Shown: piece after piece, positions 1 through 64,000 of the stretch
How positions within the stretch are numbered: the stretch's first letter is position 1
Layout: each line of letters begins with the position of its first letter
Assembly: GCF_003336205.1 (NCBI RefSeq)
Contig: NZ_QPIE01000001.1
Coordinates: forward strand, 310,001-374,000
From: Chryseobacterium lacus
GTDB taxonomy: Bacteria > Bacteroidota > Bacteroidia > Flavobacteriales > Weeksellaceae
DNA length: 64,000 nucleotides
Direction of reading: 5' to 3'
The notes under the pieces: model-generated
What the model was told of the DNA's origin: nothing
What the model saw: the letters and a program-made list of their open reading frames with translations, nothing else
Database searches by the model: none
Translations under genes and position numbers: made by a program

Positions 1-1315
1 ATCCGTATACGCCATACTGCTCAGCAAATTTGGAATTCAGGCCGCCGTCTGCATAAACATTGGTGCCCGGAATGCCTTTCAGCAAGGCTGCGCTGGTTTT
101 CCCGAACTGTTCTTTGGTATCATCGAAGTTCACAAAAACAAAATTTACCTTTTGCTTGTAGAAATCAACCACCTCTTTCAGGACAGGAACGGTAGATTCG
201 GCGATGTAAGGCGACCAGGATGCGTAGAACATCATGACGGTTGGTTTGCCTTTGCTTTCAGAGATGTTATAGGCTTTTCCGTCCTGTTTTACGAGCGTAG
301 CTTCGGGAGCTACTTCGCCTCTCTTCAATCCTGAAAGAACAAAATGAATCTTTTTAAGGTCTTTTTTTATCGTAGCATCTTTGATTTCGGCATCGATAAT
401 TTTAGCAATTTTATCGTTGTTTTCTTTGGATTGATCAGGACTGATGTCAGACTGAGCCATGACGAATGCCAATAAATAATCCTTTGCTGTTTGAGATAAA
501 TCTTTTCTTTGTTTCATGAAATCGCTGAACACCTGCGAGGTAAGAACGTCTATTTTCCCCTGCGTATTGGCATTAGCATACTTCTTATAATCTTCCGTGA
601 GTTTACTTAGAAGGTAGTTTCTGTACAGCGGATGCTCTTTTATCAGCTGTTCTTTATTCTCCTGAAGTTTCTCTTCATAGTCTTTTAAAGCTTTAGGCAA
701 CGCAAAAGAAGGATTGGCAGCCATCTGCTTTTGATACATTTCGTACTGGGGAATAAGCGACATGATGCCGGTGCGGATATCGTTTTTTTTCCATGTTACC
801 ACTTCGCTGTCGGCTTTGGTTTTTTCAGCAACCTGATCAATATTCTTTTCCAGATCAGTTTGAATTTTCTGAAGATCCTTTAGAAACGCATTACCTTCCT
901 TCGCGATACTGGCCTGCATATCCAGCTTTTGGGAATAGTCGGACATGTATTTTTGAGTTTCTGCCAAGAAATCGTTGTTGGCTTTAGCATCTCCTGTAAC
1001 CGTGTATTGTGCGGGGAAAGACTCACTGGCTCCTGAAATTTCAAGAGTCTGACCTTTTTTCAGATAAATCAGGTTCTGTTTTCCGGCGTAGGAAATGACG
1101 TACATTCCGTTTTTCGGAGCATCAAATTTTCCGTTGAAATTCCCGTCTTTATCCACTCCGGTATTCATCAGCGGCAGTGTGGCAACCCCTGAAGCTTCCA
1201 CGAGTTCAATACGCTCCAACGGAGAACCGCCGGTCACTTTTCCTTTGATCTCTACGGTTTTGGAACATGATATGGCAACGAGGGCCATCATCAGCAATAC
1301 AAAATATTTTTTCAT
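1..1315 (-). CDS. Thioredoxin-fold lipoprotein with DUF4369-like N-terminus, CxxC lost (3' end outside window)
   Basis: The reading frame starts at an ATG at 1315 and is open to the window edge, giving 438 residues with the C-terminus missing. It begins with a lipoprotein signal (MKKYFVLLMMALVAISC), so Cys17 should carry lipid and the protein should sit in an envelope membrane. Residues about 20-95 resemble DUF4369, a coiled-coil-like helical stretch follows, and a TlpA/AhpC-type thioredoxin fold starts near residue 335. Where the redox motif WCxxC should be, the protein reads WSPYI (residues 367-371), so there is no catalytic cysteine. The downstream fold core (NFVFVNFDDTKEQF) is well kept, so this looks like a purposeful loss of redox activity, not decay. 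A binding or scaffold role is inferred; no substrate is known. Confidence 0.85.
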   Translation of the reverse strand, partial: MKKYFVLLMMALVAISCSKTVEIKGKVTGGSPLERIELVEASGVATLPLMNTGVDKDGNFNGKFDAPKNGMYVISYAGKQNLIYLKKGQTLEISGASESFPAQYTVTGDAKANNDFLAETQKYMSDYSQKLDMQASIAKEGNAFLKDLQKIQTDLEKNIDQVAEKTKADSEVVTWKKNDIRTGIMSLIPQYEMYQKQMAANPSFALPKALKDYEEKLQENKEQLIKEHPLYRNYLLSKLTEDYKKYANANTQGKIDVLTSQVFSDFMKQRKDLSQTAKDYLLAFVMAQSDISPDQSKENNDKIAKIIDAEIKDATIKKDLKKIHFVLSGLKRGEVAPEATLVKQDGKAYNISESKGKPTVMMFYASWSPYIAESTVPVLKEVVDFYKQKVNFVFVNFDDTKEQFGKTSAALLKGIPGTNVYADGGLNSKFAEQYGVYG

Positions 1316-1469
1316 TATTCTATTTTAGAAACTGGGCAAAAATAAGATATTGAACGGTTTAAAAGAAATTAATCTACGATTTTTATAAGATAATGTGACA
1401 AGATCGCTGCTTCTCATTATAAAACCCCGACCTACTTTGATTTCTTCTCTGATTCTTGCTGATCTTTAA

Positions 1470-1504
1470 CAAAAATCGCTCTCCGTTCTGGAAAGCGATT
1501 GTTA
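1470..1504 (-). terminator. Rho-independent terminator of sdhCAB
   Basis: AATCGCT at 1474-1480 pairs with AGCGATT at 1494-1500. On the minus strand the stem is followed by a T-run. It lies 20 bases past the sdhB stop. Confidence 0.7.
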
Positions 1505-1523
1505 TACTAAGATTGAGAGATTT

Positions 1524-2291
1524 CTATCCTCTATCCAGATGAGCAGTCATATACTCACGGTTCATTCTGGCGATGACTTCAAGGGAAATTCCTTTCGGGC
1601 ATTCCACTTCGCAGGCACCGGTATTGGAACAGTTCCCGAAACCTTCTTCATCCATGGCTTTCACCATGTTCAGAACTCTTCGTTTCGCTTCTACTTTCCC
1701 TTGCGGAAGCAGCGCAAACTGAGAAACCTTCGCTCCTACAAATAACGCAGCAGAACCATTTTTACAGGTTGCAACACACGCTCCACAAGCGATACACGCC
1801 GCTGCATCCATGGCTTTGTCCGCATCATCTTTCGGCACAGGAATCGCGTTGGCATCCAAAGTATTTCCTGAAGTATTTACGGAAACAAAACCTCCGGCCG
1901 CCATGATTCTGTCGAACGCGGAACGGTCCACCACTAAATCCTTAATGACCGGAAAAGCCACACTTCTCCAAGGCTCAATGGTAATAGTTTCGCCATCTTT
2001 AAACATTCTCATGTGAAGCTGGCACGTTGTAATTCCTGTATCGGGGCCATGCGGACGGCCATTGATATAAAGGGAACACATTCCGCAGATTCCTTCACGA
2101 CAATCATGATCGAAAGCGATCGGCTCTTTTCCGTCGTTGATGAGGGTTTCGTTTAAAATATCAAGCATTTCAAGGAAAGAAGAATCCGTAGAAACATCAG
2201 AAATCTTATAAACCTCAAATTGCCCTTTTGTTTTATTATTTTTCTGTCTCCAAATTTTCAGAGTCAGATTAAGTCCTTTTTTTGCACTCAT
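1524..2291 (-). CDS. sdhB: Succinate dehydrogenase/fumarate reductase iron-sulfur subunit
   Basis: Electron-transfer subunit of complex II, passing electrons from the FAD of SdhA to the membrane cytochrome. The plant-ferredoxin-type [2Fe-2S] site is visible (C64, C69, C72 in [12 protein letters not shown], with C90). Two C-terminal clusters follow: C166/C169/C172/C176 ([11 protein letters not shown]) and C221/C227/C231 ([14 protein letters not shown]). The 255 residues match the Bacteroidetes/epsilon-proteobacterial form used with a single di-heme cytochrome b. It is the last gene of sdhC-sdhA-sdhB, 20 bases after sdhA, and is followed by a terminator. All cluster ligands are present. Confidence 0.97.
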
Positions 2292-2311
2292 TTTCTTTAC
2301 TGTTTTGGAGA

Positions 2312-4324
2312 TTATTTATAACTTCTTTGTTTCACTTCGATGTTTTCATAGATCAACGGTTCCTTGTGCATTACTTCTGCATTGATGTTGTCACCCTGAT
2401 ATTCCCACACCGCAGCGTACATATAGTTGGCATCATCTCTTTCTGCCTCACCTTCTTCTGTCGCATGATCCCATCTGAAATGTCCTCCACAGGATTCGTT
2501 TCTTTCCAGAGCGTCTTTTGCCATCAGTTGTCCCAGTTCAAGGAAATCGGCTACACGAAATGCTTTTTCGAGTTCCATGTTCATTTCATTGGCTTCGCCG
2601 GGAACTCTTACGTCTTTCCAGAATTCATTTCTTACTTCTTCAATCTCCTTGATTGCTTCTCTGAGGCCTTCCGGAGTTCTTCCCATTCCAACCTTGTTCC
2701 ACATGATGTGGCCCAGTTTCTTATGGAAATAATCTACAGAATGTTTACCGTTATTATTTAAGAAGAAATTAACTTTATCTCTTATTTCTTTTTCAGCCTT
2801 TTCAAAAGCTTCAGAATCTGTAGGAATGGTTCCTGTTCTGATATCCGCTGAAAGATAATCAGCAATTGTATAAGGAAGCACGAAATAACCGTCTGCAAGT
2901 CCCTGCATCAAAGCAGAAGCACCCAGTCTGTTCGCACCGTGGTCGGAGAAATTCGCTTCACCAATCACGAAACATCCCGGAATTGTGGACTGTAAGTTAT
3001 AATCAACCCAAATACCGCCCATCGTATAGTGAACTGCAGGATAGATCTTCATCGGCGTCACATAAGGATTGTCTGCGGTAATTTTTTCGTACATCACGAA
3101 AAGGTTTCCGTATTTTTCTTCAACCCATGCCTTTCCTAAATCATAAATCTGCTGCTGCGACGGATTGTGAATATTCTTTTCAATAGCGGCTTCTTTCCCT
3201 TTTTTCAGGATTTCAGTAGAGAAATCGAGGAAAACGCCTTCTTTGGTATCGTTATTTTCGATTCCGTATCCGGCATCGCATCTTTCTTTTGCAGCTCTGG
3301 AAGCTACGTCACGCGGAACCAGGTTTCCAAATGCAGGATATCTTCTTTCCAGATAATAATCTCGGTCTTCTTCTTTAATATTCTCGGGACGCAGCCTTCC
3401 TTCGCGAATGGCAACAGCATCTTCTATTTTCTTGGGAACCCAAATTCTTCCGGAATTTCTTAAGGATTCCGACATTAAAGTCAGTTTAGACTGCTGAGTT
3501 CCGTGAACGGGAATACAAGTCGGGTGAATTTGCACAAAGCAAGGATTGGCAAAGTATGCTCCTTTTTTGTGAATTTTCCATGCTGCAGAAACATTAGAAC
3601 CCATCGCATTGGTGGAAAGGAAATAAACATTTCCATAACCCCCGGAAGCGATAACCACGGCATGCGCAGAATGTCTTTCAATTTCGCCGGTTACCAAGTT
3701 TCTGGCGATAATACCTCTGGCTTTGCCGTCGACAATAACCAGATCCAGCATTTCATGGCGGTTGTACATTTTAATTCTTCCTTTACCAATCTGTCGGCTC
3801 ATTGCTGAATAGGCACCCAATAACAATTGTTGCCCGGTCTGACCTTTCGCATAGAAAGTTCTTTTTACCTGAACCCCGCCGAATGAACGGTTATCAAGTT
3901 GTCCGCCATATTCTCTACCGAACGGAACGCCCTGTGCCACACATTGGTCGATAATATTGGCAGAAACTTCAGCCAAACGATAAACGTTCGCTTCTCTTGC
4001 GCGATAGTCGCCTCCTTTTATGGTATCGTAGAATAATCTGTACGTCGAATCTCCATCGCCCTGATAGTTTTTAGCAGCATTAATACCGCCTTGCGCAGCG
4101 ATAGAGTGTGCTCTTCTTGGGGAGTCCTGATAACAGAATGCTTTCACATTATATCCCTGCTCTGCCAATGTAGCAGCTGCAGAACCTCCTGCTAAACCTG
4201 TTCCTACAACAATAATATCAATCTTATCACGGTTGTTAGGTGCTACCAGATTCATATGGTTTTTATGATTGGTCCACTTTTCGGCTAAAGGGCCGTGCGG
4301 AATTTTTGGATCTAACTTGCTCAT
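2312..4324 (-). CDS. sdhA: Succinate dehydrogenase/fumarate reductase flavoprotein subunit
   Basis: Catalytic subunit oxidising succinate to fumarate in the TCA cycle, with covalently bound FAD, on the cytoplasmic side of the inner membrane. The dinucleotide-binding motif [10 protein letters not shown] begins at residue 41. The region [15 protein letters not shown] contains the usual FAD-linking His and flavin loop, VQIHPTCIP carries substrate-site residues, and [14 protein letters not shown] is the C-terminal FAD motif. The 670 residues fit the longer Bacteroidetes form. It lies 13 bases after sdhC and 20 before sdhB, in one operon. Direction of the reaction (succinate oxidation or fumarate reduction) cannot be told from sequence; an aerobic lifestyle favours Sdh. 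Confidence 0.97.
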
Positions 4325-4337
4325 ATTAATAAGGATA

Positions 4338-5000
4338 TTATTGAGTTACAAAATGATAAACTGCGATGAAAATGAAACCAGCAGGAATAAGGATAGAATA
4401 CCAATTCCCGAAAGCTTTAACCATCGGCATATATTTAGGATGTCTAGCTCCCAAAGACTGGAATGAAGACTGAAATCCGTGTGCGAGGTGCAGTCCCAAC
4501 AGGATAAAAGAAATAATGTATGCACCAACGCGGAAAGGATCGGCAAACTTGGCATGAAGATCATCCCAAAATCTGTTTTGCTCCGCTGGAAGACTTTCCA
4601 CATATTTATAATTCATCTCGTGTACCCAGAAATCATACATGTGAAGCCCCAAAAAAGCCAAGATCACCGCACCGGTAATCAGCATGTTTCTTGACATCCA
4701 GGTAGAGTTGGCCGCTCCATTATGAATTGCGTATTTCACAGGTCTTGCTTTGTTATTTCTGTATTCCAGAACTAATCCCATGATGAAATGAAAAAAAACG
4801 GCGAACACCAGCACCGGCTGCATCAGGAACTGGATCATAGGATTGTATCCCATAAAATAAGATGCATTATTATATGCTGTTTCTCCAAAAACGGAAAGCA
4901 TATTCACTGCAAGATGCATCACAAGAAATATCAGCAAAAAAATTGCCGATAATGCCATTGCGTATTTTCTACCAACGGTAGAAGTCATTAAACCTGCCAT
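4338..5000 (-). CDS. sdhC: Succinate dehydrogenase cytochrome b subunit (di-heme type)
   Basis: Membrane anchor of complex II that passes electrons to menaquinone. The 220 residues contain about five hydrophobic segments (near 14-35, 58-76, 105-123, 155-175, 195-215). Histidines within or beside them (for example [38 protein letters not shown]) are plausible heme ligands, as in the Wolinella FrdC/B. subtilis SdhC group; this single large cytochrome replaces separate SdhC and SdhD. It is the first gene of the operon, with a -7-like TAACTTTG at 5025-5032 on the minus strand and a leader of about 20 bases. Confidence 0.93.
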
Positions 5001-5024
5001 ATAAATTGATTGTTTGAATTGTTA

Positions 5025-5032
5025 CAAAGTTA
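5025..5032 (-). promoter_or_regulatory. -7 element (TAACTTTG) upstream of sdhC
   Basis: Matches the Bacteroidetes -7 consensus TAnnTTTG, 25 bases before the sdhC start. I see no clear -33 TTG at the usual distance, so this is a partial call. Confidence 0.4.
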
Positions 5033-5123
5033 GAAAAATGTTAAAGGGATGAAAGTGAGATTTATCAGAATTGATTAGTTTGTAATCTTTCTAAATAATT
5101 TTCTCCAGATTTTCAACGGTTTA

Positions 5124-6878
5124 TTACTTTTTTTCGTGTACTGATAAGTGCAGCTCATCCAGCTGTTCATCAGCAATATGGCTTGGTGCATCAATCATCA
5201 CATCTCTTCCGGAGTTGTTTTTTGGGAATGCAATATAATCGCGGATCACTTCATTGCCATCTAAAATAGCGACCAATCTGTCGAAACCAAAAGCCAATCC
5301 TGCGTGTGGCGGAGCACCGTATTTAAAGGCATTCATCAGGAATCCGAATTGTGCTTCGGCTTCTTCCTGAGTAAATCCGAGCAACTGGAACATTTTGCTT
5401 TGTAAGTTTTTATCATAAATTCTTACAGAACCGCCGCCGATTTCATTTCCGTTCAATACTAAATCGTATGCATTTGCTCTCGCTTTTCCGGGATCAGTTT
5501 CCAACCAATGAATATCGTCGGGCTTTGGCGAAGTGAAAGGATGGTGCATTGCGTGGTAACGTCCTGTTTCCTCGTCCCATTCCAAAAGCGGGAAATCTGT
5601 TACCCAAAGCGGGGAAAATTCGTTTCCTTTTCTTAATCCGAGTTGATTGCCGAGTTCCATTCTCAATGCAGAAAGCTGGGTTCGTACTTTGTTGGCTTCA
5701 CCACTCATGAGGAGCATCAAATCGCCTTCTTTCGCACCAAACTTTTCGGTAATTTTCTTTAATGAATCTTCATCATAAAATTTATTGACAGATGAAGCGA
5801 TGACACCATCGTTCTGGAATTTAATCCAAATCATTCCTGAAGCGCCTATTTGCGGGCGTTTCACCCAATCGATCAGTGCGTCGATCTGCTTTCTTGTATA
5901 TTCAGCACAGCCTTCTACATTGATTCCGACTACTAATTCGGCATCGTCAAATATTTTAAAATCTTTTCCCTTTACCAGTTCGTTCAGTTCCACGAATTCC
6001 ATTCCGAAACGGATGTCCGGTTTATCATTTCCGTACCGTTTCATGGCTTCATCGTAAGTCATTCTTGGGAATTTTCCGGTTTCTTTTCCTGAAATTTCAT
6101 GGATTAATGAAGCCGTCATTCCTTCAAAAATCTCAAGAACATCTTCCTGCTCTACAAACGCCATTTCACAATCGATCTGGGTGAATTCAGGTTGTCTGTC
6201 CGCACGCAAATCCTCGTCCCGGAAACATTTTACAATCTGGAAATAGCGATCGATACCACCAATCATCAGCAATTGTTTGAATGTTTGTGGTGATTGTGGA
6301 AGCGCATAAAACTGTCCGGGATTCATACGGCTTGGCACCACAAAATCTCTTGCACCTTCAGGAGTAGATTTGATCAAAACCGGGGTTTCAACCTCGATAA
6401 ACCCTTTGTCGGAAAGATAGTTTCTCACTTTCTGCGCCATTTTGTGACGGAAAATTAGTTTGTCTTTCACCGGATTTCTGCGAATATCAAGATAGCGATA
6501 TTTCATTCGTTGCTCTTCGCCACCGTCGGTTTCATCTTCAATGGTGAAAGGCGGAAGTTCAGAAGCATTTAGAAGAGTTAGTTTTGCTACAAGAATTTCA
6601 ATTTCTCCGGTCGGAATTTTCGGGTTTTTGGACGTTCTTTCAATCACTTTTCCGCTGATTTGAATCACAAATTCACGTCCCAGTTTTTTTGCCTGTTCTA
6701 GAAGTTCGGCGGAAGAACGGTCTTCATCGAACACCAATTGTGTAATTCCGTAGCGGTCGCGCAAATCGATCCATATCATAAAACCTTTGTCGCGGATGGT
6801 TTGTACCCAGCCTGAAAGCGTTACTTCTTCATTAAGATTTTTTAGCGACAACTCGCCATTGGTGTGCGTTCTGAACAT
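5124..6878 (-). CDS. aspS: Aspartate--tRNA ligase
   Basis: Class II aminoacyl-tRNA synthetase that charges tRNA-Asp. It has an N-terminal OB-fold anticodon domain ([20 protein letters not shown]), motif 2 ([18 protein letters not shown]), the bacterial GAD insertion and motif 3 (GFDRLVAIL) near the C-terminus. The start is set at 6878 ([10 protein letters not shown]), giving 584 residues, the usual bacterial length. An upstream in-frame extension to 7004 is AT-rich and unlike any synthetase. A -7 element at 6905-6912 lies just before the chosen start, so transcripts would begin after the extension's start codon. It appears to be transcribed alone. Confidence 0.96.
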
Positions 6879-6904
6879 TATATTGAATTGAAAATTTCTG
6901 TGGG

Positions 6905-6912
6905 CAAAGATA
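6905..6912 (-). promoter_or_regulatory. -7 element (TATCTTTG) for aspS
   Basis: Exact TAnnTTTG match on the minus strand, 27 bases before the aspS ATG at 6878. It supports the shorter start. No clear -33 TTG is visible. Confidence 0.5.
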
Positions 6913-7154
6913 GGGGTTTTTGGTTTTAGTAAGTTTATGATTAATTGAATCGTAGAAAATAAATTAAATACAAAACTGCAAAAGGTATTAGAAAAAACAT
7001 TCAAGCATGTAAGTATTCAGCAGTAGAAACGAAAGTCATATAAAAAAAGCAGGTTTACGGAAAATCCAATACGTACAACTAAGGATTTGGCTCAAAACAA
7101 AACGGCAAATATTTGAAATCAGAAATAATAGAAGTTCATCTTAAAAACTTTTCA

Positions 7155-7162
7155 TAAATTTG
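7155..7162 (+). promoter_or_regulatory. -7 element (TAAATTTG) for the bTHX gene
   Basis: TAnnTTTG match 25 bases before the ATG at 7187. It rules out a start upstream of 7187, which would fall inside the promoter. No clear -33 element is seen. Confidence 0.45.
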
Positions 7163-7186
7163 TTAGGAATCAAAAAAATATTATTT

Positions 7187-7462
7187 ATGGGAAAAGGCGA
7201 TAAAAAAACAAAACGCGGCAAGATCATTTCGGGAAGTTACGGTGTCACCAGACCGAGAAGAAGAACTTCTGCAAGGGAAGTTCCTGTAAAAGTTTTGGAC
7301 GAAGATGAAAAGAAAGCTCCGAAAGCCAAAGTGAGGAAACAGGTAGGCGAGCAAACCGAACCTACGGAAAACGCTGAAGTGAGCAAGAAAACCAAAGCAA
7401 CAAAAGCAGAATCCCCGGAAGAAAAACCAAAAGCAACAAGAAAGAAAAAAACCGAAGAATAA
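7187..7462 (+). CDS. Small-subunit ribosomal protein bTHX with long charged C-terminal tail
   Basis: The first 26 residues (MGKGDKKTKRGKIISGSYGV..) match the bTHX (Thx) signature GKGDKK-RGKI--GSYG-RP, a tiny basic peptide in the head of the 30S subunit in Thermus. Here the 91-residue protein continues as a Lys/Glu/Ala/Pro-rich, low-complexity tail, as is common in Bacteroidetes homologues. The start is fixed by the bTHX motif beginning at Met and by the promoter at 7155-7162. The last codons contain one arm of a hairpin that ends transcription of the opposing DUF937 gene. The tail's function is unknown; it is probably disordered. Confidence 0.85.
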   Translation: MGKGDKKTKRGKIISGSYGVTRPRRRTSAREVPVKVLDEDEKKAPKAKVRKQVGEQTEPTENAEVSKKTKATKAESPEEKPKATRKKKTEE

Positions 7463-7471
7463 CCTTCGGTT
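7443..7471 (-). terminator. Antisense terminator for the DUF937 gene, inside the bTHX coding end
   Basis: AACCGAAG (7450-7457) pairs perfectly with CTTCGGTT (7464-7471) over a 6-base loop. Read on the minus strand, the hairpin is followed by a run of seven T's. The stem spans the bTHX stop codon (7460-7462). Confidence 0.65.
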
Positions 7472-7521
7472 CTAATGATTGAAATCCTTCGAAACATTGA
7501 ATTTTGAGGGATTTTTTAATT

Positions 7522-8109
7522 TTATTTTCCGCCAAACAAAGAACCCAGCAAACCACCGAGCCCGCCTTGCTGCTGATTTCCGCCACCTAAAACCTGGCCC
7601 AGAATATCGTTCAAGGGATTGGAAGGTTCTGCCTGTGCATCTTTTTGTGCACCGCCCAAAATTCCGCCCAGTAAATCTCCCAAACCGCCGGAATTAACAT
7701 CTTTGCTCTTTTTCTCTTTCCCGATGTATCCCATAATCAGCGGAGCCAACATCGCTAGAATGGGACCAACTTTGCTCATAGAAATTCCTGTATTTTCAGA
7801 AAGTGAATTTTCAACTTGTGATTTTTGTCCGCCAAAAATATGATCAAGAATAGAAGCGCCTTCTTCCTGTCTGTCTTCCACTTTCGTTGGATCATTTAGG
7901 ATAGAGCCATCGTGATCTTTTTCCAGCGCATTATTTAAAGCTTCCGCTTCATTGCTGTCTTCAGACTTTTTTCTTAAATAAGAAATAATCAGCGGTGCAG
8001 CTACTGCCATCAGCGCGATAATTTGATTCTTAGAAACACCAAATTTATTTTCTGCCTTTTCGGCGACTTGTGTTCCTGCATTTCCCGTAAGTAAATCCAT
8101 TAGATTCAT
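7522..8109 (-). CDS. DUF937 family protein
   Basis: A 195-residue protein of the DUF937 family, whose function is unknown. An N-terminal helical block (VSKNQIIALMAVAAPLIISYLRKK) is echoed by a second one (ISMSKVGPILAMLAPLIMGYIGKEK), so the protein appears to be built of two related helical repeats. The C-terminus is a Gly/Gln-rich tail (LGGGNQQQGGLGGLLGSLFGG). There is no signal peptide, so a cytoplasmic place is inferred. It converges on bTHX, with a shared hairpin between them, and lies 52 bases downstream of the DUF2480 gene, possibly co-transcribed. Confidence 0.8.
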   Translation of the reverse strand: MNLMDLLTGNAGTQVAEKAENKFGVSKNQIIALMAVAAPLIISYLRKKSEDSNEAEALNNALEKDHDGSILNDPTKVEDRQEEGASILDHIFGGQKSQVENSLSENTGISMSKVGPILAMLAPLIMGYIGKEKKSKDVNSGGLGDLLGGILGGAQKDAQAEPSNPLNDILGQVLGGGNQQQGGLGGLLGSLFGGK

Positions 8110-8161
8110 AATATAATTTATTTTCCGACGGAAGGATCAAAAAATATTCCGAAACTCTTTT

Positions 8162-8671
8162 TTAATTTTTAAAGACCGGAACATTGGAACAAGCTTCCCC
8201 GAACATCAGCGATTTCACTATGGGTTTCAGTTTTTCCACAAGTTCTACATACGCATTTTCGGGGATACTTTCGTCGCTGCAGCCTTTCACAAGGACTCTT
8301 TTTCCTTCGAGTTCAGAAAAGTCATACGTTTGCAAAGCCTCATGCATCAAAATAATCTCGAGATCTTTCTGCATTCCGAAAACCATTTTTTTTGCATGTC
8401 CTGTCAGTTTTGCCGTAAGTAGAAAATACGCCCAAAGCGGAACAATCGCATCGGCAGAGTTGTAAATATGAACATAACTTCCCGTATAATCTTCGGGTAA
8501 AACGGCGGCCACTTTTTCCCTGAAATCTTTTTCCTTTAAAATCATTCCTTCCCAAAGAAAATCTTTTAGATCAATACCTTTCCTTTCCCCTTTTGGGATG
8601 AGTGAGGAAAGGTCAAAATTCACCAATCCACTTTGTGCTACTTTATTTTTTATTTCGAAACTTTCGGACAT
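8162..8671 (-). CDS. DUF2480 family protein
   Basis: A 169-residue soluble protein that I recognise as the Bacteroidetes-specific DUF2480 family (conserved core DFLWEGMILKEKDFR, GSYVHIYNSADAIVPLWAYF, VLVKGCSDESIPENAYVEL). Function is not known. The GCSDESIPE stretch looks like a ligand or metal loop, but this is only an impression. It is divergent from lpxB and upstream of the DUF937 gene in the same direction. Confidence 0.8.
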   Translation of the reverse strand: MSESFEIKNKVAQSGLVNFDLSSLIPKGERKGIDLKDFLWEGMILKEKDFREKVAAVLPEDYTGSYVHIYNSADAIVPLWAYFLLTAKLTGHAKKMVFGMQKDLEIILMHEALQTYDFSELEGKRVLVKGCSDESIPENAYVELVEKLKPIVKSLMFGEACSNVPVFKN

Positions 8672-8679
8672 TTTATTTT

Positions 8680-8687
8680 TATCTTTG
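8680..8687 (+). promoter_or_regulatory. -7 element (TATCTTTG) upstream of lpxB
   Basis: Exact TAnnTTTG match in the lpxB/DUF2480 divergent region. Transcription from it would begin near 8693 and allow either candidate TTG start of lpxB. No good -33 element is seen. Confidence 0.45.
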
Positions 8688-8761
8688 AAGCAAAATTAAG
8701 GTAAAAAAATCATTTGGCTTTTCCAACTCAACGGATTCCACTTTTAAAAACACAAACTCAA

Positions 8762-9865
8762 TTGAAGTACTACATCATCGCCGGCGAAGCATCTGGAGAT
8801 TTACACGGAAGCAATCTGATAAAAGCTTTGAAACATAAGGATTCCAAGGCGGAATTCCGTTTTTGGGGTGGCGATTTGATGGCGGAAAATGCAGGAAACG
8901 AACCTGTAAAACATTACCGGGATCTTGCGTTTATGGGTTTTCTGGAAGTTGCGAAAAATCTGAAAACCATTCTGGGAAATATCAAGTTTTGCAAACAAGA
9001 TCTTAAAAAGTATCAACCTGATGTTCTGATTCTGATCGATTATCCTGGTTTTAATCTCAGAATTGCAAAGTACGCAAAATCACTGGGAATCAGAGTTGTA
9101 TATTACATTTCGCCACAACTTTGGGCATGGAAAGAAGGTCGTGTGAAAACCATCAAAAAATATGTGGACGACCTACTTGTAATCCTGCCTTTTGAAAAAG
9201 ATTTTTATAAAAAACATGGAGTGGAAGCTCATTTTGTGGGACATCCGTTATTGGATGCCATTTCAGATCTGCCCGAGATTGACCTTCAGAAATTCAAATC
9301 CGAACACCATCTTAACGAAAAGGAAATCATCGCACTTTTGCCTGGTTCACGGGAACAGGAAGTAGAAAAAATGCTGAAACTCATGCTTTCAGTTCGCCCT
9401 CATTTTCCGGAATATCAATTTGTGATCGCAGGTGCGCCCAGTTTACCGAAAGATTTCTACGAGAAATATGTGGATGAAAACGTCCATTTTGTTTCCAATA
9501 AAACCTATGATTTGCTTCGGTGTTCGAAAGCTGCACTTGTGACTTCGGGAACGGCAACTTTGGAAACGGCTTTGCTGAACGTGCCGGAAGTCGTATGCTA
9601 TCGCGGAAGTAAAATTTCCTACGCCATTGCGAAACGACTGGTAAAGCATATTAAATATATTTCACTGGTTAATTTGATCATGGATCGGGAAACGGTAAAG
9701 GAACTGATACAGGATGAACTGACTACCAAAAATTTAGCGACAGAACTCCGTCTTATCCTGAATGAAAACAGAAATAAAATTCTAAGCGACTATGAGCAGT
9801 TGCTGAAAAAGCTGGGCGGAAAAGGAGCCAGCGCGAACGCTGCAAAGATTATTGTGAATCCCTAA
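8762..9865 (+). CDS. lpxB: Lipid-A-disaccharide synthase
   Basis: GT19 enzyme that joins UDP-2,3-diacylglucosamine and lipid X into the lipid A disaccharide at the inner membrane. Visible marks are the N-terminal KYYIIAGEASGDLHGSN, the lipid-A motif YYISPQLWAWKEGR, FVGHPLLD, LLPGSREQEVEK and SGTATLETAL. No ATG precedes the conserved N-terminus. The TTG at 8762 gives 367 residues and starts right at the family's first conserved residues. Another TTG at 8714 would add 16 unconserved residues. I prefer 8762, but the choice is open. comEC follows 51 bases later with its own promoter. Confidence 0.93.
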   Translation: MKYYIIAGEASGDLHGSNLIKALKHKDSKAEFRFWGGDLMAENAGNEPVKHYRDLAFMGFLEVAKNLKTILGNIKFCKQDLKKYQPDVLILIDYPGFNLRIAKYAKSLGIRVVYYISPQLWAWKEGRVKTIKKYVDDLLVILPFEKDFYKKHGVEAHFVGHPLLDAISDLPEIDLQKFKSEHHLNEKEIIALLPGSREQEVEKMLKLMLSVRPHFPEYQFVIAGAPSLPKDFYEKYVDENVHFVSNKTYDLLRCSKAALVTSGTATLETALLNVPEVVCYRGSKISYAIAKRLVKHIKYISLVNLIMDRETVKELIQDELTTKNLATELRLILNENRNKILSDYEQLLKKLGGKGASANAAKIIVNP

Positions 9866-9873
9866 TTTTAATT

Positions 9874-9902
9874 TTGTAAGTAACTGAGGTTTATTATCTT
9901 TG
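9874..9902 (+). promoter_or_regulatory. Promoter of comEC (TTG, 18 bases, TATCTTTG)
   Basis: -33 TTG at 9874-9876 and -7 TATCTTTG at 9895-9902 with an 18-base spacer, the Bacteroidetes primary-sigma arrangement. The comEC TTG start follows 14 bases later. Confidence 0.6.
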
Positions 9903-9916
9903 AGTAAATTACTACA

Positions 9917-11695
9917 TTGAGAAAGCAACCTCACGCTATTTTCTGTTTTTGCTTTATTCTCGGAATTCTGATTCGGGAATATTTTCCATTCTTATTCAAT
10001 TTTATCCCTGTTTTTCTCTTTGTATTGAGCGTTACAATGATTTCGTATTTTTCAAAATCTTTAGAAATTGTAAAACTGAGAAAGATTTTTACAGGCTTTT
10101 CTTTCCTACTGCTCGGAGTGGTGATTCATCAACTCAACACGAGACAACAGCAAATTCCGAAAGTTGATCAGAAAGAAACGATCATTTTTAAATTGGAAAA
10201 AAAGCTGAATTCCAACGAGAGAAACCGTCGCTATGAAATCGTTGCCAAAACTCAAAATGAAGAATTTAAAAGCATTTTATCTGTTCCGAAAACGGATCCA
10301 GAATTGGACTTCAAAAATTATTATCAGGCGCAAGCCTACATCAACCAGGTAGAGCCGCCAAAAAATGATTATCAGTTTAACTATGCGAAATATCTGCAGC
10401 GAAAGAACATTTATTTCCAAAGTTATCTTCCAAATGGGTATAAAAGCCAAGAAAGGAATGACCTGAACTGGCCTGAAAAAGTAAAGCAAAAACGAACAGA
10501 GATTTTACAAAAGATTGACAATAGCAACATGTCGCCAAAAAGTCGCGAATTTCTGAAAGGAATTATTCTGGCAGACCGGACTGAAATGGACAAAGAAACG
10601 GTTTCAAATTTTTCCAGAACCGGATTAGCCCATATTCTGGCTATTTCGGGTTCACATATTGTGGTGATTTACATGATTTTGTTCTGGATTTTCGGACAAA
10701 TTTATTCTGCCAGATTCCGGAAGGCAGCCATCATAACGAGCCTTTTATTCATCTGGCTTTTCGCAATTTTTATAGATTATGGAAATCCAGTAATCCGTTC
10801 CTGCATCATGCTTACGATTTATTACGTGTATGTTCTGCTACAACGAAAGCCGGATCTGCTACATGCGATGGCGCTCGCAGCGTTCCTCATTCTGATCGTG
10901 GATTCGCAACAGATTTTTGATGTCGGTTTTCAACTCAGCTTCATTGCAGTTTTGGGAATTTACTGGCTCAATTTGCCGATCCTGAACCGCTTCCCGAAAT
11001 ACAGGAATAAGGCGCAACTTTATATGTACAGCATCGGTTCGATTACTTTGGCAGCGCAATTTGCTACCTTGCCTTTGGTGCTTTTTTATTTTCATCAGTT
11101 CTCGCTTATTTCATTTGTTGCCAATCTTGTGATTATTCCGATTGCTGAAATCATCATTATTTACAGTATGTTTCTCGCTCCTATGGCCGGAATGGGAATA
11201 AAGTTCAGTTGGATTTTTGAATTATATGATTTTCTGGTGTCGAATGTTTTGGTACTTATTCGATGGTTTGCTGGTTTTGAAAGCGTTTTCAGCAAAAACA
11301 TACCCTTTTCTCTGGCTGAAGTTGCGGTTTCCATTGTTGCCCTCTATTATCTCCGCTTTTTAATTCTGAAAGTGGAATGGAAAAGCATTCTCCGTTTTGC
11401 CTCGGCTTTCGGAGTTCTTCTGGTGTTGCATTTCGGATTGAACCAATATTACAGCACGAAGGACGAGGTCATAGTTCATCATCATTTTAAAGAAAAATAT
11501 ATTTCTGTAAAAGAAAACAAACAGGTAACGTTCTGGCTTCCTGAACATTCAGATTTGGAGAAAATAGAAAAATATGTGATTGATCCTTATTTAACTTCCC
11601 GAAGAACAAGGAAATATACGGTGAAAAAACTTCCGCCTAACCAAACTTCATTTCGGTATGGCGGAAAAACATATTATTTGGATGTAAAACAATAA
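9917..11695 (+). CDS. comEC: ComEC/Rec2-family membrane protein
   Basis: Polytopic inner-membrane protein of the DNA-uptake channel family. It has hydrophobic segments at the N-terminus, a soluble OB-like region (about 70-190, DUF4131-like), and then the ComEC core with its hallmark LAHILAISGSHIVVIYM (near residue 240) and VIRSCIMLTIYY. The 592 residues end after a short soluble tail. The metallo-beta-lactamase domain of B. subtilis ComEC is absent, as is usual in Bacteroidetes as far as I recall. It starts with TTG, placed by the promoter 14 bases upstream. Competence in this organism is not shown. Confidence 0.88.
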   Translation: MRKQPHAIFCFCFILGILIREYFPFLFNFIPVFLFVLSVTMISYFSKSLEIVKLRKIFTGFSFLLLGVVIHQLNTRQQQIPKVDQKETIIFKLEKKLNSNERNRRYEIVAKTQNEEFKSILSVPKTDPELDFKNYYQAQAYINQVEPPKNDYQFNYAKYLQRKNIYFQSYLPNGYKSQERNDLNWPEKVKQKRTEILQKIDNSNMSPKSREFLKGIILADRTEMDKETVSNFSRTGLAHILAISGSHIVVIYMILFWIFGQIYSARFRKAAIITSLLFIWLFAIFIDYGNPVIRSCIMLTIYYVYVLLQRKPDLLHAMALAAFLILIVDSQQIFDVGFQLSFIAVLGIYWLNLPILNRFPKYRNKAQLYMYSIGSITLAAQFATLPLVLFYFHQFSLISFVANLVIIPIAEIIIIYSMFLAPMAGMGIKFSWIFELYDFLVSNVLVLIRWFAGFESVFSKNIPFSLAEVAVSIVALYYLRFLILKVEWKSILRFASAFGVLLVLHFGLNQYYSTKDEVIVHHHFKEKYISVKENKQVTFWLPEHSDLEKIEKYVIDPYLTSRRTRKYTVKKLPPNQTSFRYGGKTYYLDVKQ

Positions 11696-11722
11696 AAAAG
11701 CATTCCTGAATTGGGAATGCTG
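11694..11722 (-). terminator. Terminator of the DUF3276 gene
   Basis: AGCATTCC (11699-11706) pairs with GGAATGCT (11714-11721). On the minus strand the stem is followed by TTTTTTATT. It sits between the convergent comEC and DUF3276 genes. Confidence 0.7.
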
Positions 11723-11731
11723 ATGTTTATT

Positions 11732-12067
11732 TTAAACTTCGTCGTCTGAATCAATTGTGAACTGACGGGATTTGAAGTCTTTTTCATGTCGTTCAGAAAT
11801 GACATCTTCTCCTTTTTCATTGATGATGAAATCTGTACTTTCCATGAACATTTCCTGAAAAGCCTTGAAGTCTTCTTTGTAAAGATAGATTTTATGCTTC
11901 TCAAATGTTGCATCTCCGTTTTCCGAATAGTTCTTTTTACTTTCGGTAATCGTAAGGTAATAATCTCCTGCTTTTGTCTCGCGCACGTCAAAGAAATAAG
12001 TTCTTCTGCCTGCTTTTAACACCTTGGTGAAAATTTCGTTTTCGTGGCGTTCCTTGTAATCACTCAT
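11732..12067 (-). CDS. PUR-alpha-like nucleic-acid-binding protein (DUF3276)
   Basis: A 111-residue protein of the Bacteroidetes/spirochaete PUR-domain family (DUF3276). The Borrelia member forms a PUR-alpha fold that binds DNA and RNA. The whole chain is one PUR repeat: RTYFFDVRETKAGDYYLTITESKK, then KIYLYKEDFKAFQEMF. The start is the Met at 12067 (MSDYKERHENE); a longer frame to 12124 would add unconserved hydrophobic residues. A role in RNA or DNA regulation is inferred from the family. Confidence 0.85.
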   Translation of the reverse strand: MSDYKERHENEIFTKVLKAGRRTYFFDVRETKAGDYYLTITESKKNYSENGDATFEKHKIYLYKEDFKAFQEMFMESTDFIINEKGEDVISERHEKDFKSRQFTIDSDDEV

Positions 12068-12203
12068 TGTACGATAATTTTTGAAATCTTGAAAACAAAT
12101 ATAAAAGAATTCCGCCAATTGCAAAATTTTTTTTAGGAATTTGTAATCAAATCTTTATATTGATAAAAAATCTCTAATACTACTCGTGAAAAATCACTGC
12201 TAT

Positions 12204-13841
12204 TTAGGTGAGATTCAATATTTTATCCGCTTTTTTAGCAGTACTTTCCCGATGCGTGATGATGATGGAAGTACAGTTCCGGAGATCGTTTTCAATATTA
12301 TTCAGGATATTTTCCTCCGTTTCCGTATCCAAAGCAGAAAGCGAATCATCAAAAATTAAAATCTGTGGCTGCCGAATCAGTGCTCTCGCAATGCAAAGCC
12401 GCTGCTTCTGTCCGCCGGAAAGCATCACACCACGCTCTCCTACCATGGTTTGATATTGCTCTTTGAATTTTACAATATTTTTATGAACATCCGCCTTTTT
12501 AGCATACTTTATAATTTCCTGCTCAGTAGGATGATCCATAGGAAAACCGATATTATTAGCAATCGTGTCAGAGAAAAGATAACTTTCCTGAGGAATATAA
12601 CCGATCGCCTGTCTGTAATTCTCCAGGTTATGTTCTTCCAAATCTTTTCCGTCAATCAGAATAACGCCTTCTGTCGGTTGTATCATTCTGCACAAAAGCA
12701 AAGCAATCGTAGACTTTCCGCTGCCAGTTTTTCCCATAATGGCGAGACTTTCACCAGCTTTCACTTTGAAACTTAGATTTTTAACAGCCTTAATTCCGGT
12801 GTTGGGATAAACATAACTCACGTTCCGGAATTCAATTTCGCCGCGAATCGGATAGACGGAATGATTGGTATTTATGATTTCAGGAACCTGCTCCAGAAAT
12901 TCATTAATTCGAGACATGGAAGCTTCAGCACGCTGATTGACGGATGTAACCCAACCTACCATAGAAAAAGGCCATATCAGAATATTGATGTACATGAAAA
13001 AATCTGCAATTTTCCCGACAGATATTTCATTGGCCAGATATTTTTGTCCGCCAATCCAAAGAATTGCAACATTTAATATTCCGATAACAAATAAAATAAT
13101 CGTGAAGAAATACGCTTCGGTTTTAGCAAGATCCAGTGCTTTTTCCTGATAATCTTTTACTTTTATTCCGTAATTTTTCTCGATATATTTTTCTTTTGCA
13201 AAAAACTTCACCACCCGAATTCCCGAAAAACTATCCTGAACAAAAGTAGAAATCGCAGATTGGCTTTTCTGCATTATTTTCGATTTTGCATTGATGATGG
13301 AACTTACTTTATAAATTACAAAAGACAAAATCGGAAGTGGAATAAGCGTCCATAAAGTCATCTCCGCATCTGTATTCACCATGTAAATACTGGTGACAAT
13401 CAATAAAACAACGAGATTGACAACATACATTACGCCCGGCCCGAGATACATTCTTACGGCCACTACATCTTCACTCAGCCTGTTCATCAGATCTCCTATC
13501 GTCGTGCTTTTGTATTGCGAGAGAGTCATTTCCTGATAATGGCGATAGATTTTATTTTTCAATTCATATTCTATCTTTCTGGACGTTACAATAATCGTCT
13601 GCCGCATCATAAACGTAAAAAAACCTGTGAGCAGCGAAGATCCGACAATAATTCCCACGTAAATAAGCACTTGCTGATTAAACCCAAAAGTATCATTATT
13701 GGCGATCTCATCCACCGATTTCCCTACAAACTGAACCTTGAAAATATTGAAGAAATTGCTGGCAACGATGAACAGAAAACCCCAAAACAACAGAATTCTG
13801 TGTTTCCAGAAATAGGGATTGAGGGTTTTCAGCGCTTTCAT
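12204..13841 (-). CDS. ABC exporter, fused permease and ATPase
   Basis: Half-transporter of the MdlB/MsbA type: six membrane segments in about the first 320 residues, then a nucleotide-binding domain with Walker A GKTGSGKST, signature LSGGQKQR and Walker B ILIFDDSLSALD. The residue after the Walker B Asp is Asp instead of the usual catalytic Glu, as seen in one half of heterodimeric exporters such as YheI/YheH. No partner gene is adjacent, so it may be a homodimer or pair with an unlinked half. The start is set at 13841 (MKALKTLNPYF), because a TATTTTTG element at 13860-13867 lies just upstream of it and the longer frame to 13925 adds unconserved residues. The substrate is unknown. Confidence 0.88.
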   Translation of the reverse strand: MKALKTLNPYFWKHRILLFWGFLFIVASNFFNIFKVQFVGKSVDEIANNDTFGFNQQVLIYVGIIVGSSLLTGFFTFMMRQTIIVTSRKIEYELKNKIYRHYQEMTLSQYKSTTIGDLMNRLSEDVVAVRMYLGPGVMYVVNLVVLLIVTSIYMVNTDAEMTLWTLIPLPILSFVIYKVSSIINAKSKIMQKSQSAISTFVQDSFSGIRVVKFFAKEKYIEKNYGIKVKDYQEKALDLAKTEAYFFTIILFVIGILNVAILWIGGQKYLANEISVGKIADFFMYINILIWPFSMVGWVTSVNQRAEASMSRINEFLEQVPEIINTNHSVYPIRGEIEFRNVSYVYPNTGIKAVKNLSFKVKAGESLAIMGKTGSGKSTIALLLCRMIQPTEGVILIDGKDLEEHNLENYRQAIGYIPQESYLFSDTIANNIGFPMDHPTEQEIIKYAKKADVHKNIVKFKEQYQTMVGERGVMLSGGQKQRLCIARALIRQPQILIFDDSLSALDTETEENILNNIENDLRNCTSIIITHRESTAKKADKILNLT

Positions 13842-13933
13842 CTTGGAAAAAAATTTATGCAAAAATACGGTTTTGAAAATAGATAGCGTAGCTACTGCCT
13901 GCGGTTTTGCGGGACTCTTTTCCAAAAAAATAC

Positions 13934-13941
13934 TATCTTTG
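13934..13941 (+). promoter_or_regulatory. -7 element (TATCTTTG) for nusB operon
   Basis: Exact TAnnTTTG match 21 bases before the nusB ATG. A possible -33 TTG at 13907-13909 is 24 bases away, longer than the other promoters here, so only the -7 part is called. Confidence 0.5.
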
Positions 13942-13962
13942 CACCCATAAAAGTTCTTTGAA

Positions 13963-14868
13963 ATGTTAGGAAGAAGACAGATTCGTGAAAAAGTGGTGAA
14001 AACCCTTTATTCTTATTACCAAAACCCTCTAAAATATGATATTCTGGAAAAAAATATGCTGACGGAAATTGATAAAATTTACCATCTTTATATTTACCAA
14101 CTCAATTTTATGGTGGCTTTAAAGGAATTGGCAGAAAAGCAGATCGAAATTGGAAAAAACAAATATTTGAAAACCGATGCGGAACTGAATCCTAATCAGA
14201 AATTCATCAGCAACCAAGTTTTAAAGAAAATTGAGGAAAACAGAGAAAGGATTTCCTTCACATCGAAACATAAAGAACTTCAGTGGGAAATGCACGATGA
14301 TCTTTTGGTGAAAACTTTTCAGCGGATTATATCCGGGAAACGTTACAAGGATTTTATGCAGGAAGACAACCTCTCCTACGAAGAAGATCAGAAATTCATC
14401 GGCAAACTTTTCCTAAGATACATTGCTGAAAATGAGGACTTTCATGAGCATATCGAAGAAAAAGAACTGAGCTGGTCTGATGATTTTCATATTTCCAATT
14501 CCATGGTTCAGAAAACCATCGGCTACTTCAAGGAACACGAAGAATCTCATACGCTGATCCGAATGATCAAGGATCGTGAAGATGAAGAATTTGCCAGAAA
14601 ACTCCTTCGGGAAACGCATCACAACTGGGAAGAGAACGAGGAAAAGCTGGAAAAAAGACTGGAAAACTGGGATTTGGAAAGGATTTCTTTGATGGATAAA
14701 ATTATCCTCATTACTGGTATTACTGAAATCGATCGTTTTCCACTAACGCCTTCAAGAGTTATTATTAATGAATACATTGAAGTTTCAAAAGTGTATGCGA
14801 ACGAAAAATCCAATATTTTTGTGAACGGAATTTTAGATAAATATACCAAAGAGTTAAATAGAATTTAA
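13963..14868 (+). CDS. nusB: Transcription antitermination factor NusB (extended Bacteroidetes form)
   Basis: Antitermination factor that binds boxA RNA with NusE/S10, mainly during rRNA transcription. The N-terminus MLGRRQIREKVVKTLYSYYQ and the C-terminal half (WDLERISLMDKIILITGITEI, then RVIINEYIEVSKVYANEKSNIFVNGILDK) are typical NusB. At 301 residues it is about twice the E. coli length because of a charged, helical insert in the middle (about 90-200), a known trait of Bacteroidetes NusB. It is the first gene of nusB-DUF1573-yajC, with 3 bases to the next gene. Confidence 0.93.
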   Translation: MLGRRQIREKVVKTLYSYYQNPLKYDILEKNMLTEIDKIYHLYIYQLNFMVALKELAEKQIEIGKNKYLKTDAELNPNQKFISNQVLKKIEENRERISFTSKHKELQWEMHDDLLVKTFQRIISGKRYKDFMQEDNLSYEEDQKFIGKLFLRYIAENEDFHEHIEEKELSWSDDFHISNSMVQKTIGYFKEHEESHTLIRMIKDREDEEFARKLLRETHHNWEENEEKLEKRLENWDLERISLMDKIILITGITEIDRFPLTPSRVIINEYIEVSKVYANEKSNIFVNGILDKYTKELNRI

Positions 14869-14871
14869 ATT

Positions 14872-15372
14872 ATGAAAAAATCAATCATTATGCTTTCTTT
14901 TGGAATGATGGCGGCTGCTTTCAATTCCTGCGGAAAAAACGAAAAGCCTGACGTTTTAATAGAAGAAAACACCACGGAAACAGCCCTCACCGAAATGCCG
15001 GCAGAAATGGCTACTGCAAATCCACAGGACGAAATGCTGAAAAAAGCACAGTCTCATCCTTTGACCAATCTCGTACTATCCGAAAATCACTTTGATTTCA
15101 AAGAAGTGAAGAAAGGAGAAAGTGTAGAACATATCTACGAAGTAACCAATACCGGAGAAAATCCATTGATCATTTCTGAAGTAAAACCGGGCTGCGGATG
15201 TACGGCACCGAACTTTACCAAAACGCCGATTCTTCCCGGTCAAAAAGGACAGATTACGCTGAAATTTGACTCAGCGAGTTTTGACGGGCCACAAAATAAA
15301 CAGGCAGAAGTGTATGCTAACGTAGAAAATGCACCGATCATTCTATCGTTCTCCGCCAATGTAATCAATTAA
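14872..15372 (+). CDS. DUF1573 lipoprotein
   Basis: A 166-residue exported protein. The signal ends in a lipobox (FNSC, Cys20), so it should be lipid-anchored. Residues 65-165 form a DUF1573 domain, an Ig-like beta-sandwich related to ASPM/SPD-2/Hydin domains, with the strongly conserved VKPGCGCTAPNFTKTPI. The GCGC pair is a family hallmark. It lies between nusB and yajC, 3 and 11 bases from its neighbours, so it is probably co-transcribed. The role is not known; linkage to yajC suggests envelope biogenesis, but this is inference. Confidence 0.85.
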   Translation: MKKSIIMLSFGMMAAAFNSCGKNEKPDVLIEENTTETALTEMPAEMATANPQDEMLKKAQSHPLTNLVLSENHFDFKEVKKGESVEHIYEVTNTGENPLIISEVKPGCGCTAPNFTKTPILPGQKGQITLKFDSASFDGPQNKQAEVYANVENAPIILSFSANVIN

Positions 15373-15383
15373 AATAATTTATA

Positions 15384-15713
15384 ATGATCACTATATTTTT
15401 ACAAGCTCCGGCTGGCGACGGCGGAGGAATGACCATGATGCTGATGATGGCATTAATGTTTGTAGGTTTTTATTTCCTGATGATTCGTCCTCAAATGAGA
15501 AAACAAAAGCAGGAGAAAAACTTTCAGGCAGAACTGAAAATCGGACAAAGAATAGTAACTACCTCTGGTATGCACGGAAGAGTTGCCCAAATAATGGAAG
15601 ATGGAATTGTTATTGAAACACTTTCTGGAAAACTAAAATTTGAGAAATCTGCTATTTCGAGAGATTACACCCAAGGAAGATTTCCTGCTAATGCTCCGGA
15701 TGATAAGAAATAA
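15384..15713 (+). CDS. yajC: Preprotein translocase subunit YajC
   Basis: A 109-residue accessory subunit of the SecDF-YajC holotranslocon. A single membrane helix (about 15-34, MMLMMALMFVGFYFLMIRPQ) is followed by the characteristic RPQMRKQKQ and a small beta-rich domain (LKIGQRIVTTSGMHGRV). It is the last gene of the nusB operon and is followed by a strong terminator. The secDF genes are not in the window. Confidence 0.93.
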   Translation: MITIFLQAPAGDGGGMTMMLMMALMFVGFYFLMIRPQMRKQKQEKNFQAELKIGQRIVTTSGMHGRVAQIMEDGIVIETLSGKLKFEKSAISRDYTQGRFPANAPDDKK

Positions 15714-15732
15714 ATCTAAAAAAATTACAACC

Positions 15733-15765
15733 AAAAAACGCACTGAAAATCAGTGCGTTTTTATT
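15733..15765 (+). terminator. Terminator after yajC, probably bidirectional
   Basis: AACGCACTGA (15737-15746) pairs with TCAGTGCGTT (15750-15759) over a 3-base loop. T-rich sequence follows on the plus strand and a T-run also follows on the minus strand, so it can also end the tRNA-His transcript. Confidence 0.85.
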
Positions 15766-15771
15766 TTTTTG

Positions 15772-15846
<75 letters not shown>

Positions 15847-15881
15847 GTTTTGTGGGTGCAAATATAATATTTTTGTCTGAA

Positions 15882-16601
15882 TTAAAAAACTAAACTATCG
15901 AAATTTTTGAAGGCAAGTATTCTTTCGGTTGTAAAACCTTCAGCGTAAACACATCCTGACAATCTTCCCAAATCCTGGGCTCTATAGGTAAGGCTTTCCA
16001 GGAAATCTTTTGTAGCAATCGGGGTCATGGGTTCTTTGGAATCAGGATCATAAAACTGGGTTTTATATGCCAAACACGCTTCCAGTTTTTGATCCATGAA
16101 ATTGGAAATATCTACCACAAAATCGGGTTCGATATTTCTCCACTGGATATAATGGAAAATATGCTTTGGCCGCCATGCTTCCTGTTCCTGCCCGTCTAAT
16201 TCGGTTTCAATTTTTATCAATCCGGAAAGAAAACAAGCATCTGAAATCAATTTAGCTGCTTTTGCATGATCGGGATGCCGGTCTTCAATAGCATTCGCCA
16301 ATACCATTTCGGGACGGTATTTTCGGATTATTTTTACAATTTTCAATTGGGATTCCTCTGAATTAATCAGAAATCCATCTTTTAATCCCAAATTTTCACG
16401 AGCTGAAATTTTCAAAATTCGGGATGCTTCTTCCGCTTCTTGTTTTCGGGTTTCATCTGTTCCCCTTGTTCCCAATTCACCACGGGTTAAATCTAAAACA
16501 GCGACTTTTTTCCCTTCAGAAATCATTTTAGCAATGGTTCCCCCGCATCCCAATTCCACATCATCAGGATGAGCTCCTATAGCGAGAATATCAATTTTCA
16601 T
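15882..16601 (-). CDS. bshB1: Bacillithiol biosynthesis deacetylase BshB1
   Basis: Zn-dependent LmbE/PIG-L-family enzyme that removes the acetyl group from GlcNAc-malate in bacillithiol synthesis. The N-terminal motif GAHPDDVELGCGG carries the first metal ligands and the catalytic Asp; DRHPDHAKA carries the later ligand. The 239 residues match BshB1. bshA and bshC are not in the window. The terminator of the TPR gene lies just upstream. A TAAATTTG sequence at 16606-16613 is only five bases from the ATG, so if it is the -7 element the transcript would have almost no leader. Confidence 0.92.
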   Translation of the reverse strand: MKIDILAIGAHPDDVELGCGGTIAKMISEGKKVAVLDLTRGELGTRGTDETRKQEAEEASRILKISARENLGLKDGFLINSEESQLKIVKIIRKYRPEMVLANAIEDRHPDHAKAAKLISDACFLSGLIKIETELDGQEQEAWRPKHIFHYIQWRNIEPDFVVDISNFMDQKLEACLAYKTQFYDPDSKEPMTPIATKDFLESLTYRAQDLGRLSGCVYAEGFTTERILAFKNFDSLVF

Positions 16602-16620
16602 ATTTCAAATTTACAATAAT

Positions 16621-16650
16621 AAAAAATCCCGGCATTATTACCGGGAATAT
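16621..16650 (-). terminator. Terminator of the TPR gene
   Basis: TCCCGG and CCGGGA form a stem around an 8-base loop; on the minus strand it is followed by ATTTTTTATT. It lies about 20 bases past the TPR gene stop. Confidence 0.75.
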
Positions 16651-16668
16651 TTGAGTTACTATATCAGA

Positions 16669-18348
16669 TTAGCTGTCTGAGTTCAGCTGTTTGTTCAGTT
16701 CAATTGCATCCTGATAATCCGGTTTCAGTTGTACTGCTTTCGCAGCATATTCCTTCGCTTTCGCAGGATTTTTTTCCAGGTTATAAAAGGCAACCGCATA
16801 ATATGCATAGGAAAGAGTTTCCTTTTGCTGCTCTTGTTCTTCAGGTTTTTGTGCAAGAACAGTATTTATAAATTTCTGGTATGAAGTTTCAGCCATCTCA
16901 GGATTGGAAAGTTGCTGATATGCAGATCCTTTCGCATAATAAGAATACGCCCAAGTGGGTGATATAGCAATCATTTTATCCCAAGTCAAGATGGCTGCGT
17001 CCCAGTTCTGTACTTCTTGATATGCTGCTCCTAATTTTACAATTGCATCTACATCATTCGGATTGGCCGCGATTTGCTTTTTCAAAGCTTCAATCGCAGG
17101 ACTAGTCGGTCCTGCATTCGCAGCTGCAACGTTGGCACCTCCGCCTTTAATTTTAATTATTTCTGCATCCCAATCTAATGTTTGATCTTTTGCATTTTTT
17201 GCAATGGTAATTTTCTGTTCAGCTTCTTGCATCATAGCAGATTTTTTCGCTTCATCTTTTTCATCTTTCGCCAAACCAGCGATAATCAATCCTTCCAAAC
17301 CTCTGTCTGCCGGGTAAATTCTCGCTTTATCAGTCACTGTTGTGATGAATGTATTAAGATCTGCCTGAGCTTGGGTGTAATTTTTATCGGCATAATCCAG
17401 ATATGCTCTCAGTTTGTACTTAATAGGATCCTGAACTACAGGAAAAACTTTGTTTAACGTAGCTCTGGCGTTTGCATAATTCTGATTTGTGAAATAAAGT
17501 TTTGCGATCTCCAGTTGAGTATCAGGATCTTCATCTGCGTATTTAGCATAGTTTTCCAAGGCTTTTGTAGCGTTCGCCGCTTGCTGGAATCTGATTTCAT
17601 AGTTCGCTAAAGCTTTGTACGCTGGAGCATACGTTGGATCTGCTGCGATGGCTTTTGTAATTTCCTGTCTGGCTTTTTGCCACTGCTGAGCCTGCATCCA
17701 TAATGTTCCCATTCTGGTATAAACAGATGCTTTATTAGCAGCAACAGGCAAAGCTTTATCGTAAGCCGTCATAGCATCACCCGCCACCTGAGGACTGTTC
17801 GTCAATTTCAACCGAAATGCATCTCCCAAAGTGTAGTAATAATGTGCAGGAACGCCTTTTCGGGATTTCTCTATGGCTTTATCAAGAAACTGTACTGCCA
17901 AATCAGCATCATTATTTTTTTCAAAAAGTGTCAAAGCTTGTCCTGCTCTGAAAAGAACTTCCGGATCTCTCTCTCTGGAATCTTTTACAATTTTCTGGAT
18001 TTCTGCAATGGCTGCAGCTTTATTTCCTTTTCCTAATTTTATAGTAGCCAAACCGATTTTATTCAGATAATCCTTGCTGTCGGCAGCCAATCCTTTTCTG
18101 AAATATTCTTCCGCTTTTGTAAAATCAGGTTCAGTTTGGGTGAGGTATGTATTTCCTAAATAAAAATAGTTTTCGGCGGAGGCAGATTTGCTGATCATTT
18201 CCTCAAAATTCTTTTTTGCTTGAGCATATTTATGACTGTCGATACTGGTAATTCCTTCCTGTAAAGACTGGGCAAAAGTAAAATTAGCAAAAAATCCGAC
18301 TGCAACTCCAAGTACTACTTTTTTAGATATGTTCATTACATTTTTCAT
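16669..18348 (-). CDS. Exported tetratricopeptide-repeat protein
   Basis: A 559-residue protein with an N-terminal signal (KKVVLGVAVGFFANFTFA, cleavage after FAQ likely), then many TPR units. Clear units include ENYFYLGNTYLTQTEPDF, APAYKALANYEIRFQQ, VDAIVKLGAAYQEVQNWDAA and WAYSYYAKGSAYQQL. A short linker near 400-415 divides two TPR blocks. It follows the PstS-like lipoprotein gene by 75 bases in the exbB-exbD-exbD-tonB direction and should be periplasmic. TPRs bind proteins, so a partner role in this cluster is inferred; no enzyme domain is seen. Confidence 0.85.
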   Translation of the reverse strand: MKNVMNISKKVVLGVAVGFFANFTFAQSLQEGITSIDSHKYAQAKKNFEEMISKSASAENYFYLGNTYLTQTEPDFTKAEEYFRKGLAADSKDYLNKIGLATIKLGKGNKAAAIAEIQKIVKDSRERDPEVLFRAGQALTLFEKNNDADLAVQFLDKAIEKSRKGVPAHYYYTLGDAFRLKLTNSPQVAGDAMTAYDKALPVAANKASVYTRMGTLWMQAQQWQKARQEITKAIAADPTYAPAYKALANYEIRFQQAANATKALENYAKYADEDPDTQLEIAKLYFTNQNYANARATLNKVFPVVQDPIKYKLRAYLDYADKNYTQAQADLNTFITTVTDKARIYPADRGLEGLIIAGLAKDEKDEAKKSAMMQEAEQKITIAKNAKDQTLDWDAEIIKIKGGGANVAAANAGPTSPAIEALKKQIAANPNDVDAIVKLGAAYQEVQNWDAAILTWDKMIAISPTWAYSYYAKGSAYQQLSNPEMAETSYQKFINTVLAQKPEEQEQQKETLSYAYYAVAFYNLEKNPAKAKEYAAKAVQLKPDYQDAIELNKQLNSDS

Positions 18349-18423
18349 TTTAAATCTTATATTTTTTCATTATTTGTCTAATAGTACACAATATTTATTC
18401 CAAATTTATATCGATGGGGATAA

Positions 18424-19287
18424 TTAATACATTTTAACCTCCCGTTGATAGAGATTATATTTCTGCAAACCTTCCTTCTGAACAATCATTTGTCCGATAT
18501 GAGTACAGGAAAATCTGATAAATCCGTTAGCCATATTAAAATTGGCTTCACTGGTAAGAAAATAAAGGGTTCTGGTAAACGGGTAAGACATATTGGCAAG
18601 ATTCAGAATTTCCGGCGATATTGATTTTCCCTTGACTGTTACAGGCAAGATTTTCACTTTATTTCTCAATTCTTCTGCTTCTTTGGAATAGGGCCTGCTG
18701 AAGCTATTCAGTGCGACCACGCCAATTTTACCTGGATATTTCTCCAGATTTTGGATAACATTCTCATTACCGCTTAAAATAGAAAACTTCAGATCTGATG
18801 GTTTTTTATTGATTTTCTGTGCCACGAAATTCAAATTACTAGAATTGGTACCGTCGAAAATCAGTTTTTTTTCTTCAGAATGTAACGCATCAATAATTTC
18901 ATCCATAGAAATACTCTGAAGTGGAGAATCCTTAGGAACTACAAAAACCACTGCATCTGCTGCAAACCTGTCTGGCCTGTATTCCAGATCCATCACTCTT
19001 TCGTATTCTTTTATTTCTTCTCCATTCAAATCTCTGGACATGACGATAATTTTCGCTTTTCTCTGCAAAAGATCCATAAAAGCATGGTCTTCTTTTTTAG
19101 TTTCAACGTTTATTTTCGTATCAGGATAGGTCATCATATATCCATCAGCAAGTGCCTGTGTTACACTTTCAAAAGACGCATCTGTTAGAATAGTAAGATT
19201 TCCTTTATGATACTCTTCAATAGGCAGACTTTTTTTGCACGATAATGCGGCCATCAAAATAAGAAAGCCAAAAACTTTAATTCTCAT
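18424..19287 (-). CDS. PstS-like solute-binding lipoprotein
   Basis: A 287-residue lipoprotein (signal ending in LMAALSC, Cys17) with a periplasmic-binding-protein fold of the PstS/PBP-like type: GNLTILTDASFESVTQALAD, ADAVVFVVPKDSPLQSISMD, FDGTNSSNLNF and KIGVVALNS correspond to blocks of phosphate-binding proteins. No pstCAB permease or ATPase genes are near. Instead it sits downstream of an ExbB-ExbD-ExbD-TonB set. Its start overlaps the end of the upstream small membrane-protein gene by 11 bases, so translation is probably coupled. A ligand (phosphate or another oxyanion) is suggested by the fold only. Confidence 0.82.
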   Translation of the reverse strand: MRIKVFGFLILMAALSCKKSLPIEEYHKGNLTILTDASFESVTQALADGYMMTYPDTKINVETKKEDHAFMDLLQRKAKIIVMSRDLNGEEIKEYERVMDLEYRPDRFAADAVVFVVPKDSPLQSISMDEIIDALHSEEKKLIFDGTNSSNLNFVAQKINKKPSDLKFSILSGNENVIQNLEKYPGKIGVVALNSFSRPYSKEAEELRNKVKILPVTVKGKSISPEILNLANMSYPFTRTLYFLTSEANFNMANGFIRFSCTHIGQMIVQKEGLQKYNLYQREVKMY

Positions 19288-19474
19288 TTCTGAATTGCTT
19301 TATTCTTTTTGCACCGCGAAAGATCCTGAACGATCCATAGAGAATCATCAGTGTTCCCAACATATAGGCAATGGTAGCTTCCAAAGGAACAAAGAACCAA
19401 AGTTTAAGAATGATAAAAAACCCAAGGAGAATATAAAAAAATCCTGCTAAGATCGAAAGCCAATTGAACATCAT
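19277..19474 (-). CDS. Small membrane protein of unknown function
   Basis: A 65-residue protein with two hydrophobic segments (about 4-27 and 33-50) and a basic tail (RIFRGAKRIKQFR), so both ends probably face the cytoplasm. It overlaps the next gene (PstS-like) by 11 bases and follows the tonB terminator region. I do not recognise the family. The overlap and position make it likely to be a real gene and part of the TonB-linked cluster. Confidence 0.65.
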   Translation of the reverse strand: MMFNWLSILAGFFYILLGFFIILKLWFFVPLEATIAYMLGTLMILYGSFRIFRGAKRIKQFRNEN

Positions 19475-19496
19475 ACGATTACAAAAATAAGAAAAA

Positions 19497-19528
19497 TTAA
19501 AAAAAAGAGAAGCGTTTGCTTCTCTTTG
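19497..19528 (-). terminator. Terminator of the exbB-exbD-exbD-tonB operon
   Basis: AGAGAAGC (19506-19513) pairs with GCTTCTCT (19518-19525) over a 4-base loop, followed by a long T-run on the minus strand. It separates tonB from the small membrane-protein gene, though readthrough is possible. Confidence 0.8.
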
Positions 19529-19552
19529 ATTTCATTACAACTAAAGTGCCAT

Positions 19553-20389
19553 TTATTCGAAATTCATCGTAATCGGGAATCTGAACCTTGCTCTAACGGT
19601 TTGTCCGTTTACCTTAGCAGGTGTCCATTTATTTCTGATGGACTTCACCGTACGGATCGCTTCGGCATTCATGTCTCTGTTTGGGCCATTGGCTTTAATA
19701 TCAGTAAGACTTCCATCGCGTTCTACTACGAACGTCACCTCAGTTTTTACTGACCCTTCACCTTCCATAACAGAGCCGTCAAAATTACTAACAAACCTGT
19801 TTCTAAATGAGTTGATACCTCCAGGAAAAGCAGCGCCTTGCTCTACATCATCATAAATTTTATTGACATCCACTTTTGGCGCTTCAATCGTTGCAGCCTT
19901 AGTTCCTGTAGAAGGCGGCGGCGGCGGAGGTGTGTAGGTAGGCGTTTTCACTCCTTCCTGAGCTACAACTCCGGTGGTAGTTTCCAACTGTTGAGAAATT
20001 GGTGGCGGCGGTGTTTCTACCACAGGTGCTTTTTTAGGTTCCGGAACTACATTCTGAATAATCTCAATTTGTTCCTCTTCTACCGGAGGTGGAGGTGGAG
20101 GTGGCGGAAGATCTTCTTCCGGCTGTTCAATAATGGTTTCTTCCGGCAAAATTTCAATCAGATTGGCCTCAACTTCCGTTTTTTCCTTGGCAGTCATTTG
20201 TTGGATCTGCATGATCACAAACGGTGTGATTGCAACTACACAAAACAAAACTGTACCCAGGATAAACGATCTTGTAAGAATTTTCCGGTAGGAACTTCTC
20301 AGATCATAAGCACCATAGCTCTTATTTCTGTTTTCGAATACAATTTCATCCAAGCTCAGATTTTCATTGTATGTATTTTCGTTTGCCAT
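19553..20389 (-). CDS. tonB: Energy transducer TonB
   Basis: A 278-residue inner-membrane protein that passes proton-motive energy from ExbBD to outer-membrane receptors. The N-terminus has the Bacteroidetes TonB feature ENRNKSYGAYDLR before the single membrane helix (about 34-56). A periplasmic Pro-rich spacer follows, with runs of eight and six prolines and KKAPVVETPPPP. The C-terminal TonB domain (about 185-278) ends in TVKSIRNKWTPAKVNGQ and FRFPITMNFE. It is the last gene of the operon (26 bases after the second exbD) and is followed by a terminator. The Pro runs are coded by GGAGGT-type repeats (20085-20107). Confidence 0.95.
   Translation of the reverse strand: MANENTYNENLSLDEIVFENRNKSYGAYDLRSSYRKILTRSFILGTVLFCVVAITPFVIMQIQQMTAKEKTEVEANLIEILPEETIIEQPEEDLPPPPPPPPVEEEQIEIIQNVVPEPKKAPVVETPPPPISQQLETTTGVVAQEGVKTPTYTPPPPPPSTGTKAATIEAPKVDVNKIYDDVEQGAAFPGGINSFRNRFVSNFDGSVMEGEGSVKTEVTFVVERDGSLTDIKANGPNRDMNAEAIRTVKSIRNKWTPAKVNGQTVRARFRFPITMNFE
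20085..20107. repeat. Short tandem repeat coding the TonB proline run
   Basis: Three GGAGGT units followed by GGCGGA on the plus strand, coding part of a run of eight prolines in TonB. Such repeats can change spacer length by slippage in multiples of three without breaking the frame. Confidence 0.6.
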
Positions 20390-20415
20390 TTTACTTTTAA
20401 ATTTTAACTGTCAAC

Positions 20416-20985
20416 TTACTGACCGGAGGTAGCAGCAGGTGCTGCCGCAACTCCTATTTTTCTATCATAGATTTCCTGTTCCCAAGGCCGGATTTCGGTA
20501 ATACCGTAACGCTCGTTCTTGGTGATGGCCATCTCATCCAACATATCAACAAAGTTCTTGTACAAAGCTTCATCTGTAGGTTTAATAATTACAGTGAATT
20601 TTTCCTTATCCTCTGCTCTGGCTTTCGCTTGCTGAACTACTGCTCTGATTCCTTCTCTATCGAAAGTGGTCTCGGTAAAGTTTTGGTCATTCAGAGAAGT
20701 TTGATCCTGCTGATGGTAAAAAACCCGGTTATCTTTTCCGATAATAATTGAAATTGAATTACTTAATTTAATTTCAGTATCGGGAGCTTTTTGATCATCT
20801 TTCGGTTTTGCAGGCAATCCCAGGTCCATCACATTTGGTTTGTTGAAAGTGGTAACCAACATAAAAAATGTAATCAAAAGAAAGGCCAAATCCACCATGG
20901 GAGTAAGGTCCACATGAGGAGGCTGCTTTTTGGAGCGAACCTTTTTACCTTTTCCACTATTATCATTAACTTGTATATCTGCCAT
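20416..20985 (-). CDS. exbD: ExbD-family protein (second copy)
   Basis: A 189-residue ExbD/TolR protein of the TonB-energising proton channel. After a basic cytoplasmic start (KGKKVRSKKQPPHVDLTPM) there is one membrane helix containing the essential Asp (VDLAFLLITFFMLV), then a periplasmic domain of about 135 residues. It ends in an Ala/Pro-rich tail. It lies 7 bases after the first exbD and 26 before tonB. It differs from that copy in the periplasmic part, so the two probably do not simply duplicate one another. Confidence 0.93.
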   Translation of the reverse strand: MADIQVNDNSGKGKKVRSKKQPPHVDLTPMVDLAFLLITFFMLVTTFNKPNVMDLGLPAKPKDDQKAPDTEIKLSNSISIIIGKDNRVFYHQQDQTSLNDQNFTETTFDREGIRAVVQQAKARAEDKEKFTVIIKPTDEALYKNFVDMLDEMAITKNERYGITEIRPWEQEIYDRKIGVAAAPAATSGQ

Positions 20986-20992
20986 TTTCTTA

Positions 20993-21598
20993 TTAGTTAG
21001 TAGGACCTACTTCCTGATTTGTAATTAACCAAAATTTAAGGAAATCAATATCTCTTAATCCTTCAAAAAGGCCTTTCACCCTGTTGTATTTGGTATCTGT
21101 ATCTCCTTTTATCGCCATTTTGTAATCGGGATTTACTGCCAAACTTTGCTCTACCCAGTCGATTAACTCTTTGCTGTTTTCATCCATAGGAACACCAGGA
21201 GCTTTAAAATTTTCCTGGTCCTCTTCTGAAAGATTTAAAAAGCCTTTCAGCTGATTCATCGGCACTCCTATCGCAGTCACTCTTGTGAATGCTGCTTTTT
21301 CCTCATCGGAGAAGGTGGTTCCGTATTTCTTTGCCATATTGTCTAAAAGCTGCATTCTTTCAGTTCCATTTTCTACGGGCGTGAAATAGAATCTTCCGTC
21401 TGTTGTGCTCAAGATCGTCATCAGACTTCCATCCGGAAGCAACTTTTCAGAAATTGAAGATGGCGTCGTAATATTCTCCACATCCGGTTTTGCAAACTGG
21501 GCGGTGAGGATAAAGAACGTGAGCAACAGGAAGGACACGTCGGTCATCGCTGTCATATCTACACGTATATTATGTCGTTTAGGTTTAACTCTCGCCAT
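20993..21598 (-). CDS. exbD: ExbD-family protein (first copy)
   Basis: A 201-residue ExbD/TolR protein. The N-terminal helix carries the proton-channel Asp (DMTAMTDVSFLLLTFFIL). The periplasmic domain is longer than in the second copy and contains an insert (about 85-145) rich in acidic residues before the C-terminal part (DYKMAIKGDTDTKYNRVKGLFEGL). It follows exbB by 69 bases. Pairs of unlike ExbD proteins are usual in Bacteroidetes TonB operons. Confidence 0.93.
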   Translation of the reverse strand: MARVKPKRHNIRVDMTAMTDVSFLLLTFFILTAQFAKPDVENITTPSSISEKLLPDGSLMTILSTTDGRFYFTPVENGTERMQLLDNMAKKYGTTFSDEEKAAFTRVTAIGVPMNQLKGFLNLSEEDQENFKAPGVPMDENSKELIDWVEQSLAVNPDYKMAIKGDTDTKYNRVKGLFEGLRDIDFLKFWLITNQEVGPTN

Positions 21599-21667
21599 TA
21601 TCTTAATATTATTATTTTAACTACTAATTTTTACGGGCTTTCATCCAAGATGAATGGCCCTCACCTA

Positions 21668-22528
21668 TTAATGGTGTTCTGCAAAGGATTGCTGAATAGA
21701 CATTGCAATCTCATCAATTTTGAAGGTCATGCTGTCGATCTTAGAGGTAAAATAATTATAAAAGATAATCGCAACTGCTGAAGTACCAATACCTAAAGCG
21801 GTATTAATTAATGCTTCAGAAATACCGATTGAAAGTGCTGCAGAGTCTGGAGTACCTCCGCCGGAACCCAAAGCGTTAAATGCTTTAATCATCCCAATTA
21901 CTGTACCTAAAAGTGCTACAAGCGTTGCTACGGTACCAAGAGTAGAGAGAATCATCATATTTTTCTCAAGCATTGGCATTTCCAAAGTGGTAGCCTCTTC
22001 AATCGCCTTGTTAAGGGCTGCCATTTTTTGTTCTTTATTCATGGTGGTATCATGAGCCAGAGCTTTGTAAGACACCAATCCTTCTTTAATTACATTTCCT
22101 ACTGTACCTCTTTGTCTGTCGCATTCTTCGATGGCTTCATCAATTTTGTTTTCATTAAGAAGTCTTCTGATTGACAAAACGAACTGATCCAAGTTTCCTT
22201 GTCCCTGAGCTCTGTTAAGCATAAGAGCACGCTCAATAGAGAAAACGATTACAATTATCATAAAGGTAATCAAGATCGGTACGATTGGGCCTCCCATATA
22301 AATAATACCCATAAATCCGTCCGGATGCAATTCTTTCGTCTCCACACCCGAGAATCCTACAGACATTCCGGTAAGTCTTGGGTCATCCTTAAAGTTGGAA
22401 GGATTTCCTAACACAAAGTAATAAATTAAATACCCAATAGCGAGAAGAATAGGCAATATTAATGTAGGATTTAACCCACCTGCTTTTCTTGCAACAACTT
22501 GTTCGTCGTTTGAAACATTCATTTCCAT
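21668..22528 (-). CDS. exbB: ExbB/TolQ/MotA-family proton channel protein
   Basis: A 286-residue protein with an N-terminal extension and extra membrane helix (about 23-40), then the three-helix MotA/TolQ/ExbB domain. Visible parts are the second helix (MGGPIVPILITFMIIVIVFSIERALML) and the conserved C-terminal pair LSTLGTVATLVALLGTVIGMIKAF and ALINTALGIGTSAVAIIFYNYF. It builds the pentameric channel around ExbD in the inner membrane. It is the first gene of the exbB-exbD-exbD-tonB operon. Confidence 0.94.
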   Translation of the reverse strand: MEMNVSNDEQVVARKAGGLNPTLILPILLAIGYLIYYFVLGNPSNFKDDPRLTGMSVGFSGVETKELHPDGFMGIIYMGGPIVPILITFMIIVIVFSIERALMLNRAQGQGNLDQFVLSIRRLLNENKIDEAIEECDRQRGTVGNVIKEGLVSYKALAHDTTMNKEQKMAALNKAIEEATTLEMPMLEKNMMILSTLGTVATLVALLGTVIGMIKAFNALGSGGGTPDSAALSIGISEALINTALGIGTSAVAIIFYNYFTSKIDSMTFKIDEIAMSIQQSFAEHH

Positions 22529-22770
22529 ATTAAACTAAATTATAATTATTATTTTAAATTTTCGCGCCGTAAAATAACCACAAATATTTCTTACCCACAA
22601 GATTTCTATTGCATTTTTCTCAACATGAACAAGTGTTAATATTGGAAAATCCGCAAATAATGTTGGATTTTTTACGTGATACTTTCAATTCCGGCCAAAA
22701 TGCTATAAACTCGAGAAAAAAGAATTATTTTTTTACGAATTCATCAATTGTGTTTTCCTTTTTTTTGGAA

Positions 22771-25590
22771 CTAAACGACAATATTAATGATTTTTTTCGG
22801 AACAATTATCACTTTCTTTGGCAAATTTCCAACCAACTGTTTAACGGTTTTTTCATCCTGCAACACCCTTTCTTCAATTTTCTTGACATCTAAATCCGCA
22901 GGAAGTGTTATTTTAAACTTCATTTTTCCGTTAAAACTTACAGGATATTCAAACTCATCCTCCAAAATGTATGCCTCAATAAAAGAAGGGAATTCCGCAA
23001 ACTCTATCGAAGTTTTGTGTCCCAATATCATCCAAAGCTCTTCACAAATATGTGGCGCATAAGGTGAAATGACTACAGCTAACGGTTCCAGAATTTTTCT
23101 TTTGTTACATTTCAGCTTCTGCAGTTCATTCACCGAAATCATAAATGATGAAACGGAAGTATTGAATGAAAAATTGTCCAGATCGTAAATAACTTTCTTG
23201 ATTAAAGTATGCAGAACCTTGTATTCCTGCTTTGTAGGTTCTTCCTCAGAAATGGAAACCACATCTCCATCATAATATAAATTATAAAACTTCTTCAGGA
23301 AACCGTAAACACCGGAAAGTCCTTGTGTATTCCAGGGTTTACTCTGTTCCAGCGGACCGAGAAACATTTCGTAAAGACGCAGACAATCGGCACCGTATTC
23401 ATCACAAATATCATCAGGATTTACGACATTGTATTTGGATTTAGACATTTTTTCTACTTCCCGTCCAACAATATATTTTCCGTCTTCCAGAATAAATTCC
23501 GCATCAGCAAACTCTGGCCTCCATTTTTTAAAAGCTTCCGTATCCAGTTCATCAGTTGCTCCTTTTAATAAGGAAACATCAACGTGGATTTTTTGAACAT
23601 CATATTCCTGAACGAGATTTTTGGAAACAAATTTATTCGTACCATTCATTCTATAAACAAACGCACTCATCCCCAAGATCATTCCCTGATTGATCAGTTT
23701 TTTAAAAGGCTCTTCCTGAGAAATAAAACCTCTGTCTTTCAAAAACATATTCCAAAAACGGGAATACAACAAATGTCCTGTAGCGTGCTCGCTTCCTCCA
23801 ATGTACAAATCAACCTGTCCCCAATAATCCGAAAGTTTTTTATCAGTAAAAACCTCATCATTATTCGGATCCATATATCTCAGGAAATACCATGAACTCC
23901 CGGCCCAACCAGGCATTGTAGATAATTCCAAAGGAAAAACATGTTCACTTTCCTTGTCCAAAGCAGAAGGTGCTGCAACAATTTTTTCATTTCGTTCATC
24001 CCAATACCATTCTTTGGCGTTTCCTAATGGCGGATCGCCGTCCTCGGTAGGAAGGTATTTTTCAACTTCCGGCAATTCTAAAGGCAAGGCTGAAACTGGC
24101 AATGTATATGGCATTCCGTCTTTATAATAGACCGGAACAGGTTCGCCCCAATACCGCTGTCTGGAGAAAATGGCATCGCGCTGGCGGTAATTGGTCGTTC
24201 CGTGACCAAGATCTCGGTCTTCAATTTCCGCAATAATTTTATTTTTAGCTTCTGTATAATTCAGTCCGTTCAGAAAATCAGAATTCACACAGACAGAATC
24301 TTTAGAATCGTAGGATTCTTCCTGGACATCCACCTCATTTTTGATTACATTCACGATTTCCAATCCGAATTTTTTCGCAAAACGATGATCGCGTTCATCA
24401 TGCGCGGGAACTGCCATCACTGCACCGGTTCCGTAACCCATCAAGACATAATCGGAAATATAAACCGGCATTTTTTTCTTTGTAAAAGGATTCAAAGCGT
24501 AACTTCCTGTGAAGGCTCCGGAAACGTTTTTCACATCAGACATTCTGTCGCGTTCGGTTTTTTTGGAGGTTTCTTCAATATAATTTTGCACTTCGATTTT
24601 CTGCTCCGCTGTCGTGAGCTTTTCTACCAAAGGATTTTCGGGAGCGAGAACCATGAAGGTAGCACCAAAAATAGTATCGGGACGCGTAGTAAAAACTTCT
24701 ATAATTTCTTCACTTTCTGTTGCAAACTTGACCGCTGCTCCCTGGGATTTACCGATCCAGTATTCCTGTGCGTCTTTCAGCGGTTGCGGCCAGTCAATAT
24801 GTTGTAATCCTTGAAGTAATCTTTCAGAATAAGCCGTAATTCTCATGCTCCACTGCATCATTTTCTTTTGGAATACCGGAAAACCGCCGCGTTCAGATTT
24901 GCCGTCTTTCACTTCATCATTAGCAAGAACGGTTCCTAAAGCCGGACACCAGTTCACAGTAGTTTCAGCACGAAATGCCATGCGATAATTCAGAAGAATA
25001 TCTTCTTTATCCATTTCCGAAGCGGCATTCCACTCTTCTGCAGTGAAACTGAGGTGTTCAGTTTGCTGTGCATTTAAATTTTCTGTTCCGTACGATTCAA
25101 AATGTCTGACCAGAGATGAAATGGGTTCCGCCTTATCAGTAGATTTATTGTACCACGAATGAAAAAGTTCGATAAAAATCCATTGGGTCCATTTATAATA
25201 CGATGGATCCGAAGTTCTCAATTCGCGACTCCAATCGAAAGAAAAACCGATTCTGCGAAGTTGTTCTTCATATCTTGTAATATTCTGCTCGGTAGTTACG
25301 GCAGGATGCTGTCCTGTCTGAATTGCATATTGCTCTGCAGGAAGCCCGAAAGAATCATAACCTATCGGATGAAGCACATTAAAACCGTGATATCTTTTAT
25401 ATCTAGCATAAATATCTGAAGCAATATAACCCAACGGATGGCCTACGTGAAGCCCTGCTCCGGATGGATAGGGGAACATATCCAAAACGTAAAATTTCGG
25501 TTTGGAAGTATCATTGGAAGCGTTATAGGTTTGATTTTCTTTCCAATACTGTTGCCATTTTTTTTCTATCTGCTGGTGATCGTAAAACAT
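22771..25590 (-). CDS. leuS: Leucine--tRNA ligase
   Basis: Class I synthetase charging tRNA-Leu, 939 residues. The HIGH-type motif is in FPYPSGAGLHVGHPLGY (about 40-55) and the KMSKS loop is EKMSKSKYN. The CP1 editing domain (TRPDTIFGATFMVLAPE, and MAVPAHDERDHRFA) is present, so misacylated tRNA can be corrected. The length is about 80 residues above the E. coli enzyme owing to an insert near 150-190, commonly seen in Bacteroidetes. It appears to stand alone. The 240 bases after its stop hold only a weak hairpin (22645-22672). Confidence 0.96.
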   Translation of the reverse strand: MFYDHQQIEKKWQQYWKENQTYNASNDTSKPKFYVLDMFPYPSGAGLHVGHPLGYIASDIYARYKRYHGFNVLHPIGYDSFGLPAEQYAIQTGQHPAVTTEQNITRYEEQLRRIGFSFDWSRELRTSDPSYYKWTQWIFIELFHSWYNKSTDKAEPISSLVRHFESYGTENLNAQQTEHLSFTAEEWNAASEMDKEDILLNYRMAFRAETTVNWCPALGTVLANDEVKDGKSERGGFPVFQKKMMQWSMRITAYSERLLQGLQHIDWPQPLKDAQEYWIGKSQGAAVKFATESEEIIEVFTTRPDTIFGATFMVLAPENPLVEKLTTAEQKIEVQNYIEETSKKTERDRMSDVKNVSGAFTGSYALNPFTKKKMPVYISDYVLMGYGTGAVMAVPAHDERDHRFAKKFGLEIVNVIKNEVDVQEESYDSKDSVCVNSDFLNGLNYTEAKNKIIAEIEDRDLGHGTTNYRQRDAIFSRQRYWGEPVPVYYKDGMPYTLPVSALPLELPEVEKYLPTEDGDPPLGNAKEWYWDERNEKIVAAPSALDKESEHVFPLELSTMPGWAGSSWYFLRYMDPNNDEVFTDKKLSDYWGQVDLYIGGSEHATGHLLYSRFWNMFLKDRGFISQEEPFKKLINQGMILGMSAFVYRMNGTNKFVSKNLVQEYDVQKIHVDVSLLKGATDELDTEAFKKWRPEFADAEFILEDGKYIVGREVEKMSKSKYNVVNPDDICDEYGADCLRLYEMFLGPLEQSKPWNTQGLSGVYGFLKKFYNLYYDGDVVSISEEEPTKQEYKVLHTLIKKVIYDLDNFSFNTSVSSFMISVNELQKLKCNKRKILEPLAVVISPYAPHICEELWMILGHKTSIEFAEFPSFIEAYILEDEFEYPVSFNGKMKFKITLPADLDVKKIEERVLQDEKTVKQLVGNLPKKVIIVPKKIINIVV

Positions 25591-25667
25591 GTTATCCGAT
25601 TTTCAATAATCAGCAAATTTAAGGTTTTGAAATGACAATTTTAAGGAAAAACCACCAATGTATTTTA

Positions 25668-25702
25668 ACAAAAAAGGTTGTCTCACTGCTGAAACAACCT
25701 GT
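25668..25702 (-). terminator. Terminator of the M3 peptidase gene
   Basis: AGGTTGT and ACAACCT (25676-25699) form a stem; read on the minus strand it is followed by TTTTTTG. It lies about 20 bases past the peptidase stop. Confidence 0.75.
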
Positions 25703-25721
25703 CTAATTTTGATTTAACAAT

Positions 25722-27863
25722 TTACTTGATAAACCCTTTATTCCTCAATAACGGTTTAATATCCGGGTCTTTTCCGGTATAGTCTTTAAACGCCTGATTC
25801 AAATCCTGGGAATTCCCTACTGAAAGAATATATTCCCGGAAACGGTCTCCGTTTGCACGTGTCATTCCGCCGTTTTTGACAATATAATCCCAGGCTGATG
25901 CATTCAAAACATCACTCCACATATAAGCATAGTAACCTGCTGAATAGCCACCACCCCAAATATGGGCAAAATAAGGAGAATGATATCTTGGCGGAACTTC
26001 TGAAAGTGTAAATCCGGTTTTCTTCAAAACTTCTTTTTCAAATTCCAGAGTAGGTTTCAGTTGGCTTTCATCCGTAATTGAATGCCAAGACATATCCAGC
26101 ATTGCTGCAGAAACCAATTCAGTGGTTGAATATCCTTGATTGAATGAATCCGCATTTTTTATTTTATCAACAAGATCCTGTGGCATCGGTTTTCCGGTCT
26201 CATAATGAAGTGCATAATTTTTGAGAACTGAAGGTTCTAATGCGAAAAATTCATTGATTTGCGACGGAAACTCTACAAAATCGCGCGGTGTATTGGTTCC
26301 CGAAAGCGAAACATATTTTTGATTGGCAAACAATCCGTGCAAAGTATGACCGAATTCATGAAACATAGTCGTCACATCATCATAAGAAATAAGAGAAGGC
26401 TTTCCAGCTGCCGGTTTCTGATAATTAAAAACATTGGTAATCACTGGCTTTTGACCTAATAAGTGAGATTGATCCACGTAATTATTCATCCAGGCTCCTC
26501 CACTTTTGTTGCTTCTTGTGTAGAAATCTAAATAATAAATGGCCATAGAAGTTCCATCTTTATCGAAAATTTCATACGTAATTACATCGGGATGGTAGAC
26601 CGGAAGATCTGTTCTTTTCTTGAAAGTGATTCCAAAGAATTTTTCTGCAGCATAGAAAACTCCTTTTTCCAAAACAGTATTAACTTCAAAATAAGGTTTT
26701 ATTTGATTTTCGTCCAAATCATACTTTGCTTTCCGCACCTGTTCTGCGTAGAAATTCCAATCCCACGGAGCGAGTTCAAAACCTCCCTTTTGTTTATCAA
26801 TGAGCGATTGAATTTCGTTTCTTTCCCGTTTTGCGGTTTCTACAGCTGGCTGAGCAAGTCGCATGAGAAGCTCTCTCGCTTTCTCGGGCTTTTGCGCCAT
26901 CTGATCTTGCAGTTTCCATTCAGCAAAAGATTTTTTCCCTAACAACTGTGCTTTTTTCAGGCGTAATTTTGCTTGTTGTTCCAAAACCTTTCTTGTATCA
27001 TTAGCATCGCCTTTTTCGGCACGTGTCCAAGAAGCATGGAAGAGTTTTTCTCTCGTATTTCTGTTTTTCAGATTTTGCAAAAGAGGCTGCTGCGTTGTAT
27101 TTTGCAAAGCCAAAAGATATTTTCCGGAATGTCCTGCTGTTTTTGCATTCGCTGCAGCTGAAGCAATTTCATCAGCCGAAAGCCCTTCCAATTCTTTTAC
27201 ATCGGAAATCAGCACCCCCCCCTCTTTCCGGGCTTCCAGAAGCTTATTGCTGAATTGCGTGGAAAGGCTTGCCAGTTCTTCGTTTACTTTTTTCAGCTGT
27301 TCTTTTTTATCTGCGGAAAGATTGGCACCAGCGATTTCAAATTTCTGAAGATAGTATTCTGCAAGCCTTCGGTCTTCTCCGGTGAGAGACTGAATATCAA
27401 TAGCTTTCACCCGCTGATATAATTGGTCGTTCAAATAAATTTCATCCTGTTGGGCAGCGAATTTAGGCGCAAATTCCACTTGCAATTTCTGAAGTTCAGG
27501 ATTTGTATTGGCACTTGTAAAATTAAAGAAAACACTTTGTGCTCTTTTTAGTACTTCACCACTGTTTTCTAAAGCAAGAATGGTGTTATCAAAAGTAGGA
27601 GCTGCTTTATTACCTGTAATTTCAGAGAGTTCAAAAAGTTGTTGTTGCAATCCGTATTCAAAAGCCGGCCGAAAATGCTCGTCTTTTATTTTGTCAAATT
27701 CCGGAGCCTGATATTGCAGGGAGCTTTTTTTCATAAAAGGGTTCGATGCCAAGGTAGCATTGACCACAGGCTTGGAAGCGGCTGAATTTGTCTTCATAGT
27801 ATTACATCCAGTATTGAGAAGTAAAGTGGAAATTAAAAATAAACTTAAAACATTTTTTTTCAT
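25722..27863 (-). CDS. M3-family zinc peptidase (Dcp-like), lipoprotein
   Basis: A 713-residue thimet-oligopeptidase-family enzyme, closest in length and layout to peptidyl-dipeptidase Dcp, which removes C-terminal dipeptides. The zinc site HEFGHTLHG is at about residues 502-506, with the third ligand expected about 25 residues on (FVEFPSQINE). The N-terminus is a lipoprotein signal (LFLISTLLLNTGC), so it should be in the periplasm or on a membrane, unlike cytoplasmic E. coli Dcp. A run of eight C's (27215-27222) lies within the gene. It is followed by a terminator. Confidence 0.92.
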   Translation of the reverse strand: MKKNVLSLFLISTLLLNTGCNTMKTNSAASKPVVNATLASNPFMKKSSLQYQAPEFDKIKDEHFRPAFEYGLQQQLFELSEITGNKAAPTFDNTILALENSGEVLKRAQSVFFNFTSANTNPELQKLQVEFAPKFAAQQDEIYLNDQLYQRVKAIDIQSLTGEDRRLAEYYLQKFEIAGANLSADKKEQLKKVNEELASLSTQFSNKLLEARKEGGVLISDVKELEGLSADEIASAAANAKTAGHSGKYLLALQNTTQQPLLQNLKNRNTREKLFHASWTRAEKGDANDTRKVLEQQAKLRLKKAQLLGKKSFAEWKLQDQMAQKPEKARELLMRLAQPAVETAKRERNEIQSLIDKQKGGFELAPWDWNFYAEQVRKAKYDLDENQIKPYFEVNTVLEKGVFYAAEKFFGITFKKRTDLPVYHPDVITYEIFDKDGTSMAIYYLDFYTRSNKSGGAWMNNYVDQSHLLGQKPVITNVFNYQKPAAGKPSLISYDDVTTMFHEFGHTLHGLFANQKYVSLSGTNTPRDFVEFPSQINEFFALEPSVLKNYALHYETGKPMPQDLVDKIKNADSFNQGYSTTELVSAAMLDMSWHSITDESQLKPTLEFEKEVLKKTGFTLSEVPPRYHSPYFAHIWGGGYSAGYYAYMWSDVLNASAWDYIVKNGGMTRANGDRFREYILSVGNSQDLNQAFKDYTGKDPDIKPLLRNKGFIK
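27215..27222. repeat. Run of eight C's (poly-G on the coding strand) in the M3 peptidase gene
   Basis: It codes Glu-Gly-Gly-Val in the reading strand. A homopolymer of this length can slip, which would shift the frame at about residue 215. Confidence 0.5.
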
Positions 27864-27991
27864 GTGAAAATATTTATATTCAGGTTGAAAGGTACGAATT
27901 TTTAGAATGGCGAAAGCGCCTCAGCGACTAATTTAAGGCTTTCCGGAAAATACTTTAACCTAACTTTAACGCACTCGCGGAATCTAAATCC

Positions 27992-28021
27992 TTGGCTGAA
28001 GAGAATTTCTGTTTATTTTTG
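27992..28021 (+). promoter_or_regulatory. Promoter of the 28029 gene (TTG, 19 bases, TATTTTTG)
   Basis: -33 TTG at 27992-27994 and -7 TATTTTTG at 28014-28021 with a 19-base spacer. The ATG follows only 7 bases after the -7 element, which implies a leaderless or nearly leaderless mRNA. Confidence 0.6.
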
Positions 28022-28028
28022 CGAATCT

Positions 28029-28823
28029 ATGCGTAGTGTTGTAATATTGTTTACCTGTTTGCTGATGTCAAATCTGAATGCTCAGGTGTTTTCTGGTGAA
28101 ATTCTTCTTCGCGACCGATCGTCTTATTATCTGAATCAGGTGTATGTTACGAATCTGAATGAACAACGCACCGTTCTTACCAATTTCAACGGAAATTTCA
28201 GCATCGACGCCAAACCTGGAGATGTAGTGCGTTTTACGTCTATTGTTACAGATCGGAAAGATGTGGTGATTACGGAAAAAATGCTTCAAACTTCCTTGAA
28301 TATTGTAGAACTGAAAATTGCTTATTACGAAATACAGGAAGTAGTGATTAACAAATTCAAACCTTCCGGAAATTTAAAGAAAGATGTTCTGTCACTGAAA
28401 ACAGGTGAAAAGGAAATGAAACTGAAAACCATTATTGGATTGCCCGAACCAAAAGGCGATGGCACACCTCAACAAGCGCCGGTTTTATCATTGGCGGATG
28501 GTGGACTTTCTTTTAGTATCGACACTATTTACGATTTGATCAGCGGTGATCATAAAAAGAAACAACGCCTGCAAAACTATGAAAAGATGAATGCTGCCAT
28601 AAACAATATTAAACAATATTATGGCGAAGAATATTTTTTAAAACTTAAAATTCCGAAGCAATTTATAGATAATTTCCTCCAGTTTGTGTACAGTTCCGAT
28701 GACCTGAGACCTCTGATAGCATCCGGAAATTATGAAGCAGTTGCCATTTATATTGAACGTTATCTTCCAATTTATCAGCGAAGGCTCCAAAACTCAAAAC
28801 TGATGGAAACTGTAACGGAATGA
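28029..28823 (+). CDS. Exported protein with carboxypeptidase-regulatory-like beta domain
   Basis: A 264-residue protein with an N-terminal signal (SVVILFTCLLMSNLNAQ). Residues about 22-100 form the beta-sandwich seen in CarboxypepD_reg-like domains (GEILLRDRSSYYLNQVYVTN, RTVLTNFNGNFSIDAKPGDVVRFTSI). The rest is a helical region of unknown function. Many Bacteroidetes proteins have this layout; no catalytic residues are seen. A complete promoter lies immediately before the ATG, and the next start codon downstream (Met13) would cut into the signal peptide, so the ATG at 28029 is preferred. The next gene follows 52 bases later. Confidence 0.78.
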   Translation: MRSVVILFTCLLMSNLNAQVFSGEILLRDRSSYYLNQVYVTNLNEQRTVLTNFNGNFSIDAKPGDVVRFTSIVTDRKDVVITEKMLQTSLNIVELKIAYYEIQEVVINKFKPSGNLKKDVLSLKTGEKEMKLKTIIGLPEPKGDGTPQQAPVLSLADGGLSFSIDTIYDLISGDHKKKQRLQNYEKMNAAINNIKQYYGEEYFLKLKIPKQFIDNFLQFVYSSDDLRPLIASGNYEAVAIYIERYLPIYQRRLQNSKLMETVTE

Positions 28824-28875
28824 TAACATTTCCCGAAAAATCCCGTTATTTCTAATAATTTTTAAACTATAGAGA

Positions 28876-29757
28876 ATGTACAAATTCCTTTTTTTCATAT
28901 TCGCGCTGTTTGCGTTTACGATTGTTCCGGCACAGCAGAAAATGAAAAACTACAATAATATTATAAAAAGCCACAACATTTATGAACTGGATGCATTTCT
29001 GCGCGATGCGCATCCTGATGATCCGCGGAGATCTGTTTTGAAACCCCGGCTCATGGATCTTTTGGCCGATTATATTAAAAAAGCACATCCGGACGATCAG
29101 CGCGTTGCAGATATGCAGGGAAAACTCGCTATGCTGAAAAGACGGCCTTCTACCAAAATATCTTTTGACGAGATGAATGAAATCATCCGTCAGAAACAAA
29201 TCCGTTACTACCAGGAACAGCTTGCCAAAGCCCAACGTGAATTGGCCAATCCTACACCGAGAACCATCGTTAAAAAAACAACCGTTCCCACACCTGAGCG
29301 TGAAACTACACCTAAAAGAAGTTCTATATTTACTAAGAAATCTTCATCTTCCACTTCTTCAGCCACTGAAATCAAATCTGTAACAAACAAGTCCTCTTCA
29401 GTTGCAGTGAATTACGAAAATCCTGAGCAAGCCGAATTTGAAATGCTGATGAATCCTTCCGCCGAAGAACATAAAAATAAAACGGTAAAAGTTTTAAATT
29501 CACTTTTTGACAATGACCCAACCAGCAAAGACACCACCGTTCTGATTGAAAATCTGTCTGATTGCGATATGATTATGCGGATAGAAGGAACAGGTTACAC
29601 CAAATACAGGCTCGCTGTTCCCGCTAAAGGCCAGAATACTATTGTCATTTTGAAGGGCCAGTATCTGTTCTCAAGTTTGGTATGTGGCGCACAGTATGCT
29701 TCACAGAAAACTGTAAGTAAAGCAATTATGGTGTCTCTTGGAAATCCTCCAAAATAA
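28876..29757 (+). CDS. Exported protein, C-terminal domain shared with the 31553 gene (probably DUF6759)
   Basis: A 293-residue protein with a signal peptide (FLFFIFALFAFTIVPAQ). The N-terminal region carries a repeated short helix motif (AFLRDAHPDDPRRSVLKPRL and YIKKAHPDDQRVADMQGKL), then a Ser/Thr-rich linker, then a C-terminal beta-rich domain of about 95 residues (KVLNSLFDNDPTSKDTTVLIENLSDCDM..). That domain is clearly homologous to the one at 31553, with shared KVLN-LF, VPA, KGQY, C-A-Y-S-K positions. I believe the family is DUF6759, from memory. Function is unknown; it is likely in the periplasm or on the surface. Confidence 0.72.
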   Translation: MYKFLFFIFALFAFTIVPAQQKMKNYNNIIKSHNIYELDAFLRDAHPDDPRRSVLKPRLMDLLADYIKKAHPDDQRVADMQGKLAMLKRRPSTKISFDEMNEIIRQKQIRYYQEQLAKAQRELANPTPRTIVKKTTVPTPERETTPKRSSIFTKKSSSSTSSATEIKSVTNKSSSVAVNYENPEQAEFEMLMNPSAEEHKNKTVKVLNSLFDNDPTSKDTTVLIENLSDCDMIMRIEGTGYTKYRLAVPAKGQNTIVILKGQYLFSSLVCGAQYASQKTVSKAIMVSLGNPPK

Positions 29758-29796
29758 TTTGTAGCTTTCTTTTTCACCAGTTACATTGGGTTTCAT

Positions 29797-29804
29797 TACC
29801 TTTG
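29797..29804 (+). promoter_or_regulatory. -7 element (TACCTTTG) for trmB
   Basis: TAnnTTTG match 18 bases before the ATG at 29823. It overlaps the more upstream possible start at 29802 and so excludes it. No -33 TTG at 18-19 bases. Confidence 0.45.
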
Positions 29805-29822
29805 CACGCATTAATTTTACCA

Positions 29823-30506
29823 ATGGGGAAGAAAAATAAACAGGCGAGATTTGCTGAAAACAAACTCCTTACGAATGTGATGCAGCCTACTCGCGAAGAA
29901 GCCATCAGCGGTTATCACCTGAAAGGGAAATGGCGGTCAGAAATTTTTAAAAATGAAAATCCTGTTATTCTGGAATTAGGTTGCGGAAAAGGGGAATATT
30001 CGGTGGGATTGGCGCAGGCTTTTCCTAAGAAAAATTTTATAGGAATCGATATTAAAGGAGCCAGATTCTGGTTTGGAGCGAAAGAAGCAGATGAAAAAAA
30101 CCTTAAAAATGTTTGTTTTCTAAGAACACAAATTGAACTGATTGATCATTTTTTTGATACTGACGAAGTAGATGAAATTTGGATTACTTTTCCGGATCCG
30201 CAAATAAAATACAGGCGTACCAAACACCGGATGACCCATCCCGATTTTCTGGATCGATATAAAAAAGTCCTGAAACCCGACGGAATTATTCATTTAAAAA
30301 CAGATTCAGAATTTCTTCACGGATATACACTTGGGCTCTTGCAAGGATTGGGACATGAAATCATCTCTGCGCATCACGATATTTATGGTGCTCCGGAATA
30401 TGATCCCGAAACCCCTTTGCTGAGAGAAATTAAAACCTATTATGAAGAACTTTTTTCATCAAAAGGAAAAACCATTACCTATATCAAGTTTCGAATAAAA
30501 AGGTAA
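29823..30506 (+). CDS. trmB: tRNA (guanine-N7-)-methyltransferase
   Basis: SAM-dependent enzyme that methylates G46 in the variable loop of tRNAs. The SAM site is VILELGCGKGEYSVGLA; FIGIDIKGARFWFGAKEA and DEIWITFPDPQIKYRRTKHRMTH are the usual TrmB motifs, the latter including the PDP catalytic loop. The start at 29823 (MGKKNKQARFAEN) gives 227 residues. A possible earlier start at 29802 lies inside the -7 element and is rejected. It ends at a terminator shared with tsf. Confidence 0.95.
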   Translation: MGKKNKQARFAENKLLTNVMQPTREEAISGYHLKGKWRSEIFKNENPVILELGCGKGEYSVGLAQAFPKKNFIGIDIKGARFWFGAKEADEKNLKNVCFLRTQIELIDHFFDTDEVDEIWITFPDPQIKYRRTKHRMTHPDFLDRYKKVLKPDGIIHLKTDSEFLHGYTLGLLQGLGHEIISAHHDIYGAPEYDPETPLLREIKTYYEELFSSKGKTITYIKFRIKR

Positions 30507-30531
30507 TTCAACACCTTAAACGAAAAATAAG

Positions 30532-30566
30532 AATCCCGCTAAGACTATTCAAAGCGGGATTTTTTA
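30532..30566. terminator. Terminator between convergent trmB and tsf
   Basis: AATCCCGCT (30532-30540) pairs with AGCGGGATT (30553-30561). A T-run follows on the plus strand for trmB; on the minus strand the tail is weaker (CTTATTTTT), so it may also serve tsf. Confidence 0.75.
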
Positions 30567-30584
30567 TGGATGAAAAGGAAGATA

Positions 30585-31406
30585 TTAAGTAAGGCTTACT
30601 CTTACAAATCCTACCACTTTCAAATCGTCATTGATTGATTTTACGTAATCTGCGACAGAAATATTTCCGTCTTTGATGAACGCCTGGTGCACCAATGTGT
30701 TATCTTTATAAAAACGCTGCATTTTCCCTTTCAGGATGTTTTCGATAATATTTGCAGGCTTTCCTTCTTTAGTTAAAAGTTCTCTTTCGATATCCAATTC
30801 TTTATTGATTGTTTCTTCAGAAACTTTCGTTTCATCCAAAGCCATCGGGTTCATAGCTGCAACCTGCATCGATACAGATTTTGCAACTTCTTCAGCACCG
30901 GAAACATCAGCAGACAGTGAAGTAATGGCTGCAATTCTATTTCCTGCATGAATATATGCTCCCAAATAAGGACCTTCAATAGTTTCAAAAGAACCAACTT
31001 CGATTTTCTCTCCGATAACGCCGGTTTGTTCGGTCAGTTTATCCGCAACAGTGATTCCTTTATAATCAGAAGCCAGAAATTCTTCTTTTGTTTTTCCCAA
31101 AGCCAGTTCAGCCAGATCGTGAGCTAATTTCACGAAATCTTCATTTTTCGCAACAAAATCAGTCTCACAATTCAGTGCAATAATGACACCTCTTGTTTTG
31201 TCATTATTTACTTTTGCAATTACAGCACCTTCTGTAGATTCTCTGTCAGCTCTGTTCGCAGCAACTTTCTGTCCTTTTTTTCTAAGGATTTCTATTGCTT
31301 TGTCAAAATCTCCTTCCGCTTCAGTTAGCGCTTTTTTGCAGTCCATCATTCCTGCTCCTGTTGTGTTTCTTAGTTTCGCTACATCTGCAGCAACTGGTGT
31401 GTACAT
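30585..31406 (-). CDS. tsf: Elongation factor Ts
   Basis: Guanine-nucleotide exchange factor for EF-Tu. The N-terminal UBA-like domain (VAKLRNTTGAGMMDCKKALTEAEGDFDKAIEILRKKG) and the core with CETDFVAKNEDF are typical. The start is placed at 31406 (MYTPVAADVAKLR), giving 273 residues; an upstream frame to 31544 adds a hydrophobic stretch and runs through a -7-like TATCTTTG at 31463-31470. Unlike most bacteria, rpsB does not lie next to tsf here: the upstream neighbour is a divergent exported protein. Confidence 0.95.
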   Translation of the reverse strand: MYTPVAADVAKLRNTTGAGMMDCKKALTEAEGDFDKAIEILRKKGQKVAANRADRESTEGAVIAKVNNDKTRGVIIALNCETDFVAKNEDFVKLAHDLAELALGKTKEEFLASDYKGITVADKLTEQTGVIGEKIEVGSFETIEGPYLGAYIHAGNRIAAITSLSADVSGAEEVAKSVSMQVAAMNPMALDETKVSEETINKELDIERELLTKEGKPANIIENILKGKMQRFYKDNTLVHQAFIKDGNISVADYVKSINDDLKVVGFVRVSLT

Positions 31407-31552
31407 ATTATCTGATTTTTTTATTAAAAATTTCGTTAGATTGAGTTGGTTTTTTAGCCATGCAAAGATAATAATTATTATGCAAACTAAAATATAGTTT
31501 TCAGCGTTATGGTAAAGTGTTATTATTTTTTTAATGTAGCTCAATTATTGAT

Positions 31553-32125
31553 ATGAAAAAGATATTTATGTTGGCTTTTTTCTTTTGTCTGATTATAGTA
31601 TTAGGGCAAAAAAAGAAGTCTGCAGCCAAACTTCCGGCTGAAAAACTTACTGCGCAACAAGCTCAAATGAGCAATAACCCTCAGGTTATTGCCGCTTTTA
31701 TAAAAGCCAATCCAAATGATCCTAACATGAGATCATTACGAATAAAACTCATAGAACTCGTGACTCCGGCAAAAGATCTGGAAGCCAAACCGAAAGTAGA
31801 ACGGTTATCAAAAAGCAAACTTCGGAAAGAAGTGAGAAATGACCCGAAAGGTGGACAGCAAACTGCAAAAGTGCTGAATCATCTTTTCAATGATTCACCC
31901 AATAAAAAAGAAGCGTATGTTCAGATTGTGAATAAATCGAAGTGTAATCTGGTGGTAAAATTCAGTGGTAAAAATAATTATTACAACCTGAATGTTCCTG
32001 CGAACAATGATAATTTCATCATGATCAACAAAGGACAATATGTAGTAACCACCGGTATTTGCGATGCTAAATACTCGTCATCGAAAAATATCACAAAAGA
32101 TATTGCGATTACCCTGGCGAATTAA
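31553..32125 (+). CDS. Exported protein, paralogue of the 28876 gene (probably DUF6759)
   Basis: A 190-residue protein with a signal (MKKIFMLAFFFCLIIVLGQ). It is a shortened copy of the 28876 layout: one helix motif (AFIKANPNDPNMRSLRIKL), a basic linker, and the C-terminal beta domain (KVLNHLFNDSPNKKEAYVQI, VPANNDNFIMINKGQYVVT, CDAKYSS). The Ser/Thr linker of the larger protein is missing. It is divergent from tsf and ends at a strong hairpin. Function is unknown. Confidence 0.72.
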   Translation: MKKIFMLAFFFCLIIVLGQKKKSAAKLPAEKLTAQQAQMSNNPQVIAAFIKANPNDPNMRSLRIKLIELVTPAKDLEAKPKVERLSKSKLRKEVRNDPKGGQQTAKVLNHLFNDSPNKKEAYVQIVNKSKCNLVVKFSGKNNYYNLNVPANNDNFIMINKGQYVVTTGICDAKYSSSKNITKDIAITLAN

Positions 32126-32140
32126 AATATTCAACAATAA

Positions 32141-32177
32141 AAAAGCGAAGAATCTTGTGAATTCTTCGCTTTTTTTA
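32141..32177. terminator. Bidirectional terminator between the 31553 gene and accA
   Basis: GCGAAGAAT (32145-32153) pairs with ATTCTTCGC (32161-32169), flanked by an A-run on one side and a T-run on the other, so it works in both directions for the convergent genes. Confidence 0.85.
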
Positions 32178-32207
32178 TCGATACAAGTTACTTATTCCTA
32201 TAAAATT

Positions 32208-33164
32208 TTATCCTTTAAATTGTCCCATCGAAATGAATTTTTCCTGGCGCTGTTGCTCCAGTTCTTTCCCGGAAAATTTGGAAAAACCTTTGATATTCTG
32301 AATGATGGATTGCTTCAGGTGATCATAAGCTACTTTCGGTTCGTAATGCGCACCACCAAGCGGCTCTTCAATAATTCCATCGATAAATTTATGTTCCAGT
32401 GCATCTTTCGGAGTCAGTTTCAGTGCGTTGGCTGCATCTTCTTTATGATTCCAATTTCTCCATAAAATAGAAGAGCAACTTTCCGGGGCAATAACAGTGT
32501 ACCAAGTATTTTCCAGCATATAAACTTTGTTCCCGACACCGATTCCCAAAGCGCCTCCACTCGCGCCTTCGCCGATGATATAACAGAAAATCGGGGTTTT
32601 CAGCATCGTCATTTCAAAAATATTTCTGGCAATCGCTTCGCCCTGGCCTCTTTCTTCAGCTTCCAAACCAGGGTAAGCTCCTGGAGTATCAATTAAAGTA
32701 ACCACAGGGATTTTAAATTTCTCTGCAAGTTTCATCAGTCTCAGTGCCTTTCTGTATCCTTCAGGATTGCTCATTCCGAATCTTCTGTGCTGTCTTTCTT
32801 TGGTAGTTCTTCCTTTTTGAGTTCCAATCAGCATCACTCTATGGCCGTCTATCGTGGCAAGTCCGCCAATCATTGCAGGATCGTCAGCAAAATTACGATC
32901 GCCGTGAAGCTCCAGAAAACTGTCTTTATCTACAATGCCGTTTATAAAGTCTAAAGTATAAGGACGATTCGGATGTCTGGAGAGCTGAACGCGCTGCCAT
33001 GGCGTCAGATTTCCATAAATTTCTTTCTTTTTTTCAATTATCTTATCTTCGATTTGAGAACAGGCAAGCTTTACATCTACACCGGCGTCTTCGCCTACTA
33101 GCGAACAGGTTTGATACTGCTCCATTAATTCTTCAATCGGTTTTTCAAATTCTAAATATTCCAT
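32208..33164 (-). CDS. accA: Acetyl-CoA carboxylase carboxyltransferase, alpha subunit
   Basis: Transfers the carboxyl group from biotin to acetyl-CoA, making malonyl-CoA for fatty acids. It is 318 residues, the usual AccA length, with the crotonase-like core: [48 protein letters not shown] and [28 protein letters not shown] sequence at 33185-33192 on the minus strand could be its -7 element. accB and accC are about 8 kb away at 41.4-43.3 kb and accD is not in the window. gltX lies upstream in the same direction. Confidence 0.96.
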
Positions 33165-33209
33165 TCTGCTGAGAAATTATTGTTCAAATTTACTAAAAAT
33201 TGAAGAATT

Positions 33210-34721
33210 CTATTGAATATTGTTTATCGCATTCTGAATGCGGACTATAGTTTCTTCGGAACCAAGGATTTCCATAATATCAGGAACATCCGGACCTTTC
33301 AGTTCACCCACCAAAGCTAAACGCAGCGGCATCATGATTTTTCCCATTCCCAGAGATTTATTTTGAGCGAAATCCTGAATGTATTGTTTCAATACTTCGC
33401 GGTTGAAAGTGACAGATTGCAGTTCTGAAGCAAATTCTTTCATATTTTCGACAGCATCTTTGTTCCAGGCTTTTGCAACTGCTTTTTCATCATAAGATGC
33501 AGGGCTTTGGAAAAAGAATTTTCCGTCTTCATAAATATCTCTTGCGAACGTTGCCCTTTCTTTCATCAAAGCAATAATCTTCAAAATATTTTCTTTGGAA
33601 AGCGCAGAATCTTTAACCTGATCAATACTCATCAACATTTCCAAAACTTCTTCGTCTGTTTTTTTCTGAAGATACTGATGATTGAACCATTCGGCTTTTT
33701 CTTTGCTAAAACGTGCTCCTGCCTTGTGAAGTTTGTGTAAATCGAATTCCTGAGTCATTTCCTGGAGGCTCAAAATTTCTTTATCATCTGCCGGCGACCA
33801 GCCTAAAAGTGCCAGAAAATTCACAAAAGCTTCCGGAAGATAGCCTTGTTCGCGATATCCCGGATAAGTTTCACCTGAGGTTTTATCATGAAAATCCAGC
33901 GGGAACACCGGGAAACCGAATTTGGCACCGTCTCTTTTGCTGAGTTTTCCTTTTCCTTCAGGCTTTAAAATAAGTGATAAATGAGCAAACTCGGGAGCTT
34001 GCCATCCCATCGCTTCATATAACAGGACATGTAATCCCAAGGAAGGAAGCCACTCTTCGCCGCGAATAACGTGGCTGATTTTCATTTCGTAATCATCAAT
34101 AATATTAGCAAAATGATAGGTAGGCATGCCGTCGTTTTTTACCAGAACTTTATCATCTAATGTATTGGTATTCACGGTAAATTTTCCACGAATAATATCT
34201 TCTAAATTCAAAGTTCTGTCAACAGGCATTTTAAACCTGACTACGTGAGGCGTTTGCTGATCAATAAGCTTTTGCACCTCTTCTTCAGAAAGGGACAAGC
34301 TGTTTCTCAAAGTATTCCTTGTGATATAATTATAAGAAAAAACCTCACCTCGAGATTCAAATTCTGCACGGATTTGATCCAATTCTTCAGGCGTATCAAA
34401 GGCGATATAGGCAAAATCTGTTTTCAGGATTTCTGCAGTATATCGATCATAAATTTTCCTGCGTTCACTTTGTCTGTAAGGGCCATAATTGCCGCCGTGT
34501 TTCGGGCTTTCGTCCGGGATAATTCCTGCCCATTCCAAGGCTTCCATGATGTATTCTTCGGCTCCTTCCACATATCTTGCGGTATCCGTATCTTCAATTC
34601 TCAGGATAAAGTCGCCACCCTGATTTTTGGCAAAAAGATAATCATACAAAGCTGTTCTCATGCCTCCCAAGTGCAACGGTCCGGTAGGACTTGGCGCAAA
34701 ACGCACTCTTACTCTGTTCAT
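33210..34721 (-). CDS. gltX: Glutamate--tRNA ligase
   Basis: Class I synthetase charging tRNA-Glu, 503 residues. The HIGH-type motif is FAPSPTGPLHLGGMRTALYD at the N-terminus and the KMSKS-type motif is KLSKRDGAKFG. The C-terminal helical anticodon-binding domain is complete. As glnS and gatCAB are not visible, whether it also charges tRNA-Gln cannot be judged. A TAAATTTG at 34741-34748 (minus) is a possible -7 element with a leader of about 15 bases. Confidence 0.96.
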   Translation of the reverse strand: MNRVRVRFAPSPTGPLHLGGMRTALYDYLFAKNQGGDFILRIEDTDTARYVEGAEEYIMEALEWAGIIPDESPKHGGNYGPYRQSERRKIYDRYTAEILKTDFAYIAFDTPEELDQIRAEFESRGEVFSYNYITRNTLRNSLSLSEEEVQKLIDQQTPHVVRFKMPVDRTLNLEDIIRGKFTVNTNTLDDKVLVKNDGMPTYHFANIIDDYEMKISHVIRGEEWLPSLGLHVLLYEAMGWQAPEFAHLSLILKPEGKGKLSKRDGAKFGFPVFPLDFHDKTSGETYPGYREQGYLPEAFVNFLALLGWSPADDKEILSLQEMTQEFDLHKLHKAGARFSKEKAEWFNHQYLQKKTDEEVLEMLMSIDQVKDSALSKENILKIIALMKERATFARDIYEDGKFFFQSPASYDEKAVAKAWNKDAVENMKEFASELQSVTFNREVLKQYIQDFAQNKSLGMGKIMMPLRLALVGELKGPDVPDIMEILGSEETIVRIQNAINNIQ

Positions 34722-34820
34722 TTAATTTTATAATTTGCTGCAAATTTACTTAAAGTAAATGTATTTCTTTCCCGTGAATGGTATTCAAAATCGTAGTATG
34801 GACAATTAAATAGTTTGATG

Positions 34821-34828
34821 TATTTTTG
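34821..34828 (+). promoter_or_regulatory. -7 element (TATTTTTG) for the GT90 gene
   Basis: TAnnTTTG match 15 bases before the ATG at 34844. It overlaps the TTG at 34826, so that codon is unlikely to start translation. Confidence 0.45.
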
Positions 34829-34843
34829 AACAATTTTAGCAAA

Positions 34844-35782
34844 ATGGCGAAAGTTTACAGAAACAATAAATTACTCCTTTACATTCAGGGCTTTACGAGA
34901 GCATTGCTTCCTTCAAAAACTGCTGATAAAAAAATAAGTGAGCTTTACAAAACATTGTCAAAGGAAGAAAAAGAAATTGTAGAAAGAAGGGTAAATTATT
35001 ATAATAAAATTCACAAACCCACTGAAGTTCCACATCATGGAACGCTTGTGAAAGACCTCACTAAGCCAAAAACTCCGAAAGCTTATTATTTCGACACTTA
35101 TGAATTTGCGCGGCATTTCTCTCCTCATCTTCCGATAGATTATGCTTTTGGAGATGTAAATACCATTTTGGATTCTCCGATGATTACGAAAAGCCGGCCC
35201 ATTCATGGAAATAATGAAAATAATATTCTGTTGAATCTGGATAAAGGAAGGCATTTTGTTTCTGTAAAAGACGAGTTCCATTTTACAAATAAAAAAGACT
35301 TAATGATAGGCAGAGCAGCGGTCTATCAACAACACAGGATAGCGTTTTTTGAGAAATATTTTGAAAATCCGATGTGTGACTTGGGACAGGTAAATAAGAA
35401 AGGAGGAAATCCAAAATGGATTAAACCAAAAATTTCGGTTTCTGAGCATTTGCGCCACAAGTTTATCCTAAGCCTGGAGGGAAATGATGTTGCTACTAAT
35501 CTGAAATGGATCATGTCTTCCAATTCCATCGCTGTTTCGCCTCCTTTGAAAATGGAGACTTGGTATATGGAAGGGACGCTGCGACCCGATGAACATTTTA
35601 TCGGAATTAAGGAGAATTATGAAGATCTCGAAGACAAATTACAGTATTACATAGATCATCCGAAAGACGCTGATGACATCATTGCCAATGCAAAAAAACA
35701 CAGAGCTCAATTTGAAAATAAAAGTGTTGAAAATTTAGTTTCTATATTGGTTTTGAAAAAATATTTTGAGTACATTCGTTAA
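34844..35782 (+). CDS. Glycosyltransferase family 90 (CAP10/LpsA-like)
   Basis: A 312-residue protein matching the GT90 family (Glyco_transf_90), which in bacteria adds sugars to lipopolysaccharide and in eukaryotes gives O-glucosyl or xylosyl transferases. Family marks are FGDVNTILDSPMITKSRPI, MIGRAAVYQQHRIAFFEKYF, and the C-terminal core HKFILSLEGNDVATNLKWIMSSNSIAV followed by HFIGIKENYEDLEDKLQYYI. There is no signal peptide; a cytoplasmic, membrane-associated site is expected. A small cupin gene follows 15 bases later. Donor and acceptor sugars cannot be told. Confidence 0.87.
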   Translation: MAKVYRNNKLLLYIQGFTRALLPSKTADKKISELYKTLSKEEKEIVERRVNYYNKIHKPTEVPHHGTLVKDLTKPKTPKAYYFDTYEFARHFSPHLPIDYAFGDVNTILDSPMITKSRPIHGNNENNILLNLDKGRHFVSVKDEFHFTNKKDLMIGRAAVYQQHRIAFFEKYFENPMCDLGQVNKKGGNPKWIKPKISVSEHLRHKFILSLEGNDVATNLKWIMSSNSIAVSPPLKMETWYMEGTLRPDEHFIGIKENYEDLEDKLQYYIDHPKDADDIIANAKKHRAQFENKSVENLVSILVLKKYFEYIR

Positions 35783-35797
35783 CTGAAAAATCGTGTT

Positions 35798-36142
35798 ATG
35801 TTAGAAATAGGAGAACGACCGTGGGGGAAATATTATGTTCTGGCAGATGAAAAGAATTATAAAGTAAAAAGAGTCGAAGTATATCCAGGCCAAAAGTTAT
35901 CATACCAATATCATCATCAAAGACAGGAACAATGGACTATTGTAGAAGGAAATGCCATCGTTATTCTGGATGATAAAGAAATTTCACTTTCCTACGGACA
36001 TAGCATTTCGATTCCCTTGGGTGCAAAGCACAGGATTATGAATCTTACTGATAAGCCTTTAATATTCATTGAAGTACAAACCGGAAGTTATTTCGGGGAA
36101 GATGATATTGTGCGTCTGGAGGATGAGTATGACCGTCAATGA
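35798..36142 (+). CDS. Small cupin, mannose-6-phosphate isomerase type II C-terminal-like
   Basis: A 114-residue single cupin domain. It matches the C-terminal part of ManC-type bifunctional enzymes (ERPWGKYYVL, VKRVEVYPGQKLSYQYHHQRQEQWTIVEGNAIV, SISIPLGAKHRIMN), with the metal-binding His/Gln/His set YHHQRQEQW and KHR. No nucleotidyltransferase part is attached. It could isomerise a sugar phosphate or shape a nucleotide sugar for the preceding GT90 enzyme. The 15-base gap suggests co-transcription. It converges on the minus-strand glycan operon. Confidence 0.82.
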   Translation: MLEIGERPWGKYYVLADEKNYKVKRVEVYPGQKLSYQYHHQRQEQWTIVEGNAIVILDDKEISLSYGHSISIPLGAKHRIMNLTDKPLIFIEVQTGSYFGEDDIVRLEDEYDRQ

Positions 36143-36173
36143 TATAGTCTTTAGTTTTGCGCTGCAAAAAGAT

Positions 36174-37217
36174 TTAGTCCAGTTGAGTAATGATGGATTG
36201 CCAAGCTTTTTTCGTAGAAAGTTCTTCGTTAAGCATTGAATATTTTTCTAATACAAAATTAGAAGCTTTTTTTCCTTTTTGTAATATTTCGGCTTCATTT
36301 TCTTCAAATTGCAAGGCATACGCTTCTATTGTTTTTACAAATGTAATAATGTCGCCATCTGGTATCACTGCAGAAAATTCCTCATGAAAATACTCTTTTC
36401 CAGCTTGTCCAGCATATCCAATAACAAAACACCCACAAGCCATGGCTTCGACTGGAGGCAAACCAAAACCTTCACGATGATTAAAACTCAGAAAAAAAAC
36501 TGACTCCTTCATATGGGATGCCACTTCTCTTTCAGAAAGATTATCAATTGGGAAAAACTCCCAGCTTTTTAAATTTTTCCTAGCTTTCAAAATGTTAATA
36601 ACCTGTACAGAATCTTCCTCTAACTTTCTAGGCATATAAGCAATTTTCTTTTTTTTGAATTGACCCGGGAAAAAAAAATTATCATCTATTCCCAAAGTTA
36701 TCTGGAAAATTTTCAAATCTGGAAAGGTATAAGATAAATAAGAATGAGCATCATCAGAAGCAACGATTACCCCTAAGCATCGTGAATTTGTATATGGGTT
36801 TTCTTCGGGAAAATTGGCACTATAATGTTGAAAAGTATAATAACAATTTTGATTGAAAATAACATATGGATTCTCAGGCAAAGCTTTATGCATATTGCTT
36901 CCATAAATTTCAGGAAGAACTACTATTGAATCTCTCCCAATAATTTCGTCATTACGCGAAGCTACAAAAGATTTTATCCGATTATAAAAAGTAATATTAT
37001 TTTTTGAAATACTTCCTAAAATTCTCTTAAAAATGTGGTAATTATAAACTACATTTTCCGCATGATACCACTTGTTTTTTGATTTATCTTTTTTTTTAAT
37101 TAAAAGATAGGATTCAAATCCCACCCGCCGCAGGATGGTAACCTGACGATAAATCTGTTTTATTCCACCTGTAGGCTCTGCATTAGATGGAGAAAGAAAA
37201 TATATCTTTTTACCCAT
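36174..37217 (-). CDS. Glycosyltransferase (GT-B fold, family 4-like)
   Basis: A 347-residue GT-B-fold protein. The N-terminus (KIYFLSPSNAEPTGGIKQIYRQV) is a Rossmann start with a glycine loop, and the C-terminal donor-site region is GT4/WsaF-like (SVFFLSFNHREGFGLPPVEAMACGCFVIGYAGQAGKEYF), with the E-x7-E pattern. The start at 37217 overlaps the stop of the preceding gene by 8 bases, so translation is coupled. A start at 37289 would reach deep into that gene and is rejected. It is the last gene of the rocD-led operon. The sugar is unknown. Confidence 0.82.
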   Translation of the reverse strand: MGKKIYFLSPSNAEPTGGIKQIYRQVTILRRVGFESYLLIKKKDKSKNKWYHAENVVYNYHIFKRILGSISKNNITFYNRIKSFVASRNDEIIGRDSIVVLPEIYGSNMHKALPENPYVIFNQNCYYTFQHYSANFPEENPYTNSRCLGVIVASDDAHSYLSYTFPDLKIFQITLGIDDNFFFPGQFKKKKIAYMPRKLEEDSVQVINILKARKNLKSWEFFPIDNLSEREVASHMKESVFFLSFNHREGFGLPPVEAMACGCFVIGYAGQAGKEYFHEEFSAVIPDGDIITFVKTIEAYALQFEENEAEILQKGKKASNFVLEKYSMLNEELSTKKAWQSIITQLD

Positions 37218-38187
37218 TGTTATTTTTAATAATATTTTTAATCCAGCTCTCAAGGCTATACTTGTATAAAATATGCTCAGGTAATTCACGATAAGGCGTA
37301 TTTAGAAAATCTGAATCTAAATGCGGGTTGTCAGGATCAATTACGAGAATATTCTGAGGATCGTAGAAATCATAATTTTTAATCATCTCATTTGTTGTGA
37401 TGAGTTTCTTTCTTAAACCCATAGCTTCAAAAGGTCTGAATGATAAACCAGTTTGATTTTGATGCGCAATATCCAAAATTATTTTTGTTCTAGAACTTAC
37501 CTTATAGGATTCAGAAAAAGGAATGAGTTCGTACGTCGATGTTATATGTTGGGACTTCCCATGAGTTTCAATATTTTTAGCAAGATGCCGATAAAGTATA
37601 GAATGAGCATGAAGCGAATTAGCATTCAGAAAGTCAAGTATTTTTATCAGATTATATATCCTGCCATCTTCTGTACCCCAAAACAACACATCATATAAAG
37701 GTTCGGTATCTGCAGATCTATCACAAAAATAAAAGTTATGATTTTTACTAAATCCGTATTTTATACAATCTAAGGAATCAAAACTGAAGCATTGATCAAA
37801 ATATTGAATGGTTTCTTCTTGACCTTTAATTTTATTAATGCTGTCCCAAAAGATAGCTTTCATGATACTTGTTTTATTCTTCAATTTCTGAAGATTTTCT
37901 ATAGATATGACATCAGGGCGGTTAATTATAATTTGCTCATAACGATCTTTTTTCTCCAAAACCCTAAAGAAGTCCATCTGTTGCTTTTCATCCTTCAAAT
38001 TACGATTAAGAAACAGTTTCATAAAAAAGTTCTGCAATTTCTCTCCAAAATGACGATATTTATATCTTTTAGTGTATGCACTTACCACATGTTTTACCTC
38101 ATAATTACTGTATTTCTTTAAGCCTTCAAAGATGACTTCATTAAATCCAAAATAATCAGGAGCAATGAACAAAATTTTCTTTTTCAT
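37210..38187 (-). CDS. Putative glycosyltransferase, paralogue of the upstream gene
   Basis: A 325-residue protein beginning KKKILFIAPDYFGFNEVIFEGL, a GT-B-like N-terminal strand and loop. The C-terminal half (LDIAHQNQTGLSFRPFEAMGLRKKLITTN..YDFYDPQNILVID) resembles the CgeB/spore-glycan type of transferase and is plainly homologous to the 38187 gene. I cannot name a GT family with confidence. It overlaps its upstream neighbour's stop by one base and its downstream neighbour's start by eight. Coding is notably AT-rich. A role in lipooligosaccharide or capsule assembly is inferred from context. Confidence 0.7.
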   Translation of the reverse strand: MKKKILFIAPDYFGFNEVIFEGLKKYSNYEVKHVVSAYTKRYKYRHFGEKLQNFFMKLFLNRNLKDEKQQMDFFRVLEKKDRYEQIIINRPDVISIENLQKLKNKTSIMKAIFWDSINKIKGQEETIQYFDQCFSFDSLDCIKYGFSKNHNFYFCDRSADTEPLYDVLFWGTEDGRIYNLIKILDFLNANSLHAHSILYRHLAKNIETHGKSQHITSTYELIPFSESYKVSSRTKIILDIAHQNQTGLSFRPFEAMGLRKKLITTNEMIKNYDFYDPQNILVIDPDNPHLDSDFLNTPYRELPEHILYKYSLESWIKNIIKNNNG

Positions 38188-39170
38188 TAGGTAAGAGTTT
38201 TAGTAATCCAAGCAGTGAAGCTATAGTTACTCGCCGTGCTATTAATCTCACAATAAGGTTCTTCTAAAAACTGTTCCAAAGACATTGAGCTTTCATTGAT
38301 AATATATATGTTTCTTTCATTGTAAAAGTCGAATTCTTTTACCAGCTTGTTATTTGTAATCAGTTTTCTTTTATATCCAACAGCTTCAAATGCCCTAAAA
38401 GACAGCCCAGCGTGAATCTTATTTTCTACATCCAACACAATCTCTGAGGATTTACATTCAATCATACTCTCTTCAAACGTCAATCCTTTTTTTATAAAAT
38501 TGATTGGATACTTTCGGTATTTCTCTATTTTCTTTTCATTGTTATAAACAATATTGATATTGATATTTAGTCCTAGATGTTGTAATTCTGATGCGATAAA
38601 AGCAATATCTTCAATCCGGTCTTTCATAAATGTTCCCACAAAGAAAACATCCTGTTTTATTATTGAAAACTCAGGAAGATAATCAAAATAGAAATTGGTA
38701 GTAAATTCCACACCCTGATATTTTTCTTCGTCATTCTTATCAAAAACAAAAAAACGGTCAAAAAACTGCACCCTTGTTTCAGCCAAGGGAAAACGTTTCA
38801 TTCCATCCCACTGATAGGCAACTGAAAATTTTGATTTATTCTTAATTTCTTTCAGAACTGATTCAGAAAATAAATCCGGTCTTATGACTAATGCAAAATC
38901 AGATTGGCGTATGTTGCTTAGAATTTCCAGCTGTGGCTTTTCTTTTAGCACAGTCAGCTTCTCAGTTTTATAGCTTTTATCTTTTAAAAATATTTTTTTC
39001 AAAAAATGTATAAAAGAATTTATATGGGAAATTCTTATTTTTTTTGAGGCATCATGAGGAACAGAATACACGGTAAAACCTAATAATTCCAGATTTTTAC
39101 GAAAACAGACGGGAAGCCCAAAGTGGTCGGGAACTGCTAATATGATAGTCTTGTTCTTATAAAGTTCCAT
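38187..39170 (-). CDS. Putative glycosyltransferase, paralogue of the downstream gene
   Basis: A 327-residue protein with start at 39170 (MELYKNKTIILAVPDHFG), one base after the stop of the DUF5672 gene. The longer frame to 39341 lies within that gene and is rejected. The C-terminal stretch (LDVENKIHAGLSFRAFEAVGYKRKLITNN..FDFYNERNIYIINE) parallels the 37210 gene nearly position by position, so the two arose by duplication and diverged widely at their N-termini. It probably uses the same kind of donor but another acceptor. AT-rich. Confidence 0.7.
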   Translation of the reverse strand: MELYKNKTIILAVPDHFGLPVCFRKNLELLGFTVYSVPHDASKKIRISHINSFIHFLKKIFLKDKSYKTEKLTVLKEKPQLEILSNIRQSDFALVIRPDLFSESVLKEIKNKSKFSVAYQWDGMKRFPLAETRVQFFDRFFVFDKNDEEKYQGVEFTTNFYFDYLPEFSIIKQDVFFVGTFMKDRIEDIAFIASELQHLGLNININIVYNNEKKIEKYRKYPINFIKKGLTFEESMIECKSSEIVLDVENKIHAGLSFRAFEAVGYKRKLITNNKLVKEFDFYNERNIYIINESSMSLEQFLEEPYCEINSTASNYSFTAWITKTLT

Positions 39171-39171
39171 T

Positions 39172-39969
39172 TTATAAAATATATCCTTTTTTTTCAAAAT
39201 ATGGTCTCCAGAAATGACGTTCTTTATCCCACCTGTGGCACCCGAAAGGTAAAATCCCATTATTAAAATCAATTGCTTTTTTCTGCTTGTTTTCAATAGC
39301 AAAAAGGCAGGCTTGCTTATAATCCGGTTTATAAAATTCAATGTTATTTCTTTTAGGTTCTATGCTAAAGAAAACATCTTCAGCATAAAATTCACCTCTA
39401 TTTTCAGGCTTCAGATAAACTTTCACCACTTCATCCAACTGCTTGAGAATTTCTATGAATTTTTCTCGTTTCCGTAGAGATAGTCCGCCGTTTCCGACTT
39501 CATTATACAAAAGAGTTTTGTCTTTTTGCCATTTTCCATTGCCGTTATAATTTACCAACGATTTTAATTTGTATAGCCCTTTATCCCATAATCCTTTTAA
39601 AAAAGGTATGTCTTCGAAAGAGCGGATCCAAGGGGCACCAATGTAATCAAAGTTTTTTCTACACCAATCCATCAGATGATCCTCAAAAACAAAACAGTCA
39701 GTTTGGTAGATTAAAATGTATTTTTCATTAAAAGACCGATAAAAATCCAAGTTCAGCATCAATTGATTATAACCATAGATTCCATCAAAAAAATAATCAT
39801 CAAACGCCAGAGAATTGAATGAGAACTGTTGATATGGAATAATGTCTAATGATTTAGGATGAATAAATGTAATCTTGTAATTTCTTAATATTTCAGTAGC
39901 CCGATTCAATGAAATTAAATCGTCACTTCCAGGCACATCTTTATAAATAGGAATGACAACATCTACCAT
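39172..39969 (-). CDS. DUF5672 family protein (GT-A-like)
   Basis: A 265-residue protein that I recognise as DUF5672, found in sugar-polymer gene clusters. The N-terminal DVVIPIYKD is like the first strand of GT-A transferases. The family core is IYQTDCFVFEDHLMDWCRKNFDYIGAPW, and VGNGGLSLRKREKFIEIL is a typical acceptor-side motif of GT-A enzymes; AEDVFFS follows. The TDCFVF Asp may take the place of the DXD metal site. Its ATG overlaps the rocD stop (TAATG), so translation is coupled. Confidence 0.8.
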   Translation of the reverse strand: MVDVVIPIYKDVPGSDDLISLNRATEILRNYKITFIHPKSLDIIPYQQFSFNSLAFDDYFFDGIYGYNQLMLNLDFYRSFNEKYILIYQTDCFVFEDHLMDWCRKNFDYIGAPWIRSFEDIPFLKGLWDKGLYKLKSLVNYNGNGKWQKDKTLLYNEVGNGGLSLRKREKFIEILKQLDEVVKVYLKPENRGEFYAEDVFFSIEPKRNNIEFYKPDYKQACLFAIENKQKKAIDFNNGILPFGCHRWDKERHFWRPYFEKKGYIL

Positions 39970-41213
39970 TACTTCTTATATTCCAAAACCGTCTTCTCAA
40001 TAATCTGAACGCAATCCAATAGTTGTTCTTCGGTGATGACCAATGGCGGAGCCAAGCGAATGATGTTGCCGTGTGTTGGCTTGGCCAGAAGTCCGTTGTC
40101 CCGAAGTGTCAGGCAGAGATTCCAAGCCGTAGAACTTTCGGGTGTGTCATTGATGAGGATGGCGTTCAAAAGTCCTTTCCCACGCACTCTGGTGATAAGA
40201 TCTGTTTTCTCAATTAATTTTTCCATTTCAGAACGGAAAATTTTGCCCAGACTTTCTGCTTTTTCGGAAAGATTTTCCTCTTCAACTACATCCAGAGCTG
40301 CCATTGCTACTGCACAGGCTAACGGATTTCCTCCAAAAGTGGAACCGTGTTGTCCGGGCTGGATTACATTCATAATGTGATCGTCCGCCAATACGGCAGA
40401 AACAGGATACATTCCTCCGGAAAGTGCTTTTCCTAAAATCAAAATATCCGGCTGTACATTTTCATGATGGCAGGCAATTAATTTCCCTGTTCTTGCAATT
40501 CCGGTTTGAACTTCATCGGCAATAAACAGAACATTGTGTTTTTTACAAAGTTCAGATGCGCTTTTCAGATAACCTTCATCCGGAACATAAACACCGGCTT
40601 CTCCTTGAATAGGTTCCACCAAAAAAGCAGCAACATTTTCTGAATCATTTTCCAAAACAGTTCGGAGCGATTCTAAATCATTATAAGGAATTTTTACAAA
40701 TCCCGGCGTGTACGGACCGTAATTCTCATTGGCGTCAGGGTCGTTTGAAAAGGAAATAATGGTAGTAGTTCGGCCATGAAAATTATTTTCGCAAACAATA
40801 ATTTTAGCAGCATTTTCCGTAATTCCTTTCACTTCATAGCTCCATTTTCTGGCAATTTTCAAAGCAGTTTCTACGGCTTCCGCACCGGAATTCATAGGCA
40901 ACACTTTATCAAAACCGAAAAGTTCCGTAATTTTTTTCTCGTATTCCCCCAATTTTGAACTGTAAAAAGCTCTGGATGTTAGCGCAAGTTTTTGTGCCTG
41001 ATCCACAAGTGCATTGACAATCTTTGGATGCGAATGACCCTGATTAACAGCAGAATATGCTGAAAGAAAATCGTAATATTTTTTTCCTTCTACATCCCAG
41101 ACATAAACACCTTCGCCACGATCCAGCACTACCGGAAGCGGATGATAATTGTGGGCGCCATATTTTTCTTCGAGTTCTATGAAAGTTGATGAAATATTGG
41201 TAGGAGTTTGCAT
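39969..41213 (-). CDS. rocD: Ornithine--oxo-acid transaminase
   Basis: PLP-dependent class III aminotransferase turning ornithine into glutamate semialdehyde, 414 residues. The PLP lysine is in [16 protein letters not shown] (about Lys262). [18 protein letters not shown] and [15 protein letters not shown] match ornithine aminotransferases closely. It is the first gene of a run with one-base overlaps or near-zero gaps: rocD, DUF5672 and three transferase-like genes. A link of arginine/ornithine breakdown with a surface-glycan operon is unexpected; the enzyme may instead amine a sugar, but its sequence is plainly RocD-like. Confidence 0.92.
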
Positions 41214-41328
41214 GTTTCTTTTTAAATTTAAAGAAGCAAAATTAATGATTTATTTTCAAGTGTATAAATGAAGACCTGAGTATCATTATTAATATTCTCA
41301 TTCTGAGATCTGGTTTGTCATTATTAAC

Positions 41329-41366
41329 AAAAAATCCGTCTCATTTTAAACTGAAACGGATCTTTT
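41329..41366 (-). terminator. Terminator of accBC
   Basis: ATCCGTCTCA (41334-41343) pairs with TGAAACGGAT (41352-41361) with one wobble pair; a T-run follows on the minus strand. It lies 21 bases past the accC stop. Confidence 0.8.
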
Positions 41367-41386
41367 TATTCTTGGAATATTGATGA

Positions 41387-42739
41387 TTAATTCTCGAAAC
41401 TCTTATCCATCACAAAATCCTCCATGAATTTTGTCGTGTAATTTCCTGCCAGATAATCTTCGTTTTCCATCAATTGTCTGTGGAAAGGAATGGTGGTTTT
41501 CACGCCTTCAATATAGAATTCCTCCAAGGCGCGTCTCATTTTTGCAATCGCTTCATCTCGCGTTTGTGCCGTGGTAATCAGCTTTGCAATCATGGAATCA
41601 TAATTGGACGGGATGGTATATCCTGAATAAACGTGAGTATCAACACGAATTCCATGTCCGCCTGGAATATTCAAACTAGTAATCTTTCCGGGACTTGGTC
41701 TGAAATCATTGAATGGATCTTCAGCATTAATCCGGCATTCTATAGAATGAAGTTTCGGGTAATGATTTATCCCTGAAATCGGCGTTCCGGCTGCAAGCAT
41801 AATTTGCTCACGAATCAGGTCGTAATCAATTACCTGTTCAGTAATCGGATGTTCCACCTGAATTCTGGTGTTCATTTCCATAAAATAGAAGTTTCTGTGT
41901 TTATCCACTAAAAATTCTATCGTTCCAACCCCTTCATAGCCAATATATTCAGCAGCCTTCACGGCAGCATCTCCCATTTTTTTACGAAGTTCATCCGTCA
42001 TAAACGGGGATGGCGTTTCTTCGGTAAGTTTTTGATTTCGTCTTTGTACAGAACAGTCTCTTTCCGAAAGGTGACATGCTTTTCCATACTGATCTCCGGC
42101 GATCTGAATTTCAATATGCCTTGGCTCTTCAATCAGCTTTTCCATGTACATTCCGCCATTTCCGAATGCGGCTACAGCTTCCTGAATCGCAGATTCCCAA
42201 TGTTCTTTAAGTTCCGACGCATTCCATACCCGGCGCATTCCTTTTCCTCCACCGCCAGCTGTTGCTTTGATCATTACAGGATAACCGATTTCTTCAGCTA
42301 TCTTTGCGGCATCTTCGTAAGAACCGATCAAACCTTCAGATCCGGGTACGCAGGGAACACCCGCTTCTTTCATCGTAGCTTTAGCATTTGCTTTATCGCC
42401 CATTCTGTCGATTTGCTCTGGGGTGGCACCGATAAATTTAATACCATTCTTCTGACAAATTCTGGAAAAATTGGAATTTTCTGAAAGAAATCCGTAGCCG
42501 GGATGTATTGCATCGGCATTGGTAATTTCTGCTGCTGAAATAATATTAGGAATTTTCAGATAGGAATCTTTGCTCATGGCCGGGCCAATGCAAACGGCTT
42601 CATCTGCAAACCGGACATGGAGGCTGTCCTTATCCGCAGTGGAATATACTGCAACCGTCTTTATTCCCATTTCTTTGCAGGTGCGCAGGATACGCATTGC
42701 AATTTCGCCACGGTTGGCGATCAGTATTTTTTTGAACAT
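41387..42739 (-). CDS. accC: Acetyl-CoA carboxylase, biotin carboxylase subunit
   Basis: ATP-grasp enzyme that carboxylates the biotin on AccB, 450 residues. Marks are [31 protein letters not shown], the ATP loop [23 protein letters not shown] and [18 protein letters not shown]. The length equals E. coli AccC. It lies 75 bases after accB, in one operation unit with it, and is followed by a terminator. No residue is missing. Confidence 0.97.
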
Positions 42740-42814
42740 CTTAATTAATTTGAAAAAGAGAAAATTTGAAAATTTGAAAAATGAGGTTTAGTACTCATTA
42801 CTAAATATTATCAA

Positions 42815-43297
42815 TTAAGAAGGATCAACTAAAAATAAAGGCTGATCGTACTCTACAGGAGTAGCATCATCTACCAAAATCTTCACGATTTTTCCTGAAA
42901 CTTCAGATTCAATTTGGTTGAAAAGCTTCATCGCTTCGATAACACAGACCACTTTTCCGTTAGACACTTCATCTCCTACGTTCACGAAAACATCTTTATC
43001 CGGAGCGGGTTTTCTGTAAAAAGTTCCGATCATAGGGGATTTAATCGTAAGATATTTGCTGTCGTCGTCTGCTTTTTCTTTTGCAGGCTGTTCAGCAGAT
43101 GGTGCTGGTGCTGCCGCAGGAGCCGGAGCCGGAGTTGCAGCTGGGTACATTTGGGGCTGTGCAATATAACTTACATTTTCGTTTCCTCCCAATGGTGTTT
43201 TAATGGTGATTTCAAAATCTTTGGTCTTATATTTCACTTCTGAAACTTCAGATTTGGAAACGAATTTAATAAGATTTTGTATTTCTCTGATGTCCAT
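42815..43297 (-). CDS. accB: Acetyl-CoA carboxylase biotin carboxyl carrier protein
   Basis: A 160-residue biotin carrier. The N-terminal helical region is followed by an Ala/Pro-rich hinge (about 51-72) and the biotinyl domain with EAMKLFN, biotin being attached to Lys124. The start at 43297 ([12 protein letters not shown]) is the usual AccB start; a frame to 43360 would run across the promoter. accC follows. In many Flavobacteriia fabH lies between rpmF and accB; here only about 120 bases separate them. Confidence 0.96.
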
Positions 43298-43320
43298 AAT
43301 TTGATTTTTTAATAAGGCAT

Positions 43321-43349
43321 CAAAGATACCAAAAAAACGTAAAAAACAA
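43321..43349 (-). promoter_or_regulatory. Promoter of accBC (TTG, 18 bases, TATCTTTG)
   Basis: On the minus strand, -33 TTG at 43349-43347 and -7 TATCTTTG at 43328-43321 are separated by 18 bases; the accB ATG is 24 bases on. The -33 part lies directly against the T-tail of the rpmF terminator. Confidence 0.65.
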
Positions 43350-43350
43350 C

Positions 43351-43389
43351 AAAAAACCACCCGAAATTACTGAAAATCGAGTGGTTTTT
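43351..43389 (-). terminator. Terminator of DUF177-rpmF
   Basis: AAAAACCAC (43352-43360) pairs with GTGGTTTTT (43381-43389) around a 20-base loop; a T-rich tail follows on the minus strand. It lies about 30 bases past the rpmF stop. Confidence 0.6.
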
Positions 43390-43420
43390 ATATTAAATCG
43401 AGCTTTTCTAAGATATTCTC

Positions 43421-43624
43421 CTAGTTCTCTTCAGTAGTTTCAATTTCTTTTTCCATTACTATTTTTCCTCTGTAGTAGAGTTTTCCTTCGTGCCAGTGTG
43501 CTCTGTGGTAAAGGTGCAACTCACCGCTGGCGGCGTCTTTTGCCAATTGAGGAACCTCAGCTTTGTAGTGAGTTCTTCTCTTATCTCTTCTTGTAGACGA
43601 TTGTCTTCTCTTTGGATGTGCCAT
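43421..43624 (-). CDS. rpmF: Large-subunit ribosomal protein bL32
   Basis: A 67-residue basic protein with the bL32 start [20 protein letters not shown] and the core [19 protein letters not shown]. The zinc-binding cysteines of many bL32 proteins are absent (C-minus form). It lies 60 bases after the DUF177 gene, the usual bacterial pair. fabH or plsX, which often follow, do not; a terminator comes next. Confidence 0.95.
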
Positions 43625-43684
43625 TGTAATAATTTTTTTTGATGAGCGATGAGACTCATCATCTCATCATATTAAACTATTTAT

Positions 43685-44206
43685 TTAATTATTGTCTTTT
43701 AATTTTCTTAAAGCGTCCCAACGCGGATCGCTCTCTTTTTGCTGTTCTTCTTCAACTTTAGGTTGATATTTCTTCAGTATTTCCAAATCTTTTTCGTCCA
43801 GATTCGGAGAAATTTTCTTCATCGGAACAGAGAGTACGATATTCTCATAAATCAGCTGTGCCACATTGAACACATAATCGTTTGCCGGAATTATAATAAC
43901 TTCTTCATTGCTGTCATCATATTCCTCACCGAATTTTACCAAAACATTCACTTCGGATGCTATTGCAGCATCGAAAGATTCAGTACTGATGTCACAAAGC
44001 AATTCTACCGTACCGCTCGTATTAATCCAAAATTCCAGAAAAGTAGAATGCTTTTCCATCAAAACCTTGGCCTCTATTCTCGGATTGGTAAATTCCTGCT
44101 CTGTTTCAAAAAGTTGAAAGAACGCATTATCTATCTCAAATCGGAACTGATGTTTTCCGTCTTTCAGACCGGAAAAAGCTACATCATAATTTCTAAGCTT
44201 GTCCAT
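43685..44206 (-). CDS. DUF177/YceD family protein
   Basis: A 173-residue protein of the YceD (DUF177) family, which accompanies rpmF in most bacteria and in plants acts in 23S rRNA processing. The beta-rich core includes LLCDISTESFDAAIASEVNVLVKFG and the C-terminal DPRWDALRKLKDNN is the family's sign-off. The start is at 44206 (MDKLRNYDVAFSGL); the frame to 44290 adds unconserved residues. The two-Cys motif of E. coli YceD is missing, as in many Bacteroidetes. Confidence 0.87.
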   Translation of the reverse strand: MDKLRNYDVAFSGLKDGKHQFRFEIDNAFFQLFETEQEFTNPRIEAKVLMEKHSTFLEFWINTSGTVELLCDISTESFDAAIASEVNVLVKFGEEYDDSNEEVIIIPANDYVFNVAQLIYENIVLSVPMKKISPNLDEKDLEILKKYQPKVEEEQQKESDPRWDALRKLKDNN

Positions 44207-44296
44207 AAAATGAGTGTGCAAAAATATGCATTTTTTTTGAATTAGCAAATAAATTTTCCTGAGGCTTTTTAATGAAGAGAATTTACGCAAAAACTT

Positions 44297-45388
44297 CTAC
44301 CCTTCTGAATCGTCCGGCAGATCTTCATCAACTCCGCTGTCGGCATAAGCTTTTTTTGGCCGCAGCCTGTCCTGCATCAGTTCATTATACTCTTGGCGGT
44401 TTTTAAAAATTTTAATTCCCGTGAAAATGGCTTCGGTAATGCTGCGTTCATCAGCAACATTTTGCCCGGCAATATCATAAGCTACACCGTGATCCGGCGA
44501 AGTCCGTACTACAGGCAGTCCCGCGGTGAAATTGACACCGTCCGCATACGCTAATGTTTTAAAAGGAGCCAAGCCCTGATCGTGATACATGGCCAAAACG
44601 GCATCATAATTTTTATATTTTTCCGGCTGAAAAAAACTGTCAGCAGGAAAAGGCCCGAATGCCATAATTCCATTTTCGAAAATTTCACGAATGACGGGTT
44701 GTATGATTTCTATTTCTTCGTTCCCAATCTGGCCGCCATCACCCGCATGCGGATTAAGGCCTAACACAGCAATTTTCGGTTTCTGAATACAAAAATCCTC
44801 AATAAGACATTGATTCAAAAGTTTAATTTGTTTTTTTAATTTCTCCTTTGAAATATTTTCGGGGATTTGCCATACGGGAATATGATGGGTGGAAACCGCA
44901 ACTTTCAGTTCGTCGGTAACTAAAAACATCAGTCCCTTTTTTTCAAATTTTTCTTCCAGATAACCGGTGTGTCCTGCATGTTTAAATCCGTGTTTCAGCA
45001 TTTCATCTTTGTTAATGGGTGCTGTTACCAGAACATCGATGTCACCATTTTTTAAAGCTTGTGAAGCTGCTTCCAGCGAATCAATCGCCATTTTTGTCGA
45101 TTCTTCAGTAGGTGTGCCCAAATCTACTTTTACATTGTCTTTCCACAGATTCACCATGTTTATTTTTCCGTTCTGAGCCTGAGCGGTCTCTTCAACATAA
45201 TGGAAATTCTGCTGAATTTTAAAAATGTTTTTTTGGTAAGTGAAAAGTTTTCCTGATCCAAAAATAATGGGTGTAAAAAAATCGGTAATGCTTTTATCTT
45301 TCAGAGATTTCATGATAATTTCGGGGCCTATCCCATTGTAATCGCCTATGGAAAATCCTACTTTTATCTTATAGTTTTTTGAACTCAT
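44297..45388 (-). CDS. pdxA: 4-hydroxythreonine-4-phosphate dehydrogenase
   Basis: NAD-dependent enzyme of vitamin B6 (pyridoxal phosphate) synthesis in the DXP-dependent route, 363 residues. Marks are VGFSIGDYNGIGPEIIMKSL, TAPINKDEMLKHGFKHAGHTGYLEE (substrate and metal His), LGLNPHAGDGGQIG and AMYHDQGLAPFKTLAY. The C-terminus ends in a short acidic tail. It is followed by DUF177-rpmF and is divergent from ribE. Confidence 0.95.
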   Translation of the reverse strand: MSSKNYKIKVGFSIGDYNGIGPEIIMKSLKDKSITDFFTPIIFGSGKLFTYQKNIFKIQQNFHYVEETAQAQNGKINMVNLWKDNVKVDLGTPTEESTKMAIDSLEAASQALKNGDIDVLVTAPINKDEMLKHGFKHAGHTGYLEEKFEKKGLMFLVTDELKVAVSTHHIPVWQIPENISKEKLKKQIKLLNQCLIEDFCIQKPKIAVLGLNPHAGDGGQIGNEEIEIIQPVIREIFENGIMAFGPFPADSFFQPEKYKNYDAVLAMYHDQGLAPFKTLAYADGVNFTAGLPVVRTSPDHGVAYDIAGQNVADERSITEAIFTGIKIFKNRQEYNELMQDRLRPKKAYADSGVDEDLPDDSEG

Positions 45389-45487
45389 ATTATTATCTTT
45401 GAAGATTATTAGAGAATGACAAATTTATAAATTAAAAGGGAAACTTTTATTTTTATTTGGATTCTCTCCAATCTGAACTTAGAAACT

Positions 45488-46084
45488 ATGTTTACAGGAA
45501 TTATAGAAGCAACAGGAATTGTTGAAAAAAAAGAAATACAAGGCTCCAATATTCACTTCACACTCAGCTGTCCTTTCACCGATGAACTGAAAATAGACCA
45601 GAGCTTGGCACACGACGGATGCTGCCTTACTGTGGTGAATATTTCCGGTACTGAATACACGGTTACGGCAATTGACGAAACTTTGGCCAAAACAAATTTA
45701 TTTAGCTGGGAACCTGGAACCGAAGTGAATCTTGAACGCTGCACGAAAGTGGGTGGCCGATTGGACGGGCATATTGTACAGGGACATGTTGATAAAACTG
45801 GCGAGATAATTGCAATCCGGAACAAGGAAGGAAGTTACCTCATCACGGTCAGCTACAGTGCTGAAGGCGATTTTGTAACCGTTCCTCAAGGATCTGTTAC
45901 AGTAAACGGAATAAGCCTCACCGTTGCTGAAAGTGATGAAAACCGGTTTTCAGTTGCCATTATTCCCTACACCTGGGAGCATACCAATCTTAGAAACTTA
46001 AAAATCGGAGATCGAGTGAATATAGAATTTGATATTATTGGAAAATATATTGCAAAATTATTAGCAAAAAATGCCGCTGAGTAG
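45488..46084 (+). CDS. ribE: Riboflavin synthase, alpha chain
   Basis: Dismutates two 6,7-dimethyl-8-ribityllumazines to riboflavin, 198 residues. It is two tandem lumazine-binding domains: the first starts MFTGIIEATGIVEKKE, and the second starts at DGHIVQGHVDKTGEI. HDGCCLTVV and VNGISLTVAE are the paired substrate-loop motifs. It overlaps the next gene by 14 bases. I looked for an FMN riboswitch in the 99-base gap from pdxA and found none. Confidence 0.95.
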   Translation: MFTGIIEATGIVEKKEIQGSNIHFTLSCPFTDELKIDQSLAHDGCCLTVVNISGTEYTVTAIDETLAKTNLFSWEPGTEVNLERCTKVGGRLDGHIVQGHVDKTGEIIAIRNKEGSYLITVSYSAEGDFVTVPQGSVTVNGISLTVAESDENRFSVAIIPYTWEHTNLRNLKIGDRVNIEFDIIGKYIAKLLAKNAAE

Positions 46085-47525
46085 ATATCGAGGATACAGT
46101 CTCCGAAACCGCGTATTCTGGGGATTTTTATTGGTCTGCATCCTCAGTATGGCAGGCTCTTCCGTGTTGTCTTTTTATCTCCTGAAAAATAATGCCGAAG
46201 AACAGAGCCGCAGCGATTTGCAGGAAGAAACCAATGCGCTGATGGCCGCTCTGGATTACGCTGTAAGCCAGACTCCGATTACTACTGAAGATATTCCCGG
46301 GGTTTTGAAAAATAAAATCATGGAAATCGCAGATATCAACAAACACGATATCGTTATTTATGACTTGAACGGCGATTTTCTTATTTCCAATAAACTCGAT
46401 AATCTGGTTTCCCAAAAGAAAGTTCCACAAAATATCCTTACCCAAGTCGTCACCCAAGACCGAAGAGTGGACGTAAAAGAATTTGATCAGAAAGTAAAAG
46501 CCAATAAAACTTCGTCCTACGCCATCTTAAAAAACAACTTCTTGGAACCTATCGGAATTGTCTACCTTCCCTATTATCATAATGAAGATGTGTATCTGGA
46601 TGTTCTCAATAAATATCTGAAATACATGGTTTTGGTGAACTTACTTATTGTCATTTTCAGCATTTGGCTCAGTTGGATCATCTCGAATAATCTTACCAAA
46701 GCCATCACGAATTTCTCTGATCTTATTACCAAAATTACGCTATTCGAAAAAGAAATGCAGCCGATAAAGTATTATCATAACGACGAATTGGGCGCATTGG
46801 TAATGGCATACAACAAGATGATTCTTCAAATTCAGGATCAAAAAGAAAGGCTGGCCTTCAGTGAAAAAGAAAAAGCCTGGCGAGAAATGGCTAAACAGGT
46901 AGCTCACGAAGTGAAAAATCCATTAACACCGATGAAACTAAATATTCAAAATTTTGAAAGAAAATTTGATCCGGAAGATCCCGACATCCGGGAAAAAGTA
47001 AAGCAATTGTCCAGCACAATGATAGAACAAATTGATCTAGTAGCCAAAGTTTCGAGTGCCTTTTCACAATTTGCACAGTTGCCGGAAAAAGTTAACGAAA
47101 CGTTCAATCTGAATAAACAAGTGCATTCCATCCTCAGGATTTTCAATAACGACAGAATTTTTGTTCATGCCAACAAAGAGAATATCATGATCCACATGGA
47201 CAAAATTTACCTCAATCGTATTATTACCAACTTGGTAACTAACGCCAAACAAGCTTTGGAAGACACAAAGGACCCTATCATTAATATTGACATTGAACTT
47301 ATTCAAAAGAAAATAATGATTTCCGTGGAAGATAACGGAATAGGAATTCCGTCCGAAATGCAGGAACGGATCTTTGAGCCCAATTTCACTTCCAAAAATT
47401 CAGGAATGGGCCTCGGACTGACGATGGTGCGTAAAATGGTGGAAGATTATGGTGGGACAATAACCGTAAAATCTGAAATTGGAAAAGGATCAAAATTTAC
47501 CATCAGCCTTCCCGCTAATTTATAA
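46071..47525 (+). CDS. Sensor histidine kinase (NtrY-like), no linked regulator
   Basis: A 484-residue membrane sensor kinase. Two hydrophobic segments (about 16-37 and 186-207) enclose a 150-residue periplasmic sensor region. A HAMP-like region follows, then the H-box [17 protein letters not shown] (His about 279), N-box [15 protein letters not shown]1 [13 protein letters not shown] and G2 [12 protein letters not shown]. No response regulator gene is near. The start overlaps the last 14 bases of ribE and its stop overlaps the next gene (TAATG), so three unrelated functions share one message. Stimulus unknown. Confidence 0.9.
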
Positions 47526-48226
47526 TGAAACCCTTTGTTTTTCAAAAATTTTTGGTTCAGCAGTCTTCCACAGTATTTCGTGTGGGAACCGATGGCGTGC
47601 TGTTGGGCGCATTGTGCGATGTTTCGGAATCTGAAAACATTCTGGAAATAGGAACAGGAACGGGAATTATTTCATTAATGCTGGCACAAAGAAATCCGAA
47701 AGCAAAAATCACAGGTATCGATTTGAATGAAGATGCGGCAAATCTCGCTCTAAAAAACTTTGAACAATCCGAATTTCGGGAAAGACTGCAGGCGAAACAT
47801 CAGGATATTAAAACTTTCAGTTCAGAAAAATTCGATGCAATTGTTTCCAATCCTCCTTATTTCTTGGAAAATCTTTCGTCCAAAGACAAACTGGCAAGGC
47901 AACACACCGGACTGGATTTTAATACTTTGATTTCACAATCCTCCAAACTGCTTTCGGAAAACGGTGTATTTGGTGTGATTATTCCTTCAGATTCCGAAGC
48001 GGAATTCTGCAAAACGGCCTTCGATTTTTCTTTACATTTAAAAAGAAAAATCAATATTTTTGGAATAAAAGACGGCGTTGCCAGAAGATGTATTCTGGAA
48101 TTCTCATTTCAGGAAACTACTTTTTCCGAAGAAAATTTCATCATCGAAGAAAGTCCCAGAAAATACTCCGAACAATATCTAGAGGCAACCCGGGATTTTC
48201 ATGTGTTTCAAAAAAATAAAGTGTAA
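47525..48226 (+). CDS. trmN6: tRNA1(Val) (adenine(37)-N6)-methyltransferase-like (YfiC/TrmN6)
   Basis: A 233-residue N6-adenine methyltransferase. It starts FVFQKFLVQQSSTVFRVGTDGVLLGAL, typical of YfiC. The SAM site is ILEIGTGTGIISLMLAQ and the catalytic motif is IVSNPPYFLENL. In E. coli this enzyme modifies A37 of tRNA1-Val. The ATG overlaps the kinase stop codon by one base. It converges on ftsE with 7 bases between. Confidence 0.9.
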   Translation: MKPFVFQKFLVQQSSTVFRVGTDGVLLGALCDVSESENILEIGTGTGIISLMLAQRNPKAKITGIDLNEDAANLALKNFEQSEFRERLQAKHQDIKTFSSEKFDAIVSNPPYFLENLSSKDKLARQHTGLDFNTLISQSSKLLSENGVFGVIIPSDSEAEFCKTAFDFSLHLKRKINIFGIKDGVARRCILEFSFQETTFSEENFIIEESPRKYSEQYLEATRDFHVFQKNKV

Positions 48227-48233
48227 AATCGAT

Positions 48234-48944
48234 TTATTCGAACAATTCTGAAGTGTCCAGAACCGAAACTTTTCCGTCTTCACAACGGATGGCCTCTCCG
48301 GGAAAATTCTGAATCATGTGGTAATCATGTGTAGCCATCACCACTGCAGCGTGATTTTCAATCGCAACTCTTTTCATCAGCGTCATAATCTCGTTCGATG
48401 TTTCAGGATCCAGGTTTCCTGTAGGTTCGTCTGCAAGAATGAGTTCAGGTTGATTCAAAAGTGCACGCGCAATCGCCACGCGCTGTTGTTCTCCGCCGGA
48501 AAGCTCGTGTGGCATTTTGTGTTTTTTGGTTTTCATTCCCACACTTTCCAATACATCATTGATTCTTTCGTCTATTTTTTCTTTCTCTTTCCAACCCGTC
48601 GCTGCCAGAACAAATCTGAGATTTTTCTCAACCGTTCTGTCCGGCAATAATTGAAAATCCTGAAACACGATTCCCAGTTTTCTCCGAAGATTTGGAATAT
48701 CCGAAGTCCGCAGTTTTGCCAGATCGAATCCTGCCACACTTCCCTGTCCTCCGGAAAGCGGAATATGTCCGTAGAGTGTTTTCAGCAATGAGCTTTTTCC
48801 CGAACCTGTTTTTCCGATCAGGTAGCAAAATTTTCCTTTTTGAATGTAGAGATCTACGTTGCTGAGTACAGTGAAATTTTTCTGTGCAATAGTAGCATTA
48901 CTGAGGTTGATGATATTATCTCCCGTTTCGTTTCTGTGCGGCAT
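48234..48944 (-). CDS. ftsE: Cell-division ABC ATPase FtsE
   Basis: A 236-residue ATPase that works with FtsX in septal peptidoglycan hydrolysis. Walker A is GKTGSGKSS, signature LSGGEQQRVAIARAL, and Walker B LILADEPTGNLDPET. FQDFQLLPDRTVEKNL is the FtsE-type Q-loop. The start is at 48944 (MPHRNETGDNIINL); a frame to 49031 adds unconserved residues. ftsX is not beside it; in Bacteroidetes the two are commonly apart. A LolD-type ATPase is an alternative. Confidence 0.88.
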   Translation of the reverse strand: MPHRNETGDNIINLSNATIAQKNFTVLSNVDLYIQKGKFCYLIGKTGSGKSSLLKTLYGHIPLSGGQGSVAGFDLAKLRTSDIPNLRRKLGIVFQDFQLLPDRTVEKNLRFVLAATGWKEKEKIDERINDVLESVGMKTKKHKMPHELSGGEQQRVAIARALLNQPELILADEPTGNLDPETSNEIMTLMKRVAIENHAAVVMATHDYHMIQNFPGEAIRCEDGKVSVLDTSELFE

Positions 48945-49042
48945 TATAAAAAAATAAAGCTGATAAATTGATTGATGAATGTGAACTTTCAAAAGTAAAT
49001 AAAGTTCTGTGGATCTCCTAAATTTTGGCAAATTTTAACAAC

Positions 49043-49077
49043 AAAAAATGCCTGAAAAATTTCTCTTTCAAGCATTC
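49043..49077 (-). terminator. Terminator of rpmH
   Basis: ATGC-CTGAAA pairs with TTTCA-AGCAT around an AT-rich loop; on the minus strand the stem is followed by a T-run. It lies about 25 bases past the rpmH stop. Confidence 0.65.
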
Positions 49078-49099
49078 TCTTAATATGATAATAAAAGAA

Positions 49100-49258
49100 T
49101 TATCTCTTAGCGCGCATTGCACTAACGGTTAAACTCTTTCTGCCTTTTGCTCTTCTTGCAGCCAACACTCTTCTACCGTTTGGCGTGGACATTCTTTCTC
49201 TGAAACCGTGTTTGTTTCTTCTCTTTCTTTCTGACGGCTGGAAGGTTCTCTTGCTCAT
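49100..49258 (-). CDS. rpmH: Large-subunit ribosomal protein bL34
   Basis: A 52-residue basic protein: [40 protein letters not shown]. Start at 49258; the frame to 49312 would overlap the promoter. Unlike the classical rpmH-rnpA pair near dnaA, here it stands alone with its own promoter and terminator. Confidence 0.97.
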
Positions 49259-49301
49259 TTCTAATATCTTTAGTGTATAACTATATCTGATTTTAAGACT
49301 G

Positions 49302-49332
49302 CAAAAATACAAAATTTTTTAAACCCGACAAA
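49302..49332 (-). promoter_or_regulatory. Promoter of rpmH (TTTG, 19 bases, TATTTTTG)
   Basis: On the minus strand, TTTG at 49332-49329 and TATTTTTG at 49309-49302 are separated by 19 bases. The leader to the rpmH ATG is about 37 bases. Confidence 0.65.
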
Positions 49333-49455
49333 TAAATTTTATAAATGTTCAATCCGGAATGGGCTTTTTAATTTTATTCACAGAATGAATTGATCTTTTC
49401 CACAAAAATGGAGACTTTAAAATCTAAAAGGTAACTTTGCAAAAACCGAAATTTT

Positions 49456-50463
49456 ATGTTTACAGCGTCCGAACTTTTAGATATCAACCAGCTTTTAATC
49501 CCAGAAAATAAGATCGTCATTATTACGCATTACAATCCTGACGGTGATGCTATTGGTTCTTCGCTGGGTCTGAAGCATTATCTGAATATCAAAGGTTTGA
49601 ATGCAGAAGTGGTAGTTCCCAACGATTTTCCAAAATTTCTGAAATGGATGCCGGAAGCTAAAAAAATCACCATTGCCGATTACAAACGCAAAAAAGCCTG
49701 GGAAATGATTGATCAGGCGGATGTTATTTTCATTCTTGATTTTAATGCAGCACACCGTTGCGGGAATTTGGTTGGTCCGTGGATTGAAAAAGCGAAAGGC
49801 ATAAAAATTCTTATCGACCACCATCAGCAGCCAGAGGATTTTGATTTCGTGTATTCCGACACATCTGTACCTGCAACTTCGCAAATGGTGTATCATTTTA
49901 TAGAAGCAATGGAAGAAGAAAATATTGTTAATCAGGATATTGCGGAATGTTTGTATTGCGGAATTATGACTGATACCGGAGGTTTTCGATTCCGTTCCAC
50001 ATCGGCAACTACGCATCGGATTATTGCCAATCTCATTGAAAAAGGTGCAGATCCGGCGATTATTACTTCCAATACCTGGGATACCAATACGGTTTCCAGA
50101 CTTCATCTTCTGTCTCTTATTTTGTCCAGAATTGAGATTGTGAAGGACGGTAAAGTTGCGATACTTTATCTAAAACGCGATGAATTGAAAGAATTCGGTT
50201 TCGATAAAGGCGATACGGAAGGTTTTGTGAATTATGGCTTAAGTATCTTGGGAACCCGAATGTCCGCTTTTTTCATGGAAGATTTGTATGAAGATTTTAT
50301 CAAAATTTCTTTCCGCTCGAAGGATGATGTGGATGTAAACCAGTTTTCAAGAAAGCATTTTCAGGGCGGCGGACACATCAATGCAGCGGGCGGAAAATAT
50401 TATAAAGACATCTACGAAACCATCGAAGATTTCAAAGAGAAAATTGAAGAAGAAGATTTTTAA
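49456..50463 (+). CDS. DHH-family phosphoesterase, NrnA-like
   Basis: A 335-residue enzyme of the NrnA (nanoRNase/pAp phosphatase) type that degrades short RNAs and pAp. Metal ligands are seen in THYNPDGDAIGSS (H25, D29, D31), DFNAAHR, LIDHHQQ (DHH) and GIMTDTGGF. The DHHA1 part ends in GGGHINAAGG, which binds the substrate. A -7-like TAACTTTG at 49432-49439 gives a very short leader. It converges on the hydrolase gene with 3 bases between. Confidence 0.9.
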   Translation: MFTASELLDINQLLIPENKIVIITHYNPDGDAIGSSLGLKHYLNIKGLNAEVVVPNDFPKFLKWMPEAKKITIADYKRKKAWEMIDQADVIFILDFNAAHRCGNLVGPWIEKAKGIKILIDHHQQPEDFDFVYSDTSVPATSQMVYHFIEAMEEENIVNQDIAECLYCGIMTDTGGFRFRSTSATTHRIIANLIEKGADPAIITSNTWDTNTVSRLHLLSLILSRIEIVKDGKVAILYLKRDELKEFGFDKGDTEGFVNYGLSILGTRMSAFFMEDLYEDFIKISFRSKDDVDVNQFSRKHFQGGGHINAAGGKYYKDIYETIEDFKEKIEEEDF

Positions 50464-50466
50464 CCC

Positions 50467-51249
50467 TTAAAACACAAGCTTTTTCGGCAGATTGTGCAAT
50501 AATTCGGTATTGATGATGGCAGCACAAACTTCCGGTTTTTCCCAATGTCCGTTATGTCCGCAATCCAGAACGTAGGATTTGATATTGGTTTTATCGGGAA
50601 TATTTTTAATGAGCAAATCAGTTTTCACGGCACCATCGTGTTTTCCTGCGATAATCAGAATTTTAGCTTCCAAATCCTGTATCACATGCGTTCGGTCGGG
50701 TCGTTCTATCATCCCTTTTACACAGGCTAACGCACCTTCAGGTTTCGTGGAAAGTGCAATTTCTTTAGCCAGTTCTATTTTTCCTTCCAGAATATCTTTT
50801 TCATTCGGATTGAAAAGATTGGGAATTCCAGCTGAAACGTAAGCTCTGAAATTTTCGAGAATAATTCTGAAGCTTTTTCTGCGCTGTTCTTTTTTTTCCT
50901 CATCATCAGGGAAATAAGTGGAGAAAAACAGCGTAAGACTTTTTAGAAACTGAGGATAATTTTCTGCGAAAGCCAGTGAAACATAGCCTCCCATAGAATG
51001 TCCCAGCAAATGAAATTTCTCTAAATTCAGGAAATCCGTTACTTCCTTCACTTTCATTGCCATTTGCTCCATCGTGTGAATTTCGTCTAAAACCGGAGAT
51101 TTGCCATGACCGGGAAGGTCAATTTTAATAAACCGGAATTTCTCGGACAATAAAGCTTCCATCTCTTCCCAAATGAGAAGATTTTCCATGAAACCGTGCA
51201 GCAGCACAAGGTTTTGGGTTCCGTTGCCGGATATTTCGTAGTTCAGCAT
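50467..51249 (-). CDS. Alpha/beta-fold hydrolase
   Basis: A 260-residue hydrolase. The oxyanion region is LVLLHGFMENLLIWE, the nucleophile elbow is GHSMGGYVSLAF (Ser near 93), and the final His is in CGHNGHWEKPEV; the acid is probably the Asp in GKHDGAVKTDLL. No signal peptide. The substrate cannot be told; carboxylesterase or MenH/BioH-like roles are possible. It lies 59 bases downstream of dsbD in the same direction. Confidence 0.85.
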   Translation of the reverse strand: MLNYEISGNGTQNLVLLHGFMENLLIWEEMEALLSEKFRFIKIDLPGHGKSPVLDEIHTMEQMAMKVKEVTDFLNLEKFHLLGHSMGGYVSLAFAENYPQFLKSLTLFFSTYFPDDEEKKEQRRKSFRIILENFRAYVSAGIPNLFNPNEKDILEGKIELAKEIALSTKPEGALACVKGMIERPDRTHVIQDLEAKILIIAGKHDGAVKTDLLIKNIPDKTNIKSYVLDCGHNGHWEKPEVCAAIINTELLHNLPKKLVF

Positions 51250-51308
51250 GATGATCTTTTTATAACTTCGAAGATACCAAAAACCAAACAGTTGATTTTA
51301 CATTCTTC

Positions 51309-53372
51309 TTATTTATTGTTTTTAAAATACTGAATCCCACACTCCAGGAATTTTTTAAAATCTTCTTTCGGCATATATCCCGAAACAGGTGTATTAATCA
51401 CTTCTCCGTCAGGGGTTACCAACACATAATGCGGTTGGGAATTATTGTTAAAATTAACCTGCTGAAACATGCTCCATCTGTCGCCGATGGTTTTTATCCG
51501 TTTCATTTTACCATTTCCCATATCAATTCTGGTTTGCTGATCTTCAGGAAGTTCCTCTTTATCATCTACATACAGCGATGCCAAAACCACCTCATTTTGT
51601 AATAACGGCAGAATATCGGGTTCGCTCCAGATAAATTCTTCCATTTTACGGCAGTTTTCACAACCGTAACCTGTGAAGTCAATCAGCAACGGTTTATTTT
51701 CCTTCTTCGCCTGTTCGATGGCTTTGAAATAATCATGTTCAGGATGCAGCCCGAGAATTCCTTCTCCTTCTTTATGAAAATAACTGACATTCAATGGCGG
51801 AAGAATTCCTGAAAGCATTTGCAAACGAGGCCTTTCTGAAGGAAATAATCCCTGAATAAGATACATTAAAAAACCGATACTTAAGATCCCAAATACTTTT
51901 CTGCCAGATGAAATTTTGGCCTTTTTATCATCGTGAGGAAATCGGATCAATCCAAATAAATAAAGTACCAATCCCAAAGTAATCACAATCCAGAGCACGA
52001 TGAAAAGTTCTCTTTTCAGTAAAAAGGTTTTAGAAACCAGATCTGCTTTTGAAAGGAATTTCAGTGCCAGACCTAATTCTATAAATCCTAAAACCACCTT
52101 CACAGTATTCATCCATCCGCCGGATTTTGGCAAACTTTGTAATGCCTGAGGAAACAGTGCCAGCAAACCGAAGATAATGGCCCACGAAAGACCAAAACCG
52201 GCCAAAGCAAAAGTGAGAAGCATCGGAATATTGCTGGAACCCGTTACCGCGCTTCCCAATAAAGTTCCTAAAATAGGGCCTGTACATGAAAAAGATACGA
52301 TAACCAGCGTGAGTGCCATAAAGAAAATGCCAACCATTCCTCCCGCTTCTTCCGCCCGTGAAGATTTATTAGCAATAGAACTCGGCAGCGTGATATCGTA
52401 ATACCCGAAAAAGCTTCCTGCAAAAAACAGAAATACAACAAAAAAGAAAATATTTAGCCCGACCGAAGTGGAAATCTGATTAAAAATATTCCCGGCAATA
52501 CCGTCTATAACATGAAACGGGACACTCAGCAGAATAAAAATGAGCAGAATAAAAAATCCGTAAATAAAAGCATCTTTTCTTCCTTTGGCCTTATCTTTTG
52601 TGCCTTTGGTAAAGAAAGACACTGTAAGTGGAATCATAGGGAAAACGCAAGGCGTCAGCAAAGCAATCAAACCACCTAAAAAACCAAGGATGAGATACGT
52701 AAGATAACTGTCACTTTTCTCCACCGGATCGGTGCCACAATCGGTCAGAGGATTATTGAAATCCAGTGAATTAATTTTTAAATTCTTTGGATCTAACGGT
52801 GCTGCCTGAACGATTGTCGCCACATCAGGCGGCGAAAGTACAGCTTCATTCTGCGGATTTGTTTCTTCTGAAGTTTCCTGATTTTCTGAACCTGAACCTG
52901 AACCTGCGCTCACAGGTGTTATTTTCTTTTCAAATTCCAGAGTATTAGGAGCAAGGCAAACGCGGTCGTCACAGGTTTGATAAGTAAACTCAACGGAAAT
53001 AACAGCTGGTTTCTCAGGATTTTTAAACCTGAATTTCTGCTTAAACTGCGCATTATTGGAAAAATACACAATTTGAACCCCAAACGCTTCGGAAAACTCG
53101 TCATGTTTTTTTCCAACTTCTGTAATTCCTCCAATCAGTTCGATGCCCTCTTTTGAAGTCACGATCATTTCGGTTGGAATTCCGCTATCCGGAGGCAAAT
53201 CTTTGGAATAAATATGCCAGCCTTTTTCCAATGTTGCCGAAATCACGGCTTCATACACATTGTTCCCAGCCGGATTTACATCAAATTTTAATTTTACGGG
53301 ATCTTTTATTTGGGCAGAAATTCCTGTATATAAAAAAGCTAAAACAAGAATAAACCAATTTTTAACATTCAT
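51309..53372 (-). CDS. dsbD: Thiol:disulfide interchange protein DsbD-like
   Basis: A 687-residue protein that carries electrons from cytoplasmic thioredoxin to the periplasm. After a signal (FILVLAFLYTGISAQ) comes the N-terminal Ig-like domain with a Cys pair (TCDDRVCLAPNT). About eight membrane segments of the CcdA-like core follow (LTPCVFPMIPLTVSFF; FSCTGPILGTLLG, each with the active Cys). The C-terminal thioredoxin domain has DFTGYGCENCRKMEEF. All three Cys pairs are intact. Its ATG overlaps the tilS stop by 4 bases. Confidence 0.94.
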   Translation of the reverse strand: MNVKNWFILVLAFLYTGISAQIKDPVKLKFDVNPAGNNVYEAVISATLEKGWHIYSKDLPPDSGIPTEMIVTSKEGIELIGGITEVGKKHDEFSEAFGVQIVYFSNNAQFKQKFRFKNPEKPAVISVEFTYQTCDDRVCLAPNTLEFEKKITPVSAGSGSGSENQETSEETNPQNEAVLSPPDVATIVQAAPLDPKNLKINSLDFNNPLTDCGTDPVEKSDSYLTYLILGFLGGLIALLTPCVFPMIPLTVSFFTKGTKDKAKGRKDAFIYGFFILLIFILLSVPFHVIDGIAGNIFNQISTSVGLNIFFFVVFLFFAGSFFGYYDITLPSSIANKSSRAEEAGGMVGIFFMALTLVIVSFSCTGPILGTLLGSAVTGSSNIPMLLTFALAGFGLSWAIIFGLLALFPQALQSLPKSGGWMNTVKVVLGFIELGLALKFLSKADLVSKTFLLKRELFIVLWIVITLGLVLYLFGLIRFPHDDKKAKISSGRKVFGILSIGFLMYLIQGLFPSERPRLQMLSGILPPLNVSYFHKEGEGILGLHPEHDYFKAIEQAKKENKPLLIDFTGYGCENCRKMEEFIWSEPDILPLLQNEVVLASLYVDDKEELPEDQQTRIDMGNGKMKRIKTIGDRWSMFQQVNFNNNSQPHYVLVTPDGEVINTPVSGYMPKEDFKKFLECGIQYFKNNK

Positions 53373-54724
53373 TTTTTAATCTGTATTGATATTTTCAAAA
53401 AAGCGTTTGTGGCACTGTCAGCGGCATATCTTCTGTCCTGCCTGAACGGAATTACGCCCAGAACTTCATCATCACCATTGCACAGCAGCCAGATTTTTTC
53501 ACGGGCTAAAATAGGTATTTTCTCATCCCTAAAAAACTTTGACAGTTTCTTTTTGCCAATCATCCCGATAGGAAAAATAAGATCCCTTTCATTCGCTTTT
53601 CGAATTTTCAAAGGAAAGTTCAGTTTTTCAAAATCAAAGAGCCATTCGTTCTTATCTCTTAAGGATGTCGGACGATCTGTTAACTGCATTTTCAGCTGAA
53701 AGTCATCATTCTGAAAAGTGAAGATTTCATTTTCCGAAATATTCCCGGCACGAAAAAACGCGATGTCTTGGATGGATTCCATCTTCTCCACACTTTTTTT
53801 TTCGGTAATTACCAAAGTATCGTGATCTACTAATAAACGGTATTTGTTGGAAAAAAATATTTTCCCGTTTTCCGCTTTCATAATTTTCTGAATTTCATCT
53901 GAATACAAAAACCCATACTTTCGCAAAATTTCGGATTGTACAAAGAGAGACTGTCCAGAAAATAAAGATTTATTCAGAAGGATATTTTCGTCCGAAAAAG
54001 TTGTCATTTCGTCCGCAATTTCTTCCAGTTTATTTTCCATTAGTTGCCGGGAATCAGAGAGCAACGACAGTGAAGTTTGAAAATTTTCCAAAAAGTTCGG
54101 GTTGGTTCCGATTAATAAAGGAACGATTTGATTTCGGATTTCATTTCTGAGGTAATCATTTTTTTGGTTCGAAAGATCTTCCCGATAAGGAACCTGTTTT
54201 TCTTTTGCAAAACGGTAAATTTCCTCCTTGGGAAACTGCAACAATGGCCGGAGAATTCCGTTGTCACTTTGTGGAATTCCGGAAAGCCCACGAATACCGC
54301 TTCCCCGGGAAAGATTGATTATAAAAGTTTCAAGCTGATCGTTCAGATGATGCGCCGTCATGAGAAAATCCAGCTGATTATCATTCATTATTTTCCTGAA
54401 AAAATCATAGCGCAATGCTCTTGCCCACAACTGAACAGAACCGGAAGGCTTCGTTTCTGCATCTGAAACGGTGTACAAATGAAACGGAACCGAATATTTT
54501 TTACAAAAATCCTCAGCTATTTTCTGATCAAGGTCAGAATCTTCTCCTCGCAGTTTATAATTTACATGAGCAGCGTGAAAATCGTATTCCAGTTCTTTCA
54601 TCAGATGAAGCAAAAGCATAGAATCTGCACCTCCGCTGACGGCAATAAGATAGGTCTTATTTCTGCCGTTTTCGGTAATTGAAACGAGCGAATTTTCAAA
54701 CGCAGAAAGTGTTAAAGTCTTCAT
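53369..54724 (-). CDS. tilS: tRNA(Ile)-lysidine synthetase
   Basis: Turns C34 of the CAU tRNA-Ile into lysidine so that it reads AUA. The PP-loop is SGGADS (30-35), followed by HVNYKLRGEDSDLD and MTAHHLNDQLETFIINLSRGSGIRGLSGI. The C-terminal TilS domain (RKANERDLIFPIGMIGKKKLSKFFRDEKIP) is complete; 451 residues. It overlaps dsbD by 4 bases (ATGA), so the two genes are translationally coupled. A -7 element TATCTTTG lies at 54739-54746. Confidence 0.95.
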   Translation of the reverse strand: MKTLTLSAFENSLVSITENGRNKTYLIAVSGGADSMLLLHLMKELEYDFHAAHVNYKLRGEDSDLDQKIAEDFCKKYSVPFHLYTVSDAETKPSGSVQLWARALRYDFFRKIMNDNQLDFLMTAHHLNDQLETFIINLSRGSGIRGLSGIPQSDNGILRPLLQFPKEEIYRFAKEKQVPYREDLSNQKNDYLRNEIRNQIVPLLIGTNPNFLENFQTSLSLLSDSRQLMENKLEEIADEMTTFSDENILLNKSLFSGQSLFVQSEILRKYGFLYSDEIQKIMKAENGKIFFSNKYRLLVDHDTLVITEKKSVEKMESIQDIAFFRAGNISENEIFTFQNDDFQLKMQLTDRPTSLRDKNEWLFDFEKLNFPLKIRKANERDLIFPIGMIGKKKLSKFFRDEKIPILAREKIWLLCNGDDEVLGVIPFRQDRRYAADSATNAFLKISIQIKK

Positions 54725-54738
54725 AAATATAAGGAATA

Positions 54739-54746
54739 CAAAGATA
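54739..54746 (-). promoter_or_regulatory. -7 element (TATCTTTG) for tilS-dsbD
   Basis: TAnnTTTG match on the minus strand 15 bases before the tilS ATG. No clear -33 TTG is present. Confidence 0.45.
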
Positions 54747-54775
54747 AGTCATCTTTTACAAAGAGAAATTTTGCC

Positions 54776-54783
54776 TATATTTG
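54776..54783 (+). promoter_or_regulatory. -7 element (TATATTTG) for the OmpA-like gene
   Basis: TAnnTTTG match on the plus strand about 39 bases before the ATG at 54822, divergent from the tilS element. The -33 region has only TTTT. Confidence 0.45.
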
Positions 54784-54821
54784 AAATTCTTAAAATCGAC
54801 AATTTTTAAAAAATAAACATA

Positions 54822-55655
54822 ATGAAATTAAAAAGTTTTTTAGGTATTTCAGCCGTCGCAATTTTATTGACAAGCTGTGTCAGCAAAAAGCAATTTGACG
54901 CTTTGAATTCGAACTACAAACAGAGCATTGAAAACTTGGCAGAAAGACAGCGTGAAATTCAGGATTTACGATCAGTAAATTCCGGTTTAGTAAGCGAAAA
55001 CACTTTGCTGAAAAGCCAGAATGATGCTCTGAAAACCTCGCTGGACGCCTGCTTGAACAATACAACACAAGGTTCTACGAACATTACCAAATTGATTAAC
55101 GAAATCAATGCGTCGAATGCGTACATCAAACAGTTGATTTCCACCAATGCTAAAAATGACAGCCTGAACCTGGCGCTTTCCAACAAGCTAAAGCGTTCTC
55201 TGGACAATATTGCTGACGACGATGTACAGGTAAAAGTGCTGAAAGGCGTGGTCATGATTTCATTATCAGACAAAATGCTTTACAAAACTGGAGAATTTGC
55301 AGTATTGCCACAAGCGAGAGAAATATTAGGGAAAGTAGCTTCTGTAATCAATGATTACGATACTTATTCTGTACTTATTGAAGGAAATACAGATAATGTA
55401 CCTTTGAATTCCGCGAATGTTCCGCGTGACAACTGGGATCTTTCCGCACTTAGAGGAACATCGGTTGCGAAAATTCTACAGAATGAATTTGGAGTAAATC
55501 CTAACAGAATTACTGCAGGAGGAAGAAGTGAATACAACCCGAAAACCACCAACGCTTCTGTATCCGGAAGGTCTGAAAATAGAAGAACCGAAATCATCAT
55601 CATGCCAAAACTGGACGAGTTCATGAAGCTGATGGATATTGCACCTAAGAAGTAA
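54822..55655 (+). CDS. OmpA-family lipoprotein
   Basis: A 277-residue protein: lipobox signal (GISAVAILLTSC, Cys19), a coiled-coil region (about 25-80, rich in heptad-like Leu/Gln/Asn), a helical linker, and a C-terminal OmpA domain (about 150-270). The peptidoglycan-binding motif is LIEGNTDNVPLN and DNWDLSALRGTSVAKIL, with GRSENRRTEIII. It should link an outer-membrane lipid anchor to the cell wall. It stands alone with a strong terminator behind it. Confidence 0.9.
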   Translation: MKLKSFLGISAVAILLTSCVSKKQFDALNSNYKQSIENLAERQREIQDLRSVNSGLVSENTLLKSQNDALKTSLDACLNNTTQGSTNITKLINEINASNAYIKQLISTNAKNDSLNLALSNKLKRSLDNIADDDVQVKVLKGVVMISLSDKMLYKTGEFAVLPQAREILGKVASVINDYDTYSVLIEGNTDNVPLNSANVPRDNWDLSALRGTSVAKILQNEFGVNPNRITAGGRSEYNPKTTNASVSGRSENRRTEIIIMPKLDEFMKLMDIAPKK

Positions 55656-55683
55656 TTTATTTTATAAATAATCTTTTATACTA

Positions 55684-55714
55684 CCTCGCCTGAACCATCG
55701 GGCGAGGTTTTTTG
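55684..55714 (+). terminator. Terminator of the OmpA-like gene
   Basis: CCTCGCC (55684-55690) pairs with GGCGAGG (55701-55707), followed by TTTTTTG. Confidence 0.9.
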
Positions 55715-55747
55715 TTTCATTTTTTATACATTTGAAAAAAAGTAAAG

Positions 55748-56395
55748 ATGAGTTATTTTGACGAACAACTCCCCGAAATGGACCGGTATCTGGAGCAGCA
55801 CGCTTCTTCGGAACCTGAAATTCTGAAAAGCCTGCGAAAAGAAACCTATCAGAAAACTACGCAACCTCACATGATTTCAGGTTATCAGCAAGGAAGATTT
55901 CTAACCATCATTTCCAAAATACTTCGGCCTGAAAAAATTCTGGAAATAGGAACATTCACAGGATATGCTACGCTTTGCTTAGCTGAAGGATTGCCTAAAG
56001 GAGGCGTCATTACCACACTGGACATCAACGAAGAACTGGCTTATCTTCCAAAAAAATATTTTGCTGAAAGTGAATTTTCGCAACAAATTGATTTTAGAAT
56101 TCAGGATGCGAAAGATTTCCTGAAAGAAACCAACGAAACTTTCGATCTTGTTTTCATAGATGCGGACAAAGAAAATTACGTGGAATATTTTCATTCAATA
56201 AAACCAAAACTGAAATCCGGATCTGTTGTGATGTTCGATAATGTGCTGTGGTACGGGAAAGTACTGCAAGAAAATCCGAAGCAAAAATCCACGCAGGTTA
56301 TCCGCCAGTTGAATGAACTGATCGCCGCAGACGAGGATTTTGAAAATCTTATTTTACCTTTGCGTGACGGGGTTAATTTGCTCCGGAAGATATAA
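55748..56395 (+). CDS. Class I SAM-dependent O-methyltransferase
   Basis: A 215-residue enzyme of the caffeoyl-CoA/catechol O-methyltransferase family (Methyltransf_3). The SAM site is ILEIGTFTGYATLCLAEGL and the metal/catalytic region is FDLVFIDADKENYVEYF. GSVVMFDNVLWYGKV supplies the second metal ligands. The substrate is not known. It starts a plus-strand run with the NlpC/P60-like gene (7 bases), DUF1648 and waaA. Confidence 0.9.
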   Translation: MSYFDEQLPEMDRYLEQHASSEPEILKSLRKETYQKTTQPHMISGYQQGRFLTIISKILRPEKILEIGTFTGYATLCLAEGLPKGGVITTLDINEELAYLPKKYFAESEFSQQIDFRIQDAKDFLKETNETFDLVFIDADKENYVEYFHSIKPKLKSGSVVMFDNVLWYGKVLQENPKQKSTQVIRQLNELIAADEDFENLILPLRDGVNLLRKI

Positions 56396-56402
56396 AAAAT
56401 CC

Positions 56403-57083
56403 ATGGGAAAAGTGTATTGCAATGTGGCATTTACAGCCATTCTGGAAGATCATCATCAAGAATCTGTCATGATTTCTCAATTGCTTTTTAATGAAACTGC
56501 GGAGATTCTGGAAGAAAAAGACGGATTCTACAGAATTGCTTCAGATGATGACGAAACAGAAGGCTGGATTGATCACAAAAACGTAATAAAAATTTCCGGT
56601 GCGGAGACTTTAGAAAACATAAAAGAAAAATTCCGAAACCGTTCAGAATTTTTACCCAGTTTTTGGTCGGATTTGCCTGAAAAAATATTATCAATTTCGA
56701 GAGAAAATATTGCAAAAACTGCAAAAAGCCTTGTTAATACCCCTTATATGTACGGAGGCAGGAGCGGTTTTGGCCTCGATGCAAGCGGCTTTGTCCAATT
56801 CGTATTCCGGCAATATGGAATAAAACTCCCGAGAACGCTTTCCAAACAAGCTGAACAGGGAGAAGCTTTGTTTTTTGCCGGTGAAAGCAACGCTGGCGAT
56901 CTCGCATTTTTTGAAGACGAAAATGGGGAAATAGTTCACTCCGGCATTATGCTGAATATGTATGAAATTATTCATTGTTACGGCAAAGTACGGATTGATT
57001 CAGTAGATTCTTCCGGAATTTTCAATAAAGAGCTAGGACGTCATTCGCACCGACTTCGTTTTATTAGAAATATTTTGGACTAA
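56403..57083 (+). CDS. NlpC/P60-like protein lacking the catalytic cysteine
   Basis: A 226-residue protein with an SH3-like N-terminal region (GFYRIASDDDETEGWIDHKNV) and an NlpC/P60 domain (about 100-226). The domain keeps TPYMYGGRSGFGLDASGFVQFVFRQ-type sequence, LPRT, GDLAFF and the active-site His (IVHSGIML, His179). But the catalytic Cys of the DCSG motif is Ala127 (DASG), so peptidase activity is not expected. There is no signal peptide. The start at 56403 (MGKVYCNVAFTAI) avoids overlap with the O-methyltransferase; an earlier start at 56340 would lie inside that gene. It may bind peptidoglycan peptides. Confidence 0.85.
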   Translation: MGKVYCNVAFTAILEDHHQESVMISQLLFNETAEILEEKDGFYRIASDDDETEGWIDHKNVIKISGAETLENIKEKFRNRSEFLPSFWSDLPEKILSISRENIAKTAKSLVNTPYMYGGRSGFGLDASGFVQFVFRQYGIKLPRTLSKQAEQGEALFFAGESNAGDLAFFEDENGEIVHSGIMLNMYEIIHCYGKVRIDSVDSSGIFNKELGRHSHRLRFIRNILD

Positions 57084-57084
57084 A

Positions 57085-57546
57085 ATGGAATTTCTGATTG
57101 TTTTTGATATTGTAAATGCTGCGCTGCTTCTGTGGTTGTGGTACATTACATTAAAAAAATACCCTTCACTTCCCGACCAGATTCCTACAAAAATTGATTT
57201 TGAAGGCAAACCTTACCGGTTCGGAAACAAGAAATTGGTTTTTGCTCTTCCGGTGATGGCACTGCTTATTTTTGGATTATTCATCTATTTTTTTCAGTTT
57301 CCCGAAAAATTCAATTATCCTGTAGAAATAACCCATGAAAACCAAGGCAGACAAACCCTAATTGCAGTTCTGGGCCTGCGGTTGCTCCAGTTTTCAGCTT
57401 CACTGATTTTTTTGAACTTGCAGGATTTCACCCTTCGTAAAGCTGTCAATACAGAAGCCAAACCCAAAGTCAGCATGGTGGCTATTTTGCTTAGCTGGAT
57501 CGCCGTAGTACTTGTGTTCATCACCATTGCCGTGGTTATAAAATAG
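57085..57546 (+). CDS. DUF1648-type membrane protein
   Basis: A 153-residue protein with four hydrophobic segments (about 2-20, 50-70, 87-108, 128-150) and the DUF1648 motif YPSLPDQIPTKIDFEGKPYRFGNK after the first. This domain occurs in SdpI-related immunity-like membrane proteins; here it is alone. One base follows the NlpC-like stop and 6 bases precede waaA, so it is probably in the same operon. Confidence 0.8.
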   Translation: MEFLIVFDIVNAALLLWLWYITLKKYPSLPDQIPTKIDFEGKPYRFGNKKLVFALPVMALLIFGLFIYFFQFPEKFNYPVEITHENQGRQTLIAVLGLRLLQFSASLIFLNLQDFTLRKAVNTEAKPKVSMVAILLSWIAVVLVFITIAVVIK

Positions 57547-57552
57547 AATATA

Positions 57553-58785
57553 ATGCAGAGGATTTATAATATTTTCATCAGTTTAATGATTTTCGGAATG
57601 AAAATCGGAGCATCATTTAATTATAAACTGAAACGCGGACTTGCCGGCAGAAGGCAAAGCTGCGATATTCTTAAATCAGTTTTCTCAGAAACCGACCGTG
57701 TCATCTGGATGCATGCGGCCAGCCTTGGCGAGTATGAACAAGGACTTCCGGTATTGGAAAGTTTGAAAAATAAATATCCCGATTATAAAATTCTCATCAC
57801 TTTTTTTTCACCTTCAGGATATGAAGTCGTGGCTAAAAAAAATACCATTGCAACTGCGGTGTGTTATCTTCCTTTCGACAAACCGGTTTGGATTAATGAA
57901 TTTATTTCGAATTTCAAGCCCGTTATTTTTTTCACCGTAAAATATGAATATTGGTACAATCTGTTGCAGAAACTTAACAGAGATCAGGTAAAAATCTATG
58001 TGATTTCTTCGCTTTTTTATGAAAGACAAATCTTTTTCAAACCTTATGGTAAATGGTTTGTGCGCCAACTGAGGAAAAATGTGGACTGGTTTTTTCATCA
58101 GACCAATACTTCCTATGCTTTAGCGAAAACCATCAAACTTGATCAGTCGTCCATTTCCGGAGACACCAGATACGACAGGGTTCGACAGATAAAAGAACGA
58201 GATCCTCATGTTGATTTTATTTCTGAATTTAAAGGGAAAAAACCATTGTTGGTCTTCGGCAGTTCGTGGGAAACGGAGGAAGAAATTGCCGTGATCGTTT
58301 CTGCAAAATTACCAGAATTGAAAATTATCATCGCCCCTCATGACCTGAAAAGAGTGGAACATCTTCAACATCTTTTTCCGAATGCGGTTTTATATAGTGA
58401 AACAACCTTTGATCAACTGGACGTTCAGGTGATGATTATTGACAGTGTCGGTTTGCTTTCTAAAATATATGCTTATGCTGATCTTGCGTTCGTAGGCGGA
58501 GGTTTTCATTCGGCCGGACTTCACAACATTCTGGAAGCGGCCACCTTTGGAACTCCCGTCCTTTTCGGAAACCGATACCAAAAAAATCCGGAAGCTGATG
58601 ACCTCATCAGGAATAAAGGAGGTGCTTCGTTTATCGATGAAAACTATGCTGCCGATTTTATTCTAAAAATTATGAACGACAAACAATTATTGGAAGAAAT
58701 GGGAAAGAATGCCGGTGAATTTATAAATGCGCAACCCAATTCTACTGAACTTATCATGAAAAAAATCACTTCAGATTTGGGATAA
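57553..58785 (+). CDS. waaA: 3-deoxy-D-manno-octulosonic acid (Kdo) transferase
   Basis: GT30 enzyme adding Kdo to lipid A, 410 residues. An N-terminal membrane segment is followed by KLKRGLAGRR, HAASLGEYEQGLPVLESL (with the catalytic acidic residue), TFFSPSGYE, and the donor site FGSSWETEEE, APHDLKRVE and FVGGGFHSAGLHNILEAA. It completes a lipid A route together with lpxB at 8.8 kb. Whether it adds one Kdo or two cannot be read from sequence. Confidence 0.94.
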   Translation: MQRIYNIFISLMIFGMKIGASFNYKLKRGLAGRRQSCDILKSVFSETDRVIWMHAASLGEYEQGLPVLESLKNKYPDYKILITFFSPSGYEVVAKKNTIATAVCYLPFDKPVWINEFISNFKPVIFFTVKYEYWYNLLQKLNRDQVKIYVISSLFYERQIFFKPYGKWFVRQLRKNVDWFFHQTNTSYALAKTIKLDQSSISGDTRYDRVRQIKERDPHVDFISEFKGKKPLLVFGSSWETEEEIAVIVSAKLPELKIIIAPHDLKRVEHLQHLFPNAVLYSETTFDQLDVQVMIIDSVGLLSKIYAYADLAFVGGGFHSAGLHNILEAATFGTPVLFGNRYQKNPEADDLIRNKGGASFIDENYAADFILKIMNDKQLLEEMGKNAGEFINAQPNSTELIMKKITSDLG

Positions 58786-58840
58786 AAGGTGAAAAGGCTA
58801 TTATTCTTTGGAAAAAAGCAAAAAGTTTCAGAAAACGCTC

Positions 58841-58869
58841 TTGTTACGTCGGGAAAAATTTTAACTTTA
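58841..58869 (+). promoter_or_regulatory. Promoter of the lipocalin-like gene pair (TTG, 18 bases, TAACTTTA)
   Basis: -33 TTG at 58841-58843 and -7 TAACTTTA at 58862-58869 with an 18-base spacer; the -7 differs from consensus in its last base. The ATG lies 19 bases on. Confidence 0.55.
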
Positions 58870-58888
58870 CCATCTTATTCAATTTAAC

Positions 58889-59356
58889 ATGAAAAAAATA
58901 TTATTTTTTACAATGATGGCGGGAATGCTGATGACAGTTTCTTGCAGAAATGACGAAAAGGAGGAGGAAGTAACCTCAGTAATCGGAAACTGGAAAGTTC
59001 AGAAGATGACTGCGAAAGGAACCTTTACCTCCGGAGGTTTTCCAATTCCCGTTCCTAATACATCATCGGAATCCGCATGCGTAAGAGATTCAAAACTAGA
59101 TCTGAATGCAGATAAAACCGGATTTGTCCTCCTGAAACAGGATATTACCGGTCCTTGTGAGGAAATTGGAAATGACAACTTTACATACGCCTACGATCCT
59201 GATACTAAAACTATTACTGCAAAATACAATGGATCTATCGAAGAATTCACCGTATCCCATCTTACCAATAACGAAATGACTCTTAAACAAGTGACTGCCA
59301 TAAGTACGCCTCAGGGAATTTTTAATGGAGAAATAACGCTTAATATGAAAAAATAA
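58889..59356 (+). CDS. Lipocalin-like lipoprotein (first of two)
   Basis: A 155-residue lipoprotein (MAGMLMTVSC, Cys19). The rest reads as a small beta-barrel of the Bacteroidetes lipocalin-like type: VIGNWKVQKM, then SKLDLNADKTGFVL, YAYDPDTKTITAKYNG, and a closing MTLKQVT. Two Cys (near 64 and 91) may form a disulfide. It is 12 bases from a related gene, probably a tandem duplication. Ligand unknown. Confidence 0.75.
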   Translation: MKKILFFTMMAGMLMTVSCRNDEKEEEVTSVIGNWKVQKMTAKGTFTSGGFPIPVPNTSSESACVRDSKLDLNADKTGFVLLKQDITGPCEEIGNDNFTYAYDPDTKTITAKYNGSIEEFTVSHLTNNEMTLKQVTAISTPQGIFNGEITLNMKK

Positions 59357-59368
59357 TTGTATTTAAAA

Positions 59369-59827
59369 ATGAAAAAGATAATTTTATTTTTTGCAGGAAT
59401 GTTGTTGCTTACAACACTGAGCTGTGACAATGAAGACCCGATTGTATATCCTGAAGTTACCGGCGTATGGAAACCCGTACAAATGGTAAAAACAGTAGTG
59501 AATAATGTGAACGCACCTACTTCCGAAACTTTCTTGTACGGCGACTGCCAGCAGGAATCCCGATGGGAATTCCGGGAAGACGGAACCGGTAAAATATTGT
59601 GGAGAGTACAATTGAATCCAACTTCCTGCACCACGGCTTTTGAGCAGAATCTGCAATACGATTATAATAACAGCAATGGTGATATTGTTATCAATTACAT
59701 TACGCACCAGGAAAGAGGCAAAGCGATGGACATTACTGAAACCAGCATGAATTTGAAAATAGAAACGATAAATGCTGACACTCAGGTGTATGAATCTCAG
59801 GTGTATACACTTGTAAAGGTTCAGTAA
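59369..59827 (+). CDS. Lipocalin-like lipoprotein (second of two)
   Basis: A 152-residue lipoprotein (FFAGMLLLTTLSC) with the same plan as its neighbour: TGVWKPVQM, SRWEFREDGTGKILW, and a closing strand SQVYTLVKV. It has two Cys in the domain at matching positions (DCQQES and TSCTTA). The ATG at 59369 is used; the TTG at 59357 would add four residues. It is followed by a hairpin terminator. Confidence 0.75.
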   Translation: MKKIILFFAGMLLLTTLSCDNEDPIVYPEVTGVWKPVQMVKTVVNNVNAPTSETFLYGDCQQESRWEFREDGTGKILWRVQLNPTSCTTAFEQNLQYDYNNSNGDIVINYITHQERGKAMDITETSMNLKIETINADTQVYESQVYTLVKVQ

Positions 59828-59840
59828 ATTTACTTAATAA

Positions 59841-59885
59841 AAACAAACAAAAGCTCTGTCGTATTGGCAGAGTTTTTTGTTTTTG
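59841..59885 (+). terminator. Terminator of the lipocalin-like pair
   Basis: CTCTG (59854-59858) pairs with CAGAG (59868-59872), extended by flanking A-rich and T-rich arms, then TTTTTTG. Confidence 0.7.
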
Positions 59886-59978
59886 AAACTAAACATTTAA
59901 TATTAATGAATCGTCTTTTTGTATAATTTTAAGTACGCTTATTCATTAATTTTCTGATTTACAATGTATTCCTTTGAT

Positions 59979-60335
59979 TCAATCATTCTCCACATCATCT
60001 TCTGTGACTTCTTCTCTGTCATATCCTTTATCTTCAACAAAAGGGGTGTTGACCATTTTGATTCCGCTAACAAAAGCTGTTCGGGAGATCATAAAAGCGG
60101 CTACCGGCGAAGTGATAAACAAAAAGAAAATAATGGCAAAAACCTTAGTCGAAACCGCAAAATCATAAAAATAAAATGCAACTGCACCAAGAATGCATCC
60201 CACACCTAAGGTACCAGCCTTCACTGTGACAGTGAGACGCATATAAAAGTCCGGCATCCGATAAATTCCTAAAGCGGCTATCAATATAAAAATAGCTCCC
60301 AGCGTACATAAAATTATTATTACCCACTCACTCAT
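59979..60335 (-). CDS. mrpG: Mrp Na+/H+ antiporter subunit G
   Basis: A 118-residue membrane protein with three hydrophobic segments. It contains the MrpG (MnhG/PhaG) core GAIFILIAALGIYRMPDFYMRLTV, and then a TSPVAAFMISRTAF segment. The acidic C-terminal tail (EEVTEDDVEND) is unusual for the family and could be regulatory. It is the last gene of the operon and overlaps mrpF by 4 bases. Confidence 0.92.
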   Translation of the reverse strand: MSEWVIIILCTLGAIFILIAALGIYRMPDFYMRLTVTVKAGTLGVGCILGAVAFYFYDFAVSTKVFAIIFFLFITSPVAAFMISRTAFVSGIKMVNTPFVEDKGYDREEVTEDDVEND

Positions 60336-60619
60336 TTGTTCTTTGTTTTATTACTTTCTCCTTTATCCAGATAATAAGAAAAGGCGATTGTACTTAAAAA
60401 GGCTATTAGCGCCAAAATCATCGCGACATCCAGAAAGGATTCATTGTCATATAGAATACCAAATATTCCTATCAATCCTACGCCTGAAGTGATGATCAGA
60501 TCAATCGCCACTACTCGATCCACCACTTGTGGACCCTTCAAAAAACGCAGGAATATAATGAAGAATGCCAGACAAATAATCGGCAAGGGCACATACAGCA
60601 AATATTCATGAACAGACAT
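60332..60619 (-). CDS. mrpF: Mrp Na+/H+ antiporter subunit F
   Basis: A 95-residue protein with three membrane segments and the MrpF motif GPQVVDRVVAIDLIITSGVGLIGI. It overlaps mrpG by 4 bases and is one base from mrpE. It ends in a basic tail. Confidence 0.93.
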   Translation of the reverse strand: MSVHEYLLYVPLPIICLAFFIIFLRFLKGPQVVDRVVAIDLIITSGVGLIGIFGILYDNESFLDVAMILALIAFLSTIAFSYYLDKGESNKTKNK

Positions 60620-60620
60620 A

Positions 60621-61103
60621 TTATCGTATTACTTCAATTAATTTTTTCTCCAGTCCGTTTCTCATTTTTTCTGCAAATTTCTCTTTATCCTTCAGATTGA
60701 AACTATGGATGTAGAGATATTTTTTGTCCGGACTTATATTCAGAACCATCGTTCCTGGCGTTAAGGCAATAAGATTTGAAATCATCGTAATTTCAAAATC
60801 AGATTTCAGGCTATGCTCAAAAATTACCACCGCCGGATTCAATTTAAATCTGGGGGTCAAAATTTCTTTTGTCACTTCTAAATTAGCTCTGATCATATCA
60901 TAAAAGAAGTAGATGCAAAATAATAAAAGTTTGGGTACTTTGTAAAAATATCCTTTTTCTTCAATGGTTCCGGTTCTTGTTAGCATCCACAAAATCGCAA
61001 ACCCCAGCAGAAATCCGAAAAGAGAGTTGACATAGTTCAAATGGCCGGTGAGCGCAACCCAAACCAGGGAAAGTAATAAGTTAAGTAAAAAATTCTTTAT
61101 CAT
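60621..61103 (-). CDS. mrpE: Mrp Na+/H+ antiporter subunit E
   Basis: A 160-residue subunit with two N-terminal membrane segments and a cytoplasmic domain. Family marks are LNYVNSLFGFLLGFAILWML, YDMIRANLEVTKEILTPRFKLNPAVV and SNLIALTPGTMVLNISPDKKYLYIH. It overlaps mrpD by 4 bases. Confidence 0.93.
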   Translation of the reverse strand: MIKNFLLNLLLSLVWVALTGHLNYVNSLFGFLLGFAILWMLTRTGTIEEKGYFYKVPKLLLFCIYFFYDMIRANLEVTKEILTPRFKLNPAVVIFEHSLKSDFEITMISNLIALTPGTMVLNISPDKKYLYIHSFNLKDKEKFAEKMRNGLEKKLIEVIR

Positions 61104-62614
61104 TTTCCGTAATTTCCGTTTAGTACCGCATCTATATAAAGATTCGGATTCATGAGTTCAACTGCTGTTCTTTGTGACAGATCATAAAAATATCCTGCAT
61201 TCAATCCTAGTGATAAAGATACCAAAGAAAGTGCAGCTACCGGTGCAACCAGTGCCGCTTTTTCATAAATGGAAAGCCGTGCAAACCGGTCGATTTCCTT
61301 GGTCAAAGGCTTGGGAGATTCTTTCCAGAATACTTCAGACCACATCTTGGCTAAGGCATATAAAGTGACAAAACTAGCAAAAATAAAAGCACCCAAAAGT
61401 ATATAATGCTGGCTACGTAAAGATTCTCCGAAGAACTGTATTTTTGGCCAGAATCCCGACAAAGGTGGAATTCCGATCAGTGAAAACATGGCAATTGCAA
61501 TGACCAAAGACAATTTCGGATAATCCTTATACAGTCCGCCCAACCTTGTCATATCAATTGTTTCCCGTATTTTTTGAATAATTCCAGTTATCATCAGCAA
61601 ATTACTTTTGACAATGACATCGTGCATCAAGTAAAATATAACTCCCACAATGGCGATTTCGGTATAAAGTCCGATTCCCGCAATCAAATATCCGATGTGA
61701 CAAACAATCAGATAAGAAATAAGTCTACGGATACTGCGTTTGTTGATAGCACCCAAAGCTCCGGTAATCATCGTCAAAATGGCAATAACGATGAAAACAT
61801 TCTGCATAAATTCATCAAGCTGAAATATCAGCGTAAAAGTTCTCAGCATCGCATAAATCCCCATTTTGGTAAGCAACCCGCCAAAAATAGCGGCAATGGC
61901 CGAGGGTGGTGTATGATATGAAGAAGGCAGCCAGAAATACAAAGGAAAAATGGCAGATTTAATTCCAAAACCTGCGAAAAACAATAAAGCCGTCACCGAC
62001 ACCAACCCTTGGTTTACGTTATTTATTTTTACAGCAAGATCAGCCATGTTCAGCGTTCCGGTAATTCCATAGAGGATACCAATAGCTGTCAGGAAAATAA
62101 TGGATGCCAGCATATTCATGGTCACGTATTTGATCGCGCCTTCCATCTGAAGTCTCTTTCCACCCAGTGTCAAAAGTACGAAAGACGATATAATGACCAC
62201 TTCAAACCAAACATAAAGATTGAAAATATCGCCTGTCAGGAACGAACCCAGAAGTCCCATGACCAAAAAGTGAAATATCACGAAATATCCGTATTTGATA
62301 CGGCTCGGATTAATGGCGACTGTCGAATAAATTCCAACCGCCAAACTGATGATGGCCGTCAAAACTACCATAATCGAACTTAATGCGTCTGATACGAAAA
62401 TAATCCCGAACGGCGCTTCCCAGCTTCCCACCTGCACAATCAAATAGCTAAATTCCTCTGTAGCCCAGAACAACCGCAGACAGAGAAGGAAGGCCAAAAA
62501 ATTTCCGATGACACTGATTACTTTTTGCGCAGCAATGTTTCGCCAGAAAAAAAGCAGAACAATTGCCGTCAACATGTGCAATAATATGGGGGCAAGTATG
62601 AAGTTCGTAATCAT
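61100..62614 (-). CDS. mrpD: Mrp Na+/H+ antiporter subunit D
   Basis: A 504-residue, about 14-helix subunit homologous to complex I NuoM/NuoN and needed for proton movement. The core Proton_antipo_M region contains FHFLVMGLLGSFLTGDIFNLYVWFEV (with the conserved Glu), KSAIFPLYFWLPSSYHTPPSAIAA (with the conserved Lys) and IGIPPLSGFWPK. It overlaps both neighbours by 4 bases. Confidence 0.95.
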   Translation of the reverse strand: MITNFILAPILLHMLTAIVLLFFWRNIAAQKVISVIGNFLAFLLCLRLFWATEEFSYLIVQVGSWEAPFGIIFVSDALSSIMVVLTAIISLAVGIYSTVAINPSRIKYGYFVIFHFLVMGLLGSFLTGDIFNLYVWFEVVIISSFVLLTLGGKRLQMEGAIKYVTMNMLASIIFLTAIGILYGITGTLNMADLAVKINNVNQGLVSVTALLFFAGFGIKSAIFPLYFWLPSSYHTPPSAIAAIFGGLLTKMGIYAMLRTFTLIFQLDEFMQNVFIVIAILTMITGALGAINKRSIRRLISYLIVCHIGYLIAGIGLYTEIAIVGVIFYLMHDVIVKSNLLMITGIIQKIRETIDMTRLGGLYKDYPKLSLVIAIAMFSLIGIPPLSGFWPKIQFFGESLRSQHYILLGAFIFASFVTLYALAKMWSEVFWKESPKPLTKEIDRFARLSIYEKAALVAPVAALSLVSLSLGLNAGYFYDLSQRTAVELMNPNLYIDAVLNGNYGK

Positions 62615-62964
62615 ATGTCTAAATCCTGAATATTTAGCGAATCCAAATCATCGGATCCTGTTGTGGCGTACACTTTTTTCAGTAAAATGACCGCAAATGA
62701 ATTCAAAGCAAAACTGATGACAATTGCCGTCAAAATCAATGCCTGAGGAACCGGGTCGGCATAGGCACTCGTAAATGTCTTTTCTGCTTCGTCAATAATC
62801 GGTGGTTTTCCTTTTGTAAGGCCTCCCGTCAGGAAAATCAGAATATTAGCTCCGTTGCCTAATAATAAAAGTCCCAGAAGGAGTTTTACCATACTTCTGC
62901 GGAGCATCAGGAAAATTCCGGAGGCATAAAAGATACCCACAAGTAAAATCAGCAATAACTCCAT
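62611..62964 (-). CDS. mrpC: Mrp Na+/H+ antiporter subunit C
   Basis: A 117-residue NuoK homologue with three membrane segments: IFYASGIFLMLRRSMVKLLLGLLLLGNGANI, and DPVPQALILTAIVISFALNSFAVIL. It abuts mrpB with no gap and overlaps mrpD by 4 bases. Confidence 0.95.
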   Translation of the reverse strand: MELLLILLVGIFYASGIFLMLRRSMVKLLLGLLLLGNGANILIFLTGGLTKGKPPIIDEAEKTFTSAYADPVPQALILTAIVISFALNSFAVILLKKVYATTGSDDLDSLNIQDLDI

Positions 62965-63411
62965 CTAAACATTATCTTTAATTGTAAACAAAATCGTAAG
63001 TGTAACACCCAATACCACTGTATACACACCGATATCAAAAAACAACGCGGTTCCCACCGAACCAATAACCGCGATGGGTTCTTCTAGCCATAATCCTGTA
63101 AAAAAAGGTGCGCCGGTAAAAACGGGAATCAAAGCGCTCACCAAGCAAATTGACAATCCGACCGGAATAAGGGTTTTAGGCGAAAACCGGAACAAGGCCA
63201 GCGTAACTTTAGTCGTATGGGCAAAAGAATGCAACACGAAGGCAATCGAAGCAATCAATCCACCCACAAATCCACCACCCGAAAGGTAATGGCCTCGCAA
63301 TAAAACAAATATAGAAAACATCAGCAACAACGGTATCAAATAATTTGTCGCCGTTTTCAAAATAATTAAGTCAAATGTTTTTGACTTCTGTCGGTTAGTC
63401 GGCCTCTTCAT
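62965..63411 (-). CDS. mrpB: Mrp Na+/H+ antiporter subunit B
   Basis: A 148-residue subunit with four membrane segments. It has the MnhB marker FSIFVLLRGHYLSGGGFVGGLIAS and later GSVGTALFFDIGVYTVVLGV. Its start overlaps the end of mrpA by 17 bases. A basic N-terminal extension (KRPTNRQKSKTFD) precedes the first helix. Confidence 0.93.
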   Translation of the reverse strand: MKRPTNRQKSKTFDLIILKTATNYLIPLLLMFSIFVLLRGHYLSGGGFVGGLIASIAFVLHSFAHTTKVTLALFRFSPKTLIPVGLSICLVSALIPVFTGAPFFTGLWLEEPIAVIGSVGTALFFDIGVYTVVLGVTLTILFTIKDNV

Positions 63412-64000
63412 TGATTCCTCTGTATTTTAAAATTCCATAAACACCTAATGCAGCAATAGACAAAACAACGGATTCGATTAAAGTATCAAATCCCCTAAAA
63501 TCCACCAAAATCACATTAACCACGTTCTTCCCCTTTGCCAAGATATAAGCGTTTTCTGCATAAAAATGACTGATTTCCTTGCTGGCTGGATACACCAGCG
63601 ACTGCAAAGTAATGAGCATAATTAAAGTACCAAAACTCAATGAAATCACGGCATCACGGAAAATAATTTTTTTATTTCTGAATGGAAGAAATCCTGGTAG
63701 TTTGAACAAAACCAAAACAAATAAAACCACCGTCAGCGTATCGATGGCGAACTGTGTCATCGCCAGATCGGGCGCACCATAAAACACAAAAATCAGACAG
63801 AGACAGTATCCGATAACACCCAGACTCGCAATTGCGGTCAACCTAGAAGTCGTTTTGAGCGTGTAAAAAATAGAAACCAGAATAATGATAAAAAACGTTA
63901 ATTCGTAAATACTGAAACCCGATAAATCTTCTGTAATCAATTGTAAAGGAACCGTAGTAATCAAACGGTAGCCCACCAATCCGGTTATGAATAGAATAAT
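63395..64000 (-). CDS. mrpA: Mrp Na+/H+ antiporter subunit A, C-terminal part (5' end outside window)
   Basis: The frame is open to the window end, with 201 residues visible. They hold the DUF4040 region typical of the MrpA C-terminus (YCLCLIFVFYGAPDLAMTQFAIDTLTVVLFVLVLF) and the final MbhE-like segment (NVVNVILVDFRGFDTLIESVVLSIAALGVYGI). The NuoL-like N-terminal part lies beyond 64000, so the apparent TTG start at 63979 is not a real start. It ends by overlapping mrpB by 17 bases. Confidence 0.92.
   Translation of the reverse strand: MILFITGLVGYRLITTVPLQLITEDLSGFSIYELTFFIIILVSIFYTLKTTSRLTAIASLGVIGYCLCLIFVFYGAPDLAMTQFAIDTLTVVLFVLVLFKLPGFLPFRNKKIIFRDAVISLSFGTLIMLITLQSLVYPASKEISHFYAENAYILAKGKNVVNVILVDFRGFDTLIESVVLSIAALGVYGILKYRGINEEAD

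Follow-up and report, generated by a model that had tools for sequence, protein, structure and literature searches.

A PstS-fold lipoprotein, a two-helix membrane protein and a TPR protein accompany one type of TonB motor in Bacteroidota

A PstS-fold lipoprotein (PBP), a 65-residue membrane protein (TM65) and an exported TPR protein are encoded beside exbB, two different exbD genes and tonB in the window, i.e. the whole stretch of 64,000 nucleotides analysed here, and PBP is tied to this type of TonB motor throughout the phylum, including its loss. The best explanation, to which we give even chances, is that PBP, TM65 and the TPR protein are dedicated accessory subunits of one TonB motor type, the type of Riemerella TonB2, and not parts of an importer.

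Bacteroidota use very many TonB-dependent receptors to import glycans, iron and heme. To our knowledge, hardly anything has been described about what sets their TonB motors apart from the enterobacterial motor. The three proteins, all uncharacterised, follow one motor type in presence and loss across the phylum, which makes them strong candidates for motor parts so far missing. Moreover, proteins of the PBP type are annotated in databases as part of a phosphate transporter.

Results

Composition of the cluster

The gene set of the preliminary description is exact to the base: exbB, exbD, exbD, tonB, TM65, PBP and TPR all lie on the minus strand, PBP and TM65 overlap by 11 nt as had been stated, and pstC, pstA and pstB are absent among the genes around the cluster (Table 1). 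By Pfam, the proteins of a TonB-ExbB-ExbD system are present, i.e. a stator of the MotA/TolQ/ExbB family, two proteins of the ExbD/TolR family and a TonB with its C-terminal domain; in a Pfam profile search at E 1e-3, the genome gave no TonB_C match other than this TonB. The ExbB forms a subtype of its own, scoring 350-430 bits with its own profile as opposed to ~100 for other ExbB proteins. The N terminus of TonB has the motif VFENRNKxYGAYDLR ahead of the membrane helix, which is found in 42 of 51 relatives, and the C-terminal half of TM65 reads LGxLxxxYGxFRxxR.

As read from the sequence, PBP carries a lipobox (ALSC), and the TPR protein has a signal peptide of type I (FAQ). The structural model of the TPR protein (pLDDT 93.8) consists of helices throughout, and a fold search with it returned general TPR superhelices only, with poor TM-scores. 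PADLOC gave no match, and Rfam matched tRNA only.

Table 1. Features of the cluster in the window
Feature	Position	Strand	Evidence or remark
ExbB-type stator, 286 aa	21668..22528	-	Pfam MotA_ExbB (PF01618) E 1.6e-28
ExbD, first copy, 201 aa	20993..21598	-	Pfam ExbD (PF02472) E 1.9e-14
ExbD, second copy, 189 aa	20416..20985	-	Pfam ExbD (PF02472) E 4.4e-20
TonB, 278 aa	19553..20389	-	Pfam TonB_C (PF03544) E 1.1e-6, above cut-off
Intrinsic-terminator hairpin AAAGAGAAGC-AAAC-GCTTCTCTTT, then T8	19504..19527	-	conserved, covarying stem
TAnnTTTG -7 promoter box TATTTTTG	19482..19489	-	7 nt ahead of the TM65 start codon
TM65, two-helix membrane protein, 65 aa	19277..19474	-	conserved position 5' of PBP; weak Pfam YtpI/DUF308 only
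PBP, PstS-fold lipoprotein, 287 aa	18424..19287	-	Pfam PBP_like_2 E 3.5e-23
Exported TPR protein, helix-pair superhelix, 559 aa	16669..18348	-	Pfam TPR_19 E 4.3e-19

The neighbourhood is ancient and PBP is lost together with the motor

The expectation that the neighbourhood recurs in Flavobacteriia was borne out and exceeded. TM65-PBP-TPR follows exbBDD-tonB in Weeksellaceae, in other Bacteroidia and in further Bacteroidota families; rather than being confined to close relatives, which the preliminary description had named as the finding that would speak against it, the order is kept across the phylum. Phylum-wide, PBP and TPR are adjacent in 37/37 distant loci, TM65 is present in 29 of these, TonB lies upstream in 27 and the full exbBDD-tonB set in 23. 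TM65 keeps its position directly 5' of PBP across the phylum and overlaps or abuts it in most genomes. Where exbBDD has relocated, PBP-TM65 frequently remains beside a tonB, and where PBP is unlinked, the same motor type is found elsewhere in the genome. We conclude that the neighbourhood is ancient. A scan of named genomes with the narrower alignment A1 gave matches almost exclusively in Chryseobacterium.

Among the sampled genomes of the same class, PBP and the cluster-type ExbB occur together in 45, with no discordant genome. Similarly, 50 of the 55 near-complete genomes of the family have both and five have neither, and 125/125 PBP genomes across the phylum carry the cluster-type ExbB. Genomes without PBP have another set, ExbB-x-ExbD-ExbD, and the whole set has been lost in several lineages.

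Such a pattern might arise among ordinary neighbours, i.e. from plain inheritance of an old gene order around a phosphate-related PBP that is unconnected with the motor. Vertical descent predicts some conserved order, leuS is likewise kept upstream in Weeksellaceae, and the two halves of the cluster look like separate transcription units in this family (see below). However, the joint loss in several lineages, the lack of discordant genomes in the same class, the persistence of the partners beside tonB when exbBDD relocates and the replaced phosphate residues of PBP all argue against this reading, which is already disfavoured and which we consider quite improbable.

PBP has the fold of PstS with a rebuilt phosphate site

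The model of PBP (pLDDT 93.9) matches 4gd5 with Z 25.2 and an rmsd of 2.2 over 228 residues. By contrast, the residues that contact phosphate are replaced: in the residue alignment, Ser38 and Arg135 of the E. coli protein correspond to Glu66 and Asp145, and the Ser-Gly-Thr loop to SSN/SST, while the canonical PstS proteins of sister genomes retain Ser38, Arg135 and the loop in the same alignment. The rebuilt site contains the conserved residues Asp36, Glu66 and Asp145, and cleft residues are among the most conserved of the protein (D36 in 58/60, D111 in 59/60, R85 in 53/60, E66 in 49/60 and D145 in 47/60). Judged from these residues, the cleft looks as if a binding protein had been co-opted for a task outside ABC transport.

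There is no PstC candidate in the whole genome, which is 99.96% complete, and a PiT transporter is present. PstC above the cut-off is missing from 50/60 genomes of the family, and in the relatives that do have PstC, another, canonical PstS is encoded beside it. Distant second matches to PBP in the family (~25% identity) were considered as PBP copies and rejected; because all seven adjoin PstC, they are genuine PstS proteins. In a PstS tree of unknown root, in which a few cluster rows are long-branched, canonical PstS forms one clade (support 100/99) apart from the cluster proteins.

Thus, the absence of PstC, the second, canonical PstS beside PstC in relatives and the rebuilt site uphold the proposal that a binding-protein fold has been decoupled from ABC transport. 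The contrary case, a phosphate-binding lipoprotein serving an unlinked PstCAB, was not what we found: the genome lacks PstC, and the phosphate-site residues, from which phosphate binding was judged, are replaced.

PBP could instead take part in the TonB-energised uptake of one ligand, which a TonB receptor would bring to the periplasm, PBP would capture and an unlinked inner-membrane carrier or an oligomeric TM65 hairpin would import. The binding-protein fold with its conserved cleft and the overlap or close contact of the TM65 and PBP genes fit this scheme; moreover, TonB2 matters for iron and hemin uptake in Riemerella (PMC4446302). Against it, the annotated ORFs beside the fetched clusters (unlabelled ORFs being partly annotated) included no recognised receptor gene, TM65 would be a very small carrier, and BT2664-BT2668 decrease rather than increase under iron starvation in B. 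thetaiotaomicron (PMC10434189). Finally, the cluster is kept with one motor type across the whole phylum and, therefore, a general part suits it better than one nutrient. We regard uptake of one ligand as unlikely.

A conserved terminator and a promoter box lie between the two halves in Weeksellaceae

The stem-loop after tonB had been suggested to separate the two halves of the cluster or to allow partial readthrough. The stem-loop itself was confirmed (10-bp stem, T8 tail), and its reading can be sharpened: in Weeksellaceae it is a terminator kept across the family, with a new promoter box behind it. The stem covaries, with 5/9 pairs altered on both sides and 0/500 shuffles as high, and in relatives the hairpin is located in the tonB-TM65 gap only. 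A box matching TAnnTTTG, the -7 consensus taken from PMC9723704, lies 3-8 nt ahead of the start codon in 57/60 distinct Weeksellaceae gaps (shuffle mean 1.6). Because terminator and promoter box follow each other in the gap, the motor and partner genes are probably two transcription units in Weeksellaceae; read-through of the terminator is possible. This probable split by a terminator and a sigma-A promoter box is new here. In Flavobacterium-type loci, motor and partner genes overlap.

A sigma-A box 5' of exbB is common in relatives, and an exact one was not found there in the window. Ahead of the TPR gene, the first pattern for a sigma-54-like site had no match. A conserved TTTGG...ATTGTG element at this place was considered as a promoter; we make no claim on it because the window holds a second exact copy inside a coding region.

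Discussion

In the explanation that we prefer, the cluster would encode a single TonB motor for energy transduction, of a Bacteroidota subtype, consisting of ExbB, two different ExbD proteins and TonB, together with dedicated partners. By analogy with the Riemerella TonB2 mutants, the proton gradient would drive movement of TonB through ExbB, ExbD and ExbD', and TonB would pull on outer-membrane receptors. PBP, TM65 and the TPR superhelix may associate physically with the motor and act on the periplasmic portion of TonB between the two membranes, by holding, gating or positioning it. PBP would no longer feed an ABC importer, and its acidic, rebuilt cleft would bind a cationic group instead of phosphate, the simplest candidates being a metal or a basic stretch of some partner protein. 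The conserved partners suggest a motor with dedicated extra parts.

Several observations count against dedicated motor partners. Joint presence and joint loss could also come about among proteins that share a pathway without forming a complex. The TPR gene is gone from beside PBP in several family members (loci L017, L028, L033-L040 and L042). Moreover, since the partners appear to have their own promoter in Weeksellaceae, their transcription is not strictly tied to that of the motor there.

Comparison with known systems

The Riemerella anatipestifer TonB2 system (also TonBB; PMC4446302, PMC8383284) shares the order leuS-exbB-exbD-exbD-tonB-PstS-like, and from this gene order, compared with the published description and not by sequence alignment, we judge it to be the ortholog of the cluster. 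The downstream gene there is annotated as a phosphate substrate-binding protein. The adjacency of PstS and TonB was mentioned in passing for TonB2 (PMC4446302), where the PstS-like gene is treated merely as a flanking gene and, in the text available to us, TM65 and TPR are not discussed. According to the same source, TonB2 is the main contributor to iron uptake and the larger one to hemin uptake, and exbB2-exbD21-exbD22-tonB2 alone failed in E. coli while the TonB1 set worked. Such a failure is as expected if partner proteins are missing, and a need for these partners would be a simple explanation for the failure of Bacteroidota TonB sets that are moved to E. coli by themselves; a mismatch with E. 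coli receptors can explain the TonB2 result equally well.

BT2665 of B. thetaiotaomicron is reportedly a TonB homolog, named TonB6 by Pollet et al. in 2023. The run BT2664-BT2668 combines a substrate-binding-domain protein with ExbD and ExbB, as known here from an annotation table in PMC10434189. The PVC-group clusters of PMC12204202 resemble the cluster in that a TPR gene lies beside genes for a stator, two distinct ExbD/TolR proteins and a force transducer (TPR, tolQ-like, two different tolR-like and vWA genes); they differ in that the transducer is a vWA protein and not TonB, and in the text considered no PstS-fold lipoprotein is mentioned.

The parallel with Tol-Pal lies in the order of stators, transducer, lipoprotein and TPR protein, and it raises the idea of a stand-in in which the motor pulls on PBP, as an outer-membrane lipoprotein, and on the TPR protein, holding or constricting the envelope as TolQRA-TolB-Pal-CpoB does. 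Recognisable tol-pal loci are absent from Bacteroidetes (PMC12204202), and the cluster is usually single and ancient and not present in many copies. However, Pfam searches of the seven cluster proteins gave no TolB propeller, OmpA-like Pal domain or CpoB-specific match, the TPR protein having general TPR matches only. Moreover, the Riemerella TonB2 mutants have iron and hemin defects (PMC4446302), the whole set is gone from several lineages, and PorE has been proposed for the tether role (PMC12204202). A Tol-Pal stand-in is improbable in our view. We also regard it as unlikely that PBP and TPR are themselves what the TonB motor acts on or through, i.e. a phylum-wide load or clutch, other than a nutrient receptor, that partly does the job of Tol-Pal.

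To the PstS phosphate-binding proteins (4gd5, 4q8r, 4omb), PBP is similar in fold and, at the family level, in sequence; it differs from them in that its phosphate-site residues are replaced and its gene sits in a TonB cluster with no PstCAB.

Conservation of the cluster

The seven minus-strand open reading frames lie exactly where the preliminary description placed them. Pfam assigns them to ExbB, ExbD (twice), TonB, a PstS-type (PBP_like_2) lipoprotein (PBP) and an exported TPR protein (TPR), and finds only weak matches for the 65-residue two-helix membrane protein (TM65).

Features in and around the cluster (window coordinates)
Feature	Position	Strand	Remark
leuS	22771-25590		cluster lies downstream of it
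tonB	19553-20389	minus	N-terminal motif ahead of membrane helix
TTTGGAATAAATATTGTG	18387-18404	minus	PBP-TPR gap, ahead of TPR gene
Deacetylase-like gene	15882-16601		next after cluster
tRNA gene	15772-15845	minus	downstream of cluster

The supposition that this neighbourhood recurs in Flavobacteriia was borne out, and recurrence extends to 37 distant loci of the phylum. A lipoprotein match was present in 54/60 family genomes, including G019, whose match is a canonical PstS alone, and the order leuS-exbB-exbD-exbD-tonB-TM65-PBP-TPR is near-constant in the long loci of Weeksellaceae. A profile search of 296 phylum genomes recovered relatives from many further families. At the 37 distant loci examined in detail (L161-L200 minus L193, L195 and L196), TPR follows PBP in all 37, TM65 was recognised ahead of PBP in 29, TonB lies upstream in 27 and the exbB-exbD-exbD-tonB run is complete in 23; therefore, TM65-PBP-TPR is the tightest association, followed by tonB and lastly the stator genes. 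We conclude that the neighbourhood is ancient.

In some genomes (L171, L197, G009) tonB is doubled, with one copy adjoining PBP; in L171 and L197 the duplication is in tandem between the stator genes and PBP. In G115 (L080), the lipoprotein frame is broken by one TAG and one TAA within the match, possibly marking a decaying copy. In 42/51 relatives (L031-L050, L161-L200), a cytoplasmic motif, (I/L)VFENRNKxYGAYxLR, precedes the TonB membrane helix, and this suggests a conserved cytoplasmic contact.

PBP and a distinct ExbB are lost together

The cluster ExbB is a distinct subtype, scoring ~350-430 bits with its own profile vs ~100 for other ExbB proteins. At strict cut-offs, PBP was detected in 125 and this subtype in 173 of the 296 phylum genomes, and all 125 PBP genomes have the subtype. 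Within Bacteroidia, both lists comprise the same 45 genomes, and the 20 listed genomes of the order and class without PBP also lack the subtype. In one genus (g34), 15 species have both and two have neither. Among near-complete Weeksellaceae genomes, 50 have both and 5 have neither; the two discordant family members, G005 and G007, are 79% and 83% complete. Because shared descent makes all these counts non-independent, their weight lies in repeated joint losses. PBP-less genomes have a different, conserved ExbB-x-ExbD-ExbD set in its place (L214-L225), made up of ExbB, a protein of ~110-155 aa, ExbD proteins of ~200 and ~160 aa and then a further protein of varying size. Where PBP does not adjoin exbBDD, the same motor type is still encoded elsewhere in the genome (L226-L232).

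PBP is unlikely to be a phosphate receptor

The canonical phosphate contacts of E. coli PstS are well established. The PBP model has the PstS fold (pLDDT 93.9) and matches Clostridium perfringens PstS 4gd5 with Z 25.2 and an rmsd of 2.2 over 228 residues. On alignment to PstS, the positions of E. coli Ser38 and Arg135 are taken by Glu66 and Asp145, and Asp36 in the first loop is new; among 60 diverse cluster PBPs, D36, E66 and D145 are conserved in 58, 49 and 47, respectively. In the same alignment, canonical PstS of sister genomes retains the motif GSDTE or GSSTV, a glycine-rich loop (SGGGSG or SGTGGG) and the SGT loop, with the Arg ahead of this last loop kept in family members. Judged from these residues, PBP is probably not a phosphate receptor, and its acidic cleft may bind a cationic group.

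The lack of an ABC permease, previously noted near the cluster, holds genome-wide for PstC: no PstC candidate was found in the C. lacus genome, a Weeksellaceae genome of 2.38 Mb that is 99.96% complete and encodes one PiT-type transporter. PstC was above the cut-off in 10/60 family genomes, and all seven weak PBP matches in the family directly adjoin PstC.

The cluster probably comprises two transcription units

The 78-nt tonB-TM65 gap holds a hairpin and T tract, and this hairpin reappears at the matching position in almost all of the Weeksellaceae examined. The window has one exact copy of its core vs 0 in 100 shuffles, and each of 85 loci likewise has one, at this gap's distance from PBP. 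Pairing holds for 98.1% of stem cells across 29 distinct sequences, and both sides have changed at 5/9 pairs, a covariation matched by 0/500 shuffles. Downstream, 3-8 nt ahead of the TM65 start, 57/60 distinct gaps contain TAnnTTTG (shuffle mean 1.6), a box that was mapped as the sigma-A -7 element of Flavobacterium psychrophilum (PMC9723704). With the hairpin and box both conserved, the stator-tonB unit probably ends, and the partner unit begins, in this gap. The stem-loop would then divide the halves, one of the two options proposed for it earlier, and Weeksellaceae would have two units, with a very short partner leader. Flavobacterium-type loci instead show a one-base overlap of tonB and TM65, an arrangement consistent with a single operon.

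In the PBP-TPR gap, TTGG-N7-9-ATTGTGT occurs in 53/104 family gaps vs 0 in shuffles, frequently as TTTTGGTCTGAAAATTGTG, and is a possible promoter or regulator site.

Comparison with known systems

Riemerella anatipestifer TonB2, judged to be the ortholog, has leuS on one side and a PstS-like gene on the other, and is the main iron system and the more important one for hemin (PMC4446302). In E. coli, exbB2-exbD21-exbD22-tonB2 was non-functional and TonB1 functional, a difference for which the authors gave no explanation (PMC4446302). Absence of TM65, PBP and TPR would explain this failure; a receptor mismatch would do so equally. Bacteroides thetaiotaomicron BT2664-BT2668 has a substrate-binding protein in one run with ExbD and ExbB (PMC10434189), and a TonB-ExbBD system of F. 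psychrophilum belongs to the genes with high expression in all samples (PMC9723704). We therefore favour a reading in which TM65, PBP and TPR serve a housekeeping TonB motor as its dedicated accessory subunits, and give it about an even chance. That the cluster forms a ligand-specific uptake route appears unlikely, and a Tol-Pal-like role more so. Our literature search, whose coverage left out most subscription journals, found no functional study of the TM65-PBP-TPR companion.

Architecturally, the nearest parallel is a PVC-group cluster of TPR, tolQ, two tolR and a vWA transducer (PMC12204202). Taken by itself, the motor is an ordinary TonB-ExbB-ExbD member; the variation lies in its conserved companion of three proteins.
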